A DNA stretch of 64,000 nt from assembly GCF_900187945.1 (NCBI RefSeq), contig NZ_FYEH01000001.1:124001-188000 (forward strand). Reading direction: 5' to 3'. Shown here one piece after another: positions 1-64,000 of this stretch. How positions within the stretch are numbered: position 1 is the stretch's first letter; each line of letters starts with the position of its first letter. The notes beneath the pieces were generated by a model. The model saw nothing but the letters and a program-made list of their open reading frames with translations. It did no database searches and was not told the origin of the DNA. Made by a program: the position numbers and the translations under genes. This stretch comes from Arboricoccus pini. Its GTDB lineage: Bacteria > Pseudomonadota > Alphaproteobacteria > Geminicoccales > Geminicoccaceae.

Positions 1-1
1 G

Positions 2-445
2 AAGCCGGCCGATGATCCGTTTCGCGCCCTGGAGGTCGAATTACGCCGTAATATCCTGGGCGGCACGGCGGATGCCATCCTCGTCGACATTCATGCCGAA
101 GCCACGAGCGAGAAAATGGCGATCGGCCATTTCTGTGATGGCCGCGTCTCCTTGGTGGCTGGCACGCACACCCACGTGCCGACAGCGGACGCGCACATCA
201 TGGCCAGGGGGACGGCCTACATGACCGATGTCGGCATGACCGGCGACTATGACAGCGTCATCGGTATGGACAAAGCAGCCTCCCTGCATCGATGGACCAC
301 CGACCTTCCCGGCCCGAAGCTCGAGCCCGCCAGTGGTGAGGCCACTCTCTGCGCCGTCCTCGTCGAGACCGACGACAAGACCGGCCTCGCACTGCGCGTC
401 GAGCCGTTGCGCCTTGGCGGGCGCCTGTCGCCCGCCATGCCCTGA
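2..445 (+). CDS. YmdB-family metallophosphoesterase, 3' part only
   Basis: The reading frame is open from the window edge to a TGA at 443-445, giving the last 147 residues; the start lies outside the window. The fragment contains DIHAEATSEK and THTHVPTAD, the C-terminal signature motifs of the TIGR00282/YmdB calcineurin-like phosphoesterases, including histidines expected to bind the two metal ions. TDVGMTGDYDSVIGM is also typical. Family members hydrolyse phosphodiesters such as 2',3'-cyclic nucleotides in the cytosol. The N-terminal metal ligands cannot be checked. Family assignment is firm; the physiological substrate is not known from sequence. Confidence 0.85.
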   Translation, partial: KPADDPFRALEVELRRNILGGTADAILVDIHAEATSEKMAIGHFCDGRVSLVAGTHTHVPTADAHIMARGTAYMTDVGMTGDYDSVIGMDKAASLHRWTTDLPGPKLEPASGEATLCAVLVETDDKTGLALRVEPLRLGGRLSPAMP

Positions 446-551
446 TGATCGGGCATCTTCGTCCGACGCGGGCCTGCCATCGGCGGGCGCGGGTGGCGGG
501 GCGACGTAACGCGGCCCATATCTGACCTAGAAAGTCCAGGGAGGCTCCAAG

Positions 552-1160
552 ATGAAGCGCCGACACAGCTTGCTGATGGGCTTGATCCTTTGTCTCACGG
601 CGAGTGCGACGGCAATCGCGGCCCCGCCGCCCGTGCGTCTACGCGGCACGATCGAGGACGTCTCCACCGCCAGTCTGACGATCGCCGCCCGGGACGGCAG
701 CCATCCCGTCGTCGCCATCGATCCGTCGACCAGCATCAACACGCTGGTGCGGGCTGACCTGGCGGACATCAAGAGCGGCGATTTCATTGGCACGGCTGCC
801 ATGCCGGGCAACGGCAACGAGTTGCGCGCCATGGAGGTCGTGATTTTTCCAGAGGCGGCGCGCGGCACGGGTGAGGGCCATTATGACTGGGACCTAGCTC
901 CAGGCAGCAGCATGACCAATGCGACGGTCCAGGCGGCCGTCCAGGGTGTCGATGGCCGTTCCTTGAAGCTGGCCTACAAAGGCGGTGAGACCACCGTCAA
1001 CGTGCCGCCCGGTGTGCCGATCGTGCGGCCCGTGCCGGCCAGTACGGCGGATCTGGTGGCGGGTGCGGCCGTCTTTGTCGTGGCCGAGAGAAGCGCAGAG
1101 GGCGCTTTCAAGGCAAGGCGCATCGTTGTCGAGAAGGGCGGCGTCGTGCCGCCGATGTAG
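552..1160 (+). CDS. secreted DUF5666-like protein with two OB-like repeats
   Basis: 202 residues. Residues 1-24 are a Sec signal peptide (KRRH, hydrophobic core, cleavage after AIAA). The mature protein seems to hold two related beta-rich repeats (about 27-100 and 108-195), each opening with a G-x-(V/I)-(E/Q)-x-V-type strand and ending in a V-(V/I)-x-x-x-x-A segment, as in DUF5666-type domains. It is expected in the periplasm. GGGAGG-like bases just upstream of the ATG support the start. It may be transcribed with the upstream phosphoesterase gene, about 106 bases away. No catalytic residues are recognisable; function unknown. Confidence 0.7.
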   Translation: MKRRHSLLMGLILCLTASATAIAAPPPVRLRGTIEDVSTASLTIAARDGSHPVVAIDPSTSINTLVRADLADIKSGDFIGTAAMPGNGNELRAMEVVIFPEAARGTGEGHYDWDLAPGSSMTNATVQAAVQGVDGRSLKLAYKGGETTVNVPPGVPIVRPVPASTADLVAGAAVFVVAERSAEGAFKARRIVVEKGGVVPPM

Positions 1161-1497
1161 GCTCACGACAGACCCTGGATTTTGTCGGGATCCTGGAAGG
1201 GCGCTCCCCCAAAAGCTCTAGCTGTCCGAGTGAATTCCGGCTGTCATTGATGACAGGGCACGCTGGCTGCCCATCAAGTTTCTCCGCCACCGCAGTTTCG
1301 CCGCGTCCCACTCCGCTATCAGCGACGCGTTGATGCTTGCCGACGTTGGATCCGATGGCGGACGGCAATGTGGGTTTGCCTCCACACGGACCCTCCGGCT
1401 CAGACGCAAAAGCGTCCCATCGGCCGAACACCGGCTTTGTTGAGTGATGCGTGGGCCGGATGCGGCGGCCGAAGCTTCTGAGGCCCTGGTCGCCCCC
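1161..1497. other. intergenic region with a short perfect dyad
   Basis: A 337-base stretch between two genes that converge on it. Open frames here are arginine-rich with no family resemblance, so I call no gene. It holds the dyad CTGTCAT-TG-ATGACAG at 1241-1256 (7-base arms, 2-base spacer), which could be an operator or a small hairpin. No T-run follows it. Confidence 0.5.
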
Positions 1498-2088
1498 TCA
1501 GCGCTGCGGGGGCAGGATGCGATTGAGCGTACCGTCGCGGCGGACGGCCACATGCCAGATGGCGGCCAGGATGTGCACGGCCACGAAGAGATAGACCAGG
1601 AAGCGGCCGAGGACGTGCAGGGTATCGGCTACGTTCGCCAACGTCTCATACTTGCCGAAGCCCGGCACGTCGAAGAGCCCGAAATAGCTGAGTGGGTAAC
1701 CGGCGGCGACGGTGAGCAGGTAGCCGCTCAGCGCCATGACGAGCAGAATCGCATAGAGCAGCCAGTGATTGATACGCGCTGCTAGCGCCTGCCAGGGCGG
1801 AATGTCATGCGGCAGGTCCGGCGCGGGCTTGATGGCGCGCCAGAGGAGCCGCAGGACGACGAGGACGAAGATCGTGACACCCAGGGATTTGTGGATCGTG
1901 AAATAGGTGTCGGCGCGGGGGTCGTTATCGGGCAGCGAGCTCATGATCCAGGCGACAGGCAGTGTCGCCATGACCAGGATCGCCGTCAGCCAGTGCAGCC
2001 AGACCGCCGGCAGCGTGTAGGCACGTCGCGGCTCGGACGGCAAAGGCGTACTCCGCCCATAGGCATCGTCGAACTCCGATTCGGACAT
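1498..2088 (-). CDS. cytochrome b561 family protein
   Basis: 196 residues from the chosen ATG at 2088 (MSESEFDD); an earlier in-frame ATG exists at 2127 but adds a low-complexity lead. It has four predicted membrane segments (about 24-45, 64-84, 102-125 and 150-172). Histidines in WLHWLTA, TIHKSLG, NHWLLY and LHVLGRFLVYLFVAVH fit bis-haem b coordination. Such proteins pass electrons across the inner membrane, typically from the quinone pool to a periplasmic acceptor such as a superoxide or catalytic partner. The partner here is unknown. It stands alone on its strand. Confidence 0.88.
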   Translation of the reverse strand: MSESEFDDAYGRSTPLPSEPRRAYTLPAVWLHWLTAILVMATLPVAWIMSSLPDNDPRADTYFTIHKSLGVTIFVLVVLRLLWRAIKPAPDLPHDIPPWQALAARINHWLLYAILLVMALSGYLLTVAAGYPLSYFGLFDVPGFGKYETLANVADTLHVLGRFLVYLFVAVHILAAIWHVAVRRDGTLNRILPPQR

Positions 2089-2192
2089 CGACCCGTTCCC
2101 CCCTGCATGCGTCAGGCCTTGGCCCATTCAAGCATTGATGGAACTAGAAATAGTCGCATTCGATAAAAGGACCGAGACTTTCTTAGTCTCAT

Positions 2193-2507
2193 TCATTCCA
2201 CGTCGAGGCCGAGGGCAGTGGCGATCAATTGGGGCTCGGCCTCGATCTCGACTGTCTTTTCCCTCGCCGTGGTACCGCGGACGAGCTCGAGGCGCGATAT
2301 CGCGAGGCCGAGCCGTGCCGCCAGGGCCGCCAGGACGGCAGCATTGGCCTTGCCCTGGTCGGGCGGGGCCGTGACCTTGACGACGAGGCGAGGGCGGCCC
2401 TGGGCATCGCTGATCAGGCCGCCGATCTCGGCCTTGCGCGCTTTGGGCGTTACCTTGAGATGCAGGAGGACATGCCCGGCCCGGACTTCGATCGGCCCGG
2501 TCGTCAC
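2193..2507 (-). CDS. DUF167 / YggU family protein
   Basis: 104 residues, the usual length for the family. Typical features are HLKVTPKARK near the N-terminus, VKVTAPPDQGKANAAV in the middle and LELVRGTTAREK before the C-terminal helix. Structures of the family show a small alpha/beta fold; its biochemical role is unsettled. It follows the YggT gene by 19 bases on the same strand, the standard yggT-yggU pairing. Confidence 0.9.
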   Translation of the reverse strand: MTTGPIEVRAGHVLLHLKVTPKARKAEIGGLISDAQGRPRLVVKVTAPPDQGKANAAVLAALAARLGLAISRLELVRGTTAREKTVEIEAEPQLIATALGLDVE

Positions 2508-2526
2508 CGGGGTGTTCGTCCGGCGC

Positions 2527-2811
2527 TCAACCGAAGATGAGATATTCGGTGATCAGGTCGCGCACGAAATAGAGGATGAGGATCAAGACGATGGCTGAGA
2601 TGTCGATGCCGCCCAGGTTCGGCAGGATGTTCCTTATCGGCCGCAGCACCGGATCGGTGATGCGATAGAGAAAGTCGCCGATCTGGTAGACGATTCGGTT
2701 GCCGGTGTTCACGACGTTGAACATCACGAGCCAGCTCAGGACCACCGAGGCCAGCAGCAGCCAGATATAGATCGAGATGACAGTATTGATCAGATTGGCG
2801 AGGGCGATCAT
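2527..2811 (-). CDS. YggT family integral membrane protein
   Basis: 94 residues with two hydrophobic segments (about 5-30 and 70-90) flanking the conserved cytoplasmic block YRITDPVLRPIRNILP, which defines the YggT/YlmG family. The protein sits in the inner membrane; relatives are linked to osmotic tolerance and to cell-division or nucleoid organisation. It is first of a two-gene unit with the DUF167 gene. The start ATG at 2811 is the only sensible one. Confidence 0.9.
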   Translation of the reverse strand: MIALANLINTVISIYIWLLLASVVLSWLVMFNVVNTGNRIVYQIGDFLYRITDPVLRPIRNILPNLGGIDISAIVLILILYFVRDLITEYLIFG

Positions 2812-3044
2812 GCGGCGGTCGTCTTCACTTGCTTGAACGTTGCCGCACGTGTCCGGCGGTGCGGCGCACTATAGAGGCGTTCGCCCGTAACTCCACCCCG
2901 GCACGCACGATGACCAGCGGCCCCAAGGGCATCTCGGGTGCGAATTCACCATGTTTTAATTCACTGCCCTGCGAGACACCGGCCGGATCTGGCGGGAGCT
3001 CGCGCCTTGACAGGGACCGGTCCTTCCCATAGATCGCGCCGCAC

Positions 3045-3120
<76 letters not shown>

Positions 3121-3187
3121 TTCCTATCGGCCGGCAAGCGTGCGAGCGACCCGGCCTTGCGTCCATGAAGACCGTGCAGGTGACCTG

Positions 3188-3796
3188 ATGGACGAGATCC
3201 AGTACCGGCGCCTAGTGGGCGATGATCTAAAGCGTCATCTGGATGCCCTGGCAGAGCTGCGAATCGCGGTCTTTCGCGACTTTCCTTATCTCTATGAGGG
3301 ATCGCTGGACTATGAGCGCCGCTACCTCGAAATCTATGGCGAGACGATCGACGCCCTCATCGTCGGCGCTTTTGATGGCGACCGCCTTGTAGGAGCGGCG
3401 ACCGGCCTGCCGCTCGCAGCCGAGCCGCCCAGCCTGCAGATGCCGCTGGAACAAGCGGGATTTTCCGCCAGGACGATTTTCTATTTCGGCGAATCGGTTC
3501 TTCTGAAGCCCTATCGCGGGCGGGGCATCGGCGTGCGCTTCTTCAAGGAACGCGAGACACACGCCACCAGCCTCGGGCGCTTTACCCATATGGTTTTTTG
3601 CGGCGTCGTCCGGCCTCTGGACCATCCGCGCCGACCGGCGGGCTACAAGCCACTCGACCTCTTCTGGCAGCGGCGCGGCTTCACGAAGCTGGAAGGTGCT
3701 GTGGGCACGATGTCCTGGCGCGATCTCGACGAGACCGCAGAAAGCGAAAAACCGATGCAGTTCTGGATCAAGCCCGTCGGGGACCGCTCGCTCTAG
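3188..3796 (+). CDS. GNAT-family N-acetyltransferase
   Basis: 202 residues from ATG 3188, preceded by GCAGGTGACCTG; an upstream in-frame ATG at 3140 adds an unconvincing 16-residue lead that starts 20 bases after the tRNA. The acetyl-CoA pyrophosphate loop is YRGRGIG (about residue 111) and the core ends with LFWQRRGF, the usual last strand-helix element of the fold. The substrate cannot be told. Its TAG overlaps the stop of the convergent small gene in a shared CTAG. Confidence 0.85.
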   Translation: MDEIQYRRLVGDDLKRHLDALAELRIAVFRDFPYLYEGSLDYERRYLEIYGETIDALIVGAFDGDRLVGAATGLPLAAEPPSLQMPLEQAGFSARTIFYFGESVLLKPYRGRGIGVRFFKERETHATSLGRFTHMVFCGVVRPLDHPRRPAGYKPLDLFWQRRGFTKLEGAVGTMSWRDLDETAESEKPMQFWIKPVGDRSL

Positions 3797-4023
3797 CAGG
3801 TCTTAGCGGTATCGAGCGCCAGGCGCAGCGCCTCGTCGACGTCGCGCGGCTCGTACTGCAAGGCGCAGGCGATGATGGCGCTCTCGCTGAGCTCGGTCGC
3901 GCGCTCGCGGGTCAGACCGTCCGCCTGCAATTGCCGGCAGAGCATCGTCAGCGCGTCTTTCCAGATCATGCCCGGACGAGACGAGGCGGGCTTGGTAACT
4001 TTGGTGGACTGCAGCATCGACAC
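3793..4023 (-). CDS. small predicted helical protein of unknown function
   Basis: 76 residues. After a basic N-terminus (about 1-18) the rest is predicted to be helical (IWKDALTMLCRQLQADGL and TRERATELSESAIIACAL), with an acidic turn YEPRDVDEALRLAL. Bases upstream of ATG 4023 (GAGGCAGG) form a good ribosome site 6-7 bases away. It ends inside the end of the acetyltransferase gene, which is compatible with a real compact gene. I do not recognise a family. Confidence 0.55.
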   Translation of the reverse strand: MSMLQSTKVTKPASSRPGMIWKDALTMLCRQLQADGLTRERATELSESAIIACALQYEPRDVDEALRLALDTAKTC

Positions 4024-4202
4024 CCTGCCTCCTCATGACACGATCATAAGCGCGACCAACGGCAGACCGCCTCAAGGGTCCGACCCGGGTTCCTTCGAAC
4101 AATAATTGGCCATCGAAGTTCCCTTGCCGCACGCTGCGGTGAAGTGATTGTAACCTCGGTGTCATCGAACTTTCGCGCTGCGGCGCGATGAGTCAACCCG
4201 AA

Positions 4203-4220
4203 AATTGTTGCATTGCACAA
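4203..4220. promoter_or_regulatory. candidate operator dyad
   Basis: ATTGT-TGCATTGC-ACAAT has 5-base outer arms around a TGCA/TTGCA core. TGC...GCA dyads of this style resemble sites bound by PhaR-type repressors in alphaproteobacteria, but no phasin or polyhydroxybutyrate gene lies next to it, so the regulator is not identified. Confidence 0.25.
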
Positions 4221-4512
4221 TGAGTGGTTGGAGGCGCTGAATACGCATGGCTGACGCGCCGAGGGTGCTTGATGCGTCGTTGGATGCAGCGTGCGTTCGG
4301 CCATGCGGCCTGGAGCAGGCAAGGCGTTCGCCACGAGCTTCCATCTCAATAATGGGCGGTTCCTGGACGGCCGGGATTGCAACATGTTCGCCAGCGTCGC
4401 TGGTGGTTCGGCCTTCACGACAGGCCAAGGGTGGGGCGGTCCGTCTTCGACAGGATCCGCTCCATGAACGATAGCGGCGCGAATCGGAAATTCGCTGAAC
4501 GGCTTTATCTCG

Positions 4513-4550
4513 ACGGGACGGCGGCGCTTTGATGATCGTCCCGTTTTCTT
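4513..4550 (+). terminator. rho-independent-like terminator
   Basis: ACGGGACG (4513-4520) pairs perfectly with CGTCCCGT (4537-4544) across a 16-base loop and is followed by TTTCTT. It would end plus-strand transcripts before tRNA-Phe. No confident coding gene precedes it. Confidence 0.5.
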
Positions 4551-4603
4551 GAGGCCGGAGAGGCTGGACAGTGTGCGAGGGCCCACTTATAACCCCGCGC
4601 GGC

Positions 4604-4679
4604 GCCCAGGTAGCTCAGTCGGTAGAGCACGTGACTGAAAATCACGGTGTCGGTGGTTCGATTCCGCCCCTGGGCACCA
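4604..4679 (+). tRNA. tRNA-Phe (anticodon GAA)
   Basis: A 76-base cloverleaf with encoded CCA. The acceptor stem is GCCCAGG/CCTGGGC, the D stem GCTC/GAGC, the anticodon stem CGTGA/TCACG with loop CTGAAAA (anticodon GAA), and the T stem GGTGG paired with CCGCC around TTCGATT. Confidence 0.97.
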
Positions 4680-4860
4680 TTTGATCCAATAGACGACGCG
4701 GCCCGCGTCAGCGGTGCGCTCGGCCCGCACCTGCCGCTCACGCAGCGGCGTGGATCATCCAAGAGGCAATCCGGCGCCGACCCATCGGTTTTAAGTCCGA
4801 CAGCGCGATAGCCTTTGCGGACCAGATCTCGGACGGCGAAGAGGCAGCCGAGGCCGCTTT

Positions 4861-5214
4861 CTAGACGAACGTGGCAGCATAGAGATCGGGTTTGAAGCCG
4901 ACGCGAAGGCCGTTCGGGGTTTCGAGGACCGGGCGCTTGATCATCGAGGGCTGGGCCAGCATGAGGTCCAGAGCCTTCTCCTCGGTAAGATCGGCACGCG
5001 CCGCCTCGGGCAGCTTCTTAAACGTCGTGCCGGCCCGGTTGAGCAGCGTCTGCCAGCCGACCTCCCCAGCCCAGGCAGCGAGCTTCGCCCGATCGATGCC
5101 GGCCGTCTTGTAGTCGTGGAAGGCATGGGCGATGGCGTGCTCGTCCAGCCATGCACGCGCTTTCTGCATCGTCGTGCAGTTCTTGATGCCGTAAATAACG
5201 ATCTTGCCGGTCAC
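4861..5214 (-). CDS. ArsC/Spx-like thioredoxin-fold protein (YffB type)
   Basis: 117 residues. The N-terminus IVIYGIKNCTTMQKARAWL places one redox cysteine in the NCxTMxKAxxWL motif of the YffB/ArsC-related family. The C-terminal half has MLAQPSMIKRPVLE, the conserved proline-arginine segment of the fold. There is one cysteine, so it is not a complete arsenate reductase relay; a glutathione-dependent reductase or adaptor role is more likely. The gene stands alone on its strand. Confidence 0.88.
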   Translation of the reverse strand: MTGKIVIYGIKNCTTMQKARAWLDEHAIAHAFHDYKTAGIDRAKLAAWAGEVGWQTLLNRAGTTFKKLPEAARADLTEEKALDLMLAQPSMIKRPVLETPNGLRVGFKPDLYAATFV

Positions 5215-5562
5215 GCGGAATCCTAGCCTTTCTCGGTCGTCAGCGAGGCATTATCGCTGGCCGCCTGTCAGGCATCCAGGCCCTTGATGCCGGGCTTTTC
5301 CTGCTGTCTGCGCCCTCGCCGGCTTGCTCTTCGACTCCCGCACGTCGCTCGATGCCCATAAGCTCGTCATGCTTGTTCCCTTCAGCCTGAGCTCGCAGAG
5401 CCTGAGCCACCTCCTCTTCCTCGTGGTGCTGAGACTGCTTTGGGGCCGGCCGCTCCTTGCCGAGATGCCGTAGCCCGGGGCGATGATCGGTGGCGCGCTG
5501 ACGTTTGCGGCCGTTGCGGGCTCTCGCCTGGCGTCTCCGTCTCGGTCCCGCTCCTGTGGTAC
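5215..5562. other. intergenic region, no confident gene
   Basis: About 350 bases between two minus-strand genes. One minus frame (5240-5587) is open and has a charged segment with EEEEVAQALRAQAEGN and ELMGIERRAGVEEQAGEG, but its first third is arginine-rich out-of-frame-like sequence and there is no ribosome site or known family. I treat it as unproven. Confidence 0.35.
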
Positions 5563-7251
5563 TCACGAACGCGGCTTTTGCGCCCAAAGGGTGAAACCCT
5601 GGAAGATCTCAGGCTGGCGCGCTTCAAGGGTTGCCCAATGCCCGAGATCGCTGCAGGTGGGCTCGTCTGGAAAGGTCTGGCGATAGAGTGCCCGTACCCT
5701 GGCCGCGGGTGCCACCGAACCGCTGAAGCCCGCTATGAACTCGAAGCCCAGGAAGCAGAGGCCCGCCGAGGCCAGGAGATCGGCGATGCCCGGCACGTCG
5801 TAGCGGTGTTCCTGGACATGGAACATCAGATCGCGGGCCGCACTCGTGGCGTAGAAATCGTCCCAGCCGGCGAGGTCGGCCAGATCGGCGAAGGTAGGAT
5901 CGGTAAAGAGCAGGTGGCGAAAACGGCGGATCGAGGCAGGGCCGCCATCGGCCAGGCCGAGTGCCGCTATCCTGGCCCTGGCCTTGACGATCTGGCGCCG
6001 GGCGGCCTCGCTGTAGAGCCCGAGCCTGATGACGCCTCCCGGCTCCAGCACGCCCGCCAGCGCCCGCAGCCCGGCCTTGGGATCGTCCATGTGATGGATC
6101 ACGCCGACCGATTCGATGACGTCGAAACGGCGCTCCAGGGCGGCGACGTTCAGGATGTCGCCATGAAGGAAGGTGACGTTCTGGATGCGCAGGCCGCGCG
6201 CCTGGCGGATCGCATAGGCAAGGCTGGCGCGCGACAGATCGAAGGCCGTCACCTCGACGCGGCGATAATTGCGCGCCAGCGACAAAGGATGCTGGCCGGT
6301 GCCGCAGCCGGCCGAGAGGACGCGCAGGCGGCCGGCCTCGGGCTGGCTCGGTGCCTGCATGAAGGGAAAGCGGCGTGCGAGCTCGGTTAGAAGGTCGATC
6401 TCGGGCAGCGGCGGCAGCGTGATCCAGCGAGGGTAGGGGCTGGCCTCGTACATCGACTGCACGCGCCTGGAAATCGCATTCTCGATCGGCGCGAAACTTT
6501 GCAACTCGGCAGCGATTGCTTCCTCCTCGAGAGGATTCTTCAAGGTGGCAACGATCAGAGGGCGCAGCCAGTCCGGCCAGCCAAGGAGCGGGCGGCCGTC
6601 CAGGACCGCTGCCACCGGCAGACTGGCCAGCCTGCAATAGAGGGCAACGCGAACGAGTGCTTCGGGATCGATCGCCTCAGGGTCGAGCGCCGTCGCGATC
6701 TCCGCCGCCCTTGCCTCCTCGTCCGGCTCGGCCCAGAGCGAATACTCGGCATTGAAGCATTGGCGTGCCAAGGCGGCCGCGAGTGCCGGGTGGGCCATCT
6801 CCGCCTTAAAGAGCAAATGGCGTCTAACGAGGATGAGGAAGCGTTCCATTGCCGGATCGAGATTGACGGTCCGGCTGAGGAAGTCCGTCACCAAGGGCTC
6901 AGCCGCCAGCGCAGCCAGCAATTGCGCGCCTGACGGATCGTCGAGGCGTCGTACCTGGTCCAGCCGGTGGCGCAGCCGGATCTGGTGGGCGGAGGCCCGG
7001 GCCAGGGCCTGGTGATTGGCGTCGCGATCGGCAAGAGAGGCGGCCAGCCGGCGCCAGAGCGTGGCATTGAAACCGTCGGCGCGCGCCATCTCCAGGATCG
7101 ACGTCATGCCGAGCCTGGCCGCCTTCAGGCGAGGCTCGGCGGCGAGCGCTGCCTCGTAGCTTGAAAGTGCCTCGTCGAACTCACCTTTGGCGTGGAGCTC
7201 TTGCGCTGCCGCCAAGAGGTCGCGCGGGTTCGAGGTCGCGGATCTAGCCAT
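5563..7251 (-). CDS. TPR-containing class I SAM methyltransferase
   Basis: 562 residues. Residues 10-60 form a TPR-like helix pair (LLAAAQELHAKGEFDEALSS). Residues about 65-260 are helical and of unknown type. Residues about 295-450 are a Rossmann methyltransferase with motif I LSAGCGTGQHPL, motif II VEVTAFDLS and the post-motif VIESVGVIHHMDDP. The C-terminal region ends with a conserved FPDEPT segment. TPR-methyltransferase proteins of this layout are common in alphaproteobacteria and probably modify a protein or glycan; the substrate is unknown. It starts 12 bases past the stop of the GH15 gene, so the two probably share a transcript. Confidence 0.85.
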   Translation of the reverse strand: MARSATSNPRDLLAAAQELHAKGEFDEALSSYEAALAAEPRLKAARLGMTSILEMARADGFNATLWRRLAASLADRDANHQALARASAHQIRLRHRLDQVRRLDDPSGAQLLAALAAEPLVTDFLSRTVNLDPAMERFLILVRRHLLFKAEMAHPALAAALARQCFNAEYSLWAEPDEEARAAEIATALDPEAIDPEALVRVALYCRLASLPVAAVLDGRPLLGWPDWLRPLIVATLKNPLEEEAIAAELQSFAPIENAISRRVQSMYEASPYPRWITLPPLPEIDLLTELARRFPFMQAPSQPEAGRLRVLSAGCGTGQHPLSLARNYRRVEVTAFDLSRASLAYAIRQARGLRIQNVTFLHGDILNVAALERRFDVIESVGVIHHMDDPKAGLRALAGVLEPGGVIRLGLYSEAARRQIVKARARIAALGLADGGPASIRRFRHLLFTDPTFADLADLAGWDDFYATSAARDLMFHVQEHRYDVPGIADLLASAGLCFLGFEFIAGFSGSVAPAARVRALYRQTFPDEPTCSDLGHWATLEARQPEIFQGFTLWAQKPRS

Positions 7252-7262
7252 TCCCTTCGCCC

Positions 7263-9047
7263 TCAGGCGATCGTCTCGGCGATGTCTTGGCCGCTCTGCA
7301 GGCTCAAGGCGGCGTTGATCAGAGCCACATGCGAGAAGGCTTGGGGAAAATTGCCGATCTGCCGCTTCTTGCGCGGTTCATACTCCTCCGCCAGCAGCCC
7401 CACATCATTGCAGAGCCCGACCAGTCGCTCGAAGAGGGCCCGCGCATCCTCCATCCGCCCCTGACCCACATAGGCGTCGACGAGCCAGAAGCTGCAGGCG
7501 AGAAAGGCGCCCTCGTCGCCGGCCAGTCCGTCGACCCCGGTCGCAGTGCGGTAGCGCAAGACAAACCCGTCGCGCAGCAGTTCGCGCTCGACGGCGGCTA
7601 CCGTTCCGACGATCCGCGGATCGTCGGCCGGCAGGAAGCCGGTCGCGGGGATCAGCAAGAGGCTCGCATCCAGCTCCTCGCCGCCATAATATTGGGTGAA
7701 GCTGTTGAGCTTCGCGTTAAAGCCACGCTCCAAGATCTCCAGGCGCAGACGCTCGCGCAGTTGGCACCAGCGTTCGAGAGGACCCTCGAGGTCGAATTCC
7801 TCGATGTTGCGGATAGCTCGATCGAAGGCCACCCAGACCATCACCTTGGAGAAGGTGAAGGACTGGCTCATGCCGCGAATCTCCCACATCCCGGCATCGG
7901 GCTGTTCCCAGATCGTTTCCAGGTGCTCGACCAAAGCACGTTCCATGGGCCAGTTATCCTCGAGCAGGCCCAGCCGCCGCGCTTCATGGAGAGCGCCCAT
8001 GACTTCGCCAAAGACGTCGAGCTGCAATTGCTCGGAGGCAGCGTTGCCGATCCGCACGGGCTGCGAGTGCTCATAGCCCGAGAGCCAGGGGATCTCATAT
8101 TCGAGCAGCCGACGCTCGCCCGCCAGCCCATACATGATCTGCATCTGCTGCGGCGCCCCGGCGATGGCGCGGCGCAGCCAGGCGCACCATTGCCGCGCTT
8201 CGTCGCGAAAGCCCGACTTCTCGAGGGCAGTCAGGGTCAAGGTCGCGTCCCTGAGCCAGCAATAGCGATAGTCCCAATTGCGGGCTCCTCCGATCGCCTC
8301 CGGCAGCGAGGTGGTGGCAGCGGCAGCGATGCCGCCCGTCTGGTAATGGGTCAGCGCCTTGAGGGTCAAAAGCGATCGCAGGACCAATTCGGCATGCGGA
8401 CCGAAGAGGGCAGGATCGAAGTCCGCGCTCCAGCGCTGCCAGCCCCGCGTGATGGTCTCGATCGCCGCCAGCGCGTCGATCGGCTCGGGTGGCGGTTCGA
8501 TGGAAGGGGTCCAGGTCAGGACGAAGCAGACGCGCTCTCCCGCCTCGACCTTGAATTCCGCCACGCTGCGCATGGCGATGCCCTCGATCTCGACGCTGGT
8601 CGTCAAGGTGAGGCGCTCCGGTCCCGCCACCGCCGTCAGCCTGCCATCCTCGGCCCGGCTCACCCAGGGCATCATCAATCCGTAGCCGAAGCGGATCACG
8701 AGCTCCATCTGCATTTTGACGCTGCCGGTCAGGCCCTCGACCACGCGGATGACATTGCCATTACCGTCGCGGCCCATGCAGTCGATGATCCGGACCTTGC
8801 CGGTGTCGGTCTCGAAATCGGTCTCGAGTACCAGCGTGCCCGGCCGATAGCGCCGGGCGGTCGAGGGATTGCCATCGGCGGGTGCTAGCAGCCAGCGGCC
8901 ATTATCGGCCGTTCCCAGGAGGGCCGCGAAGAAGGCCTCCGAATCGAAGCGCGGCATGCCCATCCAGTCGATCGAGCCGTCGCGCCCAACCAGCGCCGCC
9001 GAGGCGCAATTGCCAATGAGCGCGTAGTCCTCGATGCGCAACGCCAT
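7263..9047 (-). CDS. glycoside hydrolase family 15 protein (glucoamylase/trehalase type)
   Basis: 594 residues from ATG 9047 (MALRIEDYALIGN), chosen because GGAG lies 8-9 bases upstream and the family begins here. An N-terminal beta-sandwich domain with IGNCASAALVGRDGSIDW (about 10-30) precedes an (alpha/alpha)6 barrel. NWDYRYCWLRDA (near 270) and WEIRG (near 400) belong to the sugar-binding cleft and catalytic acids. It has no signal peptide, so it acts in the cytoplasm, on trehalose or short alpha-glucans. Which of these is the substrate cannot be decided. Confidence 0.9.
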   Translation of the reverse strand: MALRIEDYALIGNCASAALVGRDGSIDWMGMPRFDSEAFFAALLGTADNGRWLLAPADGNPSTARRYRPGTLVLETDFETDTGKVRIIDCMGRDGNGNVIRVVEGLTGSVKMQMELVIRFGYGLMMPWVSRAEDGRLTAVAGPERLTLTTSVEIEGIAMRSVAEFKVEAGERVCFVLTWTPSIEPPPEPIDALAAIETITRGWQRWSADFDPALFGPHAELVLRSLLTLKALTHYQTGGIAAAATTSLPEAIGGARNWDYRYCWLRDATLTLTALEKSGFRDEARQWCAWLRRAIAGAPQQMQIMYGLAGERRLLEYEIPWLSGYEHSQPVRIGNAASEQLQLDVFGEVMGALHEARRLGLLEDNWPMERALVEHLETIWEQPDAGMWEIRGMSQSFTFSKVMVWVAFDRAIRNIEEFDLEGPLERWCQLRERLRLEILERGFNAKLNSFTQYYGGEELDASLLLIPATGFLPADDPRIVGTVAAVERELLRDGFVLRYRTATGVDGLAGDEGAFLACSFWLVDAYVGQGRMEDARALFERLVGLCNDVGLLAEEYEPRKKRQIGNFPQAFSHVALINAALSLQSGQDIAETIA

Positions 9048-9340
9048 GCCTTCGCTCCATCCGTTTAATGCGGCAAGAAGCTGGCGCAATTAGGGGGCAA
9101 AAGCAAAGGGCGGTAGTCAGTCATTACGTGCTGGCAAAGGCTGCCGGTCGGCGGGCCGGCCCGCGTTCGCACGGGCATCCTGGTTCTGGCCTAACCACGC
9201 CCTGGGCACTAGGCGGCGTCTGAAATGACGGTGGCAAATCGCCGTCGAGGAAAATTTAGCGGCAACATGAAAATGCCGTTAGATAGGAAAATATACAATA
9301 AACAATAGATGCTATTGCAGCATTAATTCCGCATTAAACC
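9048..9340. other. AT-rich spacer with dyad and direct repeat
   Basis: The 293 bases between fdhD and the GH15 gene contain a patch (about 9225-9345) markedly richer in A and T than the surroundings. It includes CAATAG-ATG-CTATTG at 9303-9317 and, just after it, the direct repeat GCATTAA-TTCC-GCATTAA. These could carry the GH15 promoter and the fdhD transcript end. I see no gene. Confidence 0.4.
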
Positions 9341-10207
9341 TCAGCCAGCCAGCACGCGGTCCGGGCAGGTATAGACGTTGAAACCCTGCCGCCTGGCAAA
9401 GCCCACCATCGTCAGGCCGGCTTCCTCGGCCAGCCGGATAGCCAGCGCCGTCGGTCCCGACACAGCGGCCAAAAGGGAAAAGCCCGCCGTCGCGGTCTTT
9501 TGCACCATCTCGGTGCTGCAGCGGCTGGTGAGGACGACGAAGCCCTCGGCTGGCGACAATCCGGCTTTGGCGGCAGCGCCGATCAATTTGTCCAGCGCGT
9601 TGTGGCGGCCCACATCCTCGCGCACCATGAGCACCTTGCCGCTGGGTAGGGCATAGCCGGCCGCATGGAGGGCGCCCGTGCCGGCATTCAGCTTTTGCAT
9701 GCGCGGCAGCTCGTCGAGCGCCCTGGCGATGGCGGATGCCTTGACCGGCAGCGGCCTCGTGCTGGTGGGCAGGGGCCGTAGTGCCCGCTCGATGCCGATG
9801 ACGCCGCAAAGTCCGCAAGAGGTGCCTCCAGCCATGCTCCGCTGGCGCTGTTCGAGGACGCTCATGCGTGCCTCGGGGATCGTTACATGCACTTCCACAC
9901 CCAAGGAGACGTCCTGGACTTCCAGGGCCAGCACGTCCTGCTGGCGACCGACCACGGCCTCGGCCAGCGCGAAGCCCAGGCCGAAATCCTCGAAGTCGGC
10001 CGGCGTCATCATCATCACCGCATAGTTGACGCCGTTGAAGACGAGGGCGGTCGCGCATTCCTCGCCCACCAGCTCCGGCCGCTCGGCCAGAGCGCGTCCG
10101 TCCCAGCGCCAGGCCGGAAACTCCAGTCGCGCTGGGCGCCGGGGCAGCGCCTTCCCTCCGGCGAACGGATCCTCGGCCGCCGAATCGCCATCCACCCAAT
10201 CGTTCAT
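9341..10207 (-). CDS. fdhD: formate dehydrogenase accessory sulfurtransferase FdhD
   Basis: 288 residues from ATG 10207, which has GAGGATGGTGG upstream; a longer frame adds an unlikely 77-residue lead. FdhD moves sulfur from a cysteine desulfurase to the molybdenum cofactor before its insertion into formate dehydrogenase. The redox pair is in TSCGLCG (about residue 133), the CxxC loop of the family. REDVGRHNALDKLIG and LTSRCSTEMVQK are the other signature segments. No formate dehydrogenase is in the window. MoaB, 30 kb away, is another molybdenum cofactor gene. Confidence 0.95.
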   Translation of the reverse strand: MNDWVDGDSAAEDPFAGGKALPRRPARLEFPAWRWDGRALAERPELVGEECATALVFNGVNYAVMMMTPADFEDFGLGFALAEAVVGRQQDVLALEVQDVSLGVEVHVTIPEARMSVLEQRQRSMAGGTSCGLCGVIGIERALRPLPTSTRPLPVKASAIARALDELPRMQKLNAGTGALHAAGYALPSGKVLMVREDVGRHNALDKLIGAAAKAGLSPAEGFVVLTSRCSTEMVQKTATAGFSLLAAVSGPTALAIRLAEEAGLTMVGFARRQGFNVYTCPDRVLAG

Positions 10208-10517
10208 AAGACCACCATCCTCGCTCGTGTCCGGGGCGGACCTGAAATCGTGCCGGCTGCAACCGCAGGGTGGCAAAACCGGAAGACCTCGCCAAGAGAT
10301 AGCATGGCCGGTCCCGGCAAGCGGCGCGGCGATGAAGGAAATGGGCCGAACAAAGAGCAAGGATAGCTCGTCAGGTTGCGGACGCGCCGGCATCCATTGC
10401 CGGCCTGGCCGTTTTTGTCCCGACGGCGGGTTCGTCAACCAAGGGAAAGACTGGCCCCCCGTGATTGCGTTCTTTTAAACATCGAGCGGATGATGCTTCG
10501 TCACGGGCAGCACGCTC
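10208..10517. other. fdhD leader and spacer, nothing recognised
   Basis: About 310 bases between fdhD and the pseudogene. It should contain the fdhD promoter on the minus strand. I looked for a molybdenum-cofactor riboswitch or a clear sigma-70 promoter and could not support either. Confidence 0.35.
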
Positions 10518-11227
10518 TTGTGCGTTGATGCCTCGCCCGAACTCGTCCCGGAGCGGCATCGACTGCGCTGGAACCTGGCGGCCGGTGGCCCGGCCCGGGC
10601 CACGCGGACCAGTCTGCTCCAACCCGTGCGGCGCGCCGGCCGACCCGCCATGCTCAAGGTCGCCTGCGTGGCGGAGGAGCGGCGGGGCGGGAAGCTGATG
10701 GACTGCTGGGCAGGGTGCCGCTCCGGTTCTGGCGATCGACGGCGATGTCCTGCTCCTGGAGCATGCCACGGCAGCGATCGTCGAGGTCGTACAAAGGCTG
10801 CACGGGCAAGGTCCGGCACCTGCTTTCCTGCCACCGCTCCGACCTGATTCGCCGATCTCGATGCCGTAGCCGATCACGGGGATTTCTGGATGTCGCAGGC
10901 GGCCCTGCTGGCCCGGCAACTCCTGGGGAGTCCGGCCAGGAGGTCGCGCTACGTGGCGACATCGACCATGCCGACATCCTCGATATCTTCGGTAATCCGG
11001 ACGTCGACCTGTCGTCGTCACCTGTGGCGACACTGCCCCGGCATTTTGTCCGGTCCGGCGCTTAGCACAGGTCAGCCGCATGGCGTCGCTCGATCGCGTC
11101 CATCTGTTGCGATAGATTGAAGCGGGGCATGGGCTTCTTCGCGGCCTGAAGCTTGATCGAGGGCGGCCAATCTTCCTTGGAGCGCCAGATCGCCGAGTTG
11201 GCGCTTGGCGAACTGGCGGCCGGTTGA
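10518..11227 (+). pseudogene. decayed aminoglycoside phosphotransferase, APH(6)/streptomycin-kinase type
   Basis: Pieces of one protein appear in order but in changing frames. An N-terminal piece (10530-10710) has RLRWNLAAGG, RAGRPAMLKVA and AEERRGGKLMDCW. The next frame gives GAAPVLAIDGDVLLLEHA (10714-10767). A frame change gives QAALLARQLLG (near 10897). Another gives VALRGDIDHADILD (10943-10984), matching the catalytic loop whose usual form is LHGDIHHxNILD. Others give MASLDRVHLLR followed by an in-frame TAG, and finally IAELALGELA before TGA 11225-11227. At least five frame changes, a stop and a mutated catalytic loop make it inactive. The boundaries are approximate. Members phosphorylate streptomycin-class drugs. 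Confidence 0.75.
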
Positions 11228-11232
11228 GTGGC

Positions 11233-12465
11233 TCAGTCCCGGGGCAAGGACTTCGGTGATCGGTCACGGGTGAAGAGCTCCTGGGGGCGCTCGACGCCAC
11301 GAAGCGCATAGCGGCCGACGGAGACCAGGGTCGCCCGGTCGGCCTCGCGCGCCGCCGTCTGGAAGGCGGAGGAGAGGAGGAGGTTGCGCTCCGCCGAGCG
11401 GCACATGGTGGCGATCCGGCTGGCCTCGTTCACCGCCGGACCGACCACCGTGAAGTCCAGCCGCTCGGCACTGCCGATATTGCCGTAGAAGACCTCGCCC
11501 ACGTGCAGCCCGACATAGAGTTCCGTCCAGGGCAGACCGGCCGCGGCCCGGCGTGCGTTCAGGTTCTGCACCCGCTCCTGCGCCAGGTCCTCGGCCACCA
11601 GGGCCGCCTTGCAGGCGGCGGCCGGGTCGGGATGCGTGAAGATCGCGAGCGTGCCGTCGCCGATCAGCTTCAAAACGTCGCCTCCTGCCTCGTGGATTGA
11701 GGAGACGACGGCGTCCGCATAGTCATTCAAGAGCGGGATGAGCGCCTCAGGTGGATAGGAATCGCTGATCGCCGTGAAGCCGCGAAGATCGGAGAACCAC
11801 AAGGCCGCGAAGATCTTGTCTGCCACGCCCCGGCTGATGCGCCCGGCCAGCACCCGGTGGCCGGCATCGCGGCCGAGATAGGTCTCGACCAGCGTATCGG
11901 CGATCCTTGCAAGCGATGCGCTCTTGATGGCCAGCGCCAGGGAGGCTGTCGCCGATTCCAGCGCGTCATACTGCTCGGCGGTGAAGCCGCCTTCGGCATC
12001 GGTGCACCAGGAGGAGAGGATGCAATCCATCTCGCCGATGGCGCGCTCGGCCGCAAAGCGGTGGCAGAGGGCCGCATATTCGGTATGGCCGCCGTCGCGG
12101 AGCTCGTCGATCATCGAGAACCCGTTCGGATCGTCGCCCGAAAGATCGAGGCGCAGGCTGGTCTGGCCAGTCTCGATGAGGTGGTAGAGCGGGCTCTTCT
12201 GCCACCGTTCCAGGATCTCCGGATCGTCGTCGGTGCGACCATACTCGCTGATGGGACCCAGGCCTTCCTCCCGGCTCCAGCGAAAGATGCGGCCCTCATA
12301 GATCGGGTGCAGCGTGTCGACCACCAGATGCGCGCGGCTGAGCGGAATGCCGAGATCGACCGCATAGGCGCAGAACTTCTTGAGGAGTTCGGTTTCCACC
12401 GCCCCTGCAAGGCCGGCTGCGGTGATACGGGCGACAAGCTTGCGGCCTTTGTCGTCCCATGCCAT
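11233..12465 (-). CDS. class III adenylate/guanylate cyclase-domain protein
   Basis: 410 residues. Residues 1-190 form a helical N-terminal region seen in many alphaproteobacterial cyclases (VETELLKKFCAYAVDLG and later YDALESATASLALAIK), perhaps a sensor. Residues about 218-345 are the catalytic domain with the first metal Asp in WFSDLRGFTAISD, the second in LKLIGDGTLAIF, whose lysine favours ATP, and VGPAVNEASRIA for transition-state contacts. No membrane segment is visible, so it is probably a soluble cAMP synthase acting as a dimer. It faces the SDR gene across 141 bases. Confidence 0.88.
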   Translation of the reverse strand: MAWDDKGRKLVARITAAGLAGAVETELLKKFCAYAVDLGIPLSRAHLVVDTLHPIYEGRIFRWSREEGLGPISEYGRTDDDPEILERWQKSPLYHLIETGQTSLRLDLSGDDPNGFSMIDELRDGGHTEYAALCHRFAAERAIGEMDCILSSWCTDAEGGFTAEQYDALESATASLALAIKSASLARIADTLVETYLGRDAGHRVLAGRISRGVADKIFAALWFSDLRGFTAISDSYPPEALIPLLNDYADAVVSSIHEAGGDVLKLIGDGTLAIFTHPDPAAACKAALVAEDLAQERVQNLNARRAAAGLPWTELYVGLHVGEVFYGNIGSAERLDFTVVGPAVNEASRIATMCRSAERNLLLSSAFQTAAREADRATLVSVGRYALRGVERPQELFTRDRSPKSLPRD

Positions 12466-12606
12466 GCGCGCCTCCTCCTGCGTTCCGGGTCGGCGGATCG
12501 TGCGCCGTTGCCCCTCGTCAATCCCTCTCCGCCGCCTCGGATAAACCTGCTAGGAGGTCCTGCGAGCGGCAGACATAAGGCCGCGCCAATCAAGGGAAAG
12601 ATCAGT

Positions 12607-13365
12607 ATGGCGGCGACATATGACGACCTCAAGGGCAAGACGGTCGTGGTCACGGGTGGCGGCTCAGGCATCGGCGCTGCGATCGTCGAGGCGTTTTCGG
12701 GCCAGGGCGCCAATGTCGGGTTCATCGACATCGCGGACGCGCCGTCCGAGGCGCTGGCCGCCAAGCTGACCTCCAGCGGCGGCCGGGTCCGTTTCGAGCA
12801 TGCGGATCTGAAGGACATCGATGCGCTGAAGCAGGCGATCGCCAACATCAGGGCCGCCTTCGGGCCGATCCAGATCCTGATCAACAATGCCGCGCATGAC
12901 GAGCGCCACGCGACTCTCGAGGTGACGCCCCAGTTCTGGGACGATCGGATCGCCGTCAATCTCCGCCATCAGTTCTTCGCGGCCCAGGCCGTCCTGCCCG
13001 ACATGCAGGCGGCAAAGGCCGGGTCGATCATCAATTTCGGCTCGGTCTCCTGGATGATCGGGCAAGGCGGCATGGCTGCCTACACGGCCGCCAAGTCTGC
13101 GGTCCTGGGCCTGACACGCTCGCTTGCGCGGGACTTCGGCCCCTATAATATTAGGGTGAACTCGATCGCTCCCGGCTGGATCATGACCGAGCGGCAGCTT
13201 GGGAAATGGCTGACGCCCGCAGGCGAAGAGGAACTGATGCAACGCCAATGCCTAAAGCGCCGGCTGCTGCCGGCCGAGGTCGCCAGAGTGGCGCTGTTCC
13301 TTTCCTCCGACGAGGCATCGGCCTGTACCAATCAAAGCTATATCGTCGATGGCGGATGGGTATGA
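12607..13365 (+). CDS. SDR-family dehydrogenase, pentose 1-dehydrogenase-like
   Basis: 252 residues, the classical SDR length. The NAD(P)-binding motif is TGGGSGIG (19-26), NNAA begins at about 95, a catalytic Ser lies in FGSVSW and the Tyr-Lys pair in YTAAK. The sequence NNAAHDERH after the cofactor loop resembles D-xylose and L-arabinose 1-dehydrogenases, which oxidise the sugar to a lactone, so this is my best substrate guess. No other sugar-pathway gene is nearby. A GGAAAGATCAGT region precedes the ATG. The gene is divergent from the cyclase gene. Confidence 0.85.
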   Translation: MAATYDDLKGKTVVVTGGGSGIGAAIVEAFSGQGANVGFIDIADAPSEALAAKLTSSGGRVRFEHADLKDIDALKQAIANIRAAFGPIQILINNAAHDERHATLEVTPQFWDDRIAVNLRHQFFAAQAVLPDMQAAKAGSIINFGSVSWMIGQGGMAAYTAAKSAVLGLTRSLARDFGPYNIRVNSIAPGWIMTERQLGKWLTPAGEEELMQRQCLKRRLLPAEVARVALFLSSDEASACTNQSYIVDGGWV

Positions 13366-13536
13366 GGGCTTGAATGGGACGAGGCTTTAAGGGTCATGCA
13401 GGGATCGATCCCGGCCCGGAACCGGCCGCTGCCGTTCCTGGCGAGCCCAGGGCGACGGAGGGCCCGACAGAGCTGACCCTTTGGGCGACCATTGCTTCGG
13501 CCCTCAAGGTCCCGGCCCTCAGGCGGCATCTCCTCG

Positions 13537-14565
13537 ATGGATGAGGCTGCGTCGCTGAAGGGGGCGCCCGCGGCCCTGGCAGCCGAGACGCGCGGTGCGG
13601 TGGCGCTTACGTTCGATGAAGCGGATCGCGAAGCGTTTCACCGGCTGAACCAAATCCTGCGCCGTGCGCCGCGCGTGCGCCTGACCGGCTGGCGACGTGC
13701 CTGGACGCAGGCTTTGGTCCGGTTGCGCACCCTGGTGGCCGATCGTCGGGTGCGCCCGACCGGCGTCAGTGTCGAGACGCGTGTGGTGACGATCGCCGGG
13801 CGCCAGGCGCGCGTGCGCATTCTCAAGGCCCCGGGTCCATTGCAGGGCGTGCATGTCGACATCCATGGCGGCGGCTGGACGATCGGTTCGGCCGCCATGG
13901 ACGATCCGATCAACCTGCCGATCGTCAAGGAATGCGGCGTGGCCGTCGTTTCGGTCGATTACCGGCTGGCCACGCGCGTGCGCCTGCCAGAAGTCATCGA
14001 CGATTGCGAGACGGCCCTGGCCTGGGTCCTGGCCTCGCCGGACTTCGCGGGCCTCCCCTTGACGCTGGGCGGCGAATCCGCCGGCGCCCATCTGGCCCTC
14101 TCGACAGCGCTTCGCCTGCGCGACAAGGCCGCTATCGAGCGGCTGGCCGGTCTCGTCCTCTTTTATGGCGCCTATGATCTCTCCGGCACGCCCAGTGCCC
14201 GGCGGGCCGGCCCCGAGACGCTGATCCTCCATGGTCCGACCCTGGCCGACCTGGTGCCCGCCGTTACCGGGCTGCGCGACCTCGACCGTTTGCGCGATCC
14301 CGCCATCTCGCCGCTCTACGCCGACCTGCACGGACTGCCCCCCGCCCTCATGATTGTCGGCACCAACGATCCCTTGCAGGACGACACGTTCTTTTTGCAC
14401 ACCAAATGGCAAAGCCAGTCGGGCAATGCCCTCCTGGTGACGGCACCGGACGCACCGCATGCCTTTAACCGCCTGGGTGGCCGACCGGCCCAGCGCACCA
14501 ACGCCTTCGTGCGTGCCTGGATCAAGGCCCGGCTGGCGGCGTTGTCCGACAGCAGCACCGCCTGA
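13537..14565 (+). CDS. alpha/beta hydrolase, hormone-sensitive lipase type
   Basis: 342 residues from ATG 13537; the in-frame extension upstream looks non-coding. The HSL-family oxyanion motif is HGGGW (about 109-113). The nucleophile Ser is in GGESAGAHL, the Asp in VGTNDPLQDD and the His in DAPHAFNR. No signal peptide. The substrate is probably an ester or amide of small size. It converges with the FAD oxidoreductase gene, with only 12 bases between the stops. Confidence 0.88.
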   Translation: MDEAASLKGAPAALAAETRGAVALTFDEADREAFHRLNQILRRAPRVRLTGWRRAWTQALVRLRTLVADRRVRPTGVSVETRVVTIAGRQARVRILKAPGPLQGVHVDIHGGGWTIGSAAMDDPINLPIVKECGVAVVSVDYRLATRVRLPEVIDDCETALAWVLASPDFAGLPLTLGGESAGAHLALSTALRLRDKAAIERLAGLVLFYGAYDLSGTPSARRAGPETLILHGPTLADLVPAVTGLRDLDRLRDPAISPLYADLHGLPPALMIVGTNDPLQDDTFFLHTKWQSQSGNALLVTAPDAPHAFNRLGGRPAQRTNAFVRAWIKARLAALSDSSTA

Positions 14566-14577
14566 GGCAGCCGGTTC

Positions 14578-15699
14578 CTAGTCGAGGAGGGCCGCGATCG
14601 TTTCCTCGCCGATGCCAAAGGCCGTCGAGGCGCCACACCCGGCCGTGACGATGACGATCCGCACACCGTCCATCGGCCTGTCGGTCAGCCGCCAGCTGTC
14701 CTTGGCCGAGGCATAGGTGCCAACCCAGCGTTCGCGCACGCTCCAGCCCTCAAGGTCGAGCACGGCCTCGAATTCGTCGAGAATCAGCCGATCGACCGCT
14801 TCCGGCGCGAAGGGATCCGGTGTCGGCGCGTAATGATGGCTGTCGCCGACGACGAGGCTGCCATCGGCCGACTGGGTGACGATCAGATGCACGCCATTGG
14901 CCCGCAAGGCGGCGAACTCGCGATCGAGGCGTGCCTTGAGCGGGGTCGCCTCCGGCAGGTCGGCATAGCCTAGATAGCGTCCGAGGCCCTGATCGGACAT
15001 GAGTGCTGTCTGGAAGCGGACGGGGCGCTGTGGCTCCAGACGCAGCATATGCAGCTTGCAGCGGGTGAGATTGTAGGCTTGCAGCCGATCGGCGAAGAGC
15101 GAGCTGAAATCGTCGCCCGGGCAGACGACGATGCGCGCGGCCGCGATCTCGCCGGCCGATGTCCAGAGCCTGCCGGTCTCAACCGCCTGCACGGCGGTGC
15201 GCCACTTGAAGTCGACGCCCAGCCGCTCGGCCAGGAAGGCGGCGAGGCGCGGGATGGCCTCGCGCGATTCCACGCGCACCTCGTGCGGGCTGAAGAGGGC
15301 TGCGCGCACGGCCTCGGGCCTAAGGGCGGGGATCATGGCCGCCGCCTCGGCATGGCCGATCCGGCGGCAGCCTTCGCCCATCGGACCGGCCAAGAACGCA
15401 TCCAGGACCGGGAGGCTTTCCTCCAGTCTTGCCGCGACGACGAGCCCTTCCTGCAGGATGGGGATGCGGGCCTGCGCGCAAAGCTCGCCCCAGACCCGAC
15501 GCGCGCGCCTTGCCATCTCCCAGCAATCGCCCGCTTCTTGGCCGGTGACCGTCACGAAACCGAAATTGCGTATTGAGGCGCCGTTTGCCTGCGCATCGCG
15601 CTCCAGGACGACGACCCGCTGACCCCGCCTCGCCGCCGCATAGGCGTGGGCGAGGCCGAGAATGCCGGCTCCGACGATCGCTACATCGTAGCTTTTCAT
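14578..15699 (-). CDS. FAD-dependent oxidoreductase, TIGR03364 (HpnW-proposed) type
   Basis: 373 residues from ATG 15699 (MKSYDVAIVGAG). An N-terminal Rossmann FAD motif GAGILGLAHA is followed by VVVLERD. A mid-protein sequence of the DAO/glycine-oxidase fold and a C-terminal GCGASTAFGIGEE give the second FAD contact. The run ASIRNFGFV near residue 45 is typical of TIGR03364 proteins, which in other genomes lie in phosphonate-utilisation clusters and oxidise secondary amines. Here the gene is divergent from a polyamine-type importer across 169 bases. The substrate is inferred only to be an amine. Confidence 0.8.
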   Translation of the reverse strand: MKSYDVAIVGAGILGLAHAYAAARRGQRVVVLERDAQANGASIRNFGFVTVTGQEAGDCWEMARRARRVWGELCAQARIPILQEGLVVAARLEESLPVLDAFLAGPMGEGCRRIGHAEAAAMIPALRPEAVRAALFSPHEVRVESREAIPRLAAFLAERLGVDFKWRTAVQAVETGRLWTSAGEIAAARIVVCPGDDFSSLFADRLQAYNLTRCKLHMLRLEPQRPVRFQTALMSDQGLGRYLGYADLPEATPLKARLDREFAALRANGVHLIVTQSADGSLVVGDSHHYAPTPDPFAPEAVDRLILDEFEAVLDLEGWSVRERWVGTYASAKDSWRLTDRPMDGVRIVIVTAGCGASTAFGIGEETIAALLD

Positions 15700-15868
15700 C
15701 GGCCTGTCCCGTCCCTCCGCGATCCGCACCACTTCCTGTCCTTCATGACGCCGACCGGGTCAAGCGGTAGGCCTGTGGTATCTTTCTTGCTCCACGGTCA
15801 TGGCGGATATAATCGATAAGAGCCCGGCTGCCGCGGGGGCTAAGGGAAGCGAAGGAGACGCGTTCAAG

Positions 15869-17047
15869 ATGTCGACCAACCAACCGTCGGCGGCCAGTGC
15901 CAGCCGGGTTTCCCCAAGCGCGGGTGCGGGGGCTTCGCGCCGCCAGGTCCTGAAGGGTGCGGCAGCGCTGGGCGCGGGCCTGTCGATGCCCGCGATCGTC
16001 AGCCCCGCGGCCCTTGCCTCGTCGGGCGAGATCAACATTCTGATGTGGTCGGACTATCTGCCGGACAGCTTCAAGGACGCGTTCCTCAAGAAGACCGGCA
16101 TCAAGATCAACCATACCGGCATCGGCTCCAACGAGGAGGTCATCAACAAGCTCAAGGCCGATGGCGGTCGCGGCTTCGACCTGGTCTCGCCCACCGGCGA
16201 CCGCGCTCTCCTCTATCAACCTTTGGGCGTGCTCCAGCCCTTCGACATGAAGCGCGTGCCGATCGATCACGTTAACCCGGCCATGGCCAAGATCGGCGAG
16301 AATGCCTGGAATTTCGACAAGAGCGGCACGCACTGGCTGCCCAACATGTGGGGCACCGAGGGCATCGCCTGGCGCATCGACCAGTTCAAGCCCGACGGCC
16401 AGTTCCCCTCGTTCTTCGATCCCTGGGATGACAAGAACGCCGGCAAGGCCATGGTCCGCGCCCAGTCCGGCCTCGTGGGTGCCGGGCTCGGCCTCGAACG
16501 GCTGGGCAAGCTGGCGCCGGGCTCGATGTGGGCCGCCTTCCAGGACCAGGACAAGATGAAGCAGGTCTGGAGCGAGGTGACGAAGTTCTGCATTTCCAAG
16601 AAGAAGAACATCAAGGTGCTCTGGAACGACGCCGACGCGCAGAAGAACGGGCTCTTGAACGAGGGTGTCATCGTTGCCCAGACATGGGACGGCCCGCCTC
16701 TGGCGCTAAAGACGCAGGGCGAGCCCGTCATGTACCGGGCGCCGGTCGAAGGTGCCCTGGCCTGGGTCGATGGCATGGCCATACCGAAGGAGGCCAAGAA
16801 CATCGACCAGATCTACGCCTTCATCGAGGCATCCTACGATTCGGCTCTGGCGGGCGAGGCGATCCAGCATCACGGCTATAATTCGCCCGTCCTCGGGGCG
16901 GAGAAATACGCCGGCGAGGCCTATGCCAAGAACTTCGCCGACGCCTATCCGGGTGACGCGCTCGCCAAGCTCAATCCCTGGCCGCCGGCCGCCCCCTGGT
17001 TCGCCGACGCGCGCACCGAGTTCGTCAACTCGTTCCTCTCCGCCTGA
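15869..17047 (+). CDS. PotD/PotF-like periplasmic substrate-binding protein, Tat-exported
   Basis: 392 residues from ATG 15869, preceded by GAAGGAG 10-11 bases away. The signal contains SRRQVLKGAAALGAG (about residue 25), a twin-arginine motif, then a hydrophobic stretch ending near SPAALA. The mature protein starts EINILMWSDYLPDSFKDAF, the typical opening of spermidine/putrescine-binding proteins. It continues with FDLVSPTGDRALLYQ and VIVAQTWDGPP, segments that line the ligand cleft. It feeds the importer encoded just downstream. A strong hairpin follows the stop, fitting higher expression of this gene. The ligand is likely cationic or amine-containing. Confidence 0.88.
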   Translation: MSTNQPSAASASRVSPSAGAGASRRQVLKGAAALGAGLSMPAIVSPAALASSGEINILMWSDYLPDSFKDAFLKKTGIKINHTGIGSNEEVINKLKADGGRGFDLVSPTGDRALLYQPLGVLQPFDMKRVPIDHVNPAMAKIGENAWNFDKSGTHWLPNMWGTEGIAWRIDQFKPDGQFPSFFDPWDDKNAGKAMVRAQSGLVGAGLGLERLGKLAPGSMWAAFQDQDKMKQVWSEVTKFCISKKKNIKVLWNDADAQKNGLLNEGVIVAQTWDGPPLALKTQGEPVMYRAPVEGALAWVDGMAIPKEAKNIDQIYAFIEASYDSALAGEAIQHHGYNSPVLGAEKYAGEAYAKNFADAYPGDALAKLNPWPPAAPWFADARTEFVNSFLSA

Positions 17048-17067
17048 GCCAGCGTCCCTGGTGAGAC

Positions 17068-17095
17068 ATGCCGCAGCGCTCCGGTGCTGCGGCAT
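17068..17095 (+). terminator. intercistronic stem-loop after the binding-protein gene
   Basis: ATGCCGCAGC (17068-17077) pairs perfectly with GCTGCGGCAT (17086-17095) over an 8-base loop, with no T-run. In ABC transporter operons such a hairpin usually stabilises the binding-protein message or partly stops transcription before the ATPase gene. I favour that over a full terminator, because the ATPase has no convincing promoter of its own. Confidence 0.6.
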
Positions 17096-17155
17096 AGGCG
17101 CCTGGTACGTAGCGCGCCGCCTTGATTGCTGAGCCCTCCCTAGACGCAAGGCCGC

Positions 17156-18247
17156 ATGACAAAAACCGTCAATCTCGACCACGTCACCATCCGCTTCGGC
17201 TCCTATACCGCTGTCGACAATGTCGACCTCTCGATTGCTGGGGGCGAATTCTTCTCCTTTCTGGGCCCTTCAGGTTGTGGCAAGACCACGTTGCTCCGCT
17301 GTATCTCGGGCTTTGTCGAGCCGACGGCCGGCCGTGTCCTGATCGGCGGCAAGGACATGCGCGGGATCGGCCCCAACAAGCGCCCGACCGCGCTGATCTT
17401 CCAAAACCTCGCCCTATTTCCCCTGATGTCCGTGGCCGACAACATCGCCTTTCCCCTTGAGGTCAGGGGTGTATCGAAGCGCGATCGCCGCCGGCGTGCC
17501 GACCAGCTTCTGGAACTGATCGCCTTGGCCGGCCAGGGCGACAAGAAAGTCCAGGAGCTCTCCGGCGGCCAGCGCCAGCGTGTGGCGATCGCCCGAGCCC
17601 TAGCCGTCGAGCCCGATATCCTCCTGCTCGACGAGCCGCTCTCAGCCCTCGACCTCAAGCTCCGCCAGCACATGCGCACGGAGTTGCGCGCCATTCAAAA
17701 GCAGGTCGGACTGACCTTCATCTACATCACGCACGACCAGGGCGAGGCGCTCATCATGTCCGACCGCGTGGCCGTCATGAGCGCTGGCGTGATCGAGCAG
17801 ATCGATGTACCGGCTGCCATCTATGACCGGCCGCGCACGAGCTTTGTTGCCTCCTTCGTGGGCGAGACCAATGCGTTGCATGGCAAGGTCGGAGCGCAGG
17901 AAGATGACGTCGTCGCCCTCGACCTGCCATCCGGGCGGCGGGTCTTCGGCCTGGCCGGCGGTAATCGCCGTTACCGTCCAGGCGACGCGTGCACGATCTT
18001 CATCCGGCCCGAGCAGCTCAAGCTCGCTACCGCCGAGAGCTTTAATCGTCTTCCAGCCAGCGTCATCGACATCGAGTTCGAAGGCAGCACCCGTCATATC
18101 CGCCTGGAGGCGGAGGAGGCGCAGCTCCGTCTGACGCTCATGAACGAGGGCACGCCCGCCAGCCTCGCGCCGGGCGACCGACTGGAACTCAGCTTCGATC
18201 CCGAGATCGCATCGGTCCTGCCGAGCGGTCCGATGGCAAAGGCCTAG
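17156..18247 (+). CDS. PotA-like ABC transporter ATPase
   Basis: 363 residues. Walker A is GPSGCGKTT, the Q-loop lies in LIFQNLALFP, the signature is LSGGQRQRVAIARALA, Walker B is ILLLDEPLSALD and the H-loop is ITHDQGEAL. After about residue 240 a TOBE domain (FVGETNALHGKV and later IFIRPEQLKL) completes the layout of the spermidine/putrescine and iron-type importers. It energises uptake by the two permeases downstream, with 4 bases to the next start. Confidence 0.93.
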   Translation: MTKTVNLDHVTIRFGSYTAVDNVDLSIAGGEFFSFLGPSGCGKTTLLRCISGFVEPTAGRVLIGGKDMRGIGPNKRPTALIFQNLALFPLMSVADNIAFPLEVRGVSKRDRRRRADQLLELIALAGQGDKKVQELSGGQRQRVAIARALAVEPDILLLDEPLSALDLKLRQHMRTELRAIQKQVGLTFIYITHDQGEALIMSDRVAVMSAGVIEQIDVPAAIYDRPRTSFVASFVGETNALHGKVGAQEDDVVALDLPSGRRVFGLAGGNRRYRPGDACTIFIRPEQLKLATAESFNRLPASVIDIEFEGSTRHIRLEAEEAQLRLTLMNEGTPASLAPGDRLELSFDPEIASVLPSGPMAKA

Positions 18248-18251
18248 CTCG

Positions 18252-19166
18252 ATGGGCAAGCTCTTCGCCGGGGTCGCTCATCGGCATGGTCTAGGCGTGG
18301 CAATCTTCATCGGCAGTGCGATGACGCTCTGGCTCTTCGTCCTGGTCGTCCTGCCGCAGATCGCGATGGTCACCCAATCTTTCCGCTTCAACCTGCCTCC
18401 AGCCGAGCAGGGCGGCCCGGCGGACGTCTGGACCCTCTCAAACTATGCCTATTTCATTTTCGGCAACGGCGACGGCCTGAACAGCGTCGATCTCTGGGTG
18501 CTGGCGCGCACGATCGGCGTCGCCCTCTTCGTCACCATCATCGACCTTTGCATCTGCTATCCGATCGCCTTCATCCTGGCCCATTCGGCCAAGGGCATGT
18601 CGGCGCGGCTCATAGTCTTAGGACTGATCGTCCCCTTCTGGGTCAACGAGATCCTGCGCGCCTTCGCCTTTCGCATTCTCTTCGGCACGACCGGCATGAT
18701 CAACGAGACAGGCATGGCGCTGGGTCTTTGGGACGTTCCCTTCGATTTCATCCGCGCCAACGTCGCCCTCTATGCGGGCCTCGCCTATGCCTACATCCTC
18801 TTGATGATCTTCCCGATCTACAACGCCGTCGAGGCGCTCGACCACAACCAGATCGAAGCGGCACGCGACATGGGGGCTTCCTGGCTGCAGGTGCATCGTC
18901 GCGTGGTCCTTCCGTTCGCCAAAGGCGGCCTCGCCTCCGGCGCTACCATGGTCTTCATGCTGACGGCCGGTGCGCTGGCGGCACCGCAGATCCTGGGCGG
19001 TCCCTCGTCCTTGTGGTTCACGCAGCTCGTCTATCAATGGTTCAATGACGCGCTCAACTGGCCGCGCGGTTCCGCCTACGCGATCATCCTCCTCGTCGTC
19101 TGCATGGCGCTCGTCCTTTTGGGCATGCGGGTCTTCAAGGTGCCGTTCGGGGCGATCGGCAAATGA
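18252..19166 (+). CDS. PotB-like ABC transporter permease
   Basis: 304 residues with six predicted membrane segments. A periplasmic loop after the first holds NLPPAEQGGPADVWTLSNY. The ATPase-contacting EAA loop is EAARDMGASWLQVHRRVVLP. The sequence PFWVNEILRAFAFRILFG is typical of PotB-class subunits. It overlaps the second permease gene by 4 bases (ATGA), so the two are translationally coupled and should form the heterodimeric channel. Confidence 0.92.
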   Translation: MGKLFAGVAHRHGLGVAIFIGSAMTLWLFVLVVLPQIAMVTQSFRFNLPPAEQGGPADVWTLSNYAYFIFGNGDGLNSVDLWVLARTIGVALFVTIIDLCICYPIAFILAHSAKGMSARLIVLGLIVPFWVNEILRAFAFRILFGTTGMINETGMALGLWDVPFDFIRANVALYAGLAYAYILLMIFPIYNAVEALDHNQIEAARDMGASWLQVHRRVVLPFAKGGLASGATMVFMLTAGALAAPQILGGPSSLWFTQLVYQWFNDALNWPRGSAYAIILLVVCMALVLLGMRVFKVPFGAIGK

Positions 19167-20479
19167 ATGTCGGCAAAGGCCTGAATGTGCTGCTTACGGC
19201 ACTGTTCATCACCCTTTTCTTCGCCTTTCTCTTCGGCCCGCTGGTGATCATGGTGATCACCGCCTTCAACTCGTCCGTCTTTCCGAGGATCTCGCCCTGG
19301 GATTGCTTCACCACGGACTGGTTTCGGACATTGGCCGGCGACCGCATGCTGCTGAGCGGCCTGCTCAACACCATGATCATCGGCGCGGGCGTCATCATCG
19401 TGGCCGTGCCGGTCGGCCTTGCCGGCGCATTGGCGCTGGCGGAGGCTTCCGACCGCCTGCGCTCGATCCTCTATACGGTAATGATCGTGCCGATCCTGCT
19501 GCCGGGGGTCGTCATCGGCATCTCGACGATCATCTTCTGGAACTGGCTCTCTTATCGCCTGGGCGACCTGGAATTCCTGACCGACGGCATTTTCCTGTCG
19601 ATCTTGGGCCAGGTGACCTTCATCGCCGCCTACTCGATGCTGGTCTTCACAAGCCGGCTGCAGCGCTATGATTTCGGCCTCACCGAAGCCGCACTCGATC
19701 TTGGCGCCACGCCGGGCCAAGCCTTCCGAAAGGTACTCCTTCCCTTCCTGCGCCCCGCCATCGCGTCGGCGGCGGTGCTGGCCTTCCTGTCCTCGGCCGA
19801 GAACTACAATACCACGGCATTCACGATCGGGGCGCAAAGCACCTTCACGACCGTCCTGGCCTCGAAGGTGCGCTACGGCATCAACCCCTCGATCTCGGCC
19901 GTGGCGGTCATCATCATCGCCATCACGCTCGTCGCCGCCATCATCAACGAAGTCCATGGGCGACGCCGTCACGCTCTCCTCTCGGGTGGCCGTGCCCGCG
20001 CTCGCATCATGGGTAATCCCATTCTGTGCATCGCCGGCCATCCGGCCTTCGTCGCCCTTATCCTCCTGGTGGCGATCGCCGCTGCCGTCGTCGCCGGCGG
20101 ACGATACGATTCATCGGTCTGCACGGCGCGGATCCTGGAGGAAAAGCGTGCCTTGCAGGAAAAGTTGATGCAGCAGATGACCCCTGCCGCTCCCGCGTCA
20201 GAGACCACGCCCGCCCCACCCCCGCCGCCAACGAGCCCGCCCTCGACAGGCGGGGGACTTAATCCCTACAGCGGCGTGTTTGGCGGCGGCAGCCTCCCGG
20301 GGCCGGCCAACCCGGCGCCGCCCGCAACGCCGCCATCCCCAAGTGCCACGTCCTCGCCGTCGGCCGCTGGCCAGCCGACCAATCCCTATGCCAATGTGTT
20401 CTCGCCTGGGAATCTGCCAGGCGCGGCGGCCCCATCGTCACCGCCAGCGCCGCCGTCCACTTCGTCGCCACCTCCCTAG
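19163..20479 (+). CDS. PotC-like ABC permease with an extra membrane segment and Pro-rich tail
   Basis: 438 residues, against about 260-280 for normal PotC proteins. Residues 1-275 form a standard six-segment permease, with EAA loop EAALDLGATP. From about 283 the frame continues with another hydrophobic helix (AFVALILLVAIAAAVVAGG), a short helical stretch ILEEKRALQEKLMQQ, and about 95 residues rich in Pro, Ser, Ala and Gly. Within this tail NPYSGVFGGGSLPG and NPYANVFSPGNLPG are two copies of one motif. An ATG at 20009 (residue 283) could allow separate translation of the tail. If the extra helix spans, the tail is periplasmic. Confidence 0.85.
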   Translation: MNVGKGLNVLLTALFITLFFAFLFGPLVIMVITAFNSSVFPRISPWDCFTTDWFRTLAGDRMLLSGLLNTMIIGAGVIIVAVPVGLAGALALAEASDRLRSILYTVMIVPILLPGVVIGISTIIFWNWLSYRLGDLEFLTDGIFLSILGQVTFIAAYSMLVFTSRLQRYDFGLTEAALDLGATPGQAFRKVLLPFLRPAIASAAVLAFLSSAENYNTTAFTIGAQSTFTTVLASKVRYGINPSISAVAVIIIAITLVAAIINEVHGRRRHALLSGGRARARIMGNPILCIAGHPAFVALILLVAIAAAVVAGGRYDSSVCTARILEEKRALQEKLMQQMTPAAPASETTPAPPPPPTSPPSTGGGLNPYSGVFGGGSLPGPANPAPPATPPSPSATSSPSAAGQPTNPYANVFSPGNLPGAAAPSSPPAPPSTSSPPP

Positions 20480-20492
20480 AAGGGGCAGCCTC

Positions 20493-21365
20493 ATGAGCAG
20501 CATCGCCATTCGCCACGCCGAGATCGCGGTCAGGGATGGTCGTTTTCATGTGACCGAGGCGGGGGAGGGAGCGCCTTTGCTCCTCCTTCATGGATGGCCG
20601 GAATTCTGGCTCACCTGGGAACCGGTCATGCAGAGGCTGGGTGACCGGTTCCGGGTGATCGCCCCCGACCTGCGGGGATTTGGCGCCAGCAGCAAGCCGG
20701 CCGGTCCCTGGGGTGCGGCCGAGCATGCGGCTGACATGTTGGCTCTTCTGGAGGCCATGGGCATCGAGCGGCCGGGTATCGTTGGCCACGATGTCGGCGG
20801 CGCCGTGATGCTGCCGCTGGCGAGGCTCGCGCCCGAGCGGTTCAACGGGCTGTTCTTTTTCGGCTTCTTTCATCCGGGCATCGGCGCGCGCGCCGGCACC
20901 CCCGATCGGCTGAACGAGATCTGGTATCAATCCTTTCATCAGATGCCCATGGCGCCGGCCCTTGTCGGTGCCTCGCGTGAGTCCTGTCGCCTCTATATCG
21001 GCCATTTTCTCAGGCACTGGGCCCATCGCAAGGATGCCTTTGACGACGTCCTCGAGGCTTTCGTCGACAATTACATGGAGCCGGGCAACCTCGCGGGCGG
21101 CTTTGCCTATTATCAGGCGGCGCATGCGAGCCGAATCGCCGCCATGCGAGGCGACGGCCCGGTTCTGCCGCCGATCACGCTGCCTACTTGCGTGCGCTGG
21201 GCCATGAACGACCCGATTTTCCCTTATGCCTGGACCGATCGCCTGGGCGAGATCTTTACCGACCTCGATCTGGCCCCGATCGCCGACGTGGGCCATTTCG
21301 CGCATCGCGAAAATCCCGACGAGGCGGCCCGGCTGATCGCCGCCTTCTTCCAGGACCGCGCCTGA
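20493..21365 (+). CDS. alpha/beta hydrolase, epoxide hydrolase / dehalogenase type
   Basis: 290 residues from ATG 20493, preceded by AGAAGGGGCAGCCTC. LLLLHGWPEFWLTW carries the HGxP oxyanion motif of epoxide hydrolases. The nucleophile is an Asp in VGHDVGGAV (about residue 100) rather than Ser, and the general-base His is in VGHFAH (about 270). An Asp nucleophile points to epoxides or halo-acids rather than esters. It follows the permease by 13 bases and may be read with the transporter operon, so a metabolic link is possible. It converges on the dipeptidase gene. Confidence 0.87.
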   Translation: MSSIAIRHAEIAVRDGRFHVTEAGEGAPLLLLHGWPEFWLTWEPVMQRLGDRFRVIAPDLRGFGASSKPAGPWGAAEHAADMLALLEAMGIERPGIVGHDVGGAVMLPLARLAPERFNGLFFFGFFHPGIGARAGTPDRLNEIWYQSFHQMPMAPALVGASRESCRLYIGHFLRHWAHRKDAFDDVLEAFVDNYMEPGNLAGGFAYYQAAHASRIAAMRGDGPVLPPITLPTCVRWAMNDPIFPYAWTDRLGEIFTDLDLAPIADVGHFAHRENPDEAARLIAAFFQDRA

Positions 21366-21376
21366 TTCCTCAGGCG
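21359..21376. terminator. hairpin containing both stop codons of convergent genes
   Basis: CGCCTGA-TTCC-TCAGGCG: the TGA of the hydrolase gene and the TGA of the opposing dipeptidase gene (read as TCA) form the two tops of a 7-base stem. There is no T-run, so it is at best a weak bidirectional terminator. Confidence 0.4.
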
Positions 21377-22443
21377 GCTTCGCCCCAGGTGCGGCGCAGG
21401 AGGTTCAGCCAGTTCCGGTGCGCGATTTTCTCGATAAGCGCCGCGCCGAAGCCGGCGTTGCTGCAGGCCTCCAAAAGCGCCGGCAGCCCGGCCGCATCGC
21501 GCAAAGGCCGGGGAATGGCCGCACCGTCGAAGTCGGAACCCAGACCCACATGGTCCTCGCCCAAGGCTTCGATCAGGGCAGCCAAATGACGAACAATGTC
21601 CTCAAGCGGCGTTTCAGGCTCGGTCCGGCCGTCGTCGCGCAGGAACGCGGTAGCGAAGTTGACACCGACCATGCCGCGGCTCTCGCGGATGGCCGCCAAC
21701 TGCCGGGGCGTGAGGTTTCGGGCATGGGGGCAGAGCGCATGGACGTTGGAGTGGGTTGCAACCAAGGGCGCGTCGCTTAAGGCAGCGACGTCCCAAAAAC
21801 CGCGTTCGTTCAGATGCGAGAGATCGATCAGGATCTTGAGCTGGTTGCAGCGGCGGATCAGAGCCTTGCCGACTTCCGTCAGCCCTTCGCCCGTGTCGGG
21901 CGTGCTGTTGAAGCGGAACGGGACGCCATGGCCGAAGATGTTGGGGCGGCTCCAGACGGGGCCGAGTGACCGCAGGCCGGCGGCATGAAGAACATCGAGC
22001 ATGAAGAGATCGGGCCCCACCGCCTCCAGGCCCTCGACATGCATGACGGCGGCGATCTTGCCGCTCTGCATCGCCGTTTCGATATCGGCCGCGCTGCGGC
22101 AAACCTTGAAATCCTCAGGTGCCCGCTCCTCAATGCGGAGCAGCAGGGCCGCCATCTTGATCGTTGCCTGCTGTGCCGCCGGCAATTCCGGAGTCGGCGG
22201 CAGGCGAGCAGACTTGTCCTTCGTCAGTTCGGCGGGATCGGTAAAGACCGTCGAAGGGACGAAGATCGCGAACATGCCTCCGGCAAAACCGCCCTGCCGG
22301 CAGCGCGGCAGGTCGAGATGGCCCTCGCCATTGCCCTGCAGGAACACGCTGACAGGGTCCTCGGCTTCGCTGATGAACAGCCGGTAGAGCAGGTCATTGT
22401 GACCATCGAAGACGGGCACGGGCTTGGCGGGCGACAGGCTCAA
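21370..22443 (-). CDS. membrane dipeptidase (renal dipeptidase family, M19)
   Basis: 357 residues. Metal-site motifs are FDGHNDLLYRL (His, Asp, about 13-17), MHVEGLEAVG (Glu bridging the two zincs), IDLSHLNERGF and LVATHSNVHAL (His ligands) and GLGSDFDGAAIP near residue 298. The TIM-barrel length is normal. There is no obvious signal peptide, so it is probably cytoplasmic and splits dipeptides, possibly with D-residues at the C-terminal side. The gene lies upstream-facing of the ssb gene on the same strand, 65 bases beyond its stop. Confidence 0.93.
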   Translation of the reverse strand: MSLSPAKPVPVFDGHNDLLYRLFISEAEDPVSVFLQGNGEGHLDLPRCRQGGFAGGMFAIFVPSTVFTDPAELTKDKSARLPPTPELPAAQQATIKMAALLLRIEERAPEDFKVCRSAADIETAMQSGKIAAVMHVEGLEAVGPDLFMLDVLHAAGLRSLGPVWSRPNIFGHGVPFRFNSTPDTGEGLTEVGKALIRRCNQLKILIDLSHLNERGFWDVAALSDAPLVATHSNVHALCPHARNLTPRQLAAIRESRGMVGVNFATAFLRDDGRTEPETPLEDIVRHLAALIEALGEDHVGLGSDFDGAAIPRPLRDAAGLPALLEACSNAGFGAALIEKIAHRNWLNLLRRTWGEAA

Positions 22444-22508
22444 GGCAGGGCAACTCCGAAAACATGCAAGGCTGAAGCCGACGGGTGGACGGCGCGGGTC
22501 CGGCCTGC

Positions 22509-23057
22509 CTAGAACGGGATGTCGTCGTCAAGGTCGTCGGCCACGCTGGGCCGCCTTGATTGGCTTCCACCCGCTGGCTGCGCGCCGCCGCGTGCCGGCT
22601 GGCTACGACCACCCGCATAACCCCCGCCGCTCGGGCCGGCATCGTCGTAGTCACCACCAAAGCCGCCCATGTCGTCACCCATTGGGCCACCGCCCTCATC
22701 GCCGCGGCCGCCGCCGAGAAGCGTCAGTTCGCCTCGGAAGCGCGAGAGCACGATCTCGGTCGAATAGCGGTCCTGGCCGTTCTGGTCCTGCCATTTGCGG
22801 GTCTGGAGCTGACCCTCGACATAAACGGTCCGGCCCTTTTGCAAAAAGCGCTCGGCGATGTCCGCCAGATTCTCGTTGAAGATCACGACGCGGTGCCACT
22901 CGGTTTTCTCGCGCCGCTCGCCTGACTGGCGGTCCTTCCAATTCTCCGACGTCGCGATCGAGAGATGGACGATTTTCTGGTTGCTCTGCGTGTAGCGGAT
23001 CTCAGGATCACGTCCGAGATTTCCGACAAGGATCACCTTGTTGACGCTGCCTGCCAT
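22509..23057 (-). CDS. ssb: single-stranded DNA-binding protein
   Basis: 182 residues from ATG 23057, 6-7 bases after GGGAA. The OB fold (about 1-112) contains NKVILVGNLGRDPEIRY, TEWHRVVIFNENLADIAE and GRTVYVEGQLQTRKWQD. A glycine-rich disordered linker (about 113-172) leads to the acidic tip DDLDDDIPF, which recruits partner repair and replication proteins. Everything expected of a bacterial SSB is present. Uncharacteristically it is not next to uvrA, which lies 2.6 kb away on the other strand. Confidence 0.97.
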   Translation of the reverse strand: MAGSVNKVILVGNLGRDPEIRYTQSNQKIVHLSIATSENWKDRQSGERREKTEWHRVVIFNENLADIAERFLQKGRTVYVEGQLQTRKWQDQNGQDRYSTEIVLSRFRGELTLLGGGRGDEGGGPMGDDMGGFGGDYDDAGPSGGGYAGGRSQPARGGAQPAGGSQSRRPSVADDLDDDIPF

Positions 23058-23143
23058 GGCTGTTCCCAACGATCGCTTAAAGGTCTGACACTTATAGACC
23101 GCAGTGTCGCTGCTTGTCCCTCCTCACGATGCTAACAAAAGCC

Positions 23144-23488
23144 TCAGCCTGATTTCACCACCCGGCAATTCGTCGTCTTCTGGGCGGCTATGGTCCAGGT
23201 CGCATTGTCGCCCTTGCCCTGTAATTCGTGCTGGCCGGAGGAGTACCGGAAGCCAGACGAGGTGACCTGCTCGGGGAGGACGAGCTCGTTGCCGGACGAC
23301 GTTGTCACCTGCGCTCGATTATTCTCGAACTGCACGTTCAGGGAGCTGCCGTCGTCACAGGCGAAGCGGGCGGCACGCTCGCCCTCTGGCGCCGCCTGCA
23401 CCGGGCCGCCGTCGCCCGCGGGCGTACGATCGCCGCTGCAGGCGGCAAGCAGCGGCAGGATAGCCAAGGCAACTAGCATGCGGTGCAT
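23144..23488 (-). CDS. MliC-family lysozyme-inhibitor-like lipoprotein
   Basis: 114 residues. The signal peptide ends in the lipobox LLAAC (Cys at about 17), so it is a lipoprotein. After a flexible Gly/Pro/Ala linker, the domain ARFACDDGSSLNVQF to the C-terminal cysteine TTNCRVV matches the MliC/PliC fold (PF09864-type), with one disulfide between the two cysteines. Members bind C-type lysozyme or serve as small envelope lipoproteins. It stands alone. Confidence 0.78.
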   Translation of the reverse strand: MHRMLVALAILPLLAACSGDRTPAGDGGPVQAAPEGERAARFACDDGSSLNVQFENNRAQVTTSSGNELVLPEQVTSSGFRYSSGQHELQGKGDNATWTIAAQKTTNCRVVKSG

Positions 23489-23852
23489 GACGGATCCTTA
23501 ACTCCAATACATGGGCAATGCCTAGTCCCGAAGGGCCGGCGGCTCGGGAGATGGCGCAAGGTTACGAATTTGGCAACCTCGCCCGGCGCGCGAGCTGGTC
23601 GGTTCCTCATACTAGTCGTTGCGTCTGCGTAACACTTGCCATCGAACGTAGGCCAACGGCCGGCTGGCATCTTGATGCGAAGGCTTTGTGAGCGATCATG
23701 CAGAGCGGAGCGAGCATGCGATGTGAGAGAGCATGTCGTGTCCAGGTTTTAACCAAGTAACCGTAACCCTTAAGCCCGCCCGGCCAGAATGACGGCTGAC
23801 CATTGTCCCTGGACGCCGGAAGGTCCGATAGCGGACGGCATAGGATCAAACG
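23489..23852. other. porin upstream region
   Basis: 364 bases between the divergent lipoprotein and porin genes. It must hold both promoters, but I could not pick confident -35/-10 pairs. A stretch rich in TAACC/GTAACC at about 23745-23768 (TTAACCAAGTAACCGTAACCC) holds three near-identical TAACC units spaced 8 and 7 bases apart and could be a regulator site. No gene seen. Confidence 0.4.
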
Positions 23853-25019
23853 ATGAGAATGAAGAGCGCGCTTCTTCGCCATTCGGCTATTGTCTGCGCC
23901 GCGATTGTCGCGTCGACCGCGACGGTGAAGGCAGCCGAGGTCAAGCCGCTGGGTGCCCTGGATATTGGCGTCGGCGGCTATTCCAATTGGTATAGCATTT
24001 TTGGCAACATCGGTAACAAGGCAGGTGGCGGCAAGAACGGCACCTACGACTTCTTCACCGATAACGAGATCTACATTTATCCGACCTACAAGGACGCCAA
24101 TACAGGTCTGGAATACGGTGCCGTCGTCCAGCTCGAGTCCGACACCAATACCAACAACAATGCCGATGAGACCTATGTCTTCGTCAAAGGCAAGTTCGGT
24201 GAGGTGCGCGTAGGCGACGGCAACGGCGTCGTCGAGCAGATGGTGACCGGCGCACAGCCCCTCAACAGCTTCACCGGCGGCCTCGACGGCATCGGCTCGG
24301 CGGATGATCAGGGTGTCCTGGCCTTCGGCACGAACACCTCCGATGCGACCAAGCTCGTCTATTATTCGCCGTCGTTCAGCGGTTTCCAACTGGGCGTCAG
24401 CTTGACCCCCAGCACCAATAGCGGCGGCCAGGACATCAAGACCACCAATGACGAAGGCGACGTGCAGGACGTGGTTGAAGGCGGCCTTGCCTACACCAAT
24501 CAGTTCGGCGCCCTGGGCATCAAGACTTCAGTGACCGGTGCCGTCGGCCGCTTCTCCTCGGATGACGGACGGAGCCGCGACTATAACCAGATCGCGGGCG
24601 GCATTGATCTCAGCCTCTACGGCGTCACATTCGGCGGTGCGATCGGTCACACGAAGGGTGCCCGGCCGTTCTCGACGGCGGCAGGCGATGATGGCGACCT
24701 TAATGATGGTGGCTACATCGGCACCTTCGTCTTCGAGCCAGGTGCCAAGCAGACCTTCTACAATCTGGGCGCCACGACGGATGTCGGGCCGGTCAATCTC
24801 TCGCTCGTCTATGGTCAGGTGATCTCGAGCAGCGTTGGCGATCCCAACGGCACGCCTAACGGTAGAGATCCCGAGCCGCTGGCTGTCTATGGCGCGGCTT
24901 CCGTGCCGGTGGCACCGGGCCTCACGGTCGGTACCGAGGTCGGCTATTTCAACAACCGCGACAACACCTCCGACAATGGTGGCGTGTTCGGTATCGGCGG
25001 CGTGCAGCTGGCCTTCTAA
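23853..25019 (+). CDS. outer-membrane porin (Gram-negative 16-strand type)
   Basis: 388 residues. The signal peptide ends near VKAAE (about residue 26). The body alternates beta-strands with Asp/Gly/Asn-rich turns, for example IYPTYKDANTGLEYGAVVQLES, a hallmark of Rhodobacter-type porins, and RVGDGNGVVEQMV in the constriction-loop region. It ends in LAF, the aromatic C-terminus needed for barrel assembly. It probably forms a trimeric diffusion channel. AGGATC seven bases before ATG is the ribosome site, and a strong hairpin follows the stop. Confidence 0.93.
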   Translation: MRMKSALLRHSAIVCAAIVASTATVKAAEVKPLGALDIGVGGYSNWYSIFGNIGNKAGGGKNGTYDFFTDNEIYIYPTYKDANTGLEYGAVVQLESDTNTNNNADETYVFVKGKFGEVRVGDGNGVVEQMVTGAQPLNSFTGGLDGIGSADDQGVLAFGTNTSDATKLVYYSPSFSGFQLGVSLTPSTNSGGQDIKTTNDEGDVQDVVEGGLAYTNQFGALGIKTSVTGAVGRFSSDDGRSRDYNQIAGGIDLSLYGVTFGGAIGHTKGARPFSTAAGDDGDLNDGGYIGTFVFEPGAKQTFYNLGATTDVGPVNLSLVYGQVISSSVGDPNGTPNGRDPEPLAVYGAASVPVAPGLTVGTEVGYFNNRDNTSDNGGVFGIGGVQLAF

Positions 25020-25024
25020 TGGCG

Positions 25025-25058
25025 GCCGGCCCCTCGATCTCGCGCTCGAGGGGCCGGC
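25025..25058. terminator. bidirectional terminator hairpin
   Basis: GCCGGCCCCTCGA (25025-25037) pairs without mismatch with TCGAGGGGCCGGC (25046-25058) across an 8-base loop. It lies between the stops of the convergent porin and LysM genes. There is no T-run, but its 13-base GC stem is the strongest in the window. Confidence 0.75.
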
Positions 25059-25064
25059 TCCAAA

Positions 25065-25544
25065 TCAAGCTTCGGGCGGTATGCGCAGGGACTGGCCGGG
25101 ATAGATGTGATCGGCATCCTTCAGCATCGGCCGATTCGCCTCGAAGATCTTGGGGTAGAGGCTGGCCTTGCCATAAACCGACTTCGCGATGGCGGAGAGC
25201 GTATCGCCCTTCTTGACCGTATAAAAGCTGCCCTCGGGCGCATTGTCCGCTGTTTTGATGTTGGAATCGACGGCGGCGATGCCGGCTACATTGCCCGCTG
25301 CCAGGATCGCCTTGTCGCGCGTCTCGGCGTCGGCGGCCTCGCCCGTCACCTTGGCGGTCTTGCCATCGACGGTGACGTTCAGTCCGGTGAGTTTCAGGCC
25401 CAGTCGGATCAGTTCCTCGGTGATGGAGCTGGCTTCCGGCGGCGGCGGTGCCGGCTTGCTCTCGTCCTGCACGGCGTCGGGCTTACTTTCATGCCCCGCG
25501 CTCAAAAGGCGACCGGCACTCTCGATGAAACTAATCAAACCCAT
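25065..25544 (-). CDS. BON + LysM protein, Kbp/YgaU-like
   Basis: 159 residues. A Pro/Ser-rich linker follows the first 20 residues. A BON domain (about 45-95, NVTVDGKTAKVTGEAADAE) and a C-terminal LysM domain (about 107-157, YTVKKGDTLSAIAKSVYG and IYPGQSLRIP) reproduce the layout of Kbp/YgaU, the potassium-binding protein of E. coli. No secretion signal, so it is probably cytoplasmic despite the LysM. The role in potassium sensing is transferred from the family only. Confidence 0.9.
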   Translation of the reverse strand: MGLISFIESAGRLLSAGHESKPDAVQDESKPAPPPPEASSITEELIRLGLKLTGLNVTVDGKTAKVTGEAADAETRDKAILAAGNVAGIAAVDSNIKTADNAPEGSFYTVKKGDTLSAIAKSVYGKASLYPKIFEANRPMLKDADHIYPGQSLRIPPEA

Positions 25545-25704
25545 GGACCTGACTCCTTGCTTTGGGTCTTCCTAACGGCGAGGCTTGGGCCAGGTTGCGA
25601 GCGATGCGGCTGGGCGGCCTTGTTCTCGCCCGCCCTCGGGCGCATCTATGGGTTGCCCCGATGCCGGTCTGCTCCGGCTATCCCGATCATCGCCGGACCT
25701 GCCC

Positions 25705-28562
<2,858 letters not shown>

Positions 28563-28566
<4 letters not shown>

Positions 28567-29063
28567 GGCGGGCCCCGACGCGCTATTTTCTCATAGCGCT
28601 TAATGAGGCGATCACGCCTGAGCTTTGAGAGCCGCTCCAGCCAGAAGACGCCGTCCAACTGATCGATCTCATGCTGAAGGCAGCAGGCGAGAAAACCTTC
28701 GGCCTCCAATCGGTGAGTCGCCCCGCTCAGATCCTGATAGGCAATAAGGACGCGGGCAGGGCGCAGAATGGTTTCCCGCACGCCCGGCATCGAGATGCTG
28801 CCCTCCTCGAACCGTGCGCTGTCGGCGCTGGCTTCAAGGATCGCCGGGTTGACGTAGGTGACAGGCCCCTGACCCAGGTCAATCACGGTGATTCGCTGCA
28901 GCACGCCTACATGCGGGCCGGTGATCCCAACCCCTTCGGCGGCGCGCATGCTCTCGAGGAGGTCGTCCGAGAGGGCCTGAAGTTCGGGGTCGAACGCTGT
29001 TACGGGCGCACAGGGCTGACGCAGGCGGGGGTCGGGATGGAGGACGATCGGTCGGGCCGTCAT
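28563..29063 (-). CDS. peptide deformylase-like protein lacking metal ligands
   Basis: 166 residues with the whole deformylase fold, but the three signature motifs are altered. [10 protein letters not shown] replaces GxGLAAxQ, so Gln becomes His. EEGSISMPG replaces EGCLS, losing the metal Cys. QHEIDQLDG replaces QHExDHLxG, losing the second metal His. Only one of the three metal ligands and the catalytic Glu remain. Related sequences of this type recur in alphaproteobacteria as a second Def, so it is probably an old paralogue, not fresh decay. It should not be a normal deformylase; a binding role is possible. The true def lies elsewhere. Confidence 0.85.
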
Positions 29064-29073
29064 CGGGAGGAGC

Positions 29074-30135
29074 TCAAGGGATCAGCCGGTCGCGGCGCAG
29101 TTGTTCGAACAAGGCAAAAAACGCATCGTCGGTCGACTGGTAGCCCGTCCATCCGAGTCGGCGGCTCTTCGACATGTCGGTTACCACTTCGATCGGCCGG
29201 CCGAGATCGGCGTCCGTGTGCCAGGGCGAGGCCAGCCGGTCCAAAGCGGGCTCGGCCAGGTCGTAGCGCCGGGCAATATCGCGCCAGATGGGGCCATCCT
29301 CGGCCATCACCTGCTCGAGCGGCCGTACCGTCCCGTCGAAGGGCTCGGCCTTGATGCCGAACCAGCCGGCCAGCCGCTCCCACATCCATTGCCAGCGAAA
29401 GACGTCGCCGTTCACGACGTTGAAGGCCTCGTTCGCCGCTGCCGGGGTTGTTGCCGCCCAGAGCATATGCTGGCCCAAAAGCCGCGCATCTGTCATGTCG
29501 ACGAGGCTCGTCCATTGTGTAGCCACGCCGGGAAAACGGAACGGCCGTCCGGTCTCGCGGCAGATCGTGGCATAGACCGCAAGCGTCGTGCCCATGTTCA
29601 TGGCATTGCCGACGGCCTTGCCGATCACCGTATGCGGCCGGTGCACGCTCCAGGCAAAACCGTCCTCCTTGGCGGCAGCGAAAACCTCGTCCTCCTGGGC
29701 ATAGTAGAAATTGTCGATGGCAAGCCGGCCCTGCTCCTCGCGGAAGGGCGTCTGCGGCAAGGTCCCCTTACCATAGGCCTCGAAGGGGCCGAGATAGTGT
29801 TTCAGGCCCGTCACCAGGGCCACATGGCGGACCGAGCCCGCGGGGCGAAGGGCTTGAAGGGCGTTCCGCACCATGGCGGCGTTGACGCGGATATTTTCGG
29901 CCTCGGTTGGCTGCCGCAGCCAGCTTGCCAGGATGACGAGCGATGGCTTGACCCCCTGGAGGGCCAACTTCAGACCGTCCGGATCGAGCAGGTCGGCCGC
30001 AACCGGTGTCACGCCCGCCTGCGGCACGGGCCGCCGCGCCAGCCCAGTCACCTCAAGGCCCGCTTCCGTCAGCACCTTGGCGGCAGCGCTGCCGATGATA
30101 CCGCTGGCGCCGATGATCAGGGCATTCTCTGCCAT
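29074..30135 (-). CDS. SDR-family oxidoreductase, progesterone 5-beta-reductase/iridoid-synthase-like (PRISE)
   Basis: 353 residues from ATG 30135, seven bases after GGAGG. GASGIIGSAAAKVL is the NAD(P) motif. HVALVTGLKHYLGPFE with Tyr-x-x-x-Lys-like positions and NFYYAQEDEVF are signatures of the PRISE branch, which reduces enone double bonds. The HxlR-type regulator gene is divergent across 100 bases, an arrangement typical of an inducible enone/quinone reductase and its repressor. The substrate is not identifiable. Confidence 0.82.
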   Translation of the reverse strand: MAENALIIGASGIIGSAAAKVLTEAGLEVTGLARRPVPQAGVTPVAADLLDPDGLKLALQGVKPSLVILASWLRQPTEAENIRVNAAMVRNALQALRPAGSVRHVALVTGLKHYLGPFEAYGKGTLPQTPFREEQGRLAIDNFYYAQEDEVFAAAKEDGFAWSVHRPHTVIGKAVGNAMNMGTTLAVYATICRETGRPFRFPGVATQWTSLVDMTDARLLGQHMLWAATTPAAANEAFNVVNGDVFRWQWMWERLAGWFGIKAEPFDGTVRPLEQVMAEDGPIWRDIARRYDLAEPALDRLASPWHTDADLGRPIEVVTDMSKSRRLGWTGYQSTDDAFFALFEQLRRDRLIP

Positions 30136-30235
30136 GCGCATTCCTCCGCTTCGATTGAGGCTACGACGTAGTGCTTGCGGCCCGCTGGATCTAGAAGGCA
30201 CCCGAACGGATCATAGACACCATCGGGTAACCACC

Positions 30236-30667
30236 ATGCAGGCAGGCTCACCGGACCATGAATGGCGCGAAGACTGTGCGCCGCGCCGCGTCCTCGAGAT
30301 CTTCGCCAGCAAATGGACCAGCATGATCCTCCACGTCCTGGACAAAGAGCTGGCGGGCGAAGCGCGGACGGGCGTTCTCCTGCGCAGCCTGCCGGGCATT
30401 TCCAAGAAGATGCTTACCCAGACCCTGCGCGATATGGAGGCAGGCGGCTTGGTCCTGCGGCACGTGCATGGGACTGTGCCCCCGGCCGTGAACTACAGCC
30501 TGACCGATCTCGGCCGCCGGTTCGTCCAGCCGATCGACCTCCTCTATGGCTGGGCGCGGGCGAACGCGGATGCATTGGACGCGCTGGTCGCCCGGCCACG
30601 TACAAGACGGCGGTCGGGTATCTCAGACCGGGGTCTGACAGACATCGACCCAGCTAGCCTCGCATAG
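30236..30667 (+). CDS. HxlR-family transcriptional regulator
   Basis: 143 residues from ATG 30236. The winged-helix core begins DCAPRRVLEIFASKWT, with the Cys that many HxlR proteins use to sense electrophiles. GISKKMLTQTLRDMEAGGLV is the recognition helix and wing, and VNYSLTDLGRRF the second wing. Divergent from the reductase gene and probably its repressor, binding in the 100-base spacer. Its 3' end overlaps the convergent YbaK gene by 45 bases. Confidence 0.88.
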   Translation: MQAGSPDHEWREDCAPRRVLEIFASKWTSMILHVLDKELAGEARTGVLLRSLPGISKKMLTQTLRDMEAGGLVLRHVHGTVPPAVNYSLTDLGRRFVQPIDLLYGWARANADALDALVARPRTRRRSGISDRGLTDIDPASLA

Positions 30668-31090
30668 GGCGGCCAGCCGTATGGGCGAGAGACGGACGGC
30701 GCTATTGGTCGAACCCGCCGCCGGAATGACTTCGTCGAATGACTTGAGCGAGACATCGCAATAGACGGGCAGGGGGCTTGCCAGCCCAAAGGGACAGACG
30801 CCGCCCACCGGGTGGCCCGTCAGGATCGCAACCTCGTCCGCTGCCAACATCCTGGGCTTGCCGCCGAAGGCGTCCTTGATCTTGCGGTTGTCCAGCCTGG
30901 CGTCGCCACGCGTCACGACGAGGATGACCTTCTCGCCGATGCGAAGCGAGAGGGTCTTGGCGATCTGCGCCGGCGCCACGCCGTGGCCGGACGCCGCCTC
31001 GGCCACGGTCGCCGTCGAGACGGGGAGTTCGATGATTGCGAGGTCCGGGGCTCGCTCGCTCAGGAAATCGCGCACGGATGAAAGGCTCAT
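30623..31090 (-). CDS. YbaK/EbsC-type aminoacyl-tRNA deacylase
   Basis: 155 residues. The editing-domain core has QIAKTLSLRIGEKVILVVTRGDARLDNRKIKDAFG and then GHPVGGVCPFGL, the conserved GxxxGxxxPxG pocket of the YbaK/ProX family. Typical role is hydrolysis of mischarged tRNAs, such as Ala- or Cys-tRNA(Pro). It starts four bases inside the end of the nikR gene (ATGA overlap at 31087-31090), so the two are translationally coupled. The link to nickel is probably only positional. Confidence 0.9.
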   Translation of the reverse strand: MSLSSVRDFLSERAPDLAIIELPVSTATVAEAASGHGVAPAQIAKTLSLRIGEKVILVVTRGDARLDNRKIKDAFGGKPRMLAADEVAILTGHPVGGVCPFGLASPLPVYCDVSLKSFDEVIPAAGSTNSAVRLSPIRLAALCEASWVDVCQTPV

Positions 31091-31554
31091 GTCGCTCTCT
31101 TAAAATCGCCCGGCCGAGGGGCGTTCACAGGTTCCAGGATCGTCGATCGATCGCCAGCCGGATCGCGCGCGATCAGCCGCAAGTCGCCGAATTGCACGCC
31201 GCGCTCGCTGCTGACCTGGTCGGCGAGATTCTGGATCTCCATGGCGGCACCGCGCAGCACTGCCACTTCCAGGCAGAGATGATGGTCAAGATGGAGATGC
31301 AGGGTCGAGAGGTTGAGCACATGGTGGTCGTGGTGCGTGTGGGTCAGCTTGCGCGCCAGATCGCGCCGCTCATGATCAAACATGTAACTCAAGATGCCGA
31401 TCGCCGGCCGTTGGCCGGAGGCTTCGTCACGGCCGACATGGTCGCGCACGAGATCGCGCACAGCCTCCGAGCGGCTGGCATAGCCCCTGGCGGCTACGTG
31501 ACGATCCAGGATTGCCGCGGTCTCATCGTCGAGGCTGACCGTTATCCGCTGCAT
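31087..31554 (-). CDS. nikR: nickel-responsive regulator NikR
   Basis: 155 residues. The N-terminal ribbon-helix-helix (MQRITVSLDDETAAILDRHV, GYASRSEAVRDLVRD) binds DNA. The C-terminal ACT-like domain carries the high-affinity nickel ligands: His in THTHHDHHVL, two His in LHLHLDHH and Cys in LCLEV, the same pattern as E. coli H76, H87, H89, C95. With nickel it represses uptake genes; the NiCoT permease faces it across 164 bases. It is followed on the same strand by the YbaK gene. Confidence 0.95.
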   Translation of the reverse strand: MQRITVSLDDETAAILDRHVAARGYASRSEAVRDLVRDHVGRDEASGQRPAIGILSYMFDHERRDLARKLTHTHHDHHVLNLSTLHLHLDHHLCLEVAVLRGAAMEIQNLADQVSSERGVQFGDLRLIARDPAGDRSTILEPVNAPRPGDFKRAT

Positions 31555-31656
31555 CCGATGGCCTCCTTGCGGCGATGATCAGCCGACATCCATCAGGCTT
31601 GGGCGACCATCGGTCAACCACGCTTGCCGCAACCGTCTTGGCATGGCACTTGCCTT

Positions 31657-31682
31657 TATGAGGAAACGATCAAATCGTATGA
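31657..31682. promoter_or_regulatory. candidate NikR-type operator between nikR and the nickel permease
   Basis: TATGA (31657-31661) and TATGA (31678-31682) are separated by exactly 16 bases, the half-site spacing known for enteric NikR (GTATGA-N16-TCATAC), but here the repeats are direct rather than inverted. ACGAT-CAA-ATCGT (31666-31678) is a small dyad between them. The site lies 36 bases upstream of the permease ATG. Binding is only inferred. Confidence 0.3.
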
Positions 31683-31718
31683 AACCGGGCCTTCAGGCGC
31701 GGGGAAACGGAGTTCCGC

Positions 31719-32774
31719 ATGAAGTGCGCCGCCCGGATAGCTGGTGCCGAAAGGGTGGCCGCGACCCGCTGGCGGGCCGCCTTCATGATCACCGCGTTGG
31801 TCCCAGCCAACCTTCTGACCTGGCTTTGGGCCTATGCGGCCTTCGCCGACCAGCCGGCCTTGATGGGCACCGCCCTCCTCGCCTGGGTTTTCGGCCTGCG
31901 GCACGCCATGGACGCCGATCACATTGCCGCCATCGATAATGTCGTCCGCAAGCTGATGCAGGAAGGCCGGCGGCCGATCGGCGTCGGCTTCTTCTTCTCG
32001 CTTGGCCATTCGAGCGTGGTCGTCCTCGCCTGCCTCGTGATCGCCCTGACGGCCGCCACCTTCAAGGATCAGGTCTTGAGCTTCGGCAGCCTTGGCGGCT
32101 TCATTGGCGGGACGGTCTCGACGTTCTTTCTCCTCATGATCGGCTTTGCCAATCTCGTTATTCTGAAGGGCGTCTGGCGCAATTTCCAGCAGGCGGCGGC
32201 GGGTCGCGCGGTCGATGAGGAAAGCCTCGACATGCTGCTCTCCGGGCGGGGCTTCCTGGCCCGGCTGCTCCGGCCGCTTTTTCGCGCGATCCGGAAAAGC
32301 TGGCACATGTATCCCTTGGGCTTTCTCTTCGGGCTGGGCTTTGACACGGCGACCGAGATCGGTCTCTTGAGCATCGCCGCGACGCAGGGCTCGGCCGGGC
32401 TCTCGCCCCTCGACATCCTGATCTTTCCCTGTCTTTTCACAGCCGGCATGGCCCTCGTCGACAGCCTGGACAGCATCTTGATGGTCGAGGCCTATGGCTG
32501 GGCCTTCGTCAACCCGATGCGCAAGCTTTGGTACAATCTGACGATCACCGCCGTGTCGGTCGTGGTCGCCCTCGTCATCGGCCTCATCCAGGGCTTCTCC
32601 CTGCTGGCCGACTATTTCGGCCTTGAGGGCGGTTTTTGGGCAATGATCGCCGGATTGTCGGACGATCTCGCCGATTTCGGCTTCCTCATGGCAGGCATCT
32701 TTGTGCTCGCCTGGGCGATCTCAGCACTTGTCTATCGCTGGAAGCGCTTCGGCGAGGTTGCAGCACAGCCCTGA
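31719..32774 (+). CDS. nickel/cobalt permease, NiCoT family (HoxN/NixA)
   Basis: 351 residues with eight predicted membrane segments. The family signature RHAMDADHIAAIDN (about 61-74) and the second motif GLGFDTATEIGLL (about 207) carry the His and Asp residues that select Ni2+. LGHSSVVV is the third conserved segment. The cytoplasmic loop between segments 4 and 5 is long. It imports nickel, or cobalt, by the proton gradient for enzymes such as hydrogenase, urease or formate-related proteins elsewhere. Divergent nikR is the likely repressor. GGAAACGGAGTTCCGC precedes the ATG. Confidence 0.95.
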   Translation: MKCAARIAGAERVAATRWRAAFMITALVPANLLTWLWAYAAFADQPALMGTALLAWVFGLRHAMDADHIAAIDNVVRKLMQEGRRPIGVGFFFSLGHSSVVVLACLVIALTAATFKDQVLSFGSLGGFIGGTVSTFFLLMIGFANLVILKGVWRNFQQAAAGRAVDEESLDMLLSGRGFLARLLRPLFRAIRKSWHMYPLGFLFGLGFDTATEIGLLSIAATQGSAGLSPLDILIFPCLFTAGMALVDSLDSILMVEAYGWAFVNPMRKLWYNLTITAVSVVVALVIGLIQGFSLLADYFGLEGGFWAMIAGLSDDLADFGFLMAGIFVLAWAISALVYRWKRFGEVAAQP

Positions 32775-32991
32775 GTTCGCACGTTTCATGGCACTGAATA
32801 CGGCAGAACTCCGGGTAGCCTAGGGCTTCTTCCTGATCACCGGCTCGGTGCTGCCGGCCTAATCCTTGAGCTCGAGCCTGCCTTCACCTCGCGACGCTCG
32901 CTTTGAGCGCCCGTGGCATCGTCACCCAGCACGATCCCGGGCCGGACCAGCAACCGGCCCGTCTGCTGTGGCAGGCAATGCGGCTGGTCGG

Positions 32992-33726
32992 TCAAGCTCT
33001 CGCCTGGTGCCCTGGCGTCACGCTCATGCCGAGCGAGAGGCCCAGCCGCTCGGCGGCGGAGGCACCATTCATGGCGATCTCGATCAGACCCAGCGCGTTG
33101 ACGTAGCAAAAGGCCTGACCCGGCGGCACCTCGCCGAAGACACGTGCCCTGGCCAGGCAGTCCGCGCCCACGCGAAGCGTGCCATCCTCCGGCATGGCCT
33201 CGGCCCGCATGCCCGTCATGGCATTGCCATAGCGATCGACATAGACGATGGCCGCCAGATCGTCGGGCCAGTCGGCAAAGCGCCTGGGGCTGGCCGGTGC
33301 GAGCTTGGCGGTCTGCCCGCGCGCAAGATCGGCTGCGACCGGCGCAAACAGATCCCGGCCATGGAAGCTTGGCGAAAGCTCCACCGGCCGCCAGGCGATG
33401 GCGTGCGTCCGAGCGCTCTCTGCGCGACGGAGCACGAGTTCGAAGAGGCCATTGTCCGGCCCGACCAGCCAGCGTCCGTCCACCTCGATGGCCAGCGGCT
33501 GTCGCGCCGTCCCAACGCCCGGATCGACGATCGCCAGCACGATGTCGGACGGCTCGATCCGGGCCATGAGGGCGGCCAGGAGATAGGCCGAGAGGCGCGA
33601 CTCGAAGGCCGGCGCGTCGTTTAAAAGATCGATCACCGGAACTTCCGGCGCCAGCCGGCGAAGCACGGCGATCATCTGACCCAGATAGGGGCCGTTCGGG
33701 CCGAAATCGGTGAAGGTGTGGATCAT
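32992..33726 (-). CDS. SAM hydroxide adenosyltransferase (DUF62 family)
   Basis: 244 residues from ATG 33726. HTFTDFGPNGPYLGQM is the N-terminal Asp motif of the family. VDPGVGTARQPLA gives the Asp and Arg of the water-activating triad, and SFHGRDLFAPVAADL the His. Such enzymes split S-adenosylmethionine into adenosine and methionine by attack of hydroxide, in the same fold as the fluorinase. Its ATG overlaps the ispE stop (ATGA), indicating co-translation after ispE. MetK at 59 kb is the SAM source. Confidence 0.9.
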   Translation of the reverse strand: MIHTFTDFGPNGPYLGQMIAVLRRLAPEVPVIDLLNDAPAFESRLSAYLLAALMARIEPSDIVLAIVDPGVGTARQPLAIEVDGRWLVGPDNGLFELVLRRAESARTHAIAWRPVELSPSFHGRDLFAPVAADLARGQTAKLAPASPRRFADWPDDLAAIVYVDRYGNAMTGMRAEAMPEDGTLRVGADCLARARVFGEVPPGQAFCYVNALGLIEIAMNGASAAERLGLSLGMSVTPGHQARA

Positions 33727-34574
33727 TCGGCCAGTGTTCGCGTCGCCTGGACCCACCATTCGGGGTGGCGCGTGGCAAGACGCATGGCAGCGGCCGAGGC
33801 AGCCCGCGGCGTCGGGAAGAGACCAAAACAGGTGGCACCACTGCCGGACATGCGGGCGAGCGCGCAGCCGGGGAGCTCCTGGATTTCCGTCAGGACGTCG
33901 GCGATCGCGGGGGCTAGCCGTATGGCTGGCGCCGCCAAGTCATTGCGTCCGGCCTGGAGCCAGCGCACGAAGCCGGCGGCATCATCCGGCGGAGGCGTGG
34001 CCTGGGGTCGCGGACCGCCCTCTGCGGGCCGCCGCGCCGCAAAGACGCGCCCGGTCGCGACGCCTAGTCCCGGGTTGGCGAGGACGATGGGAAGCGAAGG
34101 GGCCGCTATGGGGGTCAAGCGTTCGCCTGCGCCCTCCATGCGAGCGGGCCGCTGGGATAGACAGACTGGCACGTCCGCGCCTAGCCCCTGGGCCAGATCG
34201 TGAAGAGCCGGCGCCTCGACGCCCCAGAGGGCCTGAAGGCCGCGCAGCGTGGCGGCCGCATCGGCGGAGCCGCCGCCGATGCCCGATGCCACGGGCAAAT
34301 GCTTCAGGAGGCCGATCCGCACGGCCGGGGCACGGGAGACCGATGCCGCAAGGGCCAACGCTGCACGGGTGACGAGATTCTCGGCGCCGGGCGAAAGACT
34401 AGGGGCGAAGGGACCGTCGATCTGCAGACGGTAGTCGGCCGCGGGCTCGAAGGTCATGTCGTCGCCCAGGGCCGTGAAGACGGTGATACTGTCGAGATCG
34501 TGCCGCCCATCCGGTCGCCGGCCCAGGACGTGGAGGTCGAGATTGATCTTTGCGCGCGCGGTTTCGCGGATCAC
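33723..34574 (-). CDS. ispE: 4-diphosphocytidyl-2-C-methyl-D-erythritol kinase
   Basis: 283 residues of the GHMP kinase fold. ARAKINLDLHVLGRRPDGRHDL is the N-terminal substrate strand, PVASGIGGGSADAAATL the ATP-binding loop, LGADVPVCL the conserved Asp segment and MSGSGATCFGLF the C-terminal motif. IspE phosphorylates the CDP-methylerythritol intermediate of isoprenoid synthesis. The order TPR gene, ispE, DUF62 is a 3-gene minus-strand operon (15-base gap, then ATGA overlap). Confidence 0.96.
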   Translation of the reverse strand: MIRETARAKINLDLHVLGRRPDGRHDLDSITVFTALGDDMTFEPAADYRLQIDGPFAPSLSPGAENLVTRAALALAASVSRAPAVRIGLLKHLPVASGIGGGSADAAATLRGLQALWGVEAPALHDLAQGLGADVPVCLSQRPARMEGAGERLTPIAAPSLPIVLANPGLGVATGRVFAARRPAEGGPRPQATPPPDDAAGFVRWLQAGRNDLAAPAIRLAPAIADVLTEIQELPGCALARMSGSGATCFGLFPTPRAASAAAMRLATRHPEWWVQATRTLAE

Positions 34575-34588
34575 GGCCAGCCCCTGTC

Positions 34589-36415
34589 TCAGCCGCGCGA
34601 GGATTTGTTGTCCGGCAGCCGGGGCAGACCGTCATTGAGCTTCTTCTCGATGTCGGCCGTCTGTTCGGCGGTCGGATTGAGCGACAGGCTGCGATGCCAT
34701 TGGAAGCGGGCTTCCCGCTCGCGTCCGGCCCGCCAATAGGCGTCACCCAGATGGTCGTTGATCGTGGCATCGCCCGGCTGCAACTCGACAGCGCGTTCCA
34801 GATAGGCAACCGAGCGGGGGATGTCGCCCAGTCGAAAATAGGCCCAGCCCAGGCTGTCGACGACGAATCCGTCATCGGGCCGCAATTCGACGGCCTTGCG
34901 CAGCATCTGGCGCCCCTCCTCCAGATGGATGCCCTTGTCGACCCAGCTATAGCCCAGATAGTTCAGGACATAGGGCTGGTCGGGCTGAAGCTTGAGTGCC
35001 TTCTTGAAATCCGCCTCGGCCTGGGGCCAGCGGTCCGTGCGCTCGTAGGTGATCCCGCGGGCATAGAAGAGGCGCCAGTCCTGCGCGTTCGGGTCGTGCA
35101 GTCGCTGGACTGCCTGCGTGTAAGCCTGCTCGGCCTCGGTGAATTTTTCCTTCTGGCGCAGCATGTCGCCCAGCGTGATCAGCGCGTCCAGCCGCTCGGG
35201 ACGGTCCTGCGCCATCTGCCGCAGCATCGCTTCCGCCTTGTCGCTCTGGCCGATCTGGTCGAGCGTCGCCACCTTCAAGAGTTCGACATCCCAGGCGAAG
35301 GGCGACTCCTTGGGCACGCGATCAAAGGCGGCGATCGCGCCGTCGCCGTCATTGCGCGCCAGCAGAGCTCGACCGATCAAAGCCAGCGTATCGCCCGCCT
35401 TGGGGTCGAGATAGGCCGAGAATCGCGCATAGATGAGGGCTTGGCCGACCGCTTGCTGGTCCTGCAGTGCCGCAGCCAGGCTCATCAACGTATCGGCGAT
35501 GCCCGAGGTCGCGTCCCTGATGGCGACGGGCGGCTCCTGACCTTCGCGTACGCGTGCCATCGCCTCCTCGATCGCCGAGTTCTCCTCATAGAATTGCATC
35601 TGGCCCTGGAGCGCCTGGAGGGCCCCGCCTTTATCGCCTCGCCGCACATCAAGGCCGGTCAGGCTCATGGCGATTCGCAGCGGCGATGGACGGTCGCCGA
35701 CGAGCAGCGCCTTCAGCTGGTCGCGCGCGGCATCGACCTTGCCGTCCAGCGCGTCCATCATCGCCAGGTGGTAGGCACGCAGTCCCTCGAAGCCGTCGTC
35801 GGGCTTGGTCTCGCGAAGCAGTGCTCGAGCGGCGTCTTTCTGGCCGGCGCCATAAAGAGCCCAGGCGCGCATGACCGGTGCCGCGATGGCGGCAACGCCC
35901 CGATTGCCGATCGCTTCGAAGATCGTAGCCGCGGCGGCGAACTGCCCCCGCTTGACGTTGCCGAGAGCGAGAACGAGCCTTGCCTCCTCGGCATTCGGAT
36001 CGAGGGCCAGGAGCGAGGATGCCGCCTTTTCGTCGTAGCTGCCCTGGGCCAGCCCCACCGCGAAGACCTGATGCCGCAATTCCTGATTATCGGGATCGGC
36101 CGTCAGCGCCCTGTCCAGCGACTCTCTCGCCGTCACAAGGTCGCCATGCTCCATCGCGAACTGGCCGACCAGGTAGTTGCCGGCGGTGGAGTCCGGCCAG
36201 GGCTTGCTGGTGTCGCCGGTCGAGATCAGCTGCAATCCGGCCGATTGTCCGTCGGTACAGCCCACGCCCACGACGAGCAGGCAGGCAAGTGCCAGGCTGA
36301 GCGCCACGGATCGCCGCCGCCCTGTTGTCGTTGCCTGGAATCCGTCACGCCCGAGCGCACCCGTATGGGCCGGGGATCGGAAGGCAACGTCGGGACGCTT
36401 GAGAAGGGGAGCCAT
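34589..36415 (-). CDS. large TPR-repeat protein, probably envelope-anchored
   Basis: 608 residues from ATG 36415 (MAPLLKRPD). A hydrophobic segment near 35-52 (SVALSLALACLLVVGVGC) may be a membrane anchor or a weak lipoprotein signal; the lipobox is off consensus. The rest is tetratricopeptide repeats, for example GNYLVGQFAMEHGDLVTARE and later repeats of LGxAY/L type up to GDAYWRAGREREARFQWHRSL. Repeats of this class in alphaproteobacteria organise envelope complexes. It precedes ispE by 15 bases on the same strand, so it may be co-transcribed. Confidence 0.8.
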   Translation of the reverse strand: MAPLLKRPDVAFRSPAHTGALGRDGFQATTTGRRRSVALSLALACLLVVGVGCTDGQSAGLQLISTGDTSKPWPDSTAGNYLVGQFAMEHGDLVTARESLDRALTADPDNQELRHQVFAVGLAQGSYDEKAASSLLALDPNAEEARLVLALGNVKRGQFAAAATIFEAIGNRGVAAIAAPVMRAWALYGAGQKDAARALLRETKPDDGFEGLRAYHLAMMDALDGKVDAARDQLKALLVGDRPSPLRIAMSLTGLDVRRGDKGGALQALQGQMQFYEENSAIEEAMARVREGQEPPVAIRDATSGIADTLMSLAAALQDQQAVGQALIYARFSAYLDPKAGDTLALIGRALLARNDGDGAIAAFDRVPKESPFAWDVELLKVATLDQIGQSDKAEAMLRQMAQDRPERLDALITLGDMLRQKEKFTEAEQAYTQAVQRLHDPNAQDWRLFYARGITYERTDRWPQAEADFKKALKLQPDQPYVLNYLGYSWVDKGIHLEEGRQMLRKAVELRPDDGFVVDSLGWAYFRLGDIPRSVAYLERAVELQPGDATINDHLGDAYWRAGREREARFQWHRSLSLNPTAEQTADIEKKLNDGLPRLPDNKSSRG

Positions 36416-36652
36416 GCCGGTTGCTTCACTCGCGATCAAATAGGTCAGAGATAGCACCGGAAGCGGCGCTTGCGGCGAGCTTGTTGCAAAAGCGCATCGC
36501 GCACCGACGCTCTTAAAGACTTGACCCAGAAGCCGCTTTTGGTCAAACGACGGTGAGTACCAGCAGAGCCGCCTTGAGCGCACGGAGCCGGCCTTGGGCC
36601 GACGGATCCGCCGGCAATTCGATGGCGTGCGTTTCGGAGTTGTTTAAAGATC

Positions 36653-36856
36653 ATGTTGAAGACGTCAAAGAGCAAGAACGATCCCTCGGCGCGCGGTCCC
36701 GCTCAGCAGGCCAAGATGTTCGACGGCAAGAAGGTCAAGCCCGCTCTTTATGTGGGCACCGCGGTTGGTCACGGCCGCTACATCGCTGCGCAGGACGAGG
36801 GTGGTAAGCTGATCACCGATCGCGAAGGCCGTCCGCTCGCCTATCGCGATATCTAA
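36653..36856 (+). CDS. small conserved alphaproteobacterial-type protein
   Basis: 67 residues: a basic N-terminus (MLKTSKSKNDPSAR), then AQQAKMFDGKKVKPALYVG, a hydrophobic-aromatic run GHGRYIAAQDEGG, and a short tail EGRPLAYRDI. I recall small unannotated proteins of this shape in alphaproteobacteria; the function is unknown. It has its own terminator immediately downstream and no close ribosome site, so its translation might be weak or start-independent. The preceding 237 bases hold a promoter region shared with the divergent TPR gene. Confidence 0.65.
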   Translation: MLKTSKSKNDPSARGPAQQAKMFDGKKVKPALYVGTAVGHGRYIAAQDEGGKLITDREGRPLAYRDI

Positions 36857-36869
36857 GCGGCGTGGAAAG

Positions 36870-36900
36870 CAGCGCCCTTTTCGGGCGCTGTTTGTCTTGT
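36870..36900 (+). terminator. rho-independent terminator
   Basis: CAGCGCCC pairs with GGGCGCTG (36870-36877 with 36883-36890) across TTTTC and is followed by TTTGTCTTGT. This is the clearest intrinsic terminator in the window, and it ends the small-protein transcript. Confidence 0.85.
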
Positions 36901-37085
36901 TTCCTGTGTCCGGCAGCATGGGGCTGCCGGGTGCCACCATTCGGAGGTGCGGCGACGTAGGCCCGTCGCGCGCTAATCGTCCAGGACAGTCATCGACCAC
37001 AATCGTTTGATGCCAGAAGAGGCTTCGCGATGGGGAATCGATGGTGTCATGCAAGGGGGAAGCACAAAGCCGTGCCACGGACGCG

Positions 37086-38012
37086 ATGATGCCGCCCGCG
37101 CTCACGGAAGGGTTCGCCAGTGTCGACAGCCTGCAAGGCTTGGTCGGTCTGCTGGTCGCCGATCCGCTCGACCCCACCTCCTTTCAAACGACCGCAGGAT
37201 TTGCCGCCTGGCTCGAATGGCAGGCGATCGCGGGCGTCGATGATTGTCTCCTCGATCCCCATGTCCCCCTGCGGCCGGCACCGGCACCCGTCCGACCGGC
37301 CGCGCCCGTCCTTGCATCCGCTGCTATCGAAGAGGCAAGGGATCGGGCTGCCCGCGCGCGCGATCTGGACGAACTCGGCCATCTTCTTGCCGAGTTTGAC
37401 GGCTGCGGCTTGAAATCCACCGCCTCGCATCTTTGCTACGCCATCGGCACGCCGCGCGCGCGCTTGATGATCGTTGGCGACACGCCCACCACCGAGGACG
37501 ATCTCGAAGGGCGGCCCTTTGCCGGCGACGTCGGCCTCCTCCTGACGCGCATGCTGGCCTCGATCGGTCTCTCGCCCGAGAATGTCTGGGCCACCAATAC
37601 CGTCTTTTGGCGGCCTCCCGGCAACCGGCCCGCGTCGGCCGTTGAGATAGAAATCTGCAGGCCGTTCGTCGAGCGTCAGATCGAGTTGCTCTCCCCAGAT
37701 CTCATTTTGACCTTGGGCGGCCCGGCAACCCGTGCCCTGCTGGCGGCCGAGGGTGGCGAGAGCCGCCTGCGCGGTCGGGCCTATCGCTATGGCACAGGCG
37801 GACTCGATATAGCCGCCCGCGCCACCTTTCACCCAGCGACTCTGCTTCGCGAGCCGCTGAAGAAACGCCTTGCCTGGCGGGATCTCCAAGAGGTCGCCCG
37901 CCTGCTCAGCCATCGCCAGGAGGGGATGCAAAAGACATCGCCCCGGCATGCTCGGCCGTTGCCCCGGCCGTCGCACGACACCGAGCCGGAGGGAGGTCCG
38001 ACGCTTTCCTGA
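37086..38012 (+). CDS. uracil-DNA glycosylase, family 4 type (variant motif)
   Basis: 308 residues from ATG 37086 (or 37089). Residues 1-110 are a Pro/Ala-rich N-terminal extension not found in the shorter family 4 enzymes. The catalytic half has LMIVGDTPTTEDDLEGRPFAG, where the usual GEAPG motif reads GDTPT, then ATNTVFWRPPGNRPA, LTLGGPATRALL and FHPATLLREP. Only two of the four usual cluster cysteines are visible (DGCGLK, EICRPF); the position normally read CRPP is WRPP. Other alphaproteobacterial forms share this loss. It may still excise uracil, but cluster binding is doubtful. Confidence 0.8.
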   Translation: MMPPALTEGFASVDSLQGLVGLLVADPLDPTSFQTTAGFAAWLEWQAIAGVDDCLLDPHVPLRPAPAPVRPAAPVLASAAIEEARDRAARARDLDELGHLLAEFDGCGLKSTASHLCYAIGTPRARLMIVGDTPTTEDDLEGRPFAGDVGLLLTRMLASIGLSPENVWATNTVFWRPPGNRPASAVEIEICRPFVERQIELLSPDLILTLGGPATRALLAAEGGESRLRGRAYRYGTGGLDIAARATFHPATLLREPLKKRLAWRDLQEVARLLSHRQEGMQKTSPRHARPLPRPSHDTEPEGGPTLS

Positions 38013-38079
38013 CCGAGCGGGACCGAAGATCCCGAGCCATGATCCCGGAAGAGAATACAAAAGAGAAACACCGACACCC

Positions 38080-39738
38080 ATGCAAAGAGCCGACAGCCCT
38101 AGATGGGGTGCCAGGATGTTGATGGCCGCGACCGGATTGCTCGTCTGGCAGGCTGCTGGCCCCATCGATCACGCATTCGCCGCTGATGCCCGACCGGCGG
38201 CGCGTGTTCAAAGCGTCGTCGTCACGCGCGGCCTCGATCGCTTGACGTCGCCCTTGAGCGATGCCGATCTGGCGCGGTATCGCGATATCTTCGCCCTCCT
38301 CGACGCCGGACAGGTGTCTCGCGTTGCTCCCTTAATGGCAGGCATCCAGAACCGCCTGCTGGAAGGCCATGTCCAGGCCATGGTCTTCGTCAGCCGCGGC
38401 TACAAGCCCAGCTACGACGAACTCGTCTCCTGGCTGCAACGATATGGCGATCTGCCAGAGGCAGGTGCCGTCTATCAAAGCGCTTTGCAGATGCGGCCGC
38501 GTGGCGCCATGGCGCCGCCAGCCCCTCTGAGCAACAATGTCGCCAATACCGTGACGAATAGCGGTGCCTACCTGCCCGGACCGCTAGACAGTAGGGATCG
38601 AGAGGTCCGGGCCGCCTTCAAGGCGGGCCTTGATGCGTGGCGCGCCCGTAACTACCAGAGCGCCGCGCAACTCTTCAGCGCCATGGCTCAGCGTACCGAC
38701 CTCGGTGGCGAGGAGCGGGCGGCCTCGGCGGTGTGGGCGGCGCGCGCCGACATGCGTTCGGGCAGGCCGCAGCAGGTCGTAAGGTTGCTCGACATTGCCG
38801 TCGGCGCCAGCCAGGACTTTTACGGGATGGTGGCCCAGGCTCTCCTGGGCGGCCCCGTTCTCTCGCCCGCGGGCCAGGCCGGACTACCCGGAAGCAATGC
38901 GTTGGCGGGCGTGACGCATGAGCCTGCCGCGCAGCGGGCCGTGGCCCTGGCCAAATTGGGGCTTCCGGATCTGGCCGATGAAGAGCTGCGCGGCCTTGCC
39001 GCCCATTTGCCGTCGGATCGTGCGCCAGCCGTTGCGGCGCTGGCCGAAACGCTGCAACTGCCGGGTGCCCGCAGCCGGGTCAACCAGGTGACGCTCGAGC
39101 ATGTTGCGGTCCGGTCCGATCCCAGCGCGTTCCCGATGCCGGATTATGTCCCGGATTCGGGCTTTGCCATCGATCGGGCGCTGCTTTTTGCCATCATGCG
39201 CGCGGAGAGCGGCTTTCGGCCCAATGCCGGCAGCCGGGCAGGTGCGCGGGGGCTCATGCAGCTGATGCCTGCAACGGCGCGCAGTGTCGCCCAATGGGCC
39301 GGCATCAGCTACAAGGGAGCCAAGTCCCTGCGTGATCCTGGCAAGAATCTCGATCTTGGCCAGGCCTATGTTCAGCGCCTGCTGGAGAGCCCGACGGCAG
39401 GGGTTAGCCTCATCCATCTCCTGGCATCCTACAATGCCGGAGACGGGGCGGTCGGCAATTGGATGGACGGCCCGCTTGCCGACGCAAGCGACGATCCGTT
39501 GCTTTTCATCGAGGCTATTCCCTATGCCGAGACGAGGCAGTACGTAAAAAAGGTGCTGCTCAATCTTTGGACCTATAGTGAGCAGATGGGCCAGCCGCAT
39601 CCTTCCTTGCGGGCACTTGCTGAGAATAAATGGCCCGAGCCCGATGTGACGCAGCCGGCAACGCAGATGGCCGGCTACAGCGGCGGCGGTGGCTATCGGA
39701 TACAGAATGTCGACACCAGCATCGGATCCTATCGATAA
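38080..39738 (+). CDS. soluble lytic murein transglycosylase (Slt70-like, GH23)
   Basis: 552 residues from ATG 38080, preceded by AAGAGAAACACC. The signal peptide ends near AFAADA. A long helical ring region (about 40-330) is followed by the catalytic domain. AIMRAESGFRPNAGSRAGAR holds the catalytic Glu, GLMQLMPATARSVAQWAG the pocket, LLASYNAGDGAVGNW the substrate loop and PYAETRQYVKKVL the closing motif. It cleaves peptidoglycan in the periplasm with an anhydro product. A glycine-rich C-terminal tail follows. The moaB start lies inside its last 32 bases. Confidence 0.92.
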   Translation: MQRADSPRWGARMLMAATGLLVWQAAGPIDHAFAADARPAARVQSVVVTRGLDRLTSPLSDADLARYRDIFALLDAGQVSRVAPLMAGIQNRLLEGHVQAMVFVSRGYKPSYDELVSWLQRYGDLPEAGAVYQSALQMRPRGAMAPPAPLSNNVANTVTNSGAYLPGPLDSRDREVRAAFKAGLDAWRARNYQSAAQLFSAMAQRTDLGGEERAASAVWAARADMRSGRPQQVVRLLDIAVGASQDFYGMVAQALLGGPVLSPAGQAGLPGSNALAGVTHEPAAQRAVALAKLGLPDLADEELRGLAAHLPSDRAPAVAALAETLQLPGARSRVNQVTLEHVAVRSDPSAFPMPDYVPDSGFAIDRALLFAIMRAESGFRPNAGSRAGARGLMQLMPATARSVAQWAGISYKGAKSLRDPGKNLDLGQAYVQRLLESPTAGVSLIHLLASYNAGDGAVGNWMDGPLADASDDPLLFIEAIPYAETRQYVKKVLLNLWTYSEQMGQPHPSLRALAENKWPEPDVTQPATQMAGYSGGGGYRIQNVDTSIGSYR

Positions 39739-40252
39739 GAGCCGGCCGTTCCGACCGGTCAGGATTGCCATCCTGACCGTTTCCGATACGCGCGGTCTGA
39801 CTGACGATCGCTCCGGCGACACGCTCGTCGCCCGTCTTGAGGGGGATGGCCACCAGTTGGCCGCGCGCGCGATCGTGAAGGATGATGCGGTCCTGATCGA
39901 AGCGCAGCTGAGGCGCTGGATCGATGATCCCATGGTCGAGGTGGTGATCACCACCGGCGGGACGGGCGTCACGGGGCGTGACGTTACGCCGGAGGCGCTG
40001 GACCACGTGGCTGAAAAGAAGATCGCCGGCTTTGGCGAGCTCTTCCGTATGCTGAGCTATGCCAAGATCGGCACCTCCGCCGTTCAGAGTCGGGCGGATG
40101 CCGGGGTTGCCGGCGGGACCTATATTTTCTGTCTGCCCGGTTCAACTGGTGCGGTGAAGGATGGCTGGGACGGCATTCTTCGCAGCCAGCTCGACATCCG
40201 CCATCGGCCCTGCAATTTCGCCGAGCTGCTGCCGCGCCTAAAAGAACGTTAG
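39707..40252 (+). CDS. moaB: molybdenum cofactor biosynthesis protein MoaB/MogA type
   Basis: 181 residues from ATG 39707. Typical motifs are ILTVSDTRGLTDDRSGDTL at the N-terminus, VVITTGGTGVTGRDVTPEAL in the centre and YIFCLPGSTGAVKDGWDGIL. The protein binds molybdopterin in the adenylylation and insertion steps of cofactor synthesis. Together with FdhD it indicates that the organism makes molybdoenzymes. It overlaps the transglycosylase gene by 32 bases. Confidence 0.93.
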   Translation: MSTPASDPIDKSRPFRPVRIAILTVSDTRGLTDDRSGDTLVARLEGDGHQLAARAIVKDDAVLIEAQLRRWIDDPMVEVVITTGGTGVTGRDVTPEALDHVAEKKIAGFGELFRMLSYAKIGTSAVQSRADAGVAGGTYIFCLPGSTGAVKDGWDGILRSQLDIRHRPCNFAELLPRLKER

Positions 40253-40262
40253 CGCGCGGCGC

Positions 40263-41654
40263 CTAGCCGCCCAAGGCGTCCAATCGCTGTTTGACCGCGG
40301 CATAGTCTGCCGCTTTCGGATCGAGCAGCGAGAGCGTTTTCTCCCATTTGCGCCGGGCCTCGGCCTGATCGCCCTCTTGCAAGGCATGCACACCCAGGAA
40401 CCAGAGTGCCGCCGGCTGGTCGGGATTGAGCGATATCGCCTTTGAGAACAGCTGGGCGGCCTCGTCACCAACCTCAGGGAGCTTGGTTTGTGCCGAGATC
40501 GGCCCAACCAGCGACTGCGCGTAGTCCAAAGGAATAGTCGGGTCGTCGGGTGCCAGGGCCATGGCCTTGGCGAACGCGGCGCTGGCCGCCTCCTTGTCGC
40601 CCATCATCGCCCGAGCCTGCCCTAGTCGCTGCCAGCCGGTCGCATCCCCGCCCTCCCGCTCCAGTCGCGCCTGTAGGCGGTCCACCATGCCTCGTATGGC
40701 GGCGTTGCGCTGATCGGGCGGCAAGGAAGCCAGCCGTCGCGCTTCGTCATCCGGTGAGGGCGTACTCGGCGGCGGGGGCGCGGGCAGGTTGGCCAGGATG
40801 GTGTCGGGCGCGATCCCATATTGCGTGGCGGCGTTGCGGATCGACGCCTCCATGTCGGCACGCCAGGATGCTCCGGCCGGCGCTGCCGCCAAGAGCTGCC
40901 GCCAGCGCTCAACGGCCCCCGGGCGATCGCCGCTTTCGGCGTGCGCCAGCCCGATAAAATAGAGTGCGCGCGGGTCGCCCGGCTGGACGACGAGGAGATG
41001 CTCGAAAGTCGCCTGGGCTTCCGGGGTTACGCTGTTGGCGCGCCTGGCCAGCGCCTCGCCCAGCCCCGCCAGCATGTCAGGCTGGTCGGGCGACAGGCTC
41101 TGTGCCCGGCGGTAAGCCGCAATCGCTCCTTCAAGGTCGGCAAGGACCATCTTCGAGCGGCCGAGCCTCAGCCAGCCATCAAGATCGTCGGGCTTGGCCT
41201 GCAACCGTTGTTCCAATCCGGCGACCATGCCCTTGATCTGGGCCAGCTGCGGATCCTCGATCGGTCGTCCGCGGCTGGCGATCGGCTGGTCGGGAAGGTC
41301 GGGATGACCGATATCGGCGTAAAGGAGGGCCGCCAGCACCGGCACCGCTGCGGCCAGGGCCAGCCCGACGCCAAGGCTGCCTCTCGATCGGCTCGGACTT
41401 GCCGGTTCGGGAGCAGACGCCCGACGTCCAGCCTTCAAAAGGCGGCGCTCGACCTCGATCCGTGCCGCCTCCGCCTCGGTCGGCTGCAGAACGCCACGCT
41501 CGAGGTCGCGCTCGATCTCGCGGAGCTGGTCGCGATAAATCGAAAGTTCGCTTTCCCTCGTCGAGAGATGGATGCGTTGGCGCCAGAAGGGGAGCAGCAG
41601 CAGGCCACCGGCAACGAGGCTGAGGGCGATTAGGGTCAAGATGAGCGGCGTCAT
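40263..41654 (-). CDS. ccmI: cytochrome c biogenesis protein CcmI
   Basis: 463 residues. Two membrane helices (about 3-22 and 95-115) bracket a cytoplasmic loop of charged heptads (ELSIYRDQLREIERDLERG). The periplasmic C-terminal part is TPR-like (DLDGWLRLGRSKMVLADLEG and two similar units). CcmI holds apocytochromes for haem attachment by CcmFH. Last gene of the ccmDEFGHI unit; it overlaps ccmH by 4 bases. Confidence 0.93.
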   Translation of the reverse strand: MTPLILTLIALSLVAGGLLLLPFWRQRIHLSTRESELSIYRDQLREIERDLERGVLQPTEAEAARIEVERRLLKAGRRASAPEPASPSRSRGSLGVGLALAAAVPVLAALLYADIGHPDLPDQPIASRGRPIEDPQLAQIKGMVAGLEQRLQAKPDDLDGWLRLGRSKMVLADLEGAIAAYRRAQSLSPDQPDMLAGLGEALARRANSVTPEAQATFEHLLVVQPGDPRALYFIGLAHAESGDRPGAVERWRQLLAAAPAGASWRADMEASIRNAATQYGIAPDTILANLPAPPPPSTPSPDDEARRLASLPPDQRNAAIRGMVDRLQARLEREGGDATGWQRLGQARAMMGDKEAASAAFAKAMALAPDDPTIPLDYAQSLVGPISAQTKLPEVGDEAAQLFSKAISLNPDQPAALWFLGVHALQEGDQAEARRKWEKTLSLLDPKAADYAAVKQRLDALGG

Positions 41655-42136
41655 GAGGTCCTGGTCTCACCGCCGGCATGGACGAGTCGATCGAGCTCAG
41701 CCTGCTCCGCTGGGTCGAGAGGCTGCGTCTGCAATGTCGCGCCTTGACGCCGGCGCAGCGCGACGAATGCCAGGGCCGCGCCCAATGCGACGAGAATGAA
41801 GGGGCCGAGCCAGAGGAAGATGGTTGCCAGCCGAAAAGGTGGCTTCAAGAGGACGAAGTCGCCATAGCGGGCAACGAGGAAGTCGCGGATGGCCTGGTCG
41901 CTGTCGCCCGCCACGATGCGCTGGCGCACGATGCGCCGAAGATCACGTGCCAGATCGGCACCTGATTCCTCGATCGATTCGTTCTGGCAGACAAGGCAGC
42001 GAAATTCCTGACCCAACCTCTCCGCACGCGCCTCCTGGACGCGGTCGGGCAGAAGTTCGTCGGCGTCGATCGCCAAGGCCGCGCCGATGGGCCAGAGGGC
42101 CAGGACCAGGAGGACGGCCCGCAGAAGCCGGCTCAT
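41651..42136 (-). CDS. ccmH: cytochrome c maturation thiol-disulfide protein CcmH
   Basis: 161 residues. A signal peptide (about 1-22) is followed by the redox motif RCLVCQNESI (Cys at about 47 and 50), which keeps the apocytochrome CxxCH thiols reduced. A membrane anchor at about 105-127 (IFLWLGPFILVALGAALAFV) precedes a short tail. It overlaps both neighbours by 4 bases. Confidence 0.96.
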   Translation of the reverse strand: MSRLLRAVLLVLALWPIGAALAIDADELLPDRVQEARAERLGQEFRCLVCQNESIEESGADLARDLRRIVRQRIVAGDSDQAIRDFLVARYGDFVLLKPPFRLATIFLWLGPFILVALGAALAFVALRRRQGATLQTQPLDPAEQAELDRLVHAGGETRTS

Positions 42137-42720
42137 CGCGTCAATGCCTTCAGGACCGGCCGGATGTTCTCCTCCAGCTCACGCTCCTGAATGGCGCCGG
42201 CCAGGCGATAAGCGATCTTGCCGTCCTTGCCGATGATGAAGGTCTCGGGCACGCCATAGACGCCAAAGTCAATCGCTGCCCGGCCGTCGCGGTCAGCACC
42301 GATCTTTTGATAAGGCGAGCCCATCTCGGCCAAAAAGCGCGCCACGTCCTCGGGCTTGTCCTTGTAGTTAATGCCGACGACGGGGATGCCTTCCTTAGCC
42401 AGCCGCATGAGCATGGGATGCTCGACCTTGCAGGGGATGCACCAGGAGGCAAAGACGTTGACCAGCATGACCTGGCCATGGCCGAGATCAGCGGTCTTCA
42501 AGCCGCCATCTTCTCGTCCGGCCAGCGGCGGCAGGTCGAAGGCCGGGACCGGCTTGTCGATCAGCGCTGAGGGCAGCTTCTCTGGATCGCGCGTCAGTCC
42601 GACCGCCAGGAAGCCACCGACGCCAACGAAAACGAAAAGCGGCAGCAGGAAGAGCCAGCGCCAGCGCGACTTCGGGGTGCGATCCAAATCCGTCGCTTCC
42701 GGTCGATGCGTGATGGCCAT
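42133..42720 (-). CDS. ccmG: periplasmic thioredoxin CcmG/DsbE
   Basis: 195 residues from ATG 42720; an upstream extension in frame is not supported. One N-terminal membrane anchor (FLLPLFVFVGVGGFLAVG) precedes a thioredoxin fold with WCIPC (about 88) and GVPETFIIGKDGK. It reduces CcmH or the apocytochrome in the periplasm. It overlaps ccmH by 4 bases and follows ccmF by 11. Confidence 0.95.
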   Translation of the reverse strand: MAITHRPEATDLDRTPKSRWRWLFLLPLFVFVGVGGFLAVGLTRDPEKLPSALIDKPVPAFDLPPLAGREDGGLKTADLGHGQVMLVNVFASWCIPCKVEHPMLMRLAKEGIPVVGINYKDKPEDVARFLAEMGSPYQKIGADRDGRAAIDFGVYGVPETFIIGKDGKIAYRLAGAIQERELEENIRPVLKALTR

Positions 42721-42731
42721 CGAATTTCCAG

Positions 42732-44717
42732 TCAGGCCCGGGCCGGCGCGGCGGTCGAGGGCTTGGCCGCTGGCTGGGGCGCGCCGACGCGAAGTCTTCG
42801 GTCGCTCAAGGAGACGAGGCCACCCACGCCCATGATGCCGGCGCCGAGCCACATCCAGACGGCCAGGGGATTATAGTACATACGCACATTCCAGCGTCCG
42901 GCAGAGAGCGCGTCGCCGAGGACGAGATAAGTATCACCCAGGAGGGTCGTGCGAATGCCGGCCTCGGTCGTGGGCATGCGCTCGACTAGATAGGTACGCT
43001 TTTCGGAATTGATCGTCGCCACCACACGGCTCGCCGAGAGCAACGTAAACTGGCCGCGCTGAGCGCGGTAATTAGCACCGGCCACATCCTCGACGCCATC
43101 GAACCGCACCTGATAGCCCGCAAGATCGACGGTCTGGCCAGCGCTCATCGTCAAGATCCGCTGGGTCTGGCCGGTCGACACGGCCGTCATGCCGGCTATC
43201 AGGACGCCAAGGCCGGCATGCGCGATCACCATGGCAAAGGCGGAGCGAGGCAGGCCGCGAAGCCGCCCGAGAACGCGGCCGGGCGGCAAGGTGCCAAGGC
43301 CGATGCGTTGGCCCAGCTCCGTCAGGCTGCCCAGGACCAGCCAAGCCGCCATGAGAAAGCCCAGCAGTCCCATGACGCTGCTGCCGTCCCGCACTGCCCA
43401 GACACCCAAGAGCACGAGGAGCGAGGCCGCGGCGGCCAGCTTAAGTCTGGCCAGCACGCCCGGTAGGTCCGCCCGTTTCCAGGCCAGCATCGCGCCTATG
43501 GGGACGGCCGCAATGAGGGGCACCATCAAGGGAATGAAGGTCGCCTGGAAATATGGGCCGCCCACCGAGATCTTGGCGCCAGTCGTCGTCTCCAGGATGA
43601 GCGGATAGAGCGTGCCCAAAAGAACAGTGGCAGTGGCAGCGGCCAGGAGGAGATTATTGAGGACGAGGCCGCTTTCACGGCTGATCGGCGCGAACATCCC
43701 GCCGCCTTCCATGGTTGGCGCCCGCCAGGCGTAGAGAGCGAGCGAGCCGCCGATCGCCACGATGAGGATGAGGAGGATGAACAGGCCGCGCGACGGATCG
43801 GTGGCAAAGGCATGGACCGAGGTGAGGACGCCCGAGCGGACGAGAAACGTGCCGAGCAGCGAGAGCGAGAAGGTCAAAATCGCGAGCAGGATCGTCCAGC
43901 TCTTCAAGGCATCGCGCTTCTCGACGACGATGGCCGAGTGCAGCAATGCCGTACCCGCCAGCCAGGGCATGAATGAGGCATTCTCGACGGGATCCCAGAA
44001 CCAGAAGCCGCCCCAGCCGAGTTCATAATAGGCCCACCAGGAGCCCAGCGCGATGCCGAGCGTCAACGCGGTCCACGCAGCGAGCGTCCATGGCCGCAGC
44101 CATCTGGCCCAGGCGGGGTCGACCCGGCCCTCGATCAGCGCCGCCATCGCAAAGGAATAGGCCATCGAGAAGCCGACATAGCCCAGATAGAGCATGGGCG
44201 GGTGGATCGCGAGGCCGGGGTCTTGCAGGATGGGGTTCAGCCCGTTTCCTTCGAACGGCGCCGGTGTGAGCCTGGCGAAGGGGTTGGAGGTGAAGAGGAT
44301 GAAGGCCAGGAAAGCGACGCCGATCAGCCCTTGAATGGCTAGCACCCTGGCCTTGAAGCTATCGGGCAGGTTATGGCCGCGCGCCGCCACGGCGGCACCA
44401 AAGAGGCAAAGGATCCAGACCCAAAGGACCAACGAGCCTTCGTGATTCCCCCAGACACCACTGATCTTGTAGATGAGTGGTTTCATGGTGCTGGAGTTTT
44501 CGACGACGTTGAGGACCGAAAAATCCGAGGTCACGTGGGCATAGATCAGGGCCAGGAAGGCCATTGAGACAAAAAGGAACTGGCCGAGGGCGGCCGCGGG
44601 CGCCATGCTCATCAGGGCCGGATCCTGGCGCGCGGCACCCCAGAACGGCACCGTCCCTTGCACGATGGCAAAGCAGAGTGCCAGCACGAGGGCGTAATGG
44701 CCGATCTCGACGATCAT
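42732..44717 (-). CDS. ccmF: cytochrome c haem lyase subunit CcmF
   Basis: 661 residues with about 14-15 membrane helices. The tryptophan-rich haem-handling loop is GVWGNHEGSLVLWVWIL (about 88-104). LGSWWAYYELGWGGFWFWDP and PVENASFMPW are the other signature segments. With CcmH and CcmI it ligates haem from CcmE to apocytochrome c. Overlaps ccmE by 4 bases. Confidence 0.97.
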   Translation of the reverse strand: MIVEIGHYALVLALCFAIVQGTVPFWGAARQDPALMSMAPAAALGQFLFVSMAFLALIYAHVTSDFSVLNVVENSSTMKPLIYKISGVWGNHEGSLVLWVWILCLFGAAVAARGHNLPDSFKARVLAIQGLIGVAFLAFILFTSNPFARLTPAPFEGNGLNPILQDPGLAIHPPMLYLGYVGFSMAYSFAMAALIEGRVDPAWARWLRPWTLAAWTALTLGIALGSWWAYYELGWGGFWFWDPVENASFMPWLAGTALLHSAIVVEKRDALKSWTILLAILTFSLSLLGTFLVRSGVLTSVHAFATDPSRGLFILLILIVAIGGSLALYAWRAPTMEGGGMFAPISRESGLVLNNLLLAAATATVLLGTLYPLILETTTGAKISVGGPYFQATFIPLMVPLIAAVPIGAMLAWKRADLPGVLARLKLAAAASLLVLLGVWAVRDGSSVMGLLGFLMAAWLVLGSLTELGQRIGLGTLPPGRVLGRLRGLPRSAFAMVIAHAGLGVLIAGMTAVSTGQTQRILTMSAGQTVDLAGYQVRFDGVEDVAGANYRAQRGQFTLLSASRVVATINSEKRTYLVERMPTTEAGIRTTLLGDTYLVLGDALSAGRWNVRMYYNPLAVWMWLGAGIMGVGGLVSLSDRRLRVGAPQPAAKPSTAAPARA

Positions 44718-45235
44718 TGCAGCGTTCCCTGCCCTGGGCGGGCATCCTTGCTTGCATCGGCCGAGGCGGTACCCGGGGCCGGTCCGGCCGACGCGGCGCT
44801 GCCTTCCTGCCAGTGGCCACTGCGCTTTAGGGCCTCGGCTACCTCGGGCGGCATGTAGCGCTCATCGTGCTTGGCCAGCACCTCGCTCGCCTGAAAGGTG
44901 CCATCGGGGCCGAGCGTGCCCTGGGCAACAATCCCCTGCCCCTCACGAAAAAGGTCGGGAAGAAGACCGGTGAAGTCGACATTGACGGTACCCTTCCCAT
45001 CGGTGACGGCAAAGCGCACCTCGCCGCCCGCTTCGTGGCGAACGCTCCCATCAGCGACCAGGCCGCCCAGCCTGAAGCGCTTGCCCGCGCCGACCTTCCC
45101 GCTGGCGATATCCGCCGGCGAGACGAAGAAGGCCACCGAGGAGCCGAGCGCGGTGAGTACGAGGGTGGTCGAACCGGCCGTCAAGATGAGGACCAGGAGG
45201 ATCAAAACGAGGCGGTGCTGCTTCTTCAGGCGCAT
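44714..45235 (-). CDS. ccmE: cytochrome c haem chaperone CcmE
   Basis: 173 residues with an N-terminal membrane anchor (LVLILLVLILTAGSTTLVL) and an OB-fold body. LAKHDERYMPPEV contains the His that forms the covalent bond to haem and the family Tyr two to three residues later. A Pro/Ala-rich disordered tail follows. It receives haem from CcmC (elsewhere) and hands it to CcmF. Overlaps ccmF by 4 bases. Confidence 0.96.
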   Translation of the reverse strand: MRLKKQHRLVLILLVLILTAGSTTLVLTALGSSVAFFVSPADIASGKVGAGKRFRLGGLVADGSVRHEAGGEVRFAVTDGKGTVNVDFTGLLPDLFREGQGIVAQGTLGPDGTFQASEVLAKHDERYMPPEVAEALKRSGHWQEGSAASAGPAPGTASADASKDARPGQGTLQ

Positions 45236-45248
45236 GGGGGAATCGGTT

Positions 45249-45494
45249 TCAAGACGGAAGGCGCTGGGTCTGGCCGACGCCAGCGCCCGCGTCGTTCTCG
45301 CGCAGCGTCACCTTGGGCGTACGCCGACGCACGCGCCCGGCTGGAGCCTGCGCACGGAGCGCGGCCAGCAAGCGCGACTGCTTGCGCGCGAAGTGAATGC
45401 TCTGCCACAAGAGGCCTGCAAGGATGACGGTTGTGAAGCCGAACGCTGACCATATGTAAGCGCCATAGCCGCCCATCGCTAGAAACTGGGTCAA
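45249..45494 (-). CDS. ccmD: haem exporter accessory protein CcmD, TTG start
   Basis: 81 residues if it begins at TTG 45494; the first ATG is at 45476 (75 residues). I prefer the TTG because AGGGAG lies 7-8 bases before it. One membrane segment (YIWSAFGFTTVILAGLLW) is followed by positive residues, as in CcmD. The cytoplasmic tail is longer and more basic than usual (AGRVRRRTPKVTLREN). CcmD stabilises CcmC and the CcmABCD release complex. First gene of the unit, 13 bases from ccmE. Confidence 0.8.
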   Translation of the reverse strand: MTQFLAMGGYGAYIWSAFGFTTVILAGLLWQSIHFARKQSRLLAALRAQAPAGRVRRRTPKVTLRENDAGAGVGQTQRLPS

Positions 45495-45574
45495 TGGATC
45501 GCTCCCTGGCCGCGTCGTCGGTCGACGCCATCTATCATCGTCTCTACGGCACCTTTTAGAGTCATTTAAGAGCC

Positions 45575-48421
45575 ATGAGGATATCAATCGGTCGACGCGG
45601 TGCAAGCGGGGCAGAAGCGCGATCCCAACCCGTCGCCATATCCCAGCTCGATGATACGACCGAAGATGCGGTCGACGATAGCGCTGCCCATGATCTTGCC
45701 GCCTCGGCATTGATCGATGCACCGGCCCTTCGTCTTGAACTCGGTCAACATGGGGCGCCGGGTGGCGTGGAGCCCCCCTCGCTGCTCGAGGACATGAAGC
45801 ACCGGCTCCAGGACGGCCGGGCACGTGTCAGGAGCTATTTCGAGGCTGGCGGCAACGCTGAAATCGTACACGAAGCGCTGGCTCTCCAGATGGATGCGAT
45901 CATCGCGGGCGCTCTGGACTACGCCGATCACCGCCTCTACGGGAAGGCCAATCCGACAAAGGGCGAGCGTCTGGCGGTCGTGGCCGTCGGCGGTTACGGC
46001 CGCGGCGAGCTGGCACCCTTTTCCGACATCGATCTGCTTTTCCTCTATGAATACAAGCGCACGCCCTGGATCGAGCAGATAGCGGAATTCGTCCTCTACA
46101 AGCTTTGGGACCTCGGCTTGAAGGTCGGGCAGGCCATCCGCTCGATCAACGAGTGCGTCAAACTGGCGCGGGAGGATCTGACGGTCTGCACCGCTCTCCT
46201 GGAGGCGCGGTTGGTATGGGGCGATCCCGAGCTCTTTCACGAATTCGATAGGCGTTACCGTTCCGAGGTCGTTCAAGGCGAGGAAGCGCCCTTTATCGAG
46301 GCCAAGCTGGCCGAGCGCGACCAGCGTCATCTAAAATCGCACGACAGCCGCTATCTGCTCGAGCCCAACATCAAGGAAGGCAAAGGCGGCCTTCGCGACC
46401 TTCAGACGCTCGTCTGGCTGGGCGAGCATATCTACGGCATCAAGGATGTGGGCGAACTTGTGCAGCACGGGGTGCTGACGCGAAGCTCATTGTCCCGTTT
46501 CAGGAAATCCCGGGCGTTCTTGATGACCGTCCGTTGCGAACTTCACTATCTGACCGGCCGGGCGGAGGAACGCCTGACCTTCGACCTGCAGCCACAGATC
46601 GCCGCGCGCATGGGCTATCGAGACAGGCCGCGTTCGCGCGGCGTCGAGCGCTTCATGAAGCATTATTATCTGGTCGCCAAGGACGTGGGTGCGCTGACCC
46701 GGATCGTCTGCGCGGCCCTGGAGGAACAGCACAAGCGCAAGCCGCGTTTCACCTTGCCGCGCATCGGCTTCGGGCGGCGACGTATCAATGGCTTCTTTGT
46801 CCAGGGATCGTGGGTTGGCTTGGCCGAGCCCGATCTTTTCGTCCAGCGCCCGGTGGCGATGCTGGAGCTGTTCCGGCTAGCTCAGGAGCGCGAGCTCGAC
46901 ATTCATCCCGCTGCCCTGGCGGCCGTTCAGCTCAACCTGCGTCTTGTCGGCAACGAGATGCGGCACAATCCCGAGGCTGACCGCATTTTTTTGCAGATCC
47001 TGACCGACGGGCCCGACCCGGCCTTGACGCTTACCCGCATGAACGAATCGGGCATCCTTGGCCGATTCGTGCCGGAGTTCGGGCGGATCATCGGTCTGAT
47101 GCAGCACAATCTCTACCATGTGTACACGGTGGACGAGCACACGATCCGCGTCATCGAGGGGCTCAGCCACATCGAGGAAGGCAAGCTTGTTCAAGAACTG
47201 CCCGTCGTCAGCGAAATCATGCCCAAGGCAATCTCCAAGCGCGAGCTGATGCTCGCTGCCTTCCTGCACGATATCGGCAAGGGCAGGGGGGGCGATCATT
47301 CAAGGATCGGTGCGGAGATCGCGCGACGCTTTTGCGCCCGCATGGGGCTGACGGATGCCTTCGCCGAGACGGTCGTCTGGCTCGTCGCCAACCATCTTGT
47401 GATGAGCCATTTCGCCTTCCGCAGGGATGCCGAGGATGCCAAGACGATCCAGGATTTCGTCAGCATCGTGCAATCGCCAGAACGTCTAAAGCTGCTTTTG
47501 CTCCTGACGGTCGCCGACATTCGCGCAGTGGGCCCGAATGTCTGGAATGGCTGGAAGGGCCAGCTCCTGCGTGAACTCTACCATGAGGCCGCCGCCATCA
47601 TGGCCTCCGGCGATCCCCATGGCAGGCGCCGCGAGCGTGTTGACGCCGCCAAGTCGGCCTTGGCCCGCGCTTTGGGCAGCCTGCCTGACGGTGCCTGGAG
47701 CGAGCCCCAGATCGCTGCCTATCTGGAGCGTCACGACCCTCGTTACTGGCTGGGCTTTCAGGCGCAGGAGCATCTCACACACGCGCTCCTGATCCAAAAG
47801 GCCGACGACGACCACGCGCCCTTGACGATCGACTTCAACGTCGACGCATTCAGGGCGCGCACCGAAGTATTCATCTATGCTGCCGATCACCCTGGCCTGT
47901 TCATGAAGATCGCGGCCGCCTTGGCGCTCTCCGGCGTCTCGATCACGGATGCGCATATCTTTACGACCTCGGACGGCATGGCGCTGGACACGCTGGGTTT
48001 CCAGGATCTCGAGCGCACCTCGGCCGTCGGCGACCAGGGGCGACATGCGCGCATTCGGGCAAACATCGAAAAAGCGTTGCGCGGCGAGATCTGGCTGGAG
48101 CGTGCGCTCGAGGGCAAGCGTTCGCTGCCGCAACGAACGGACGTCTTTAAGGTCGAGCCGCGCGTCCTGATCGACAACGGGGCCAGCCGCACCTACAGCG
48201 TCATCGAGGTCAATGGCCGCGACCGGCCGGGGCTCCTCTTTCTCCTTGCCAAGATGCTCAAGGAACTCGGGCTCGTCATCCATAGCGCGCATATCAGCAC
48301 CTATGGCGAGCGTGTCGTCGACGTGTTCTACGTCAAGGACGTCTTCGGTATGAAGGTCACGCAAAAGAGCAAGATCGCCCGTATCGAGCGCTCGCTCCTG
48401 GCGACATTGCGCGAAGGGTGA
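45575..48421 (+). CDS. glnD: [protein-PII] uridylyltransferase GlnD
   Basis: 948 residues. The nucleotidyltransferase domain shows VAVGGYGRGELAPFSDIDLL (near 137), the HD domain AAFLHDIGKGRGGDHS (near 560), and two C-terminal ACT domains (from about 760 and 860) that sense glutamine. It uridylylates PII when nitrogen is scarce and deuridylylates it otherwise. The first 70 residues are a weakly conserved lead; an internal start cannot be excluded. It faces ccmD across about 80 bases. Its TGA overlaps the GTG of murJ. Confidence 0.96.
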   Translation: MRISIGRRGASGAEARSQPVAISQLDDTTEDAVDDSAAHDLAASALIDAPALRLELGQHGAPGGVEPPSLLEDMKHRLQDGRARVRSYFEAGGNAEIVHEALALQMDAIIAGALDYADHRLYGKANPTKGERLAVVAVGGYGRGELAPFSDIDLLFLYEYKRTPWIEQIAEFVLYKLWDLGLKVGQAIRSINECVKLAREDLTVCTALLEARLVWGDPELFHEFDRRYRSEVVQGEEAPFIEAKLAERDQRHLKSHDSRYLLEPNIKEGKGGLRDLQTLVWLGEHIYGIKDVGELVQHGVLTRSSLSRFRKSRAFLMTVRCELHYLTGRAEERLTFDLQPQIAARMGYRDRPRSRGVERFMKHYYLVAKDVGALTRIVCAALEEQHKRKPRFTLPRIGFGRRRINGFFVQGSWVGLAEPDLFVQRPVAMLELFRLAQERELDIHPAALAAVQLNLRLVGNEMRHNPEADRIFLQILTDGPDPALTLTRMNESGILGRFVPEFGRIIGLMQHNLYHVYTVDEHTIRVIEGLSHIEEGKLVQELPVVSEIMPKAISKRELMLAAFLHDIGKGRGGDHSRIGAEIARRFCARMGLTDAFAETVVWLVANHLVMSHFAFRRDAEDAKTIQDFVSIVQSPERLKLLLLLTVADIRAVGPNVWNGWKGQLLRELYHEAAAIMASGDPHGRRRERVDAAKSALARALGSLPDGAWSEPQIAAYLERHDPRYWLGFQAQEHLTHALLIQKADDDHAPLTIDFNVDAFRARTEVFIYAADHPGLFMKIAAALALSGVSITDAHIFTTSDGMALDTLGFQDLERTSAVGDQGRHARIRANIEKALRGEIWLERALEGKRSLPQRTDVFKVEPRVLIDNGASRTYSVIEVNGRDRPGLLFLLAKMLKELGLVIHSAHISTYGERVVDVFYVKDVFGMKVTQKSKIARIERSLLATLREG

Positions 48422-49983
48422 ACAATCCAGGCAATGGCGCCGGGGAGCATCGTCCCCGCTTGAACGTGGTGCGCGCCGCCTTGACGGTGGGCACGCTGAC
48501 GCTCGTTTCGCGTATTCTGGGTTTTGTCCGCGATGCGATGATCGCCGCCGTTCTGGGCGCCTCGGTCCTGGCGGATGCCTTCTTTGTCAGCTTCAAGCTG
48601 GCCAATCTTTTCCGACGACTCGTCGCGGAGGGGGCGTTCAACGCGAGCTTCGTGCCGCTCTTCGCCAGGATGCTCGACCGCCATGGCCCGGAGGCGGCAA
48701 GACGTTTTGCCCAGGACGTCCTGGCCGTCCTTACTGCCTTTGTCCTTTTGCTCGTCCTTGGCGCGGAATTGGTGATGCCCTGGCTCGTCAGTATTCTGGC
48801 CAGCGGTTTTTCGCCGGACAGCCAGCGTTTCGCGCTCGCCGTTGAACTCTCGCGCATCACCTTTCCCTATCTGGCCTTCGTCGCCGTGGGCGCGCTTTTT
48901 GGCGGCATCTTGAACGCGCTCGGCCGTTTCGGCGCGGCCGCCGCGGCGCCGATCATCCTTAACATTGTCCTGATCCTGGCTCTTCTCCTCGGCCATCTGC
49001 ATCCCAAATCGCCCGCCCACGCGCTAGCCTGGGGCGTGGCGGTCGCCGGCGTCATCCAGCTGATCTACATCGTGATCTTCGCCCGTCGATTGGGCTACGG
49101 CCTGAGGTTGATGCGTCCGCGCCTCACGGTCGGCGTCAAGCGGCTGCTCTATCTGGCGCTGCCGGGGCTGGTCGGCGTTGGCGTCTACCAAATCAATCTC
49201 ATCATCGGCACGTGGTTCGCGACGCATCTGCCATCCGGCTCTGTCAGCTATCTCTTCTATGCCGACCGGCTGAACCAGCTGCCGCTTGGGCTGATCGGCG
49301 TGGCGCTCGGTACGGTGCTCCTGCCCACGCTGGCCCGCGACCTGCGCGCTGGACGACACGCCGCCGCCATGGAGGCGCAGAACCGGGCGATCGAAGTCGG
49401 TATGCTGCTGACGCTGCCGGCTGCGGTAGCACTCGTTATCATCGCCGGACCGATTACCGCGACCTTGTTCGAGCGTGGCGCCTTTGATGCGAGAGCCGCG
49501 CAGGCCACGGCCGGCGCCCTCGCAGGTTTTTCTCTCGGCCTGCCCGCCTATGTGCTGATCAAGGTCTTGGCGCCGGTCTTCTTCGCCCGCGAGGATACGC
49601 GCACGCCGGTAATCGTCGCGGCGGTCTGTCTTATGGGCAACATCCTTCTGGTCGGCCTCCTGATCGGACCGCTGGCCCATGTCGGTATCGCCATCGCGAC
49701 CGCTACGACGAACTGGGTGAACGCACTCCTTCTCCTCGTTCTTCTTCGACGCAAGGGCGACTTCGTCTCCGACGCCAGGCTGCGCCGGCGTCTGCCGCGC
49801 ATGACGCTGGCTGCCATCGGCATGGGCCTGTTCCTCTATTTCTTTCCCTTCGTGGCGCTGCCTGGGCCGGCAGCGCTTCGGCTCATTCTGCTCTGTCTGG
49901 GCGGCGGGGCGATCTATCTAGGTCTGGCCCAGCTTCTGGGCGGCACGGACATGCGTGAACTGAAGAGCCAGCTGGCCGGCTAG
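48418..49983 (+). CDS. murJ: lipid II flippase MurJ
   Basis: 521 residues starting GTG 48418 (GTGA overlap with glnD). It has fourteen predicted membrane helices. SRILGFVRDAMIAAVLGAS (about 30) and LANLFRRLVAEGAFNASFVP are the hallmark motifs, and GVYQINLIIGTWFATHLP and VSYLFYADRLNQLPLG close the central cavity. It moves lipid II across the inner membrane for peptidoglycan synthesis. Order glnD-murJ-trpS is standard for this group. Confidence 0.96.
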   Translation: MNNPGNGAGEHRPRLNVVRAALTVGTLTLVSRILGFVRDAMIAAVLGASVLADAFFVSFKLANLFRRLVAEGAFNASFVPLFARMLDRHGPEAARRFAQDVLAVLTAFVLLLVLGAELVMPWLVSILASGFSPDSQRFALAVELSRITFPYLAFVAVGALFGGILNALGRFGAAAAAPIILNIVLILALLLGHLHPKSPAHALAWGVAVAGVIQLIYIVIFARRLGYGLRLMRPRLTVGVKRLLYLALPGLVGVGVYQINLIIGTWFATHLPSGSVSYLFYADRLNQLPLGLIGVALGTVLLPTLARDLRAGRHAAAMEAQNRAIEVGMLLTLPAAVALVIIAGPITATLFERGAFDARAAQATAGALAGFSLGLPAYVLIKVLAPVFFAREDTRTPVIVAAVCLMGNILLVGLLIGPLAHVGIAIATATTNWVNALLLLVLLRRKGDFVSDARLRRRLPRMTLAAIGMGLFLYFFPFVALPGPAALRLILLCLGGGAIYLGLAQLLGGTDMRELKSQLAG

Positions 49984-50064
49984 GGCCGACTTGACGAACG
50001 CAGCCGCCGCATGGTCCTAGAGCAGCCTCGCGTTGACGTTATCCCGTGCGAAAGTTGTCCTCTC

Positions 50065-51072
50065 ATGCAGCAGGGTCTGATCTTCTCCGGCATCCAGCCC
50101 ACACAGGGCGGCCTACATCTGGGCAACTATCTGGGCGCCATTCGCAACTGGGTGATGCTGCAAGAGGAATTCAACTGCATCTTCTGCGTCGTCGACCTGC
50201 ATGCGCTGACGACGCTCATCGACCCGGCGGCGATGCGTGCCAATACTCGCGAAATGGCGGCTGCCATCATCGCCTCGGGCATCGATGTCGATCGCTCGAT
50301 CCTATTTGTCCAAAGCAACGTATCTGCCCACAGCCAGCTGGCTTGGATCTTCAATTGCGTGGCTCCCATGGGCTGGCTCAATCGCATGACCCAGTTCAAG
50401 GAAAAGGCCGGCAAGGACAGGGAAGGGGCCCCGGTCGGCCTCTTCGACTACCCCGTCCTGATGGCAGCCGACATTCTTGTCTACAAGGCGACGCACGTCC
50501 CGGTCGGGGAGGATCAAAAGCAGCATCTGGAGCTGGCCCGCGACATAGCGGCGATTTTCAATCGCAAGTTCGGGGTCGACTTCTTCCCCCAGCCCGAGCC
50601 CTTGATCCTGGGCGAGGCCACCCGCGTGATGAGCCTGCGCGACGGTACCAAGAAGATGAGCAAGTCTGATCCCTCCGACATGTCGCGCATCAATCTCGTC
50701 GATGATGCCGATGCCATCGCCAGCAAGATCAGGAAGGCGAAGTCGGATGCGATCGAGGGCATCACCTATGATCCGGAAAATCGTCCTGAGGCTTCCAACC
50801 TCCTGACGATCTACGCGGCCCTTGATGGGCGGTCGCGCGCCGAAGTCGAGGCAGAAGTCGTCTCGCTGCAATTCTCTGCCTTCAAGAATCGGCTGGCCGA
50901 TCTCGCCGTCGCGAAGTTGTCGCCCTTGGCCGCCGAGATGCGCCGCCTTCGAGCCGACCCCGGCTATGTCGATTCGGTGTTGGCAAAGGGGGCGGAACGG
51001 GCGAACGCCCTTGCCTTGCCGCTTATGCGGGAGATCAACGAGATCGTGGGTTTTCTCGATCCGCGTTCTTAG
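50065..51072 (+). CDS. trpS: tryptophanyl-tRNA synthetase
   Basis: 335 residues from ATG 50065. The class I HIGH-like motif is [10 protein letters not shown] near residue 15 and KMSKS is at about 197. [10 protein letters not shown] and [17 protein letters not shown] line the active site. Normal bacterial length. It charges tRNA-Trp. Follows murJ by about 80 bases. Confidence 0.97.
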
Positions 51073-51172
51073 TCGCTCATGGTTTCGCGCAACCCGGGCC
51101 TGCCGGCATTCGTCGCTGCTTGCATCCCGGCCCTCGCTTGCCCATGTGATGAGGACCGACGGAGGGTCATTG

Positions 51173-51730
51173 ATGTTCATCCAGACCGAGCAGACGCCAA
51201 ATCCCGCGACGCTCAAATTCCTGCCGGGCCAGCCTGTACTCGGCGAAGGCACGGCCGAATTCGACGATCCGCTCGACGCGGAGGCAAAGTCGCCGCTGGC
51301 GATGCGCGTCTTTGGTGTCGATGGCGTCAAGAGCGTCTATCTTGGTCAGGACTTCGTGAGCGTCACCAAGCATGAGGGCTTTGACTGGTATCTCCTGAAG
51401 CCGGCCGTCCTTGGTGCAGTCATGGAGCATTTCATGTCTGGCGAGCCAGTGCTTTTGGCCGCTACGACGCCCGAGCCTGCCGCCGTCATCGACGATGACG
51501 ATCCCACCGTCCGGCAGATCCGTGAGTTGATCGATACGCGCGTCCGGCCGGCAGTGGCACGTGACGGTGGCGATATCACCTTGCATGGCTATGAGCGTGG
51601 CATCGTCTATCTGCACATGCGTGGCGCTTGCTCCGGCTGTCCCAGTTCCGCGATGACACTCAAGAGCGGCATCGAGAACCTGCTCAAATACTACGTCCCC
51701 GAGGTCGTCGAGGTCCGTGCCGTCAACTGA
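51173..51730 (+). CDS. Fe-S cluster scaffold/carrier Nfu (NifU-like)
   Basis: 185 residues from ATG 51173 after GGAGGGTCATTG. The N-terminal Nfu domain has TPNPATLKFLPGQPV and FDWYLLKPAVLGAVMEHF. The C-terminal NifU domain has VRDGG-like VARDGGDITL and GACSGCPSSAMTLKSGIE, whose CxxC binds the cluster. It delivers Fe-S clusters to clients, which may include MiaB 2 kb downstream. It overlaps tsaB by 14 bases. Confidence 0.95.
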   Translation: MFIQTEQTPNPATLKFLPGQPVLGEGTAEFDDPLDAEAKSPLAMRVFGVDGVKSVYLGQDFVSVTKHEGFDWYLLKPAVLGAVMEHFMSGEPVLLAATTPEPAAVIDDDDPTVRQIRELIDTRVRPAVARDGGDITLHGYERGIVYLHMRGACSGCPSSAMTLKSGIENLLKYYVPEVVEVRAVN

Positions 51731-52409
51731 GCCGGACCGGCCGCTGATCGTCGCTTTCGATTGTACGGGCGACACGCTTTCAGCCTGCCTAGGCACGCGA
51801 GAAGGCGTGCTCGTCGCTGCGACGGCCGCAGAAGATGCCAATGCCGCAGAGGCGCTCATGCCGCTGCTCGACCGCATGGTTCGCGCACATGGCAAGTGGT
51901 CGGATGTCGGCTTGGTGGCCCTGACGATTGGACCCGGCGGCTTTACCGGCGTGCGTGTCGGGGTGGCGACGGCCCGAGCCTTGTCGCTGGCCTTGCCCTG
52001 TTCCTTGATGCCGATCGGAACGCTCGAGGCCATTGCTGCCTGTCTGCCGCCCGCTCCGGATCTTTGGGTCGTTAAGGATGTCCGGCGCGGCGAGGTGGTG
52101 TTGCAACATTTTCGCGCCGGCCGTCCTTCGGGCGGGCCCGAGCTCTCGAGTGTCGACGCTGCCCGCTTCCGTGTCCTGGCAAATCCGCCTTCGCAGCTGG
52201 GCGGCGACGGTGTGGCGCTTCTGGACCTGGGTGGCATCAAGATTGAGGCCGAGGGCGTCCCGGTGGCCGAGGGGGTGTGGCGGGTTGCGTGTCGCCAGTT
52301 GGCCGAAGATCGACACCCGGTCGCCGGTACTGCCGTGCGCCCCTTTTATCAACGCGCTCCCGATGCCAAGATCGCGCAAAGATTAAGGCCTCCGCCGGAC
52401 GTTGATTGA
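51717..52409 (+). CDS. tsaB: tRNA t6A biosynthesis protein TsaB
   Basis: 230 residues from GTG 51717, inside the end of nfu. Signature segments are LIVAFDCTGDTLSACL, ALTIGPGGFTGVRVGVATARAL and a later GDG... strand. TsaB is an inactive kin of TsaD that pairs with it to make N6-threonylcarbamoyladenosine in tRNAs. Overlaps the rimI start by one base (TGATG). Confidence 0.95.
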   Translation: MPSTEPDRPLIVAFDCTGDTLSACLGTREGVLVAATAAEDANAAEALMPLLDRMVRAHGKWSDVGLVALTIGPGGFTGVRVGVATARALSLALPCSLMPIGTLEAIAACLPPAPDLWVVKDVRRGEVVLQHFRAGRPSGGPELSSVDAARFRVLANPPSQLGGDGVALLDLGGIKIEAEGVPVAEGVWRVACRQLAEDRHPVAGTAVRPFYQRAPDAKIAQRLRPPPDVD

Positions 52410-52942
52410 TGTTGAGTCTCAGATTGTCGTCGGCCTTGACGATCAAGCCGGTTGGCCCTTTCGACCTGGGCCGTCTGGCAAAGTTGCATCGGGCCTGCTT
52501 CGATGATCCCTGGAGCCGGGCCGACCTCGCGCATCTGCTGGCGCTTCCCGGCGGCTTTGGCCTCGTTGCCCGCTTCTATGATCAAGGCCTGGACGGCTTG
52601 AGAGGGGTCGGTTTCGCGATTTGCCGCGTCGTCCATGATGAGAGCGAGCTGCTTTCGCTTGGGGTCATCGAGAGCTTTAGGCGCCGGCGGATCGCCAGCC
52701 AGCTTCTGCAGGCCAGTATGAGTCGTTGCCTGCGGGATGGTGCCCGCCTCATGTTCCTGGAGGTCGCCGTCGATAATCAATCCGGACAGCGGCTCTATGA
52801 GGGCCATGGTTTCGAGTGCGTCGGCACCCGCACTGACTATTATCTCCGACCGGATGGCACGCGCGCGGACGCCTATACGATGCGCTGCGAGCTCGAGACC
52901 TCGCTCTCGCGCCTCCAGCTGGCGGCGACCGCCCCCCATTGA
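52409..52942 (+). CDS. rimI: ribosomal-protein-alanine N-acetyltransferase RimI
   Basis: 177 residues starting ATG 52409. GNAT fold with LHRACFDDPWSRADLAHLL near the N-terminus, a beta-bulge GVIESFRRRRIASQLLQAS for acetyl-CoA and RLYEGHGFECVGTRTDYY at the C-terminus. It acetylates the N-terminal Ala of ribosomal protein S18 and perhaps others. TsaB-RimI neighbourhood is standard. Often the next gene is fur; here a convergent TusA-like gene takes that place. Confidence 0.93.
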   Translation: MLSLRLSSALTIKPVGPFDLGRLAKLHRACFDDPWSRADLAHLLALPGGFGLVARFYDQGLDGLRGVGFAICRVVHDESELLSLGVIESFRRRRIASQLLQASMSRCLRDGARLMFLEVAVDNQSGQRLYEGHGFECVGTRTDYYLRPDGTRADAYTMRCELETSLSRLQLAATAPH

Positions 52943-52958
52943 GCGCCGGCGGGCTGCC

Positions 52959-53183
52959 TTACTTCCGCTCGATGACGAGTTCGAGGATCTCCGCCTCCAG
53001 GCGCTCCATCGACATGATGCGATGGCCGTGGTCGGCGACGGCTCGGGGGACGTTGATAGCGGCTTCGCCATCGCGCAGCCGGACGTGCAGGACCTGACCC
53101 GGTTGCATGGCCTCGAGCCGCAATTTGGTGCGCACGAACGTCATCGGGCAGGTCTCGTCCGTGATGTCGAGAAAAGCACTCAT
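52959..53183 (-). CDS. TusA-family sulfurtransferase-like protein
   Basis: 74 residues (MSAFLDITDETCP...); ATGs at 53192 and 53210 give slightly longer forms and no ribosome site decides. The one conserved Cys is in DETCPMTFVRTKL, matching the CPxP-like site of TusA/SirA proteins, although the second Pro is replaced (CPMTF). The VLEV-type core VLHVRLRDGEAAINVPRAV is typical. It probably carries persulfide sulfur, perhaps for tRNA thiolation or molybdenum cofactor. It is convergent with the tsaB-rimI side. Confidence 0.85.
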   Translation of the reverse strand: MSAFLDITDETCPMTFVRTKLRLEAMQPGQVLHVRLRDGEAAINVPRAVADHGHRIMSMERLEAEILELVIERK

Positions 53184-53400
53184 CAAACGCATGCGTCCCG
53201 TTATGACCATCGGTCCATCAAGGCCGGGTTAAAGCTGCCAAAGAGGGAGCTAGTCGTTGGACCCGGACCGGAAGCTCGTGCTATACCTCTATCATGGATG
53301 CCGGGTGAAAACCCAGGCGGTACCCTCGCGGACAATGATACGGTCTCCTTGACGATATGGATGTTGCGCCCGTTCATCATGCAGAGCGTTTCTAGCGATC

Positions 53401-54777
53401 ATGTCGACTGAACGCCGAAAGCGTCGCGTCTTCGTCAAGACTTACGGCTGCCAGATGAACGTCTACGATTCCGACCGGATGGCGGAAGCGCTGGCGCCTC
53501 ATGGCTATGAGCGGGCGGAAGCGGCCGCCGATGCCGATCTGGTCATCCTCAATACCTGCCATATCCGCGAGAAAGCGACCGAGAAGGTCTATTCCGATCT
53601 CGGGCGGCTGCGTGACCTGCGGAGTGAGCGGCTGGCGCAGGGCGGCGGCGACATGCTCCTGGCCGTGGCCGGCTGCACGGCCCAGGCCGAGGGCGAGGCG
53701 ATGCTCGATCGGGCGCCCTATATCGACCTCGTCGTCGGCCCGCAGTCCTACCATCGCCTGCCGGAGCTGCTGGCGCGCCGGCAACGCGAGGGCAAAAGCC
53801 AACTCGATACCGAGTTTCCCCTCATCAGCAAGTTCGACGAGCTCGTCCGCCACGTCGAGGCGGCGCCTCCATCAGCCTTCCTGAGCATCCAGGAAGGCTG
53901 CGACAAGTTTTGCACCTTCTGCGTCGTTCCCTACACACGGGGTGCTGAAGAAAGCAGGCCTGCCGCTGCCGTTCTGGCCGAGGCCCGCATGCTGGTGCAG
54001 GCCGGCGCGCGCGAGCTTGTGCTGCTGGGCCAGAACGTGAACGCCTATCACGGCGAGGCGCCGGAAGGCGGCGAGTGGACGCTGGCGCGCCTGATCCGGG
54101 CGATGGCCGAGATTCCGGATCTTGCCAGAATACGCTATACGACCTCGCATCCGCGCGACATGGACGCCGATCTGATCCGGGCGCATGGTGAAATCCCAGC
54201 GCTCATGCCCTTCTTGCATCTGCCGGTCCAGTCCGGCTCGGACAAGGTGCTCAAGGCCATGAACCGTGGTTACACGGCGGACGATTTTCGCCGTATCGTC
54301 GACGCACTACGCGCGGCGCGTCCCGACATCGCGCTTTCCTCCGATTTCATCACTGGCTTTCCGGGCGAGACCGACGAGGATTTTGCCGCCACCATGCGGC
54401 TGGTCGAGGATGTGGGCTTCGCGCAGGCCTATTCCTTCAAATATAGCGGTCGGCCCGGCACGCCGGCGACCGGCATGCGCGGCCAGCTCAAGGATGCCGT
54501 CAAATCCGAGCGGCTGGCGGTCTTGCAGGCCCTCCTGGAAGAACAGTCGACAGCCTTCAACCGAGCCACCGTCGGTCGCAAGACCGATGTGCTTCTGGAA
54601 CGGCCCGGGCGCCACGAGGGCCAGCTTATCGGCCGTTCGCCCTGGCTGCAGGCTGTCCATGTATCGGCTGTTGATCTCAAGGTTGGCGACATGGCCACAG
54701 TTGAAATTACCGCCTGCCATCCACACAGTTTGGCGGGCGTCCTTGCCCTCGCGTCGTCCCGATCGGCCGCGGCCTGA
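53401..54777 (+). CDS. miaB: tRNA-2-methylthio-N6-dimethylallyladenosine synthase MiaB
   Basis: 458 residues. The N-terminal UPF0004 domain has Cys in [19 protein letters not shown] and AGCTAQAE, which hold the auxiliary [4Fe-4S] cluster. The radical-SAM motif is [17 protein letters not shown] (about 162). A TRAM domain follows ([10 protein letters not shown] onward). It methylthiolates A37 in tRNAs that read UNN codons, such as the tRNA-Phe encoded at 4.6 kb. Starts ATG 53401. Confidence 0.97.
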
Positions 54778-54807
54778 GAAGGCCATGGCAACGCCTGGAG
54801 AACCAGC

Positions 54808-55788
54808 CTGAAGACCCTTGCTTCCCGCGTCGATCACCCCTCGAGCCACCAGCTCAGCTTCGACGACAACGCGACCTGTGCGCTCTTATTCGGGCAGCAT
54901 CATCTCAACTTGGCTCGCATCGAGCAGAAACTTCCCGTTAGCATCGTCAGCCGCGGCAACGAGGTTTTCATCCAAGGTGCCTCGGACGAGGATGTGGGGG
55001 GAGCGGCCAAGGTCCTGCAGAGCCTCTACGATCAGCTTCGCCGTGGCGGCATGGTCGGTAAGGAGGAAGTCGACGCGGCGCTACGGATGGTCTCGGTGGA
55101 AAAGACCGAGAGCGAGCCACTAAACGAAGACCGCTGGCAGATCCGCACCGACCGCAAGGCGGTGGCGCCCCGGTCGCCCAATCAGGCGGCCTATGTCCGC
55201 GCCATGGAGCAGTTCGAGCTGGTTTTGGGTGTGGGGCCCGCCGGCACGGGCAAGACCTATCTGGCGGTCGCGATGGCCGTCTGGTTCTTAAAGCAGCGCA
55301 AGGTCGAGCGGCTCATCCTATCGCGGCCGGCCGTTGAGGCCGGCGAGCGGCTGGGCTTTTTGCCGGGCGACCTCAAGGAGAAGGTCGATCCCTATCTGCG
55401 GCCGCTTTATGACGCGCTCGCGGACATGCTGCCCGAGGGTAAGCTCCAGACTCGGATCGAGCAGGGGCAGATCGAGATAGCGCCGCTGGCCTATATGCGT
55501 GGCCGCACGCTCAGCAACGCCTTTGTCATCCTCGACGAAGCGCAAAATACCACGCCCATGCAGATGAAGATGTTCTTAACCCGTCTGGGCGAGAATTCCC
55601 GCATGGTGGTGACGGGCGATCCCACCCAGACCGATCTGCCTCCTGGCCAGCCCTCCGGCCTGATTGACGCCATTCCCAGGCTCGAGGGCATCAAGGGAAT
55701 TGGTCTGGTACGTTTCGAGCGGGGCGACATCGTTCGTCATCCGCTGGTGGCGGAGATCATCGATGCTTACGACGGACGCCCCGTGTAG
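54808..55788 (+). CDS. PhoH-family ATPase, apparent CTG start
   Basis: 326 residues if it begins at CTG 54808. The frame has no ATG, GTG or TTG upstream that would include the conserved N-terminus [24 protein letters not shown] with GGAG seven bases earlier is the only fitting start. The first TTG, 54910, would cut that segment. [19 protein letters not shown] is Walker [15 protein letters not shown] Walker B, and [21 protein letters not shown] the sensor. Function is an RNA-linked ATPase, often beside ybeY, as here. The frame also runs uninterrupted from the miaB stop, so readthrough is another option. Confidence 0.9.
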
Positions 55789-55885
55789 GAGCGGCTGTCT
55801 AGGATGATTTGACAGGATCGGCCCGCACGGGGTGGGCCGGCAAAGCGGAGATCAAGTGCGGGATACCCATCCCGCCTGACCTAAG

Positions 55886-56440
55886 ATGGACAGCGATAGT
55901 TCTCACTCTCGATCGGTGACGATCGAAGCTCCAAGGTGGAGCTCGGTCGTCACCGAGATCGAGACCCTCATCGACCGGGCGGCGTCTGCCGCGCTCGATC
56001 GATGCCTCGGCGACTTTCTTGGTCCTAAGATGCGGCCGGTCGAGCTCAGCATCCTGCTGACGGACGATGCGCGCATTCAGGTCCTCAACCGCGACTGGCG
56101 CGGCAAGGACAAGGCGACCAACGTTCTCTCCTTCCCTGGTGTCGATCCGCAGGAACTCGTCTTTCTGCCGACCGGTGCTCCCGTGCTTCTTGGCGACATC
56201 GTGATCGCGCTGGAGACGGTCGAGCGCGAGGCCGCCGAGCGCGGGATCGACATCGAGGCCCATCTGACCCATCTCGTGATCCACGGCGTCCTGCATCTTC
56301 TCGGCCACGACCACGAGGATGATGACGAGGCCACCCGCATGGAAGCGATCGAAACCGAGCTTTTGGCCAGGTTCGGCATCGTCGATCCGCACAGCCTGCC
56401 GCCGATCGACGAAGACGCCTTCGTCGGAGGCGTGTCATGA
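55886..56440 (+). CDS. ybeY: endoribonuclease YbeY
   Basis: 184 residues. HLVIHGVLHLLGHDHEDDDEA has the three zinc-binding His of the HGxLHLxGHDH motif at about 129-139. NVLSFPG and LGDIVIALETV are the other conserved segments. It processes 16S rRNA and controls ribosome quality. It overlaps the next gene by 4 bases (ATGA). Confidence 0.96.
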   Translation: MDSDSSHSRSVTIEAPRWSSVVTEIETLIDRAASAALDRCLGDFLGPKMRPVELSILLTDDARIQVLNRDWRGKDKATNVLSFPGVDPQELVFLPTGAPVLLGDIVIALETVEREAAERGIDIEAHLTHLVIHGVLHLLGHDHEDDDEATRMEAIETELLARFGIVDPHSLPPIDEDAFVGGVS

Positions 56441-57339
56441 AGCAGGTGGCACGTCGCGATGCGCCGCCCTCGTCCTTCCTTGATGGGGTTCTTCGCCGCC
56501 TGCGCGATCTCGCCGGCCGTGGCGAGGTCGAGAATGCCGGCTTGCGCGAGACGCTCGAGGAGCTGATCGAAGAGGCGGAGGAAGGCCAGGCCGAGAGCTT
56601 CACGACCGAGCAGCGGGCCCTCCTTTTCAATGCGCTCAGCTTCGGCGAGGTCCGGGTCGACGACGTCATGGTCCCGCGCGCCGATCTGGCGGCGGTGTCG
56701 GCCGAGGCGCCCTTGGCGACGGTCGTGAAGATGATGCAGAGCTCCGGTCATTCCCGCCTCTTGGTCTTTCGCGAGACGCTCGACGATATCCTGGGGATCG
56801 TCCACGTGAAGGATCTTCTGCCCTTCTGGGGCGACGGCGCGGCTTTCGATCTTACAAGCATCGTGCGGCCCGTTCTGGTCGTGCCGCCGTCGATGCGCGT
56901 GATCGATCTGCTGCTCGAGATGCGCGACCAGGCCAAGAACGTGGCTATCGTCGTCGACGAGTTCGGCGGTACCGACGGCATCGTGACGGTTGAAGATCTC
57001 GTGCAGGAGCTCCTTGGCGAGCTTCAGGACAATCGTGAGCAGGGCAAGGACGGCGAGATCGCCGATCTTGGCAATGGCCACTATGAGGCGGATGCCAGGG
57101 TCGACCTGGAGGATCTGGAGGAGCGGTTGAAGACGGAGCTGCTCGGCGCCGATGAGCGCGACGAGGCGGACACGCTGGCCGGGCTGATCTATTCGCTGGT
57201 CGACCGCGTGCCGCAGCAGGGCGAGACGATCGTGCATCCGAGCGGCTGGCGTTTCACCGTCGTTGACGGTGACGCGCGGCGCATCAAACGCGTGCGCATT
57301 GAGCATGCTCCGTCAGGGGAGGGAGCGGCTCTTTCGTGA
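56437..57339 (+). CDS. CorC/HlyC-like CBS-domain protein
   Basis: 300 residues. Two CBS domains (about 70-185), with VRVDDVMVPRADLAAV and GHSRLLVFRETLDDILGIVHVKDLL, are followed by a C-terminal CorC_HlyC domain holding VAIVVDEFGGTDGIVTVEDL. There is no membrane DUF21 module, so this is the soluble form that binds adenine nucleotides and is linked to magnesium efflux. It is translationally coupled both ways (ATGA overlap upstream, GTGA overlap with lnt downstream). Confidence 0.93.
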   Translation: MKQVARRDAPPSSFLDGVLRRLRDLAGRGEVENAGLRETLEELIEEAEEGQAESFTTEQRALLFNALSFGEVRVDDVMVPRADLAAVSAEAPLATVVKMMQSSGHSRLLVFRETLDDILGIVHVKDLLPFWGDGAAFDLTSIVRPVLVVPPSMRVIDLLLEMRDQAKNVAIVVDEFGGTDGIVTVEDLVQELLGELQDNREQGKDGEIADLGNGHYEADARVDLEDLEERLKTELLGADERDEADTLAGLIYSLVDRVPQQGETIVHPSGWRFTVVDGDARRIKRVRIEHAPSGEGAALS

Positions 57340-58949
57340 GCAGTAAAGTCATCGGAACGGCCGTGCGCGAGCCTTTGGCCGAACGCCAGGCGCGAGGCAG
57401 GCCGGTGCTGACCCTTCTGGGCCATGCTGTCCTGGCTCTGGGCTGCGGTGCCGTCGTCGCGCTGGCCTTGCCGCCGGTGAGCCTGCTCGTGGGTCTGCTT
57501 GCCTTTGCCGGCTTGCTGGCTCTCTTGCGGCGGACGGCCGGCATCCCCGGCGCTTTCCTGATCGGCTGGTGCTTCGGCTACGGCTATTATCAGGTCGGGC
57601 TTTATTGGGTCGCGATCGCTTTTTACACCGATCCCGAGAAGTTCGGCGCGCTAGCATTGCCGGCCGACATTCTGCTGGCCATGGTTTGTGCCCTCTTTCC
57701 GGCAGTCGTCACGGCGATTATCGCCTGCAAGCGTTGGCGCCATCCCGTGGCGCAGGCCCTGGCGCTGGCGGCGCTTTGGGCCCTGGCCGATTATTTCCGT
57801 GGTCGGTGGGGACCGCAATTTCCCTGGAATCCAATGGCCGTGGTCTGGGCGCCGGTCGACCAGATCCTGCAAATCGTGGCGTGGGTCGGATCACCCGGCC
57901 TGACGCTGCTCACCGTCTTTGGCGCGGCTCTGCCCGCAACCGTCTTCGAACATGCCCCGGCAGGGCGCTTCCGTGGCCCGATCCTGGCATTGGTGCTTCT
58001 GGGGCTTGCGGCGGCATTCGGCGAAGCGCGCCTCAAGCTGGTGGCCGCGCCCGCCGAGACCGGCCAGAGCGTGCGCCTCGTCCAAGCCGCGATCGATCAA
58101 CAGCGGAAATGGGACCCAGCCCTGCGCGAGCAGTGGTTCCTGCGCTATATCGAGATGTCGAAACAGCCGCCCAAGCCCGGCCTGCCGCCGTTGCGCGCGC
58201 TGATCTGGCCCGAAAGCGCCGTTCCTTATGCGATCGATCGTGAGCCGATTGTCAGGGATTATCTGGCTTCCGTCGTGCCGTCGGGCGGGTACCTGGTGAC
58301 AGGGAGCGACTATTTCTGGGTTGAGAACGACAAGACCAAGGCCAATAATTCGCTTTGGGTCATCGGTGCGGGCGGCAGCGTCTATGGACGCTATGCCAAG
58401 GTCGATCTGGTGCCGTTCGGCGAGTTCCTGCCAATGCGCTGGCTGCTTTCGCGGGTCGGACTGCGGAACCTGACCGAGGGCAGCTTCGATTTCCAGCCGG
58501 GCCCCGGACGCGTGACCATGTCGCCTCCCGGTCTGCCGCCCTTCAGCCCGCTGATCTGCTATGAGGCGATCTTTCCGGGCGAAGCCGTCGCTGCCGATGC
58601 GCCGCGGCCGGCGTGGCTCTTGAACATCACCAACGATGCCTGGTTCGGTGACAGTGCCGGTCCCTATCAGCATCTGGCGATGGCCCGCACCCGATCAGTC
58701 GAAGAGGGGCTGCCGCTGGTCCGAGCCGCCAATACGGGGATATCCGTCGTCACGGACGCCTATGGCCGGGTCCAGGCAGAGCTTCCCCTGGGCGTCCAGG
58801 GAGTCCTGGACGCCCCCCTGCCCGGCGCATTGCCGGCGCCGCTTTACGCCCGGCATCTCTGGCTGCCGCTGGCGCTTGCCCTGATCTCCGTAGCCGGGGC
58901 GCTCCTGGCCGATCGCAGGCCGGTGCGCGCGACGAGGCGGATGATCTGA
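57336..58949 (+). CDS. lnt: apolipoprotein N-acyltransferase Lnt
   Basis: 537 residues starting GTG 57336. Six to eight membrane helices lead to the carbon-nitrogen hydrolase domain. LIWPESAVPYA holds the catalytic Glu, YAKVDLVPFGEFLP the Lys and LICYEAIFPGE the Cys. It adds the third acyl chain to lipoproteins in the inner membrane, so would mature the MliC-like lipoprotein of this window. A perfect 10-base hairpin follows 9 bases after the stop. Confidence 0.96.
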   Translation: MSSKVIGTAVREPLAERQARGRPVLTLLGHAVLALGCGAVVALALPPVSLLVGLLAFAGLLALLRRTAGIPGAFLIGWCFGYGYYQVGLYWVAIAFYTDPEKFGALALPADILLAMVCALFPAVVTAIIACKRWRHPVAQALALAALWALADYFRGRWGPQFPWNPMAVVWAPVDQILQIVAWVGSPGLTLLTVFGAALPATVFEHAPAGRFRGPILALVLLGLAAAFGEARLKLVAAPAETGQSVRLVQAAIDQQRKWDPALREQWFLRYIEMSKQPPKPGLPPLRALIWPESAVPYAIDREPIVRDYLASVVPSGGYLVTGSDYFWVENDKTKANNSLWVIGAGGSVYGRYAKVDLVPFGEFLPMRWLLSRVGLRNLTEGSFDFQPGPGRVTMSPPGLPPFSPLICYEAIFPGEAVAADAPRPAWLLNITNDAWFGDSAGPYQHLAMARTRSVEEGLPLVRAANTGISVVTDAYGRVQAELPLGVQGVLDAPLPGALPAPLYARHLWLPLALALISVAGALLADRRPVRATRRMI

Positions 58950-58958
58950 CCCTTGACG

Positions 58959-58987
58959 CGTCCGCATGGCTCCGGCACATGCGGACG
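58959..58987 (+). terminator. hairpin after lnt
   Basis: CGTCCGCATG (58959-58968) pairs fully with CATGCGGACG (58978-58987) over a 9-base loop, with no T-run after it. It lies just past the lnt stop and 126 bases before the first metK ATG, so it probably separates the two transcripts. Confidence 0.55.
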
Positions 58988-59128
58988 GCTTGACCGCGGC
59001 TATCGGCATAAAGCAATCTGCATATCGATATGGGTCAGCGTCGTCTTTCCAAACTTGGGAAGGCGTGTGGGACGAGGTGGCCGTAGCGGCGACTTGAATT
59101 CTCGACCTAGCGCATGGGATCAATAGGC

Positions 59129-60304
<1,176 letters not shown>

Positions 60305-60319
60305 GCAACCTGTGGCGTC

Positions 60320-61048
60320 ATGACCGAGATGGAGTCGCCGGCGTCGCATCCGGAGCGCCAGCGGCGCCAGATCTATGGGCGCCGGGTCGGCGTCAAGCTA
60401 AAACCGGCTCAGCAGCGGGCGATGGCGGAGCTGCTGCCGTTGCGACGCTTTGAGGTAACGGCCGAAGACGGGCTTAAGCCTCGAGAGCTCTTCGCCGCCG
60501 ATATCAAGAGCGTCTGGCTGGAGATCGGCTTTGGTGGCGGTGAGCATCTGGCCGCCACGGCGGCAGCTCACCCCGATATCGGCATTATCGGTGTCGAGCC
60601 TTTCCTGAACGGCGTCGCCAAGCTGATGTCCGTCTGCCAGGCGCTGGACCTCCCGCATGTTCGCGTCCTCATCGACGATGCGCGCTTGCTCTTGAAGGCC
60701 TTGCCGGATGCGAGCCTTGGCCGGGCTTTCGTTCTGTTCCCCGATCCGTGGCCGAAGCTTCGGCATCATAAGCGGCGCATCGTCAATCCGGAGACGGTGG
60801 CCGATTTTGCCCGGGTGATCGAGCCTGGCGGCGAGCTTCGCCTTGCCACGGACGATCGCGATTATGGCCAGGCGATGCTGGCCACCCTCCTTGCCTGCGA
60901 GGCGTTCGAGTGGTTGGCCGCCACCGCCGATGACTGGCGATTGCCTTGGGCCGGCTGGCCCGGGACACGCTATGAGGCCAAGGCGGCCCGCGCTGGCCGC
61001 GCGCCGATCTATCTGCGTTTTCGCCGGCGTCTAGCAAACGAATTGTAA
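60320..61048 (+). CDS. trmB: tRNA (guanine-N7-)-methyltransferase TrmB
   Basis: 242 residues. QIYGRRVGVKLKPAQ is the typical entry, LEIGFGGGEHLA the SAM motif, FPDPWPKLRHHKRRIV the tRNA-binding and catalytic segment, and GWPGTRYEAKAARAG the C-terminal motif. It methylates G46 in tRNA variable loops. Follows metK by 15 bases and may share its transcript. Confidence 0.97.
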   Translation: MTEMESPASHPERQRRQIYGRRVGVKLKPAQQRAMAELLPLRRFEVTAEDGLKPRELFAADIKSVWLEIGFGGGEHLAATAAAHPDIGIIGVEPFLNGVAKLMSVCQALDLPHVRVLIDDARLLLKALPDASLGRAFVLFPDPWPKLRHHKRRIVNPETVADFARVIEPGGELRLATDDRDYGQAMLATLLACEAFEWLAATADDWRLPWAGWPGTRYEAKAARAGRAPIYLRFRRRLANEL

Positions 61049-61209
61049 CGAGAACGCTTGCGTCCCCTTGCGACGCGCGTCATAAGAAGCCACCTCTTAA
61101 CGAAACGGCGTCGGGGGTGGGTTGCAGCCCGCTCCCTTTGTCGTGTTCGCTGGATAACTTGTTTCAACCCTGTGAAGCATCCTTCGGGGCTGCGTTCTAG
61201 AGGCCGACG

Positions 61210-61815
61210 ATTAGCGCCTTCGATACGATCACGCCGCTGATTGAGCCGACTGTCCGGGCCATGGGCTTTGAGATCGTCGCCGTGCGGATGCATGGCGGCA
61301 ATCGTCCGCGGCTACAGGTGATGGCGGAGCCCCTTGACCGGAATAGGCTCATGACGGTCGATGATTGCGCCGACATCAGCCATGCGGTCTCGGCCATCCT
61401 TGACGTTGCCGACCCGATTGGTGGAGCCTACACGCTCGAGATCAGTTCGCCTGGTATCGACCGGCCCCTTACCCGGCTGGAGGATTTTACCAGGTTCGTT
61501 GGTGAACGGGTGCGGATCGAGGTCGAGCCTCCCTTGGACAATCGGCGTCGCTTCGTGGGGCTTTTGCGTGGTGTACGCGAGAGCGATGTCCTCGTCGATG
61601 TCGAGGAGGGTGGGCCGGTGGCGTTGCCTTTCCCGAGCATCAGGAAGGCCAAGCTTTCGGTCGCATTCGAGCCACCGGCAAAACCAGGAAAGGTTGCCGG
61701 TACAGGAGGGCGCAAAGGCTCTCCCAAGGGCGTCAGGGGAAAGACTGGCGCGGTTGGGGATTCGGCTGCCGCGAGTGGTCGGGCCAAGCACAAGGAAGAG
61801 AAGGATGGAGCTTAG
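61210..61815 (+). CDS. rimP: ribosome maturation factor RimP, apparent ATT start
   Basis: 201 residues if started at ATT 61210. The conserved N-terminus (PLIEPTVRAMGFEIV) lies upstream of the first ATG (61261) and this frame has a stop at 61198-61200, so a rare start is needed; GAGG 6-7 bases before ATT fits. The downstream core has VAVRMHGGNRPRLQV, LDVADPIGGAYTLEISSPGIDRPL and a C-terminal SH3-like part, then a Lys/Gly-rich tail. It matures the 30S subunit. Overlaps nusA by 11 bases. Confidence 0.92.
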   Translation: MSAFDTITPLIEPTVRAMGFEIVAVRMHGGNRPRLQVMAEPLDRNRLMTVDDCADISHAVSAILDVADPIGGAYTLEISSPGIDRPLTRLEDFTRFVGERVRIEVEPPLDNRRRFVGLLRGVRESDVLVDVEEGGPVALPFPSIRKAKLSVAFEPPAKPGKVAGTGGRKGSPKGVRGKTGAVGDSAAASGRAKHKEEKDGA

Positions 61816-63385
61816 CTCTGTGATGGGCCGCGCCGAACTCGTCCGCGTGGCGGAGGCGGTGGCGCAGGAAAAGGGCATCACCACGAGCGAGGTGATCGAG
61901 GCCATGGAGCAGGCGGTGCAGACCGCCGCGCGCCGTAAATATGGCCAAGAGCACGAGATCGTCGCGGAGATCGACCGGCGCACGGGCGAAATCAAGCTTT
62001 ATCGCGAGCTTGAGGTGGCTGACGAGGTCGAGGACTACGCGCGTCAAATCTCGGTCGAGGAGGCGCGCGAACGCAATCCAGCGGCGCAGACTGGTGACGT
62101 TATCCTGGATCCGCTGCCGCCCATCGATCTCGGCCGCATCTCGGCGCAAAGCGCCAAGCAGGTGATCGTGCAGAAGGTGCGCGACGCGGAGCGCGAGCGC
62201 CAGTATAACGAATATAAGGACCGGATCGGCGAGATCATCGTCGGCGAGGTCAAGCGCGTTGAGCATTCGGGCGTGCTGGTCGATCTAGGTCGTTCGGAAG
62301 CAATCGTCCGCCGGGATGACCTGATCCCGCGTGAGAGCTTCCGCACCAAGGATCGCATCCGAGCCTATATCTACGATGTCCGCCAAGAGATGCGCGGCCC
62401 ACAGATCTTCCTTTCGCGTACGCATCCCCAGTTCATGGTGAAGCTGTTCGAGCAGGAGGTGCCGGAGATTTATGACGGCATCATCGAGATCAAGGCTTGC
62501 GCTCGCGATCCTGGCAGCCGGGCCAAAATTGCCGTCATCTCGAAGGACAGCTCGATCGATCCGGTCGGCGCCTGTGTCGGCATGCGCGGCTCGCGCGTGC
62601 AGGCGGTGGTGGCCGAGCTCGGCGGCGAGAAGGTGGACATCATCCCCTGGGCCGCGGATCCGGCAACGTTCGTTGTCAACGCCCTGGCGCCGGCCGAGGT
62701 GTCGCGCGTGGTGCTCGATCCCGACGCCCAGCGCATCGAAGTCGTCGTCCCTGATGACATGCAGCATATCGCAATCGGTCGTCGGGGGCAGAACGTGCGT
62801 CTGGCCAGCCAGGCGACCGGCTGGGCGATCGACATCGTCTCAGAGACCGAGAATTCGGAACGACGCCAGCGGGAATTCCGCGAGGCGACGGCGATGTTCA
62901 TCGATACCTTGAATGTCGAGGAAGTAATCGCCCAGCTTCTGGCGACGGAGGGTTTCACCTCGCCCGAGGAAGTGGCCTATTGCGAGCTTGAGGAACTAGC
63001 CTCAATTCAGGGCTTCGACGAGGAAGTCGCGGCGGCGCTCAAGGAGCGCGCGCAGAGTTATCTCGAGGAGCGCAACGAGGCCTTGGCGGCCGAGGCCAAG
63101 GAACTTGAGATCGCCGATGACCTGCTCACCTATGAGCGGCTTGATCTTCCGACTGTCGTTGCGCTTGGTCGCTCCGGGGTGAAGACACTGGAGGATCTGG
63201 CGGACCTGGCTGCGGACGAGCTCGTCGAGCAGAGCGGTGAGAGCGGCCTCGACGAGGCAGCGGCGGCGGAGATTATCATGGATGCGCGTGTGCATCTTGG
63301 TTGGATTGAGCCTCCGCCAGCAGCCGAAGACGAGGCACTCGAGGGAGACGCAATCGCGAACGCAGACGAGGCAACGAGGGCTTGA
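61805..63385 (+). CDS. nusA: transcription termination/antitermination factor NusA
   Basis: 526 residues from ATG 61805. The N-terminal RNAP-binding domain spans about 1-130. An S1 domain (about 140-200, EIIVGEVKRVEHSGVLVDLG) and two KH domains (KH2 with HIAIGRRGQNVRLASQATGW) bind RNA. Two C-terminal helix-hairpin-helix-like repeats (about 370-490) and an acidic end complete the alphaproteobacterial layout. It overlaps rimP and, by TTGA, the ylxR start, so the genes are coupled. Confidence 0.97.
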   Translation: MELSSVMGRAELVRVAEAVAQEKGITTSEVIEAMEQAVQTAARRKYGQEHEIVAEIDRRTGEIKLYRELEVADEVEDYARQISVEEARERNPAAQTGDVILDPLPPIDLGRISAQSAKQVIVQKVRDAERERQYNEYKDRIGEIIVGEVKRVEHSGVLVDLGRSEAIVRRDDLIPRESFRTKDRIRAYIYDVRQEMRGPQIFLSRTHPQFMVKLFEQEVPEIYDGIIEIKACARDPGSRAKIAVISKDSSIDPVGACVGMRGSRVQAVVAELGGEKVDIIPWAADPATFVVNALAPAEVSRVVLDPDAQRIEVVVPDDMQHIAIGRRGQNVRLASQATGWAIDIVSETENSERRQREFREATAMFIDTLNVEEVIAQLLATEGFTSPEEVAYCELEELASIQGFDEEVAAALKERAQSYLEERNEALAAEAKELEIADDLLTYERLDLPTVVALGRSGVKTLEDLADLAADELVEQSGESGLDEAAAAEIIMDARVHLGWIEPPPAAEDEALEGDAIANADEATRA

Positions 63386-64000
63386 GATCGGGCGCGCTGG
63401 CTGTGCGGGGGCAAAAATCTGCCTCGCCGTCCCGTCGGGGCGGCAAGCGTCGTCGGGACGTGGCAAGCCGGCAAAGCGCGTCGCGACAGGCCATGATACG
63501 CTTCGTGGTTGACCTGGAAGGTCGTCTTATCCCGGATTTGGCAGAGCGACTGCCGGGAAGAGGTATCTGGCTGACGGCGTCACGAAGTGCTATAGAGGCA
63601 TCGATAGATGGACGTGCCTTTGCGAGAGCGGCCCGACGGGCTGTTCGCGTGCCGCCGTGTTTTCTGAGCGAGATCGAGGCATTGATGCGCCGCCGCTGCG
63701 TCGATGGCCTGGGTCTGGCACGTCGTGCCGGGGCTCTTGTGGTAGGGTTCGACAAAGTGGTCGATGCCCTGCAGCACGGGCAGGTCGGGCTGTTGATCAT
63801 GGCGGCGGATTCGTCGGACGGTCAACGCCGGCGGCTCCTTCCTCTTGCGGAAGGCGTGTCCGTCGCCACCTGTCTGTCTCGCGACGAGGTCGGCGGTGCC
63901 GTTGGTCGTGAGGAAGCTACCTACGCCGCTGTGAGTGCTGGAACGCTGGCGCTGCGTCTCGAGAGAGATCTGCGTCGATTGGCCGGTATTCTTGGTGACG
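63382..64000 (+). CDS. YlxR (DUF448) plus L7Ae-like RNA-binding protein, 3' incomplete
   Basis: The frame runs from TTG 63382 (TTGA overlap with nusA) to the window edge; GTG 63403 is another start. A YlxR domain is seen with IRFVVDLEGRLIPDLAERL and GRGIWLTASRSAIE, then an L7Ae/ribosomal-eL30-like part with LGLARRAGALVVGFDKVVDAL. The arginine-rich entry RRRDVASRQ lacks the Cys of the usual RxCxx(T/S)xx motif. Such fused proteins lie between nusA and infB; infB is expected just outside the window. Function: RNA-linked, detail unsettled. Confidence 0.88.
   Translation, partial: MRSGALAVRGQKSASPSRRGGKRRRDVASRQSASRQAMIRFVVDLEGRLIPDLAERLPGRGIWLTASRSAIEASIDGRAFARAARRAVRVPPCFLSEIEALMRRRCVDGLGLARRAGALVVGFDKVVDALQHGQVGLLIMAADSSDGQRRRLLPLAEGVSVATCLSRDEVGGAVGREEATYAAVSAGTLALRLERDLRRLAGILGD

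Follow-up and report, generated by a model that had tools for sequence, protein, structure and literature searches.

A conserved seventh helix and repeat-bearing tail in PotC-like permeases of the Alphaproteobacteria

The last gene of a four-gene importer set in the window (the whole stretch of 64,000 nucleotides that was analysed) encodes a PotC-like permease of a type I ABC importer. Its product continues past the permease core into a seventh hydrophobic helix and a long tail with a repeated motif. On comparison of related sequences, this extra helix and motif tail are an old, conserved alphaproteobacterial design and not an accident. The best reading of the tail, though it stands somewhat short of an even chance, is that it serves to tether, reversibly, the binding protein encoded in the same gene set. 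The extension defines a clade within a well-studied permease family, and no description of it was found in the open-access literature searched. Permeases that carry it (tailed permeases) are now annotated merely as ABC transporter permease.

The importer and its permease core

The permease core (residues 1-268; 19163..19966, + strand) has six helices. At residues 175-194 it carries EAALDLGATPGQAFRKVLLP, the EAA...G coupling motif of the cytoplasmic loop, whose core letters are invariant in alignment A1. A Pfam search of the whole permease gave BPD_transp_1 (PF00528) as the sole domain (residues 86-268; 52.4 bits against a curated cut-off of 26.4), and a profile built from seven relatives matched E. 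coli PotC (8y5f chain C) with E 2.5e-31. The protein is named PotC-like and not PotC because its scores lie far under the NCBIfam equivalog cut-offs for PotC (120.8 against 326 bits) and PotI (108.3 against 476 bits). Asp108 and Asp198 are two acidic residues with which E. coli PotC binds spermidine (PMC11414716). The first is replaced by Gly and the second by Glu in all 53 full-length tailed permeases and in all 41 tail-less ones.

Upstream, on the same strand, lie genes for a substrate-binding protein with a Tat-type signal and a PotD/PotF-like fold (15800..17047; Pfam SBP_bac_8 and TAT_signal), a PotA-like ATPase subunit (17156..18247; ABC_tran and TOBE_2) and a PotB-like partner permease (18252..19166; BPD_transp_1). 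The ATPase, second permease and binding protein by which the operon of a type I ABC importer permease is recognized are thus all present, and polyamine-binding proteins in the PDB match the operon's binding protein with E 1.7e-22. Order (binding protein-PotA-PotB-PotC) and strand are common to 16 of 16 tailed loci. The four genes are also found in five of five tail-less loci, with the binding protein on the opposite strand in L127.

A FAD-dependent oxidoreductase gene (TIGR03364; 437.7 bits against a cut-off of 285.1) lies divergently upstream of the importer (14578-15732, - strand). An alpha/beta hydrolase gene (20493-21365, + strand) starts 14 bases past the permease stop and is probably co-transcribed. 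Near the 22 other loci searched there was no match to either of these two genes.

The E. coli spermidine importer PotD-PotABC (PMC11414716; PDB 8y5f) shares with this system the PotC core, the gene set and the three periplasmic loops P1-P3; its PotC has six helices and lacks helix 7, the cysteine pair and the tail.

The extension and its conservation

The permease gene (19163-20479, + strand) is an open frame of 438 codons with no internal stop. A basic loop (residues 263-292, net charge +5; 19949..20038) connects helix 6 with the seventh hydrophobic helix (about residues 294-313; 20042..20101), for which the best 19-residue Kyte-Doolittle window scores 2.73 (1.62-3.07 across 54 tailed sequences). 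There follow a charged helical stretch (residues 321-340; 20123..20182) and a Pro/Ser/Ala/Gly-rich tail (residues 344-438; 20192..20476), in which these four residues make up 75% of 95 positions. Open frame, hydropathy and composition all agree with the preliminary description, which had seen a permease with a seventh helix and a tail of about 95 residues, rich in these four, reaching residue 438. Neither AlphaFold2 model was usable (pLDDT 48.9 from a single sequence and 38.8 from three sequences). The charged stretch was the best-scored part of the two otherwise poor models, helix 294-313 appeared in a low-confidence model, and the tail had a pLDDT below 50 in both. A Pfam search with residues 276-438 alone gave a best E of 0.045, under the curated cut-off, and one with four tails at E ≤ 1 gave nothing above cut-off. 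The tail had no relatives in the PDB (best E 0.13).

Two copies of a repeat motif stand in the tail, NPYSGVFGGGSLPG at residues 367-380 (20261..20302, + strand) and NPYANVFSPGNLPG at residues 407-420 (20381..20422, + strand). A degenerate DNA pattern for the first part of NPYxxVFxxGxLPG finds only these two sites in the 64 kb, and none in 100 shuffles. Both of the NPY units recognized earlier are therefore present, but the NPY unit itself is a local form of a wider motif, approximately [FY]GxVFxPxxL, which is kept across tailed permeases, mostly in two copies, while the linkers drift (uncharged Pro/Ser/Ala in the window, charged in other members). Among 54 tailed sequences, 44 have two copies, five have one, three have three and two have none; the motif-free sequences are L097, with deviating repeats, and L151, with a frameshift-like tail end. 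Strict copies number 96, against a mean of 0.14 and a maximum of two in 500 shuffles.

The relatives were collected as 146 proteins, of which 95 were kept after identical cores and matches below 150 bits had been dropped: 54 tailed (the window's included, and one with an incomplete start) and 41 tail-less. The tailed architecture thus occurs in 54 distinct sequences with nine family codes. Helix 7, Cys48 with Cys320 and the repeat motif define the tailed PotC-like subfamily as used here, and the window's permease has all of them. Subject to the E-value limits and match ends on which such counts depend, tailed permeases were found in 14 of 385 genomes of the class (Alphaproteobacteria), in four of 31 in the window's family, and in 25 of 244, 14 of 25 and three of four genomes of three orders. 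Zavarzinia marina and Z. aquatilis are named relatives among the matches. Across the phylum, six of 398 genomes had one, all six in the window's class, and the four matches from other classes stop before helix 7. A search of viral contigs gave no relative.

In a tree of the permease core (94 rows, trait columns excluded) a single branch separates the 53 full-length tailed rows from all the others (support 87/23; 86% of 200 bootstrap trees). The clade support is modest, and a single origin of the tail is likely from this topology. The sister group consists of 12 tail-less permeases, none of the tail-less rows falls inside the tailed clade, and L057, at the base of the tailed clade, is a long branch. 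Because the tail probably arose once, all correlations with it rest on one event. One genome, G505, has two tailed permeases (L093 and G505:C27:73458-74729), and genus code g57 (L053, L152; L046, L141-L149) includes genomes with the tailed importer as well as genomes with a tail-less sister importer.

In four groups of close relatives pN is well under pS in helix 7, in the cysteine-plus-helix part and in the motifs, no ratio being given where pS was saturated. The dN/dS of the loop plus helix 7 is 0.05, 0.05, 0.14 and 0.42, the last and weakest case coming from three Zavarzinia. The pN of motifs is below that of linkers in four of four groups (0.083 against 0.177, 0.056 against 0.191, 0.224 against 0.393 and 0.087 against 0.237). 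These patterns mark helix 7 and the tail as being under purifying selection.

An artefact or recent fusion, in which a stop was lost, a sequencing error intervened or two genes were run together, is scarcely credible for this frame. It is contradicted by the same architecture in the 54 sequences and by the selection on helix 7 and the tail. When the 385 genomes of the class were searched with tail profile A5, each of the 13 strong matches (E ≤ 4.9e-26) fell within the permease frame; eight of the 13 genomes had supplied A5 rows and five were independent. The profile missed G331, tailed by eye, and its weak matches elsewhere in six other genomes (E 0.0014-0.0072) were taken as chance. Tail orthologues as separate genes, the finding that would have spoken for a fusion, are therefore not seen among the strong matches. 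The internal ATG at 20009, put forward as a possible start of a separate downstream protein, is residue 283, and its column is Met in one of 53 tailed sequences, the window's own only. Purifying selection together with this non-conserved ATG therefore excludes both the loss of a stop and a separate gene. What might be cited for an artefact is L151 alone (L151:1351-2610, - strand), a tailed permease without the motif at its tail end and frameshift-like near the end; nothing of the kind is seen for the window.

The cysteine pair and the side of the tail

Cys48, in periplasmic loop P1 (codon 19304..19306, + strand), and Cys320, just past helix 7 (codon 20120..20122, + strand), are both present in every one of the 53 full-length tailed rows. 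The Cys48 column aligns with a Gly of E. coli PotC loop P1 and is Cys in none of 41 tail-less permeases, which have 35 Gly, two Ala, two Ser and two Glu. Within core positions 1-268, Cys48 alone is both invariant among tailed rows and absent from all tail-less ones, and other Cys columns have no such link with the tail. Cys320 is missing from the tail-less relatives because the whole segment is missing, these proteins ending earlier. As the clade probably arose once, the pair represents one gain kept throughout and not many independent gains.

From the co-occurrence of Cys320 with a cysteine in a periplasmic loop we infer that the two probably form a disulfide, which would pin helix 7 to the permease and place the tail in the periplasm. 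Between helices 6 and 7, 53 of 54 tailed sequences have a loop of net positive charge, and in the remaining one the net charge is zero. The periplasmic position proposed earlier for the tail, on the condition that helix 7 spans the membrane, becomes likely on these two grounds. If helix 7 did not cross, the tail would be cytoplasmic and could bind the ATPase or a regulator, as the charged helix past helix 7, rich in Arg, Lys and Glu in many members, might suggest. This is improbable given the cysteine pair and the positive loop, and PotA has no tail-specific position among 160 (see below).

The idea that Cys320 is a lipoprotein-type cysteine was dropped on inspection by eye, as it follows helix 7 only after 5-11 residues, most of them polar.

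Candidate partners of the motif

A motif search in 12 tailed genomes placed 21 of 21 matches with E < 0.05 within the tailed permease. At E ≤ 10 there were 37 matches; of the 16 weaker ones, one was in the permease and 15 were elsewhere (E 0.17-6.8), and these 15 look like chance. The search was not exhaustive, some known copies being missed, for example in G070. A motif with a single host protein suggests a dedicated partner, and the importer's own soluble binding protein is the most likely one. The tail would then act as a flexible periplasmic line, usually with two copies of the motif, held at the permease by helix 7. Weak, reversible binding of the motif to the binding protein would raise the local concentration of the latter at the permease.

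The distance between Cys320 and the motifs bears on what they could reach. The first motif core lies a median of 57 residues past Cys320, part of them helical, and the last motif a median of 87; in L057 a first core match only 12 residues past Cys320 is probably chance. By general polymer lengths, so short a reach to the first motif would point to the permease, or to a binding protein docked there, more than to the outer membrane, and the link to the porin layer considered in the preliminary description is accordingly unlikely. An envelope anchor, in which the tail attaches the importer to peptidoglycan or to some other component of the periplasm or outer membrane, carries a rather small likelihood. 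In its favour, Pro/Ala-rich spacers are common among envelope-spanning proteins, and the last motif lies at the median of 87 residues past Cys320. Against it, the first motif is too near for the outer membrane on the same polymer estimate, the tail has no Pfam family or PDB relative, and no other protein in the 12 genomes matched the motif at E < 0.05.

Changes in the other subunits were compared between 26 tailed systems and the 12 tail-less sisters, a position being called tail-specific if conserved (90%) in tailed systems and found in at most one of 12 sisters. Three of 20 stretches were excluded (two repeats of genomes already used and one short contig), as was L129, which is tail-less and falls outside the sister group. 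The binding protein has 14 tail-specific positions out of 170, the PotC core eight out of 106, PotB one out of 128 and PotA none out of 160 (Fisher's test, binding protein versus PotB 0.003, versus PotA 0.0001). This contrast fits a change of the binding protein along with the tail. Of the subunits, however, the binding protein differs most between the two groups (tailed versus sister identity 0.46, compared with 0.55 for PotB and 0.59 for PotA), and its extra positions may stem from that divergence or from a different substrate; several of them adjoin pocket-like motifs (WGTEG, GYNSP). In one sister binding protein, L209, most of these columns are gaps.

The motifs might alternatively bind the periplasmic face of PotB/PotC, in the vestibule or on P1-P3, and so either compete with the binding protein for docking or set the time at which it docks. 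Such self-docking is unlikely, though it deserves some weight: the motif occurs in this permease only (E < 0.05, 12 genomes), the PotC core has its eight tail-specific positions, and the cysteine pair would tie helix 7 to loop P1. Against it, PotB has just one such position. The longer P2 loop was first considered a part of the tail system, but it also occurs, at 14-17 residues, in the 12 tail-less sisters and hence is not linked to the tail.

The tether for the binding protein is favoured by the cysteine pair, the conservation of the motif and its exclusivity in the 12 genomes, the operon linkage in 16 of 16 loci and the co-change of the binding protein. The probability left over from this reading and the four alternatives goes to other, unnamed partners. 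A more specific version, in which a disulfide-locked helix 7 displays a disordered motif array for reversible capture of the soluble binding protein from the periplasm, would be a new importer build; it is possible but doubtful. Were it true, the importer would combine the efficiency of a fused domain with a binding protein that is still exchangeable.

The tether would be a non-covalent counterpart of importers with permease-fused binding domains. In lactococcal GlnPQ and OpuA (OpuA: PMC11065425), the permease chain itself keeps binding domains at the permease by covalent fusion, whereas the window's permease has a short-motif tail and its binding protein is encoded separately. The mollicute PotC/binding-protein fusion NF043073 (NCBIfam; model of 1021 aa) is likewise a PotC extended C-terminally by an extracytoplasmic part, but there, by the name of the model, the binding protein itself is fused; the window's permease scores 76.5 against its cut-off of 1250. 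How a soluble binding protein locates its permease is an active question for ABC importers; with a conserved tail and a motif seen only in this permease, and with hosts among the tractable relatives of Ruegeria, tethering would be directly testable.

The substrate of the importer is plausibly an amine. A regulator-like GntR-aminotransferase gene, with a product of MocR type, is the nearest upstream ORF and divergent in six of 15 tailed loci (14 of the 15 scanned), namely L110, L112, L113, L116, L117 and L122; in the window this place is taken by the FAD-dependent oxidoreductase. A Paroceanicella plasmid with a possibly tailed permease has annotations for a PLP-dependent aminotransferase and tyramine oxidase. 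In Ruegeria pomeroyi, potFGHI, possibly a tailed system, is linked to polyamines (PMC10130141).
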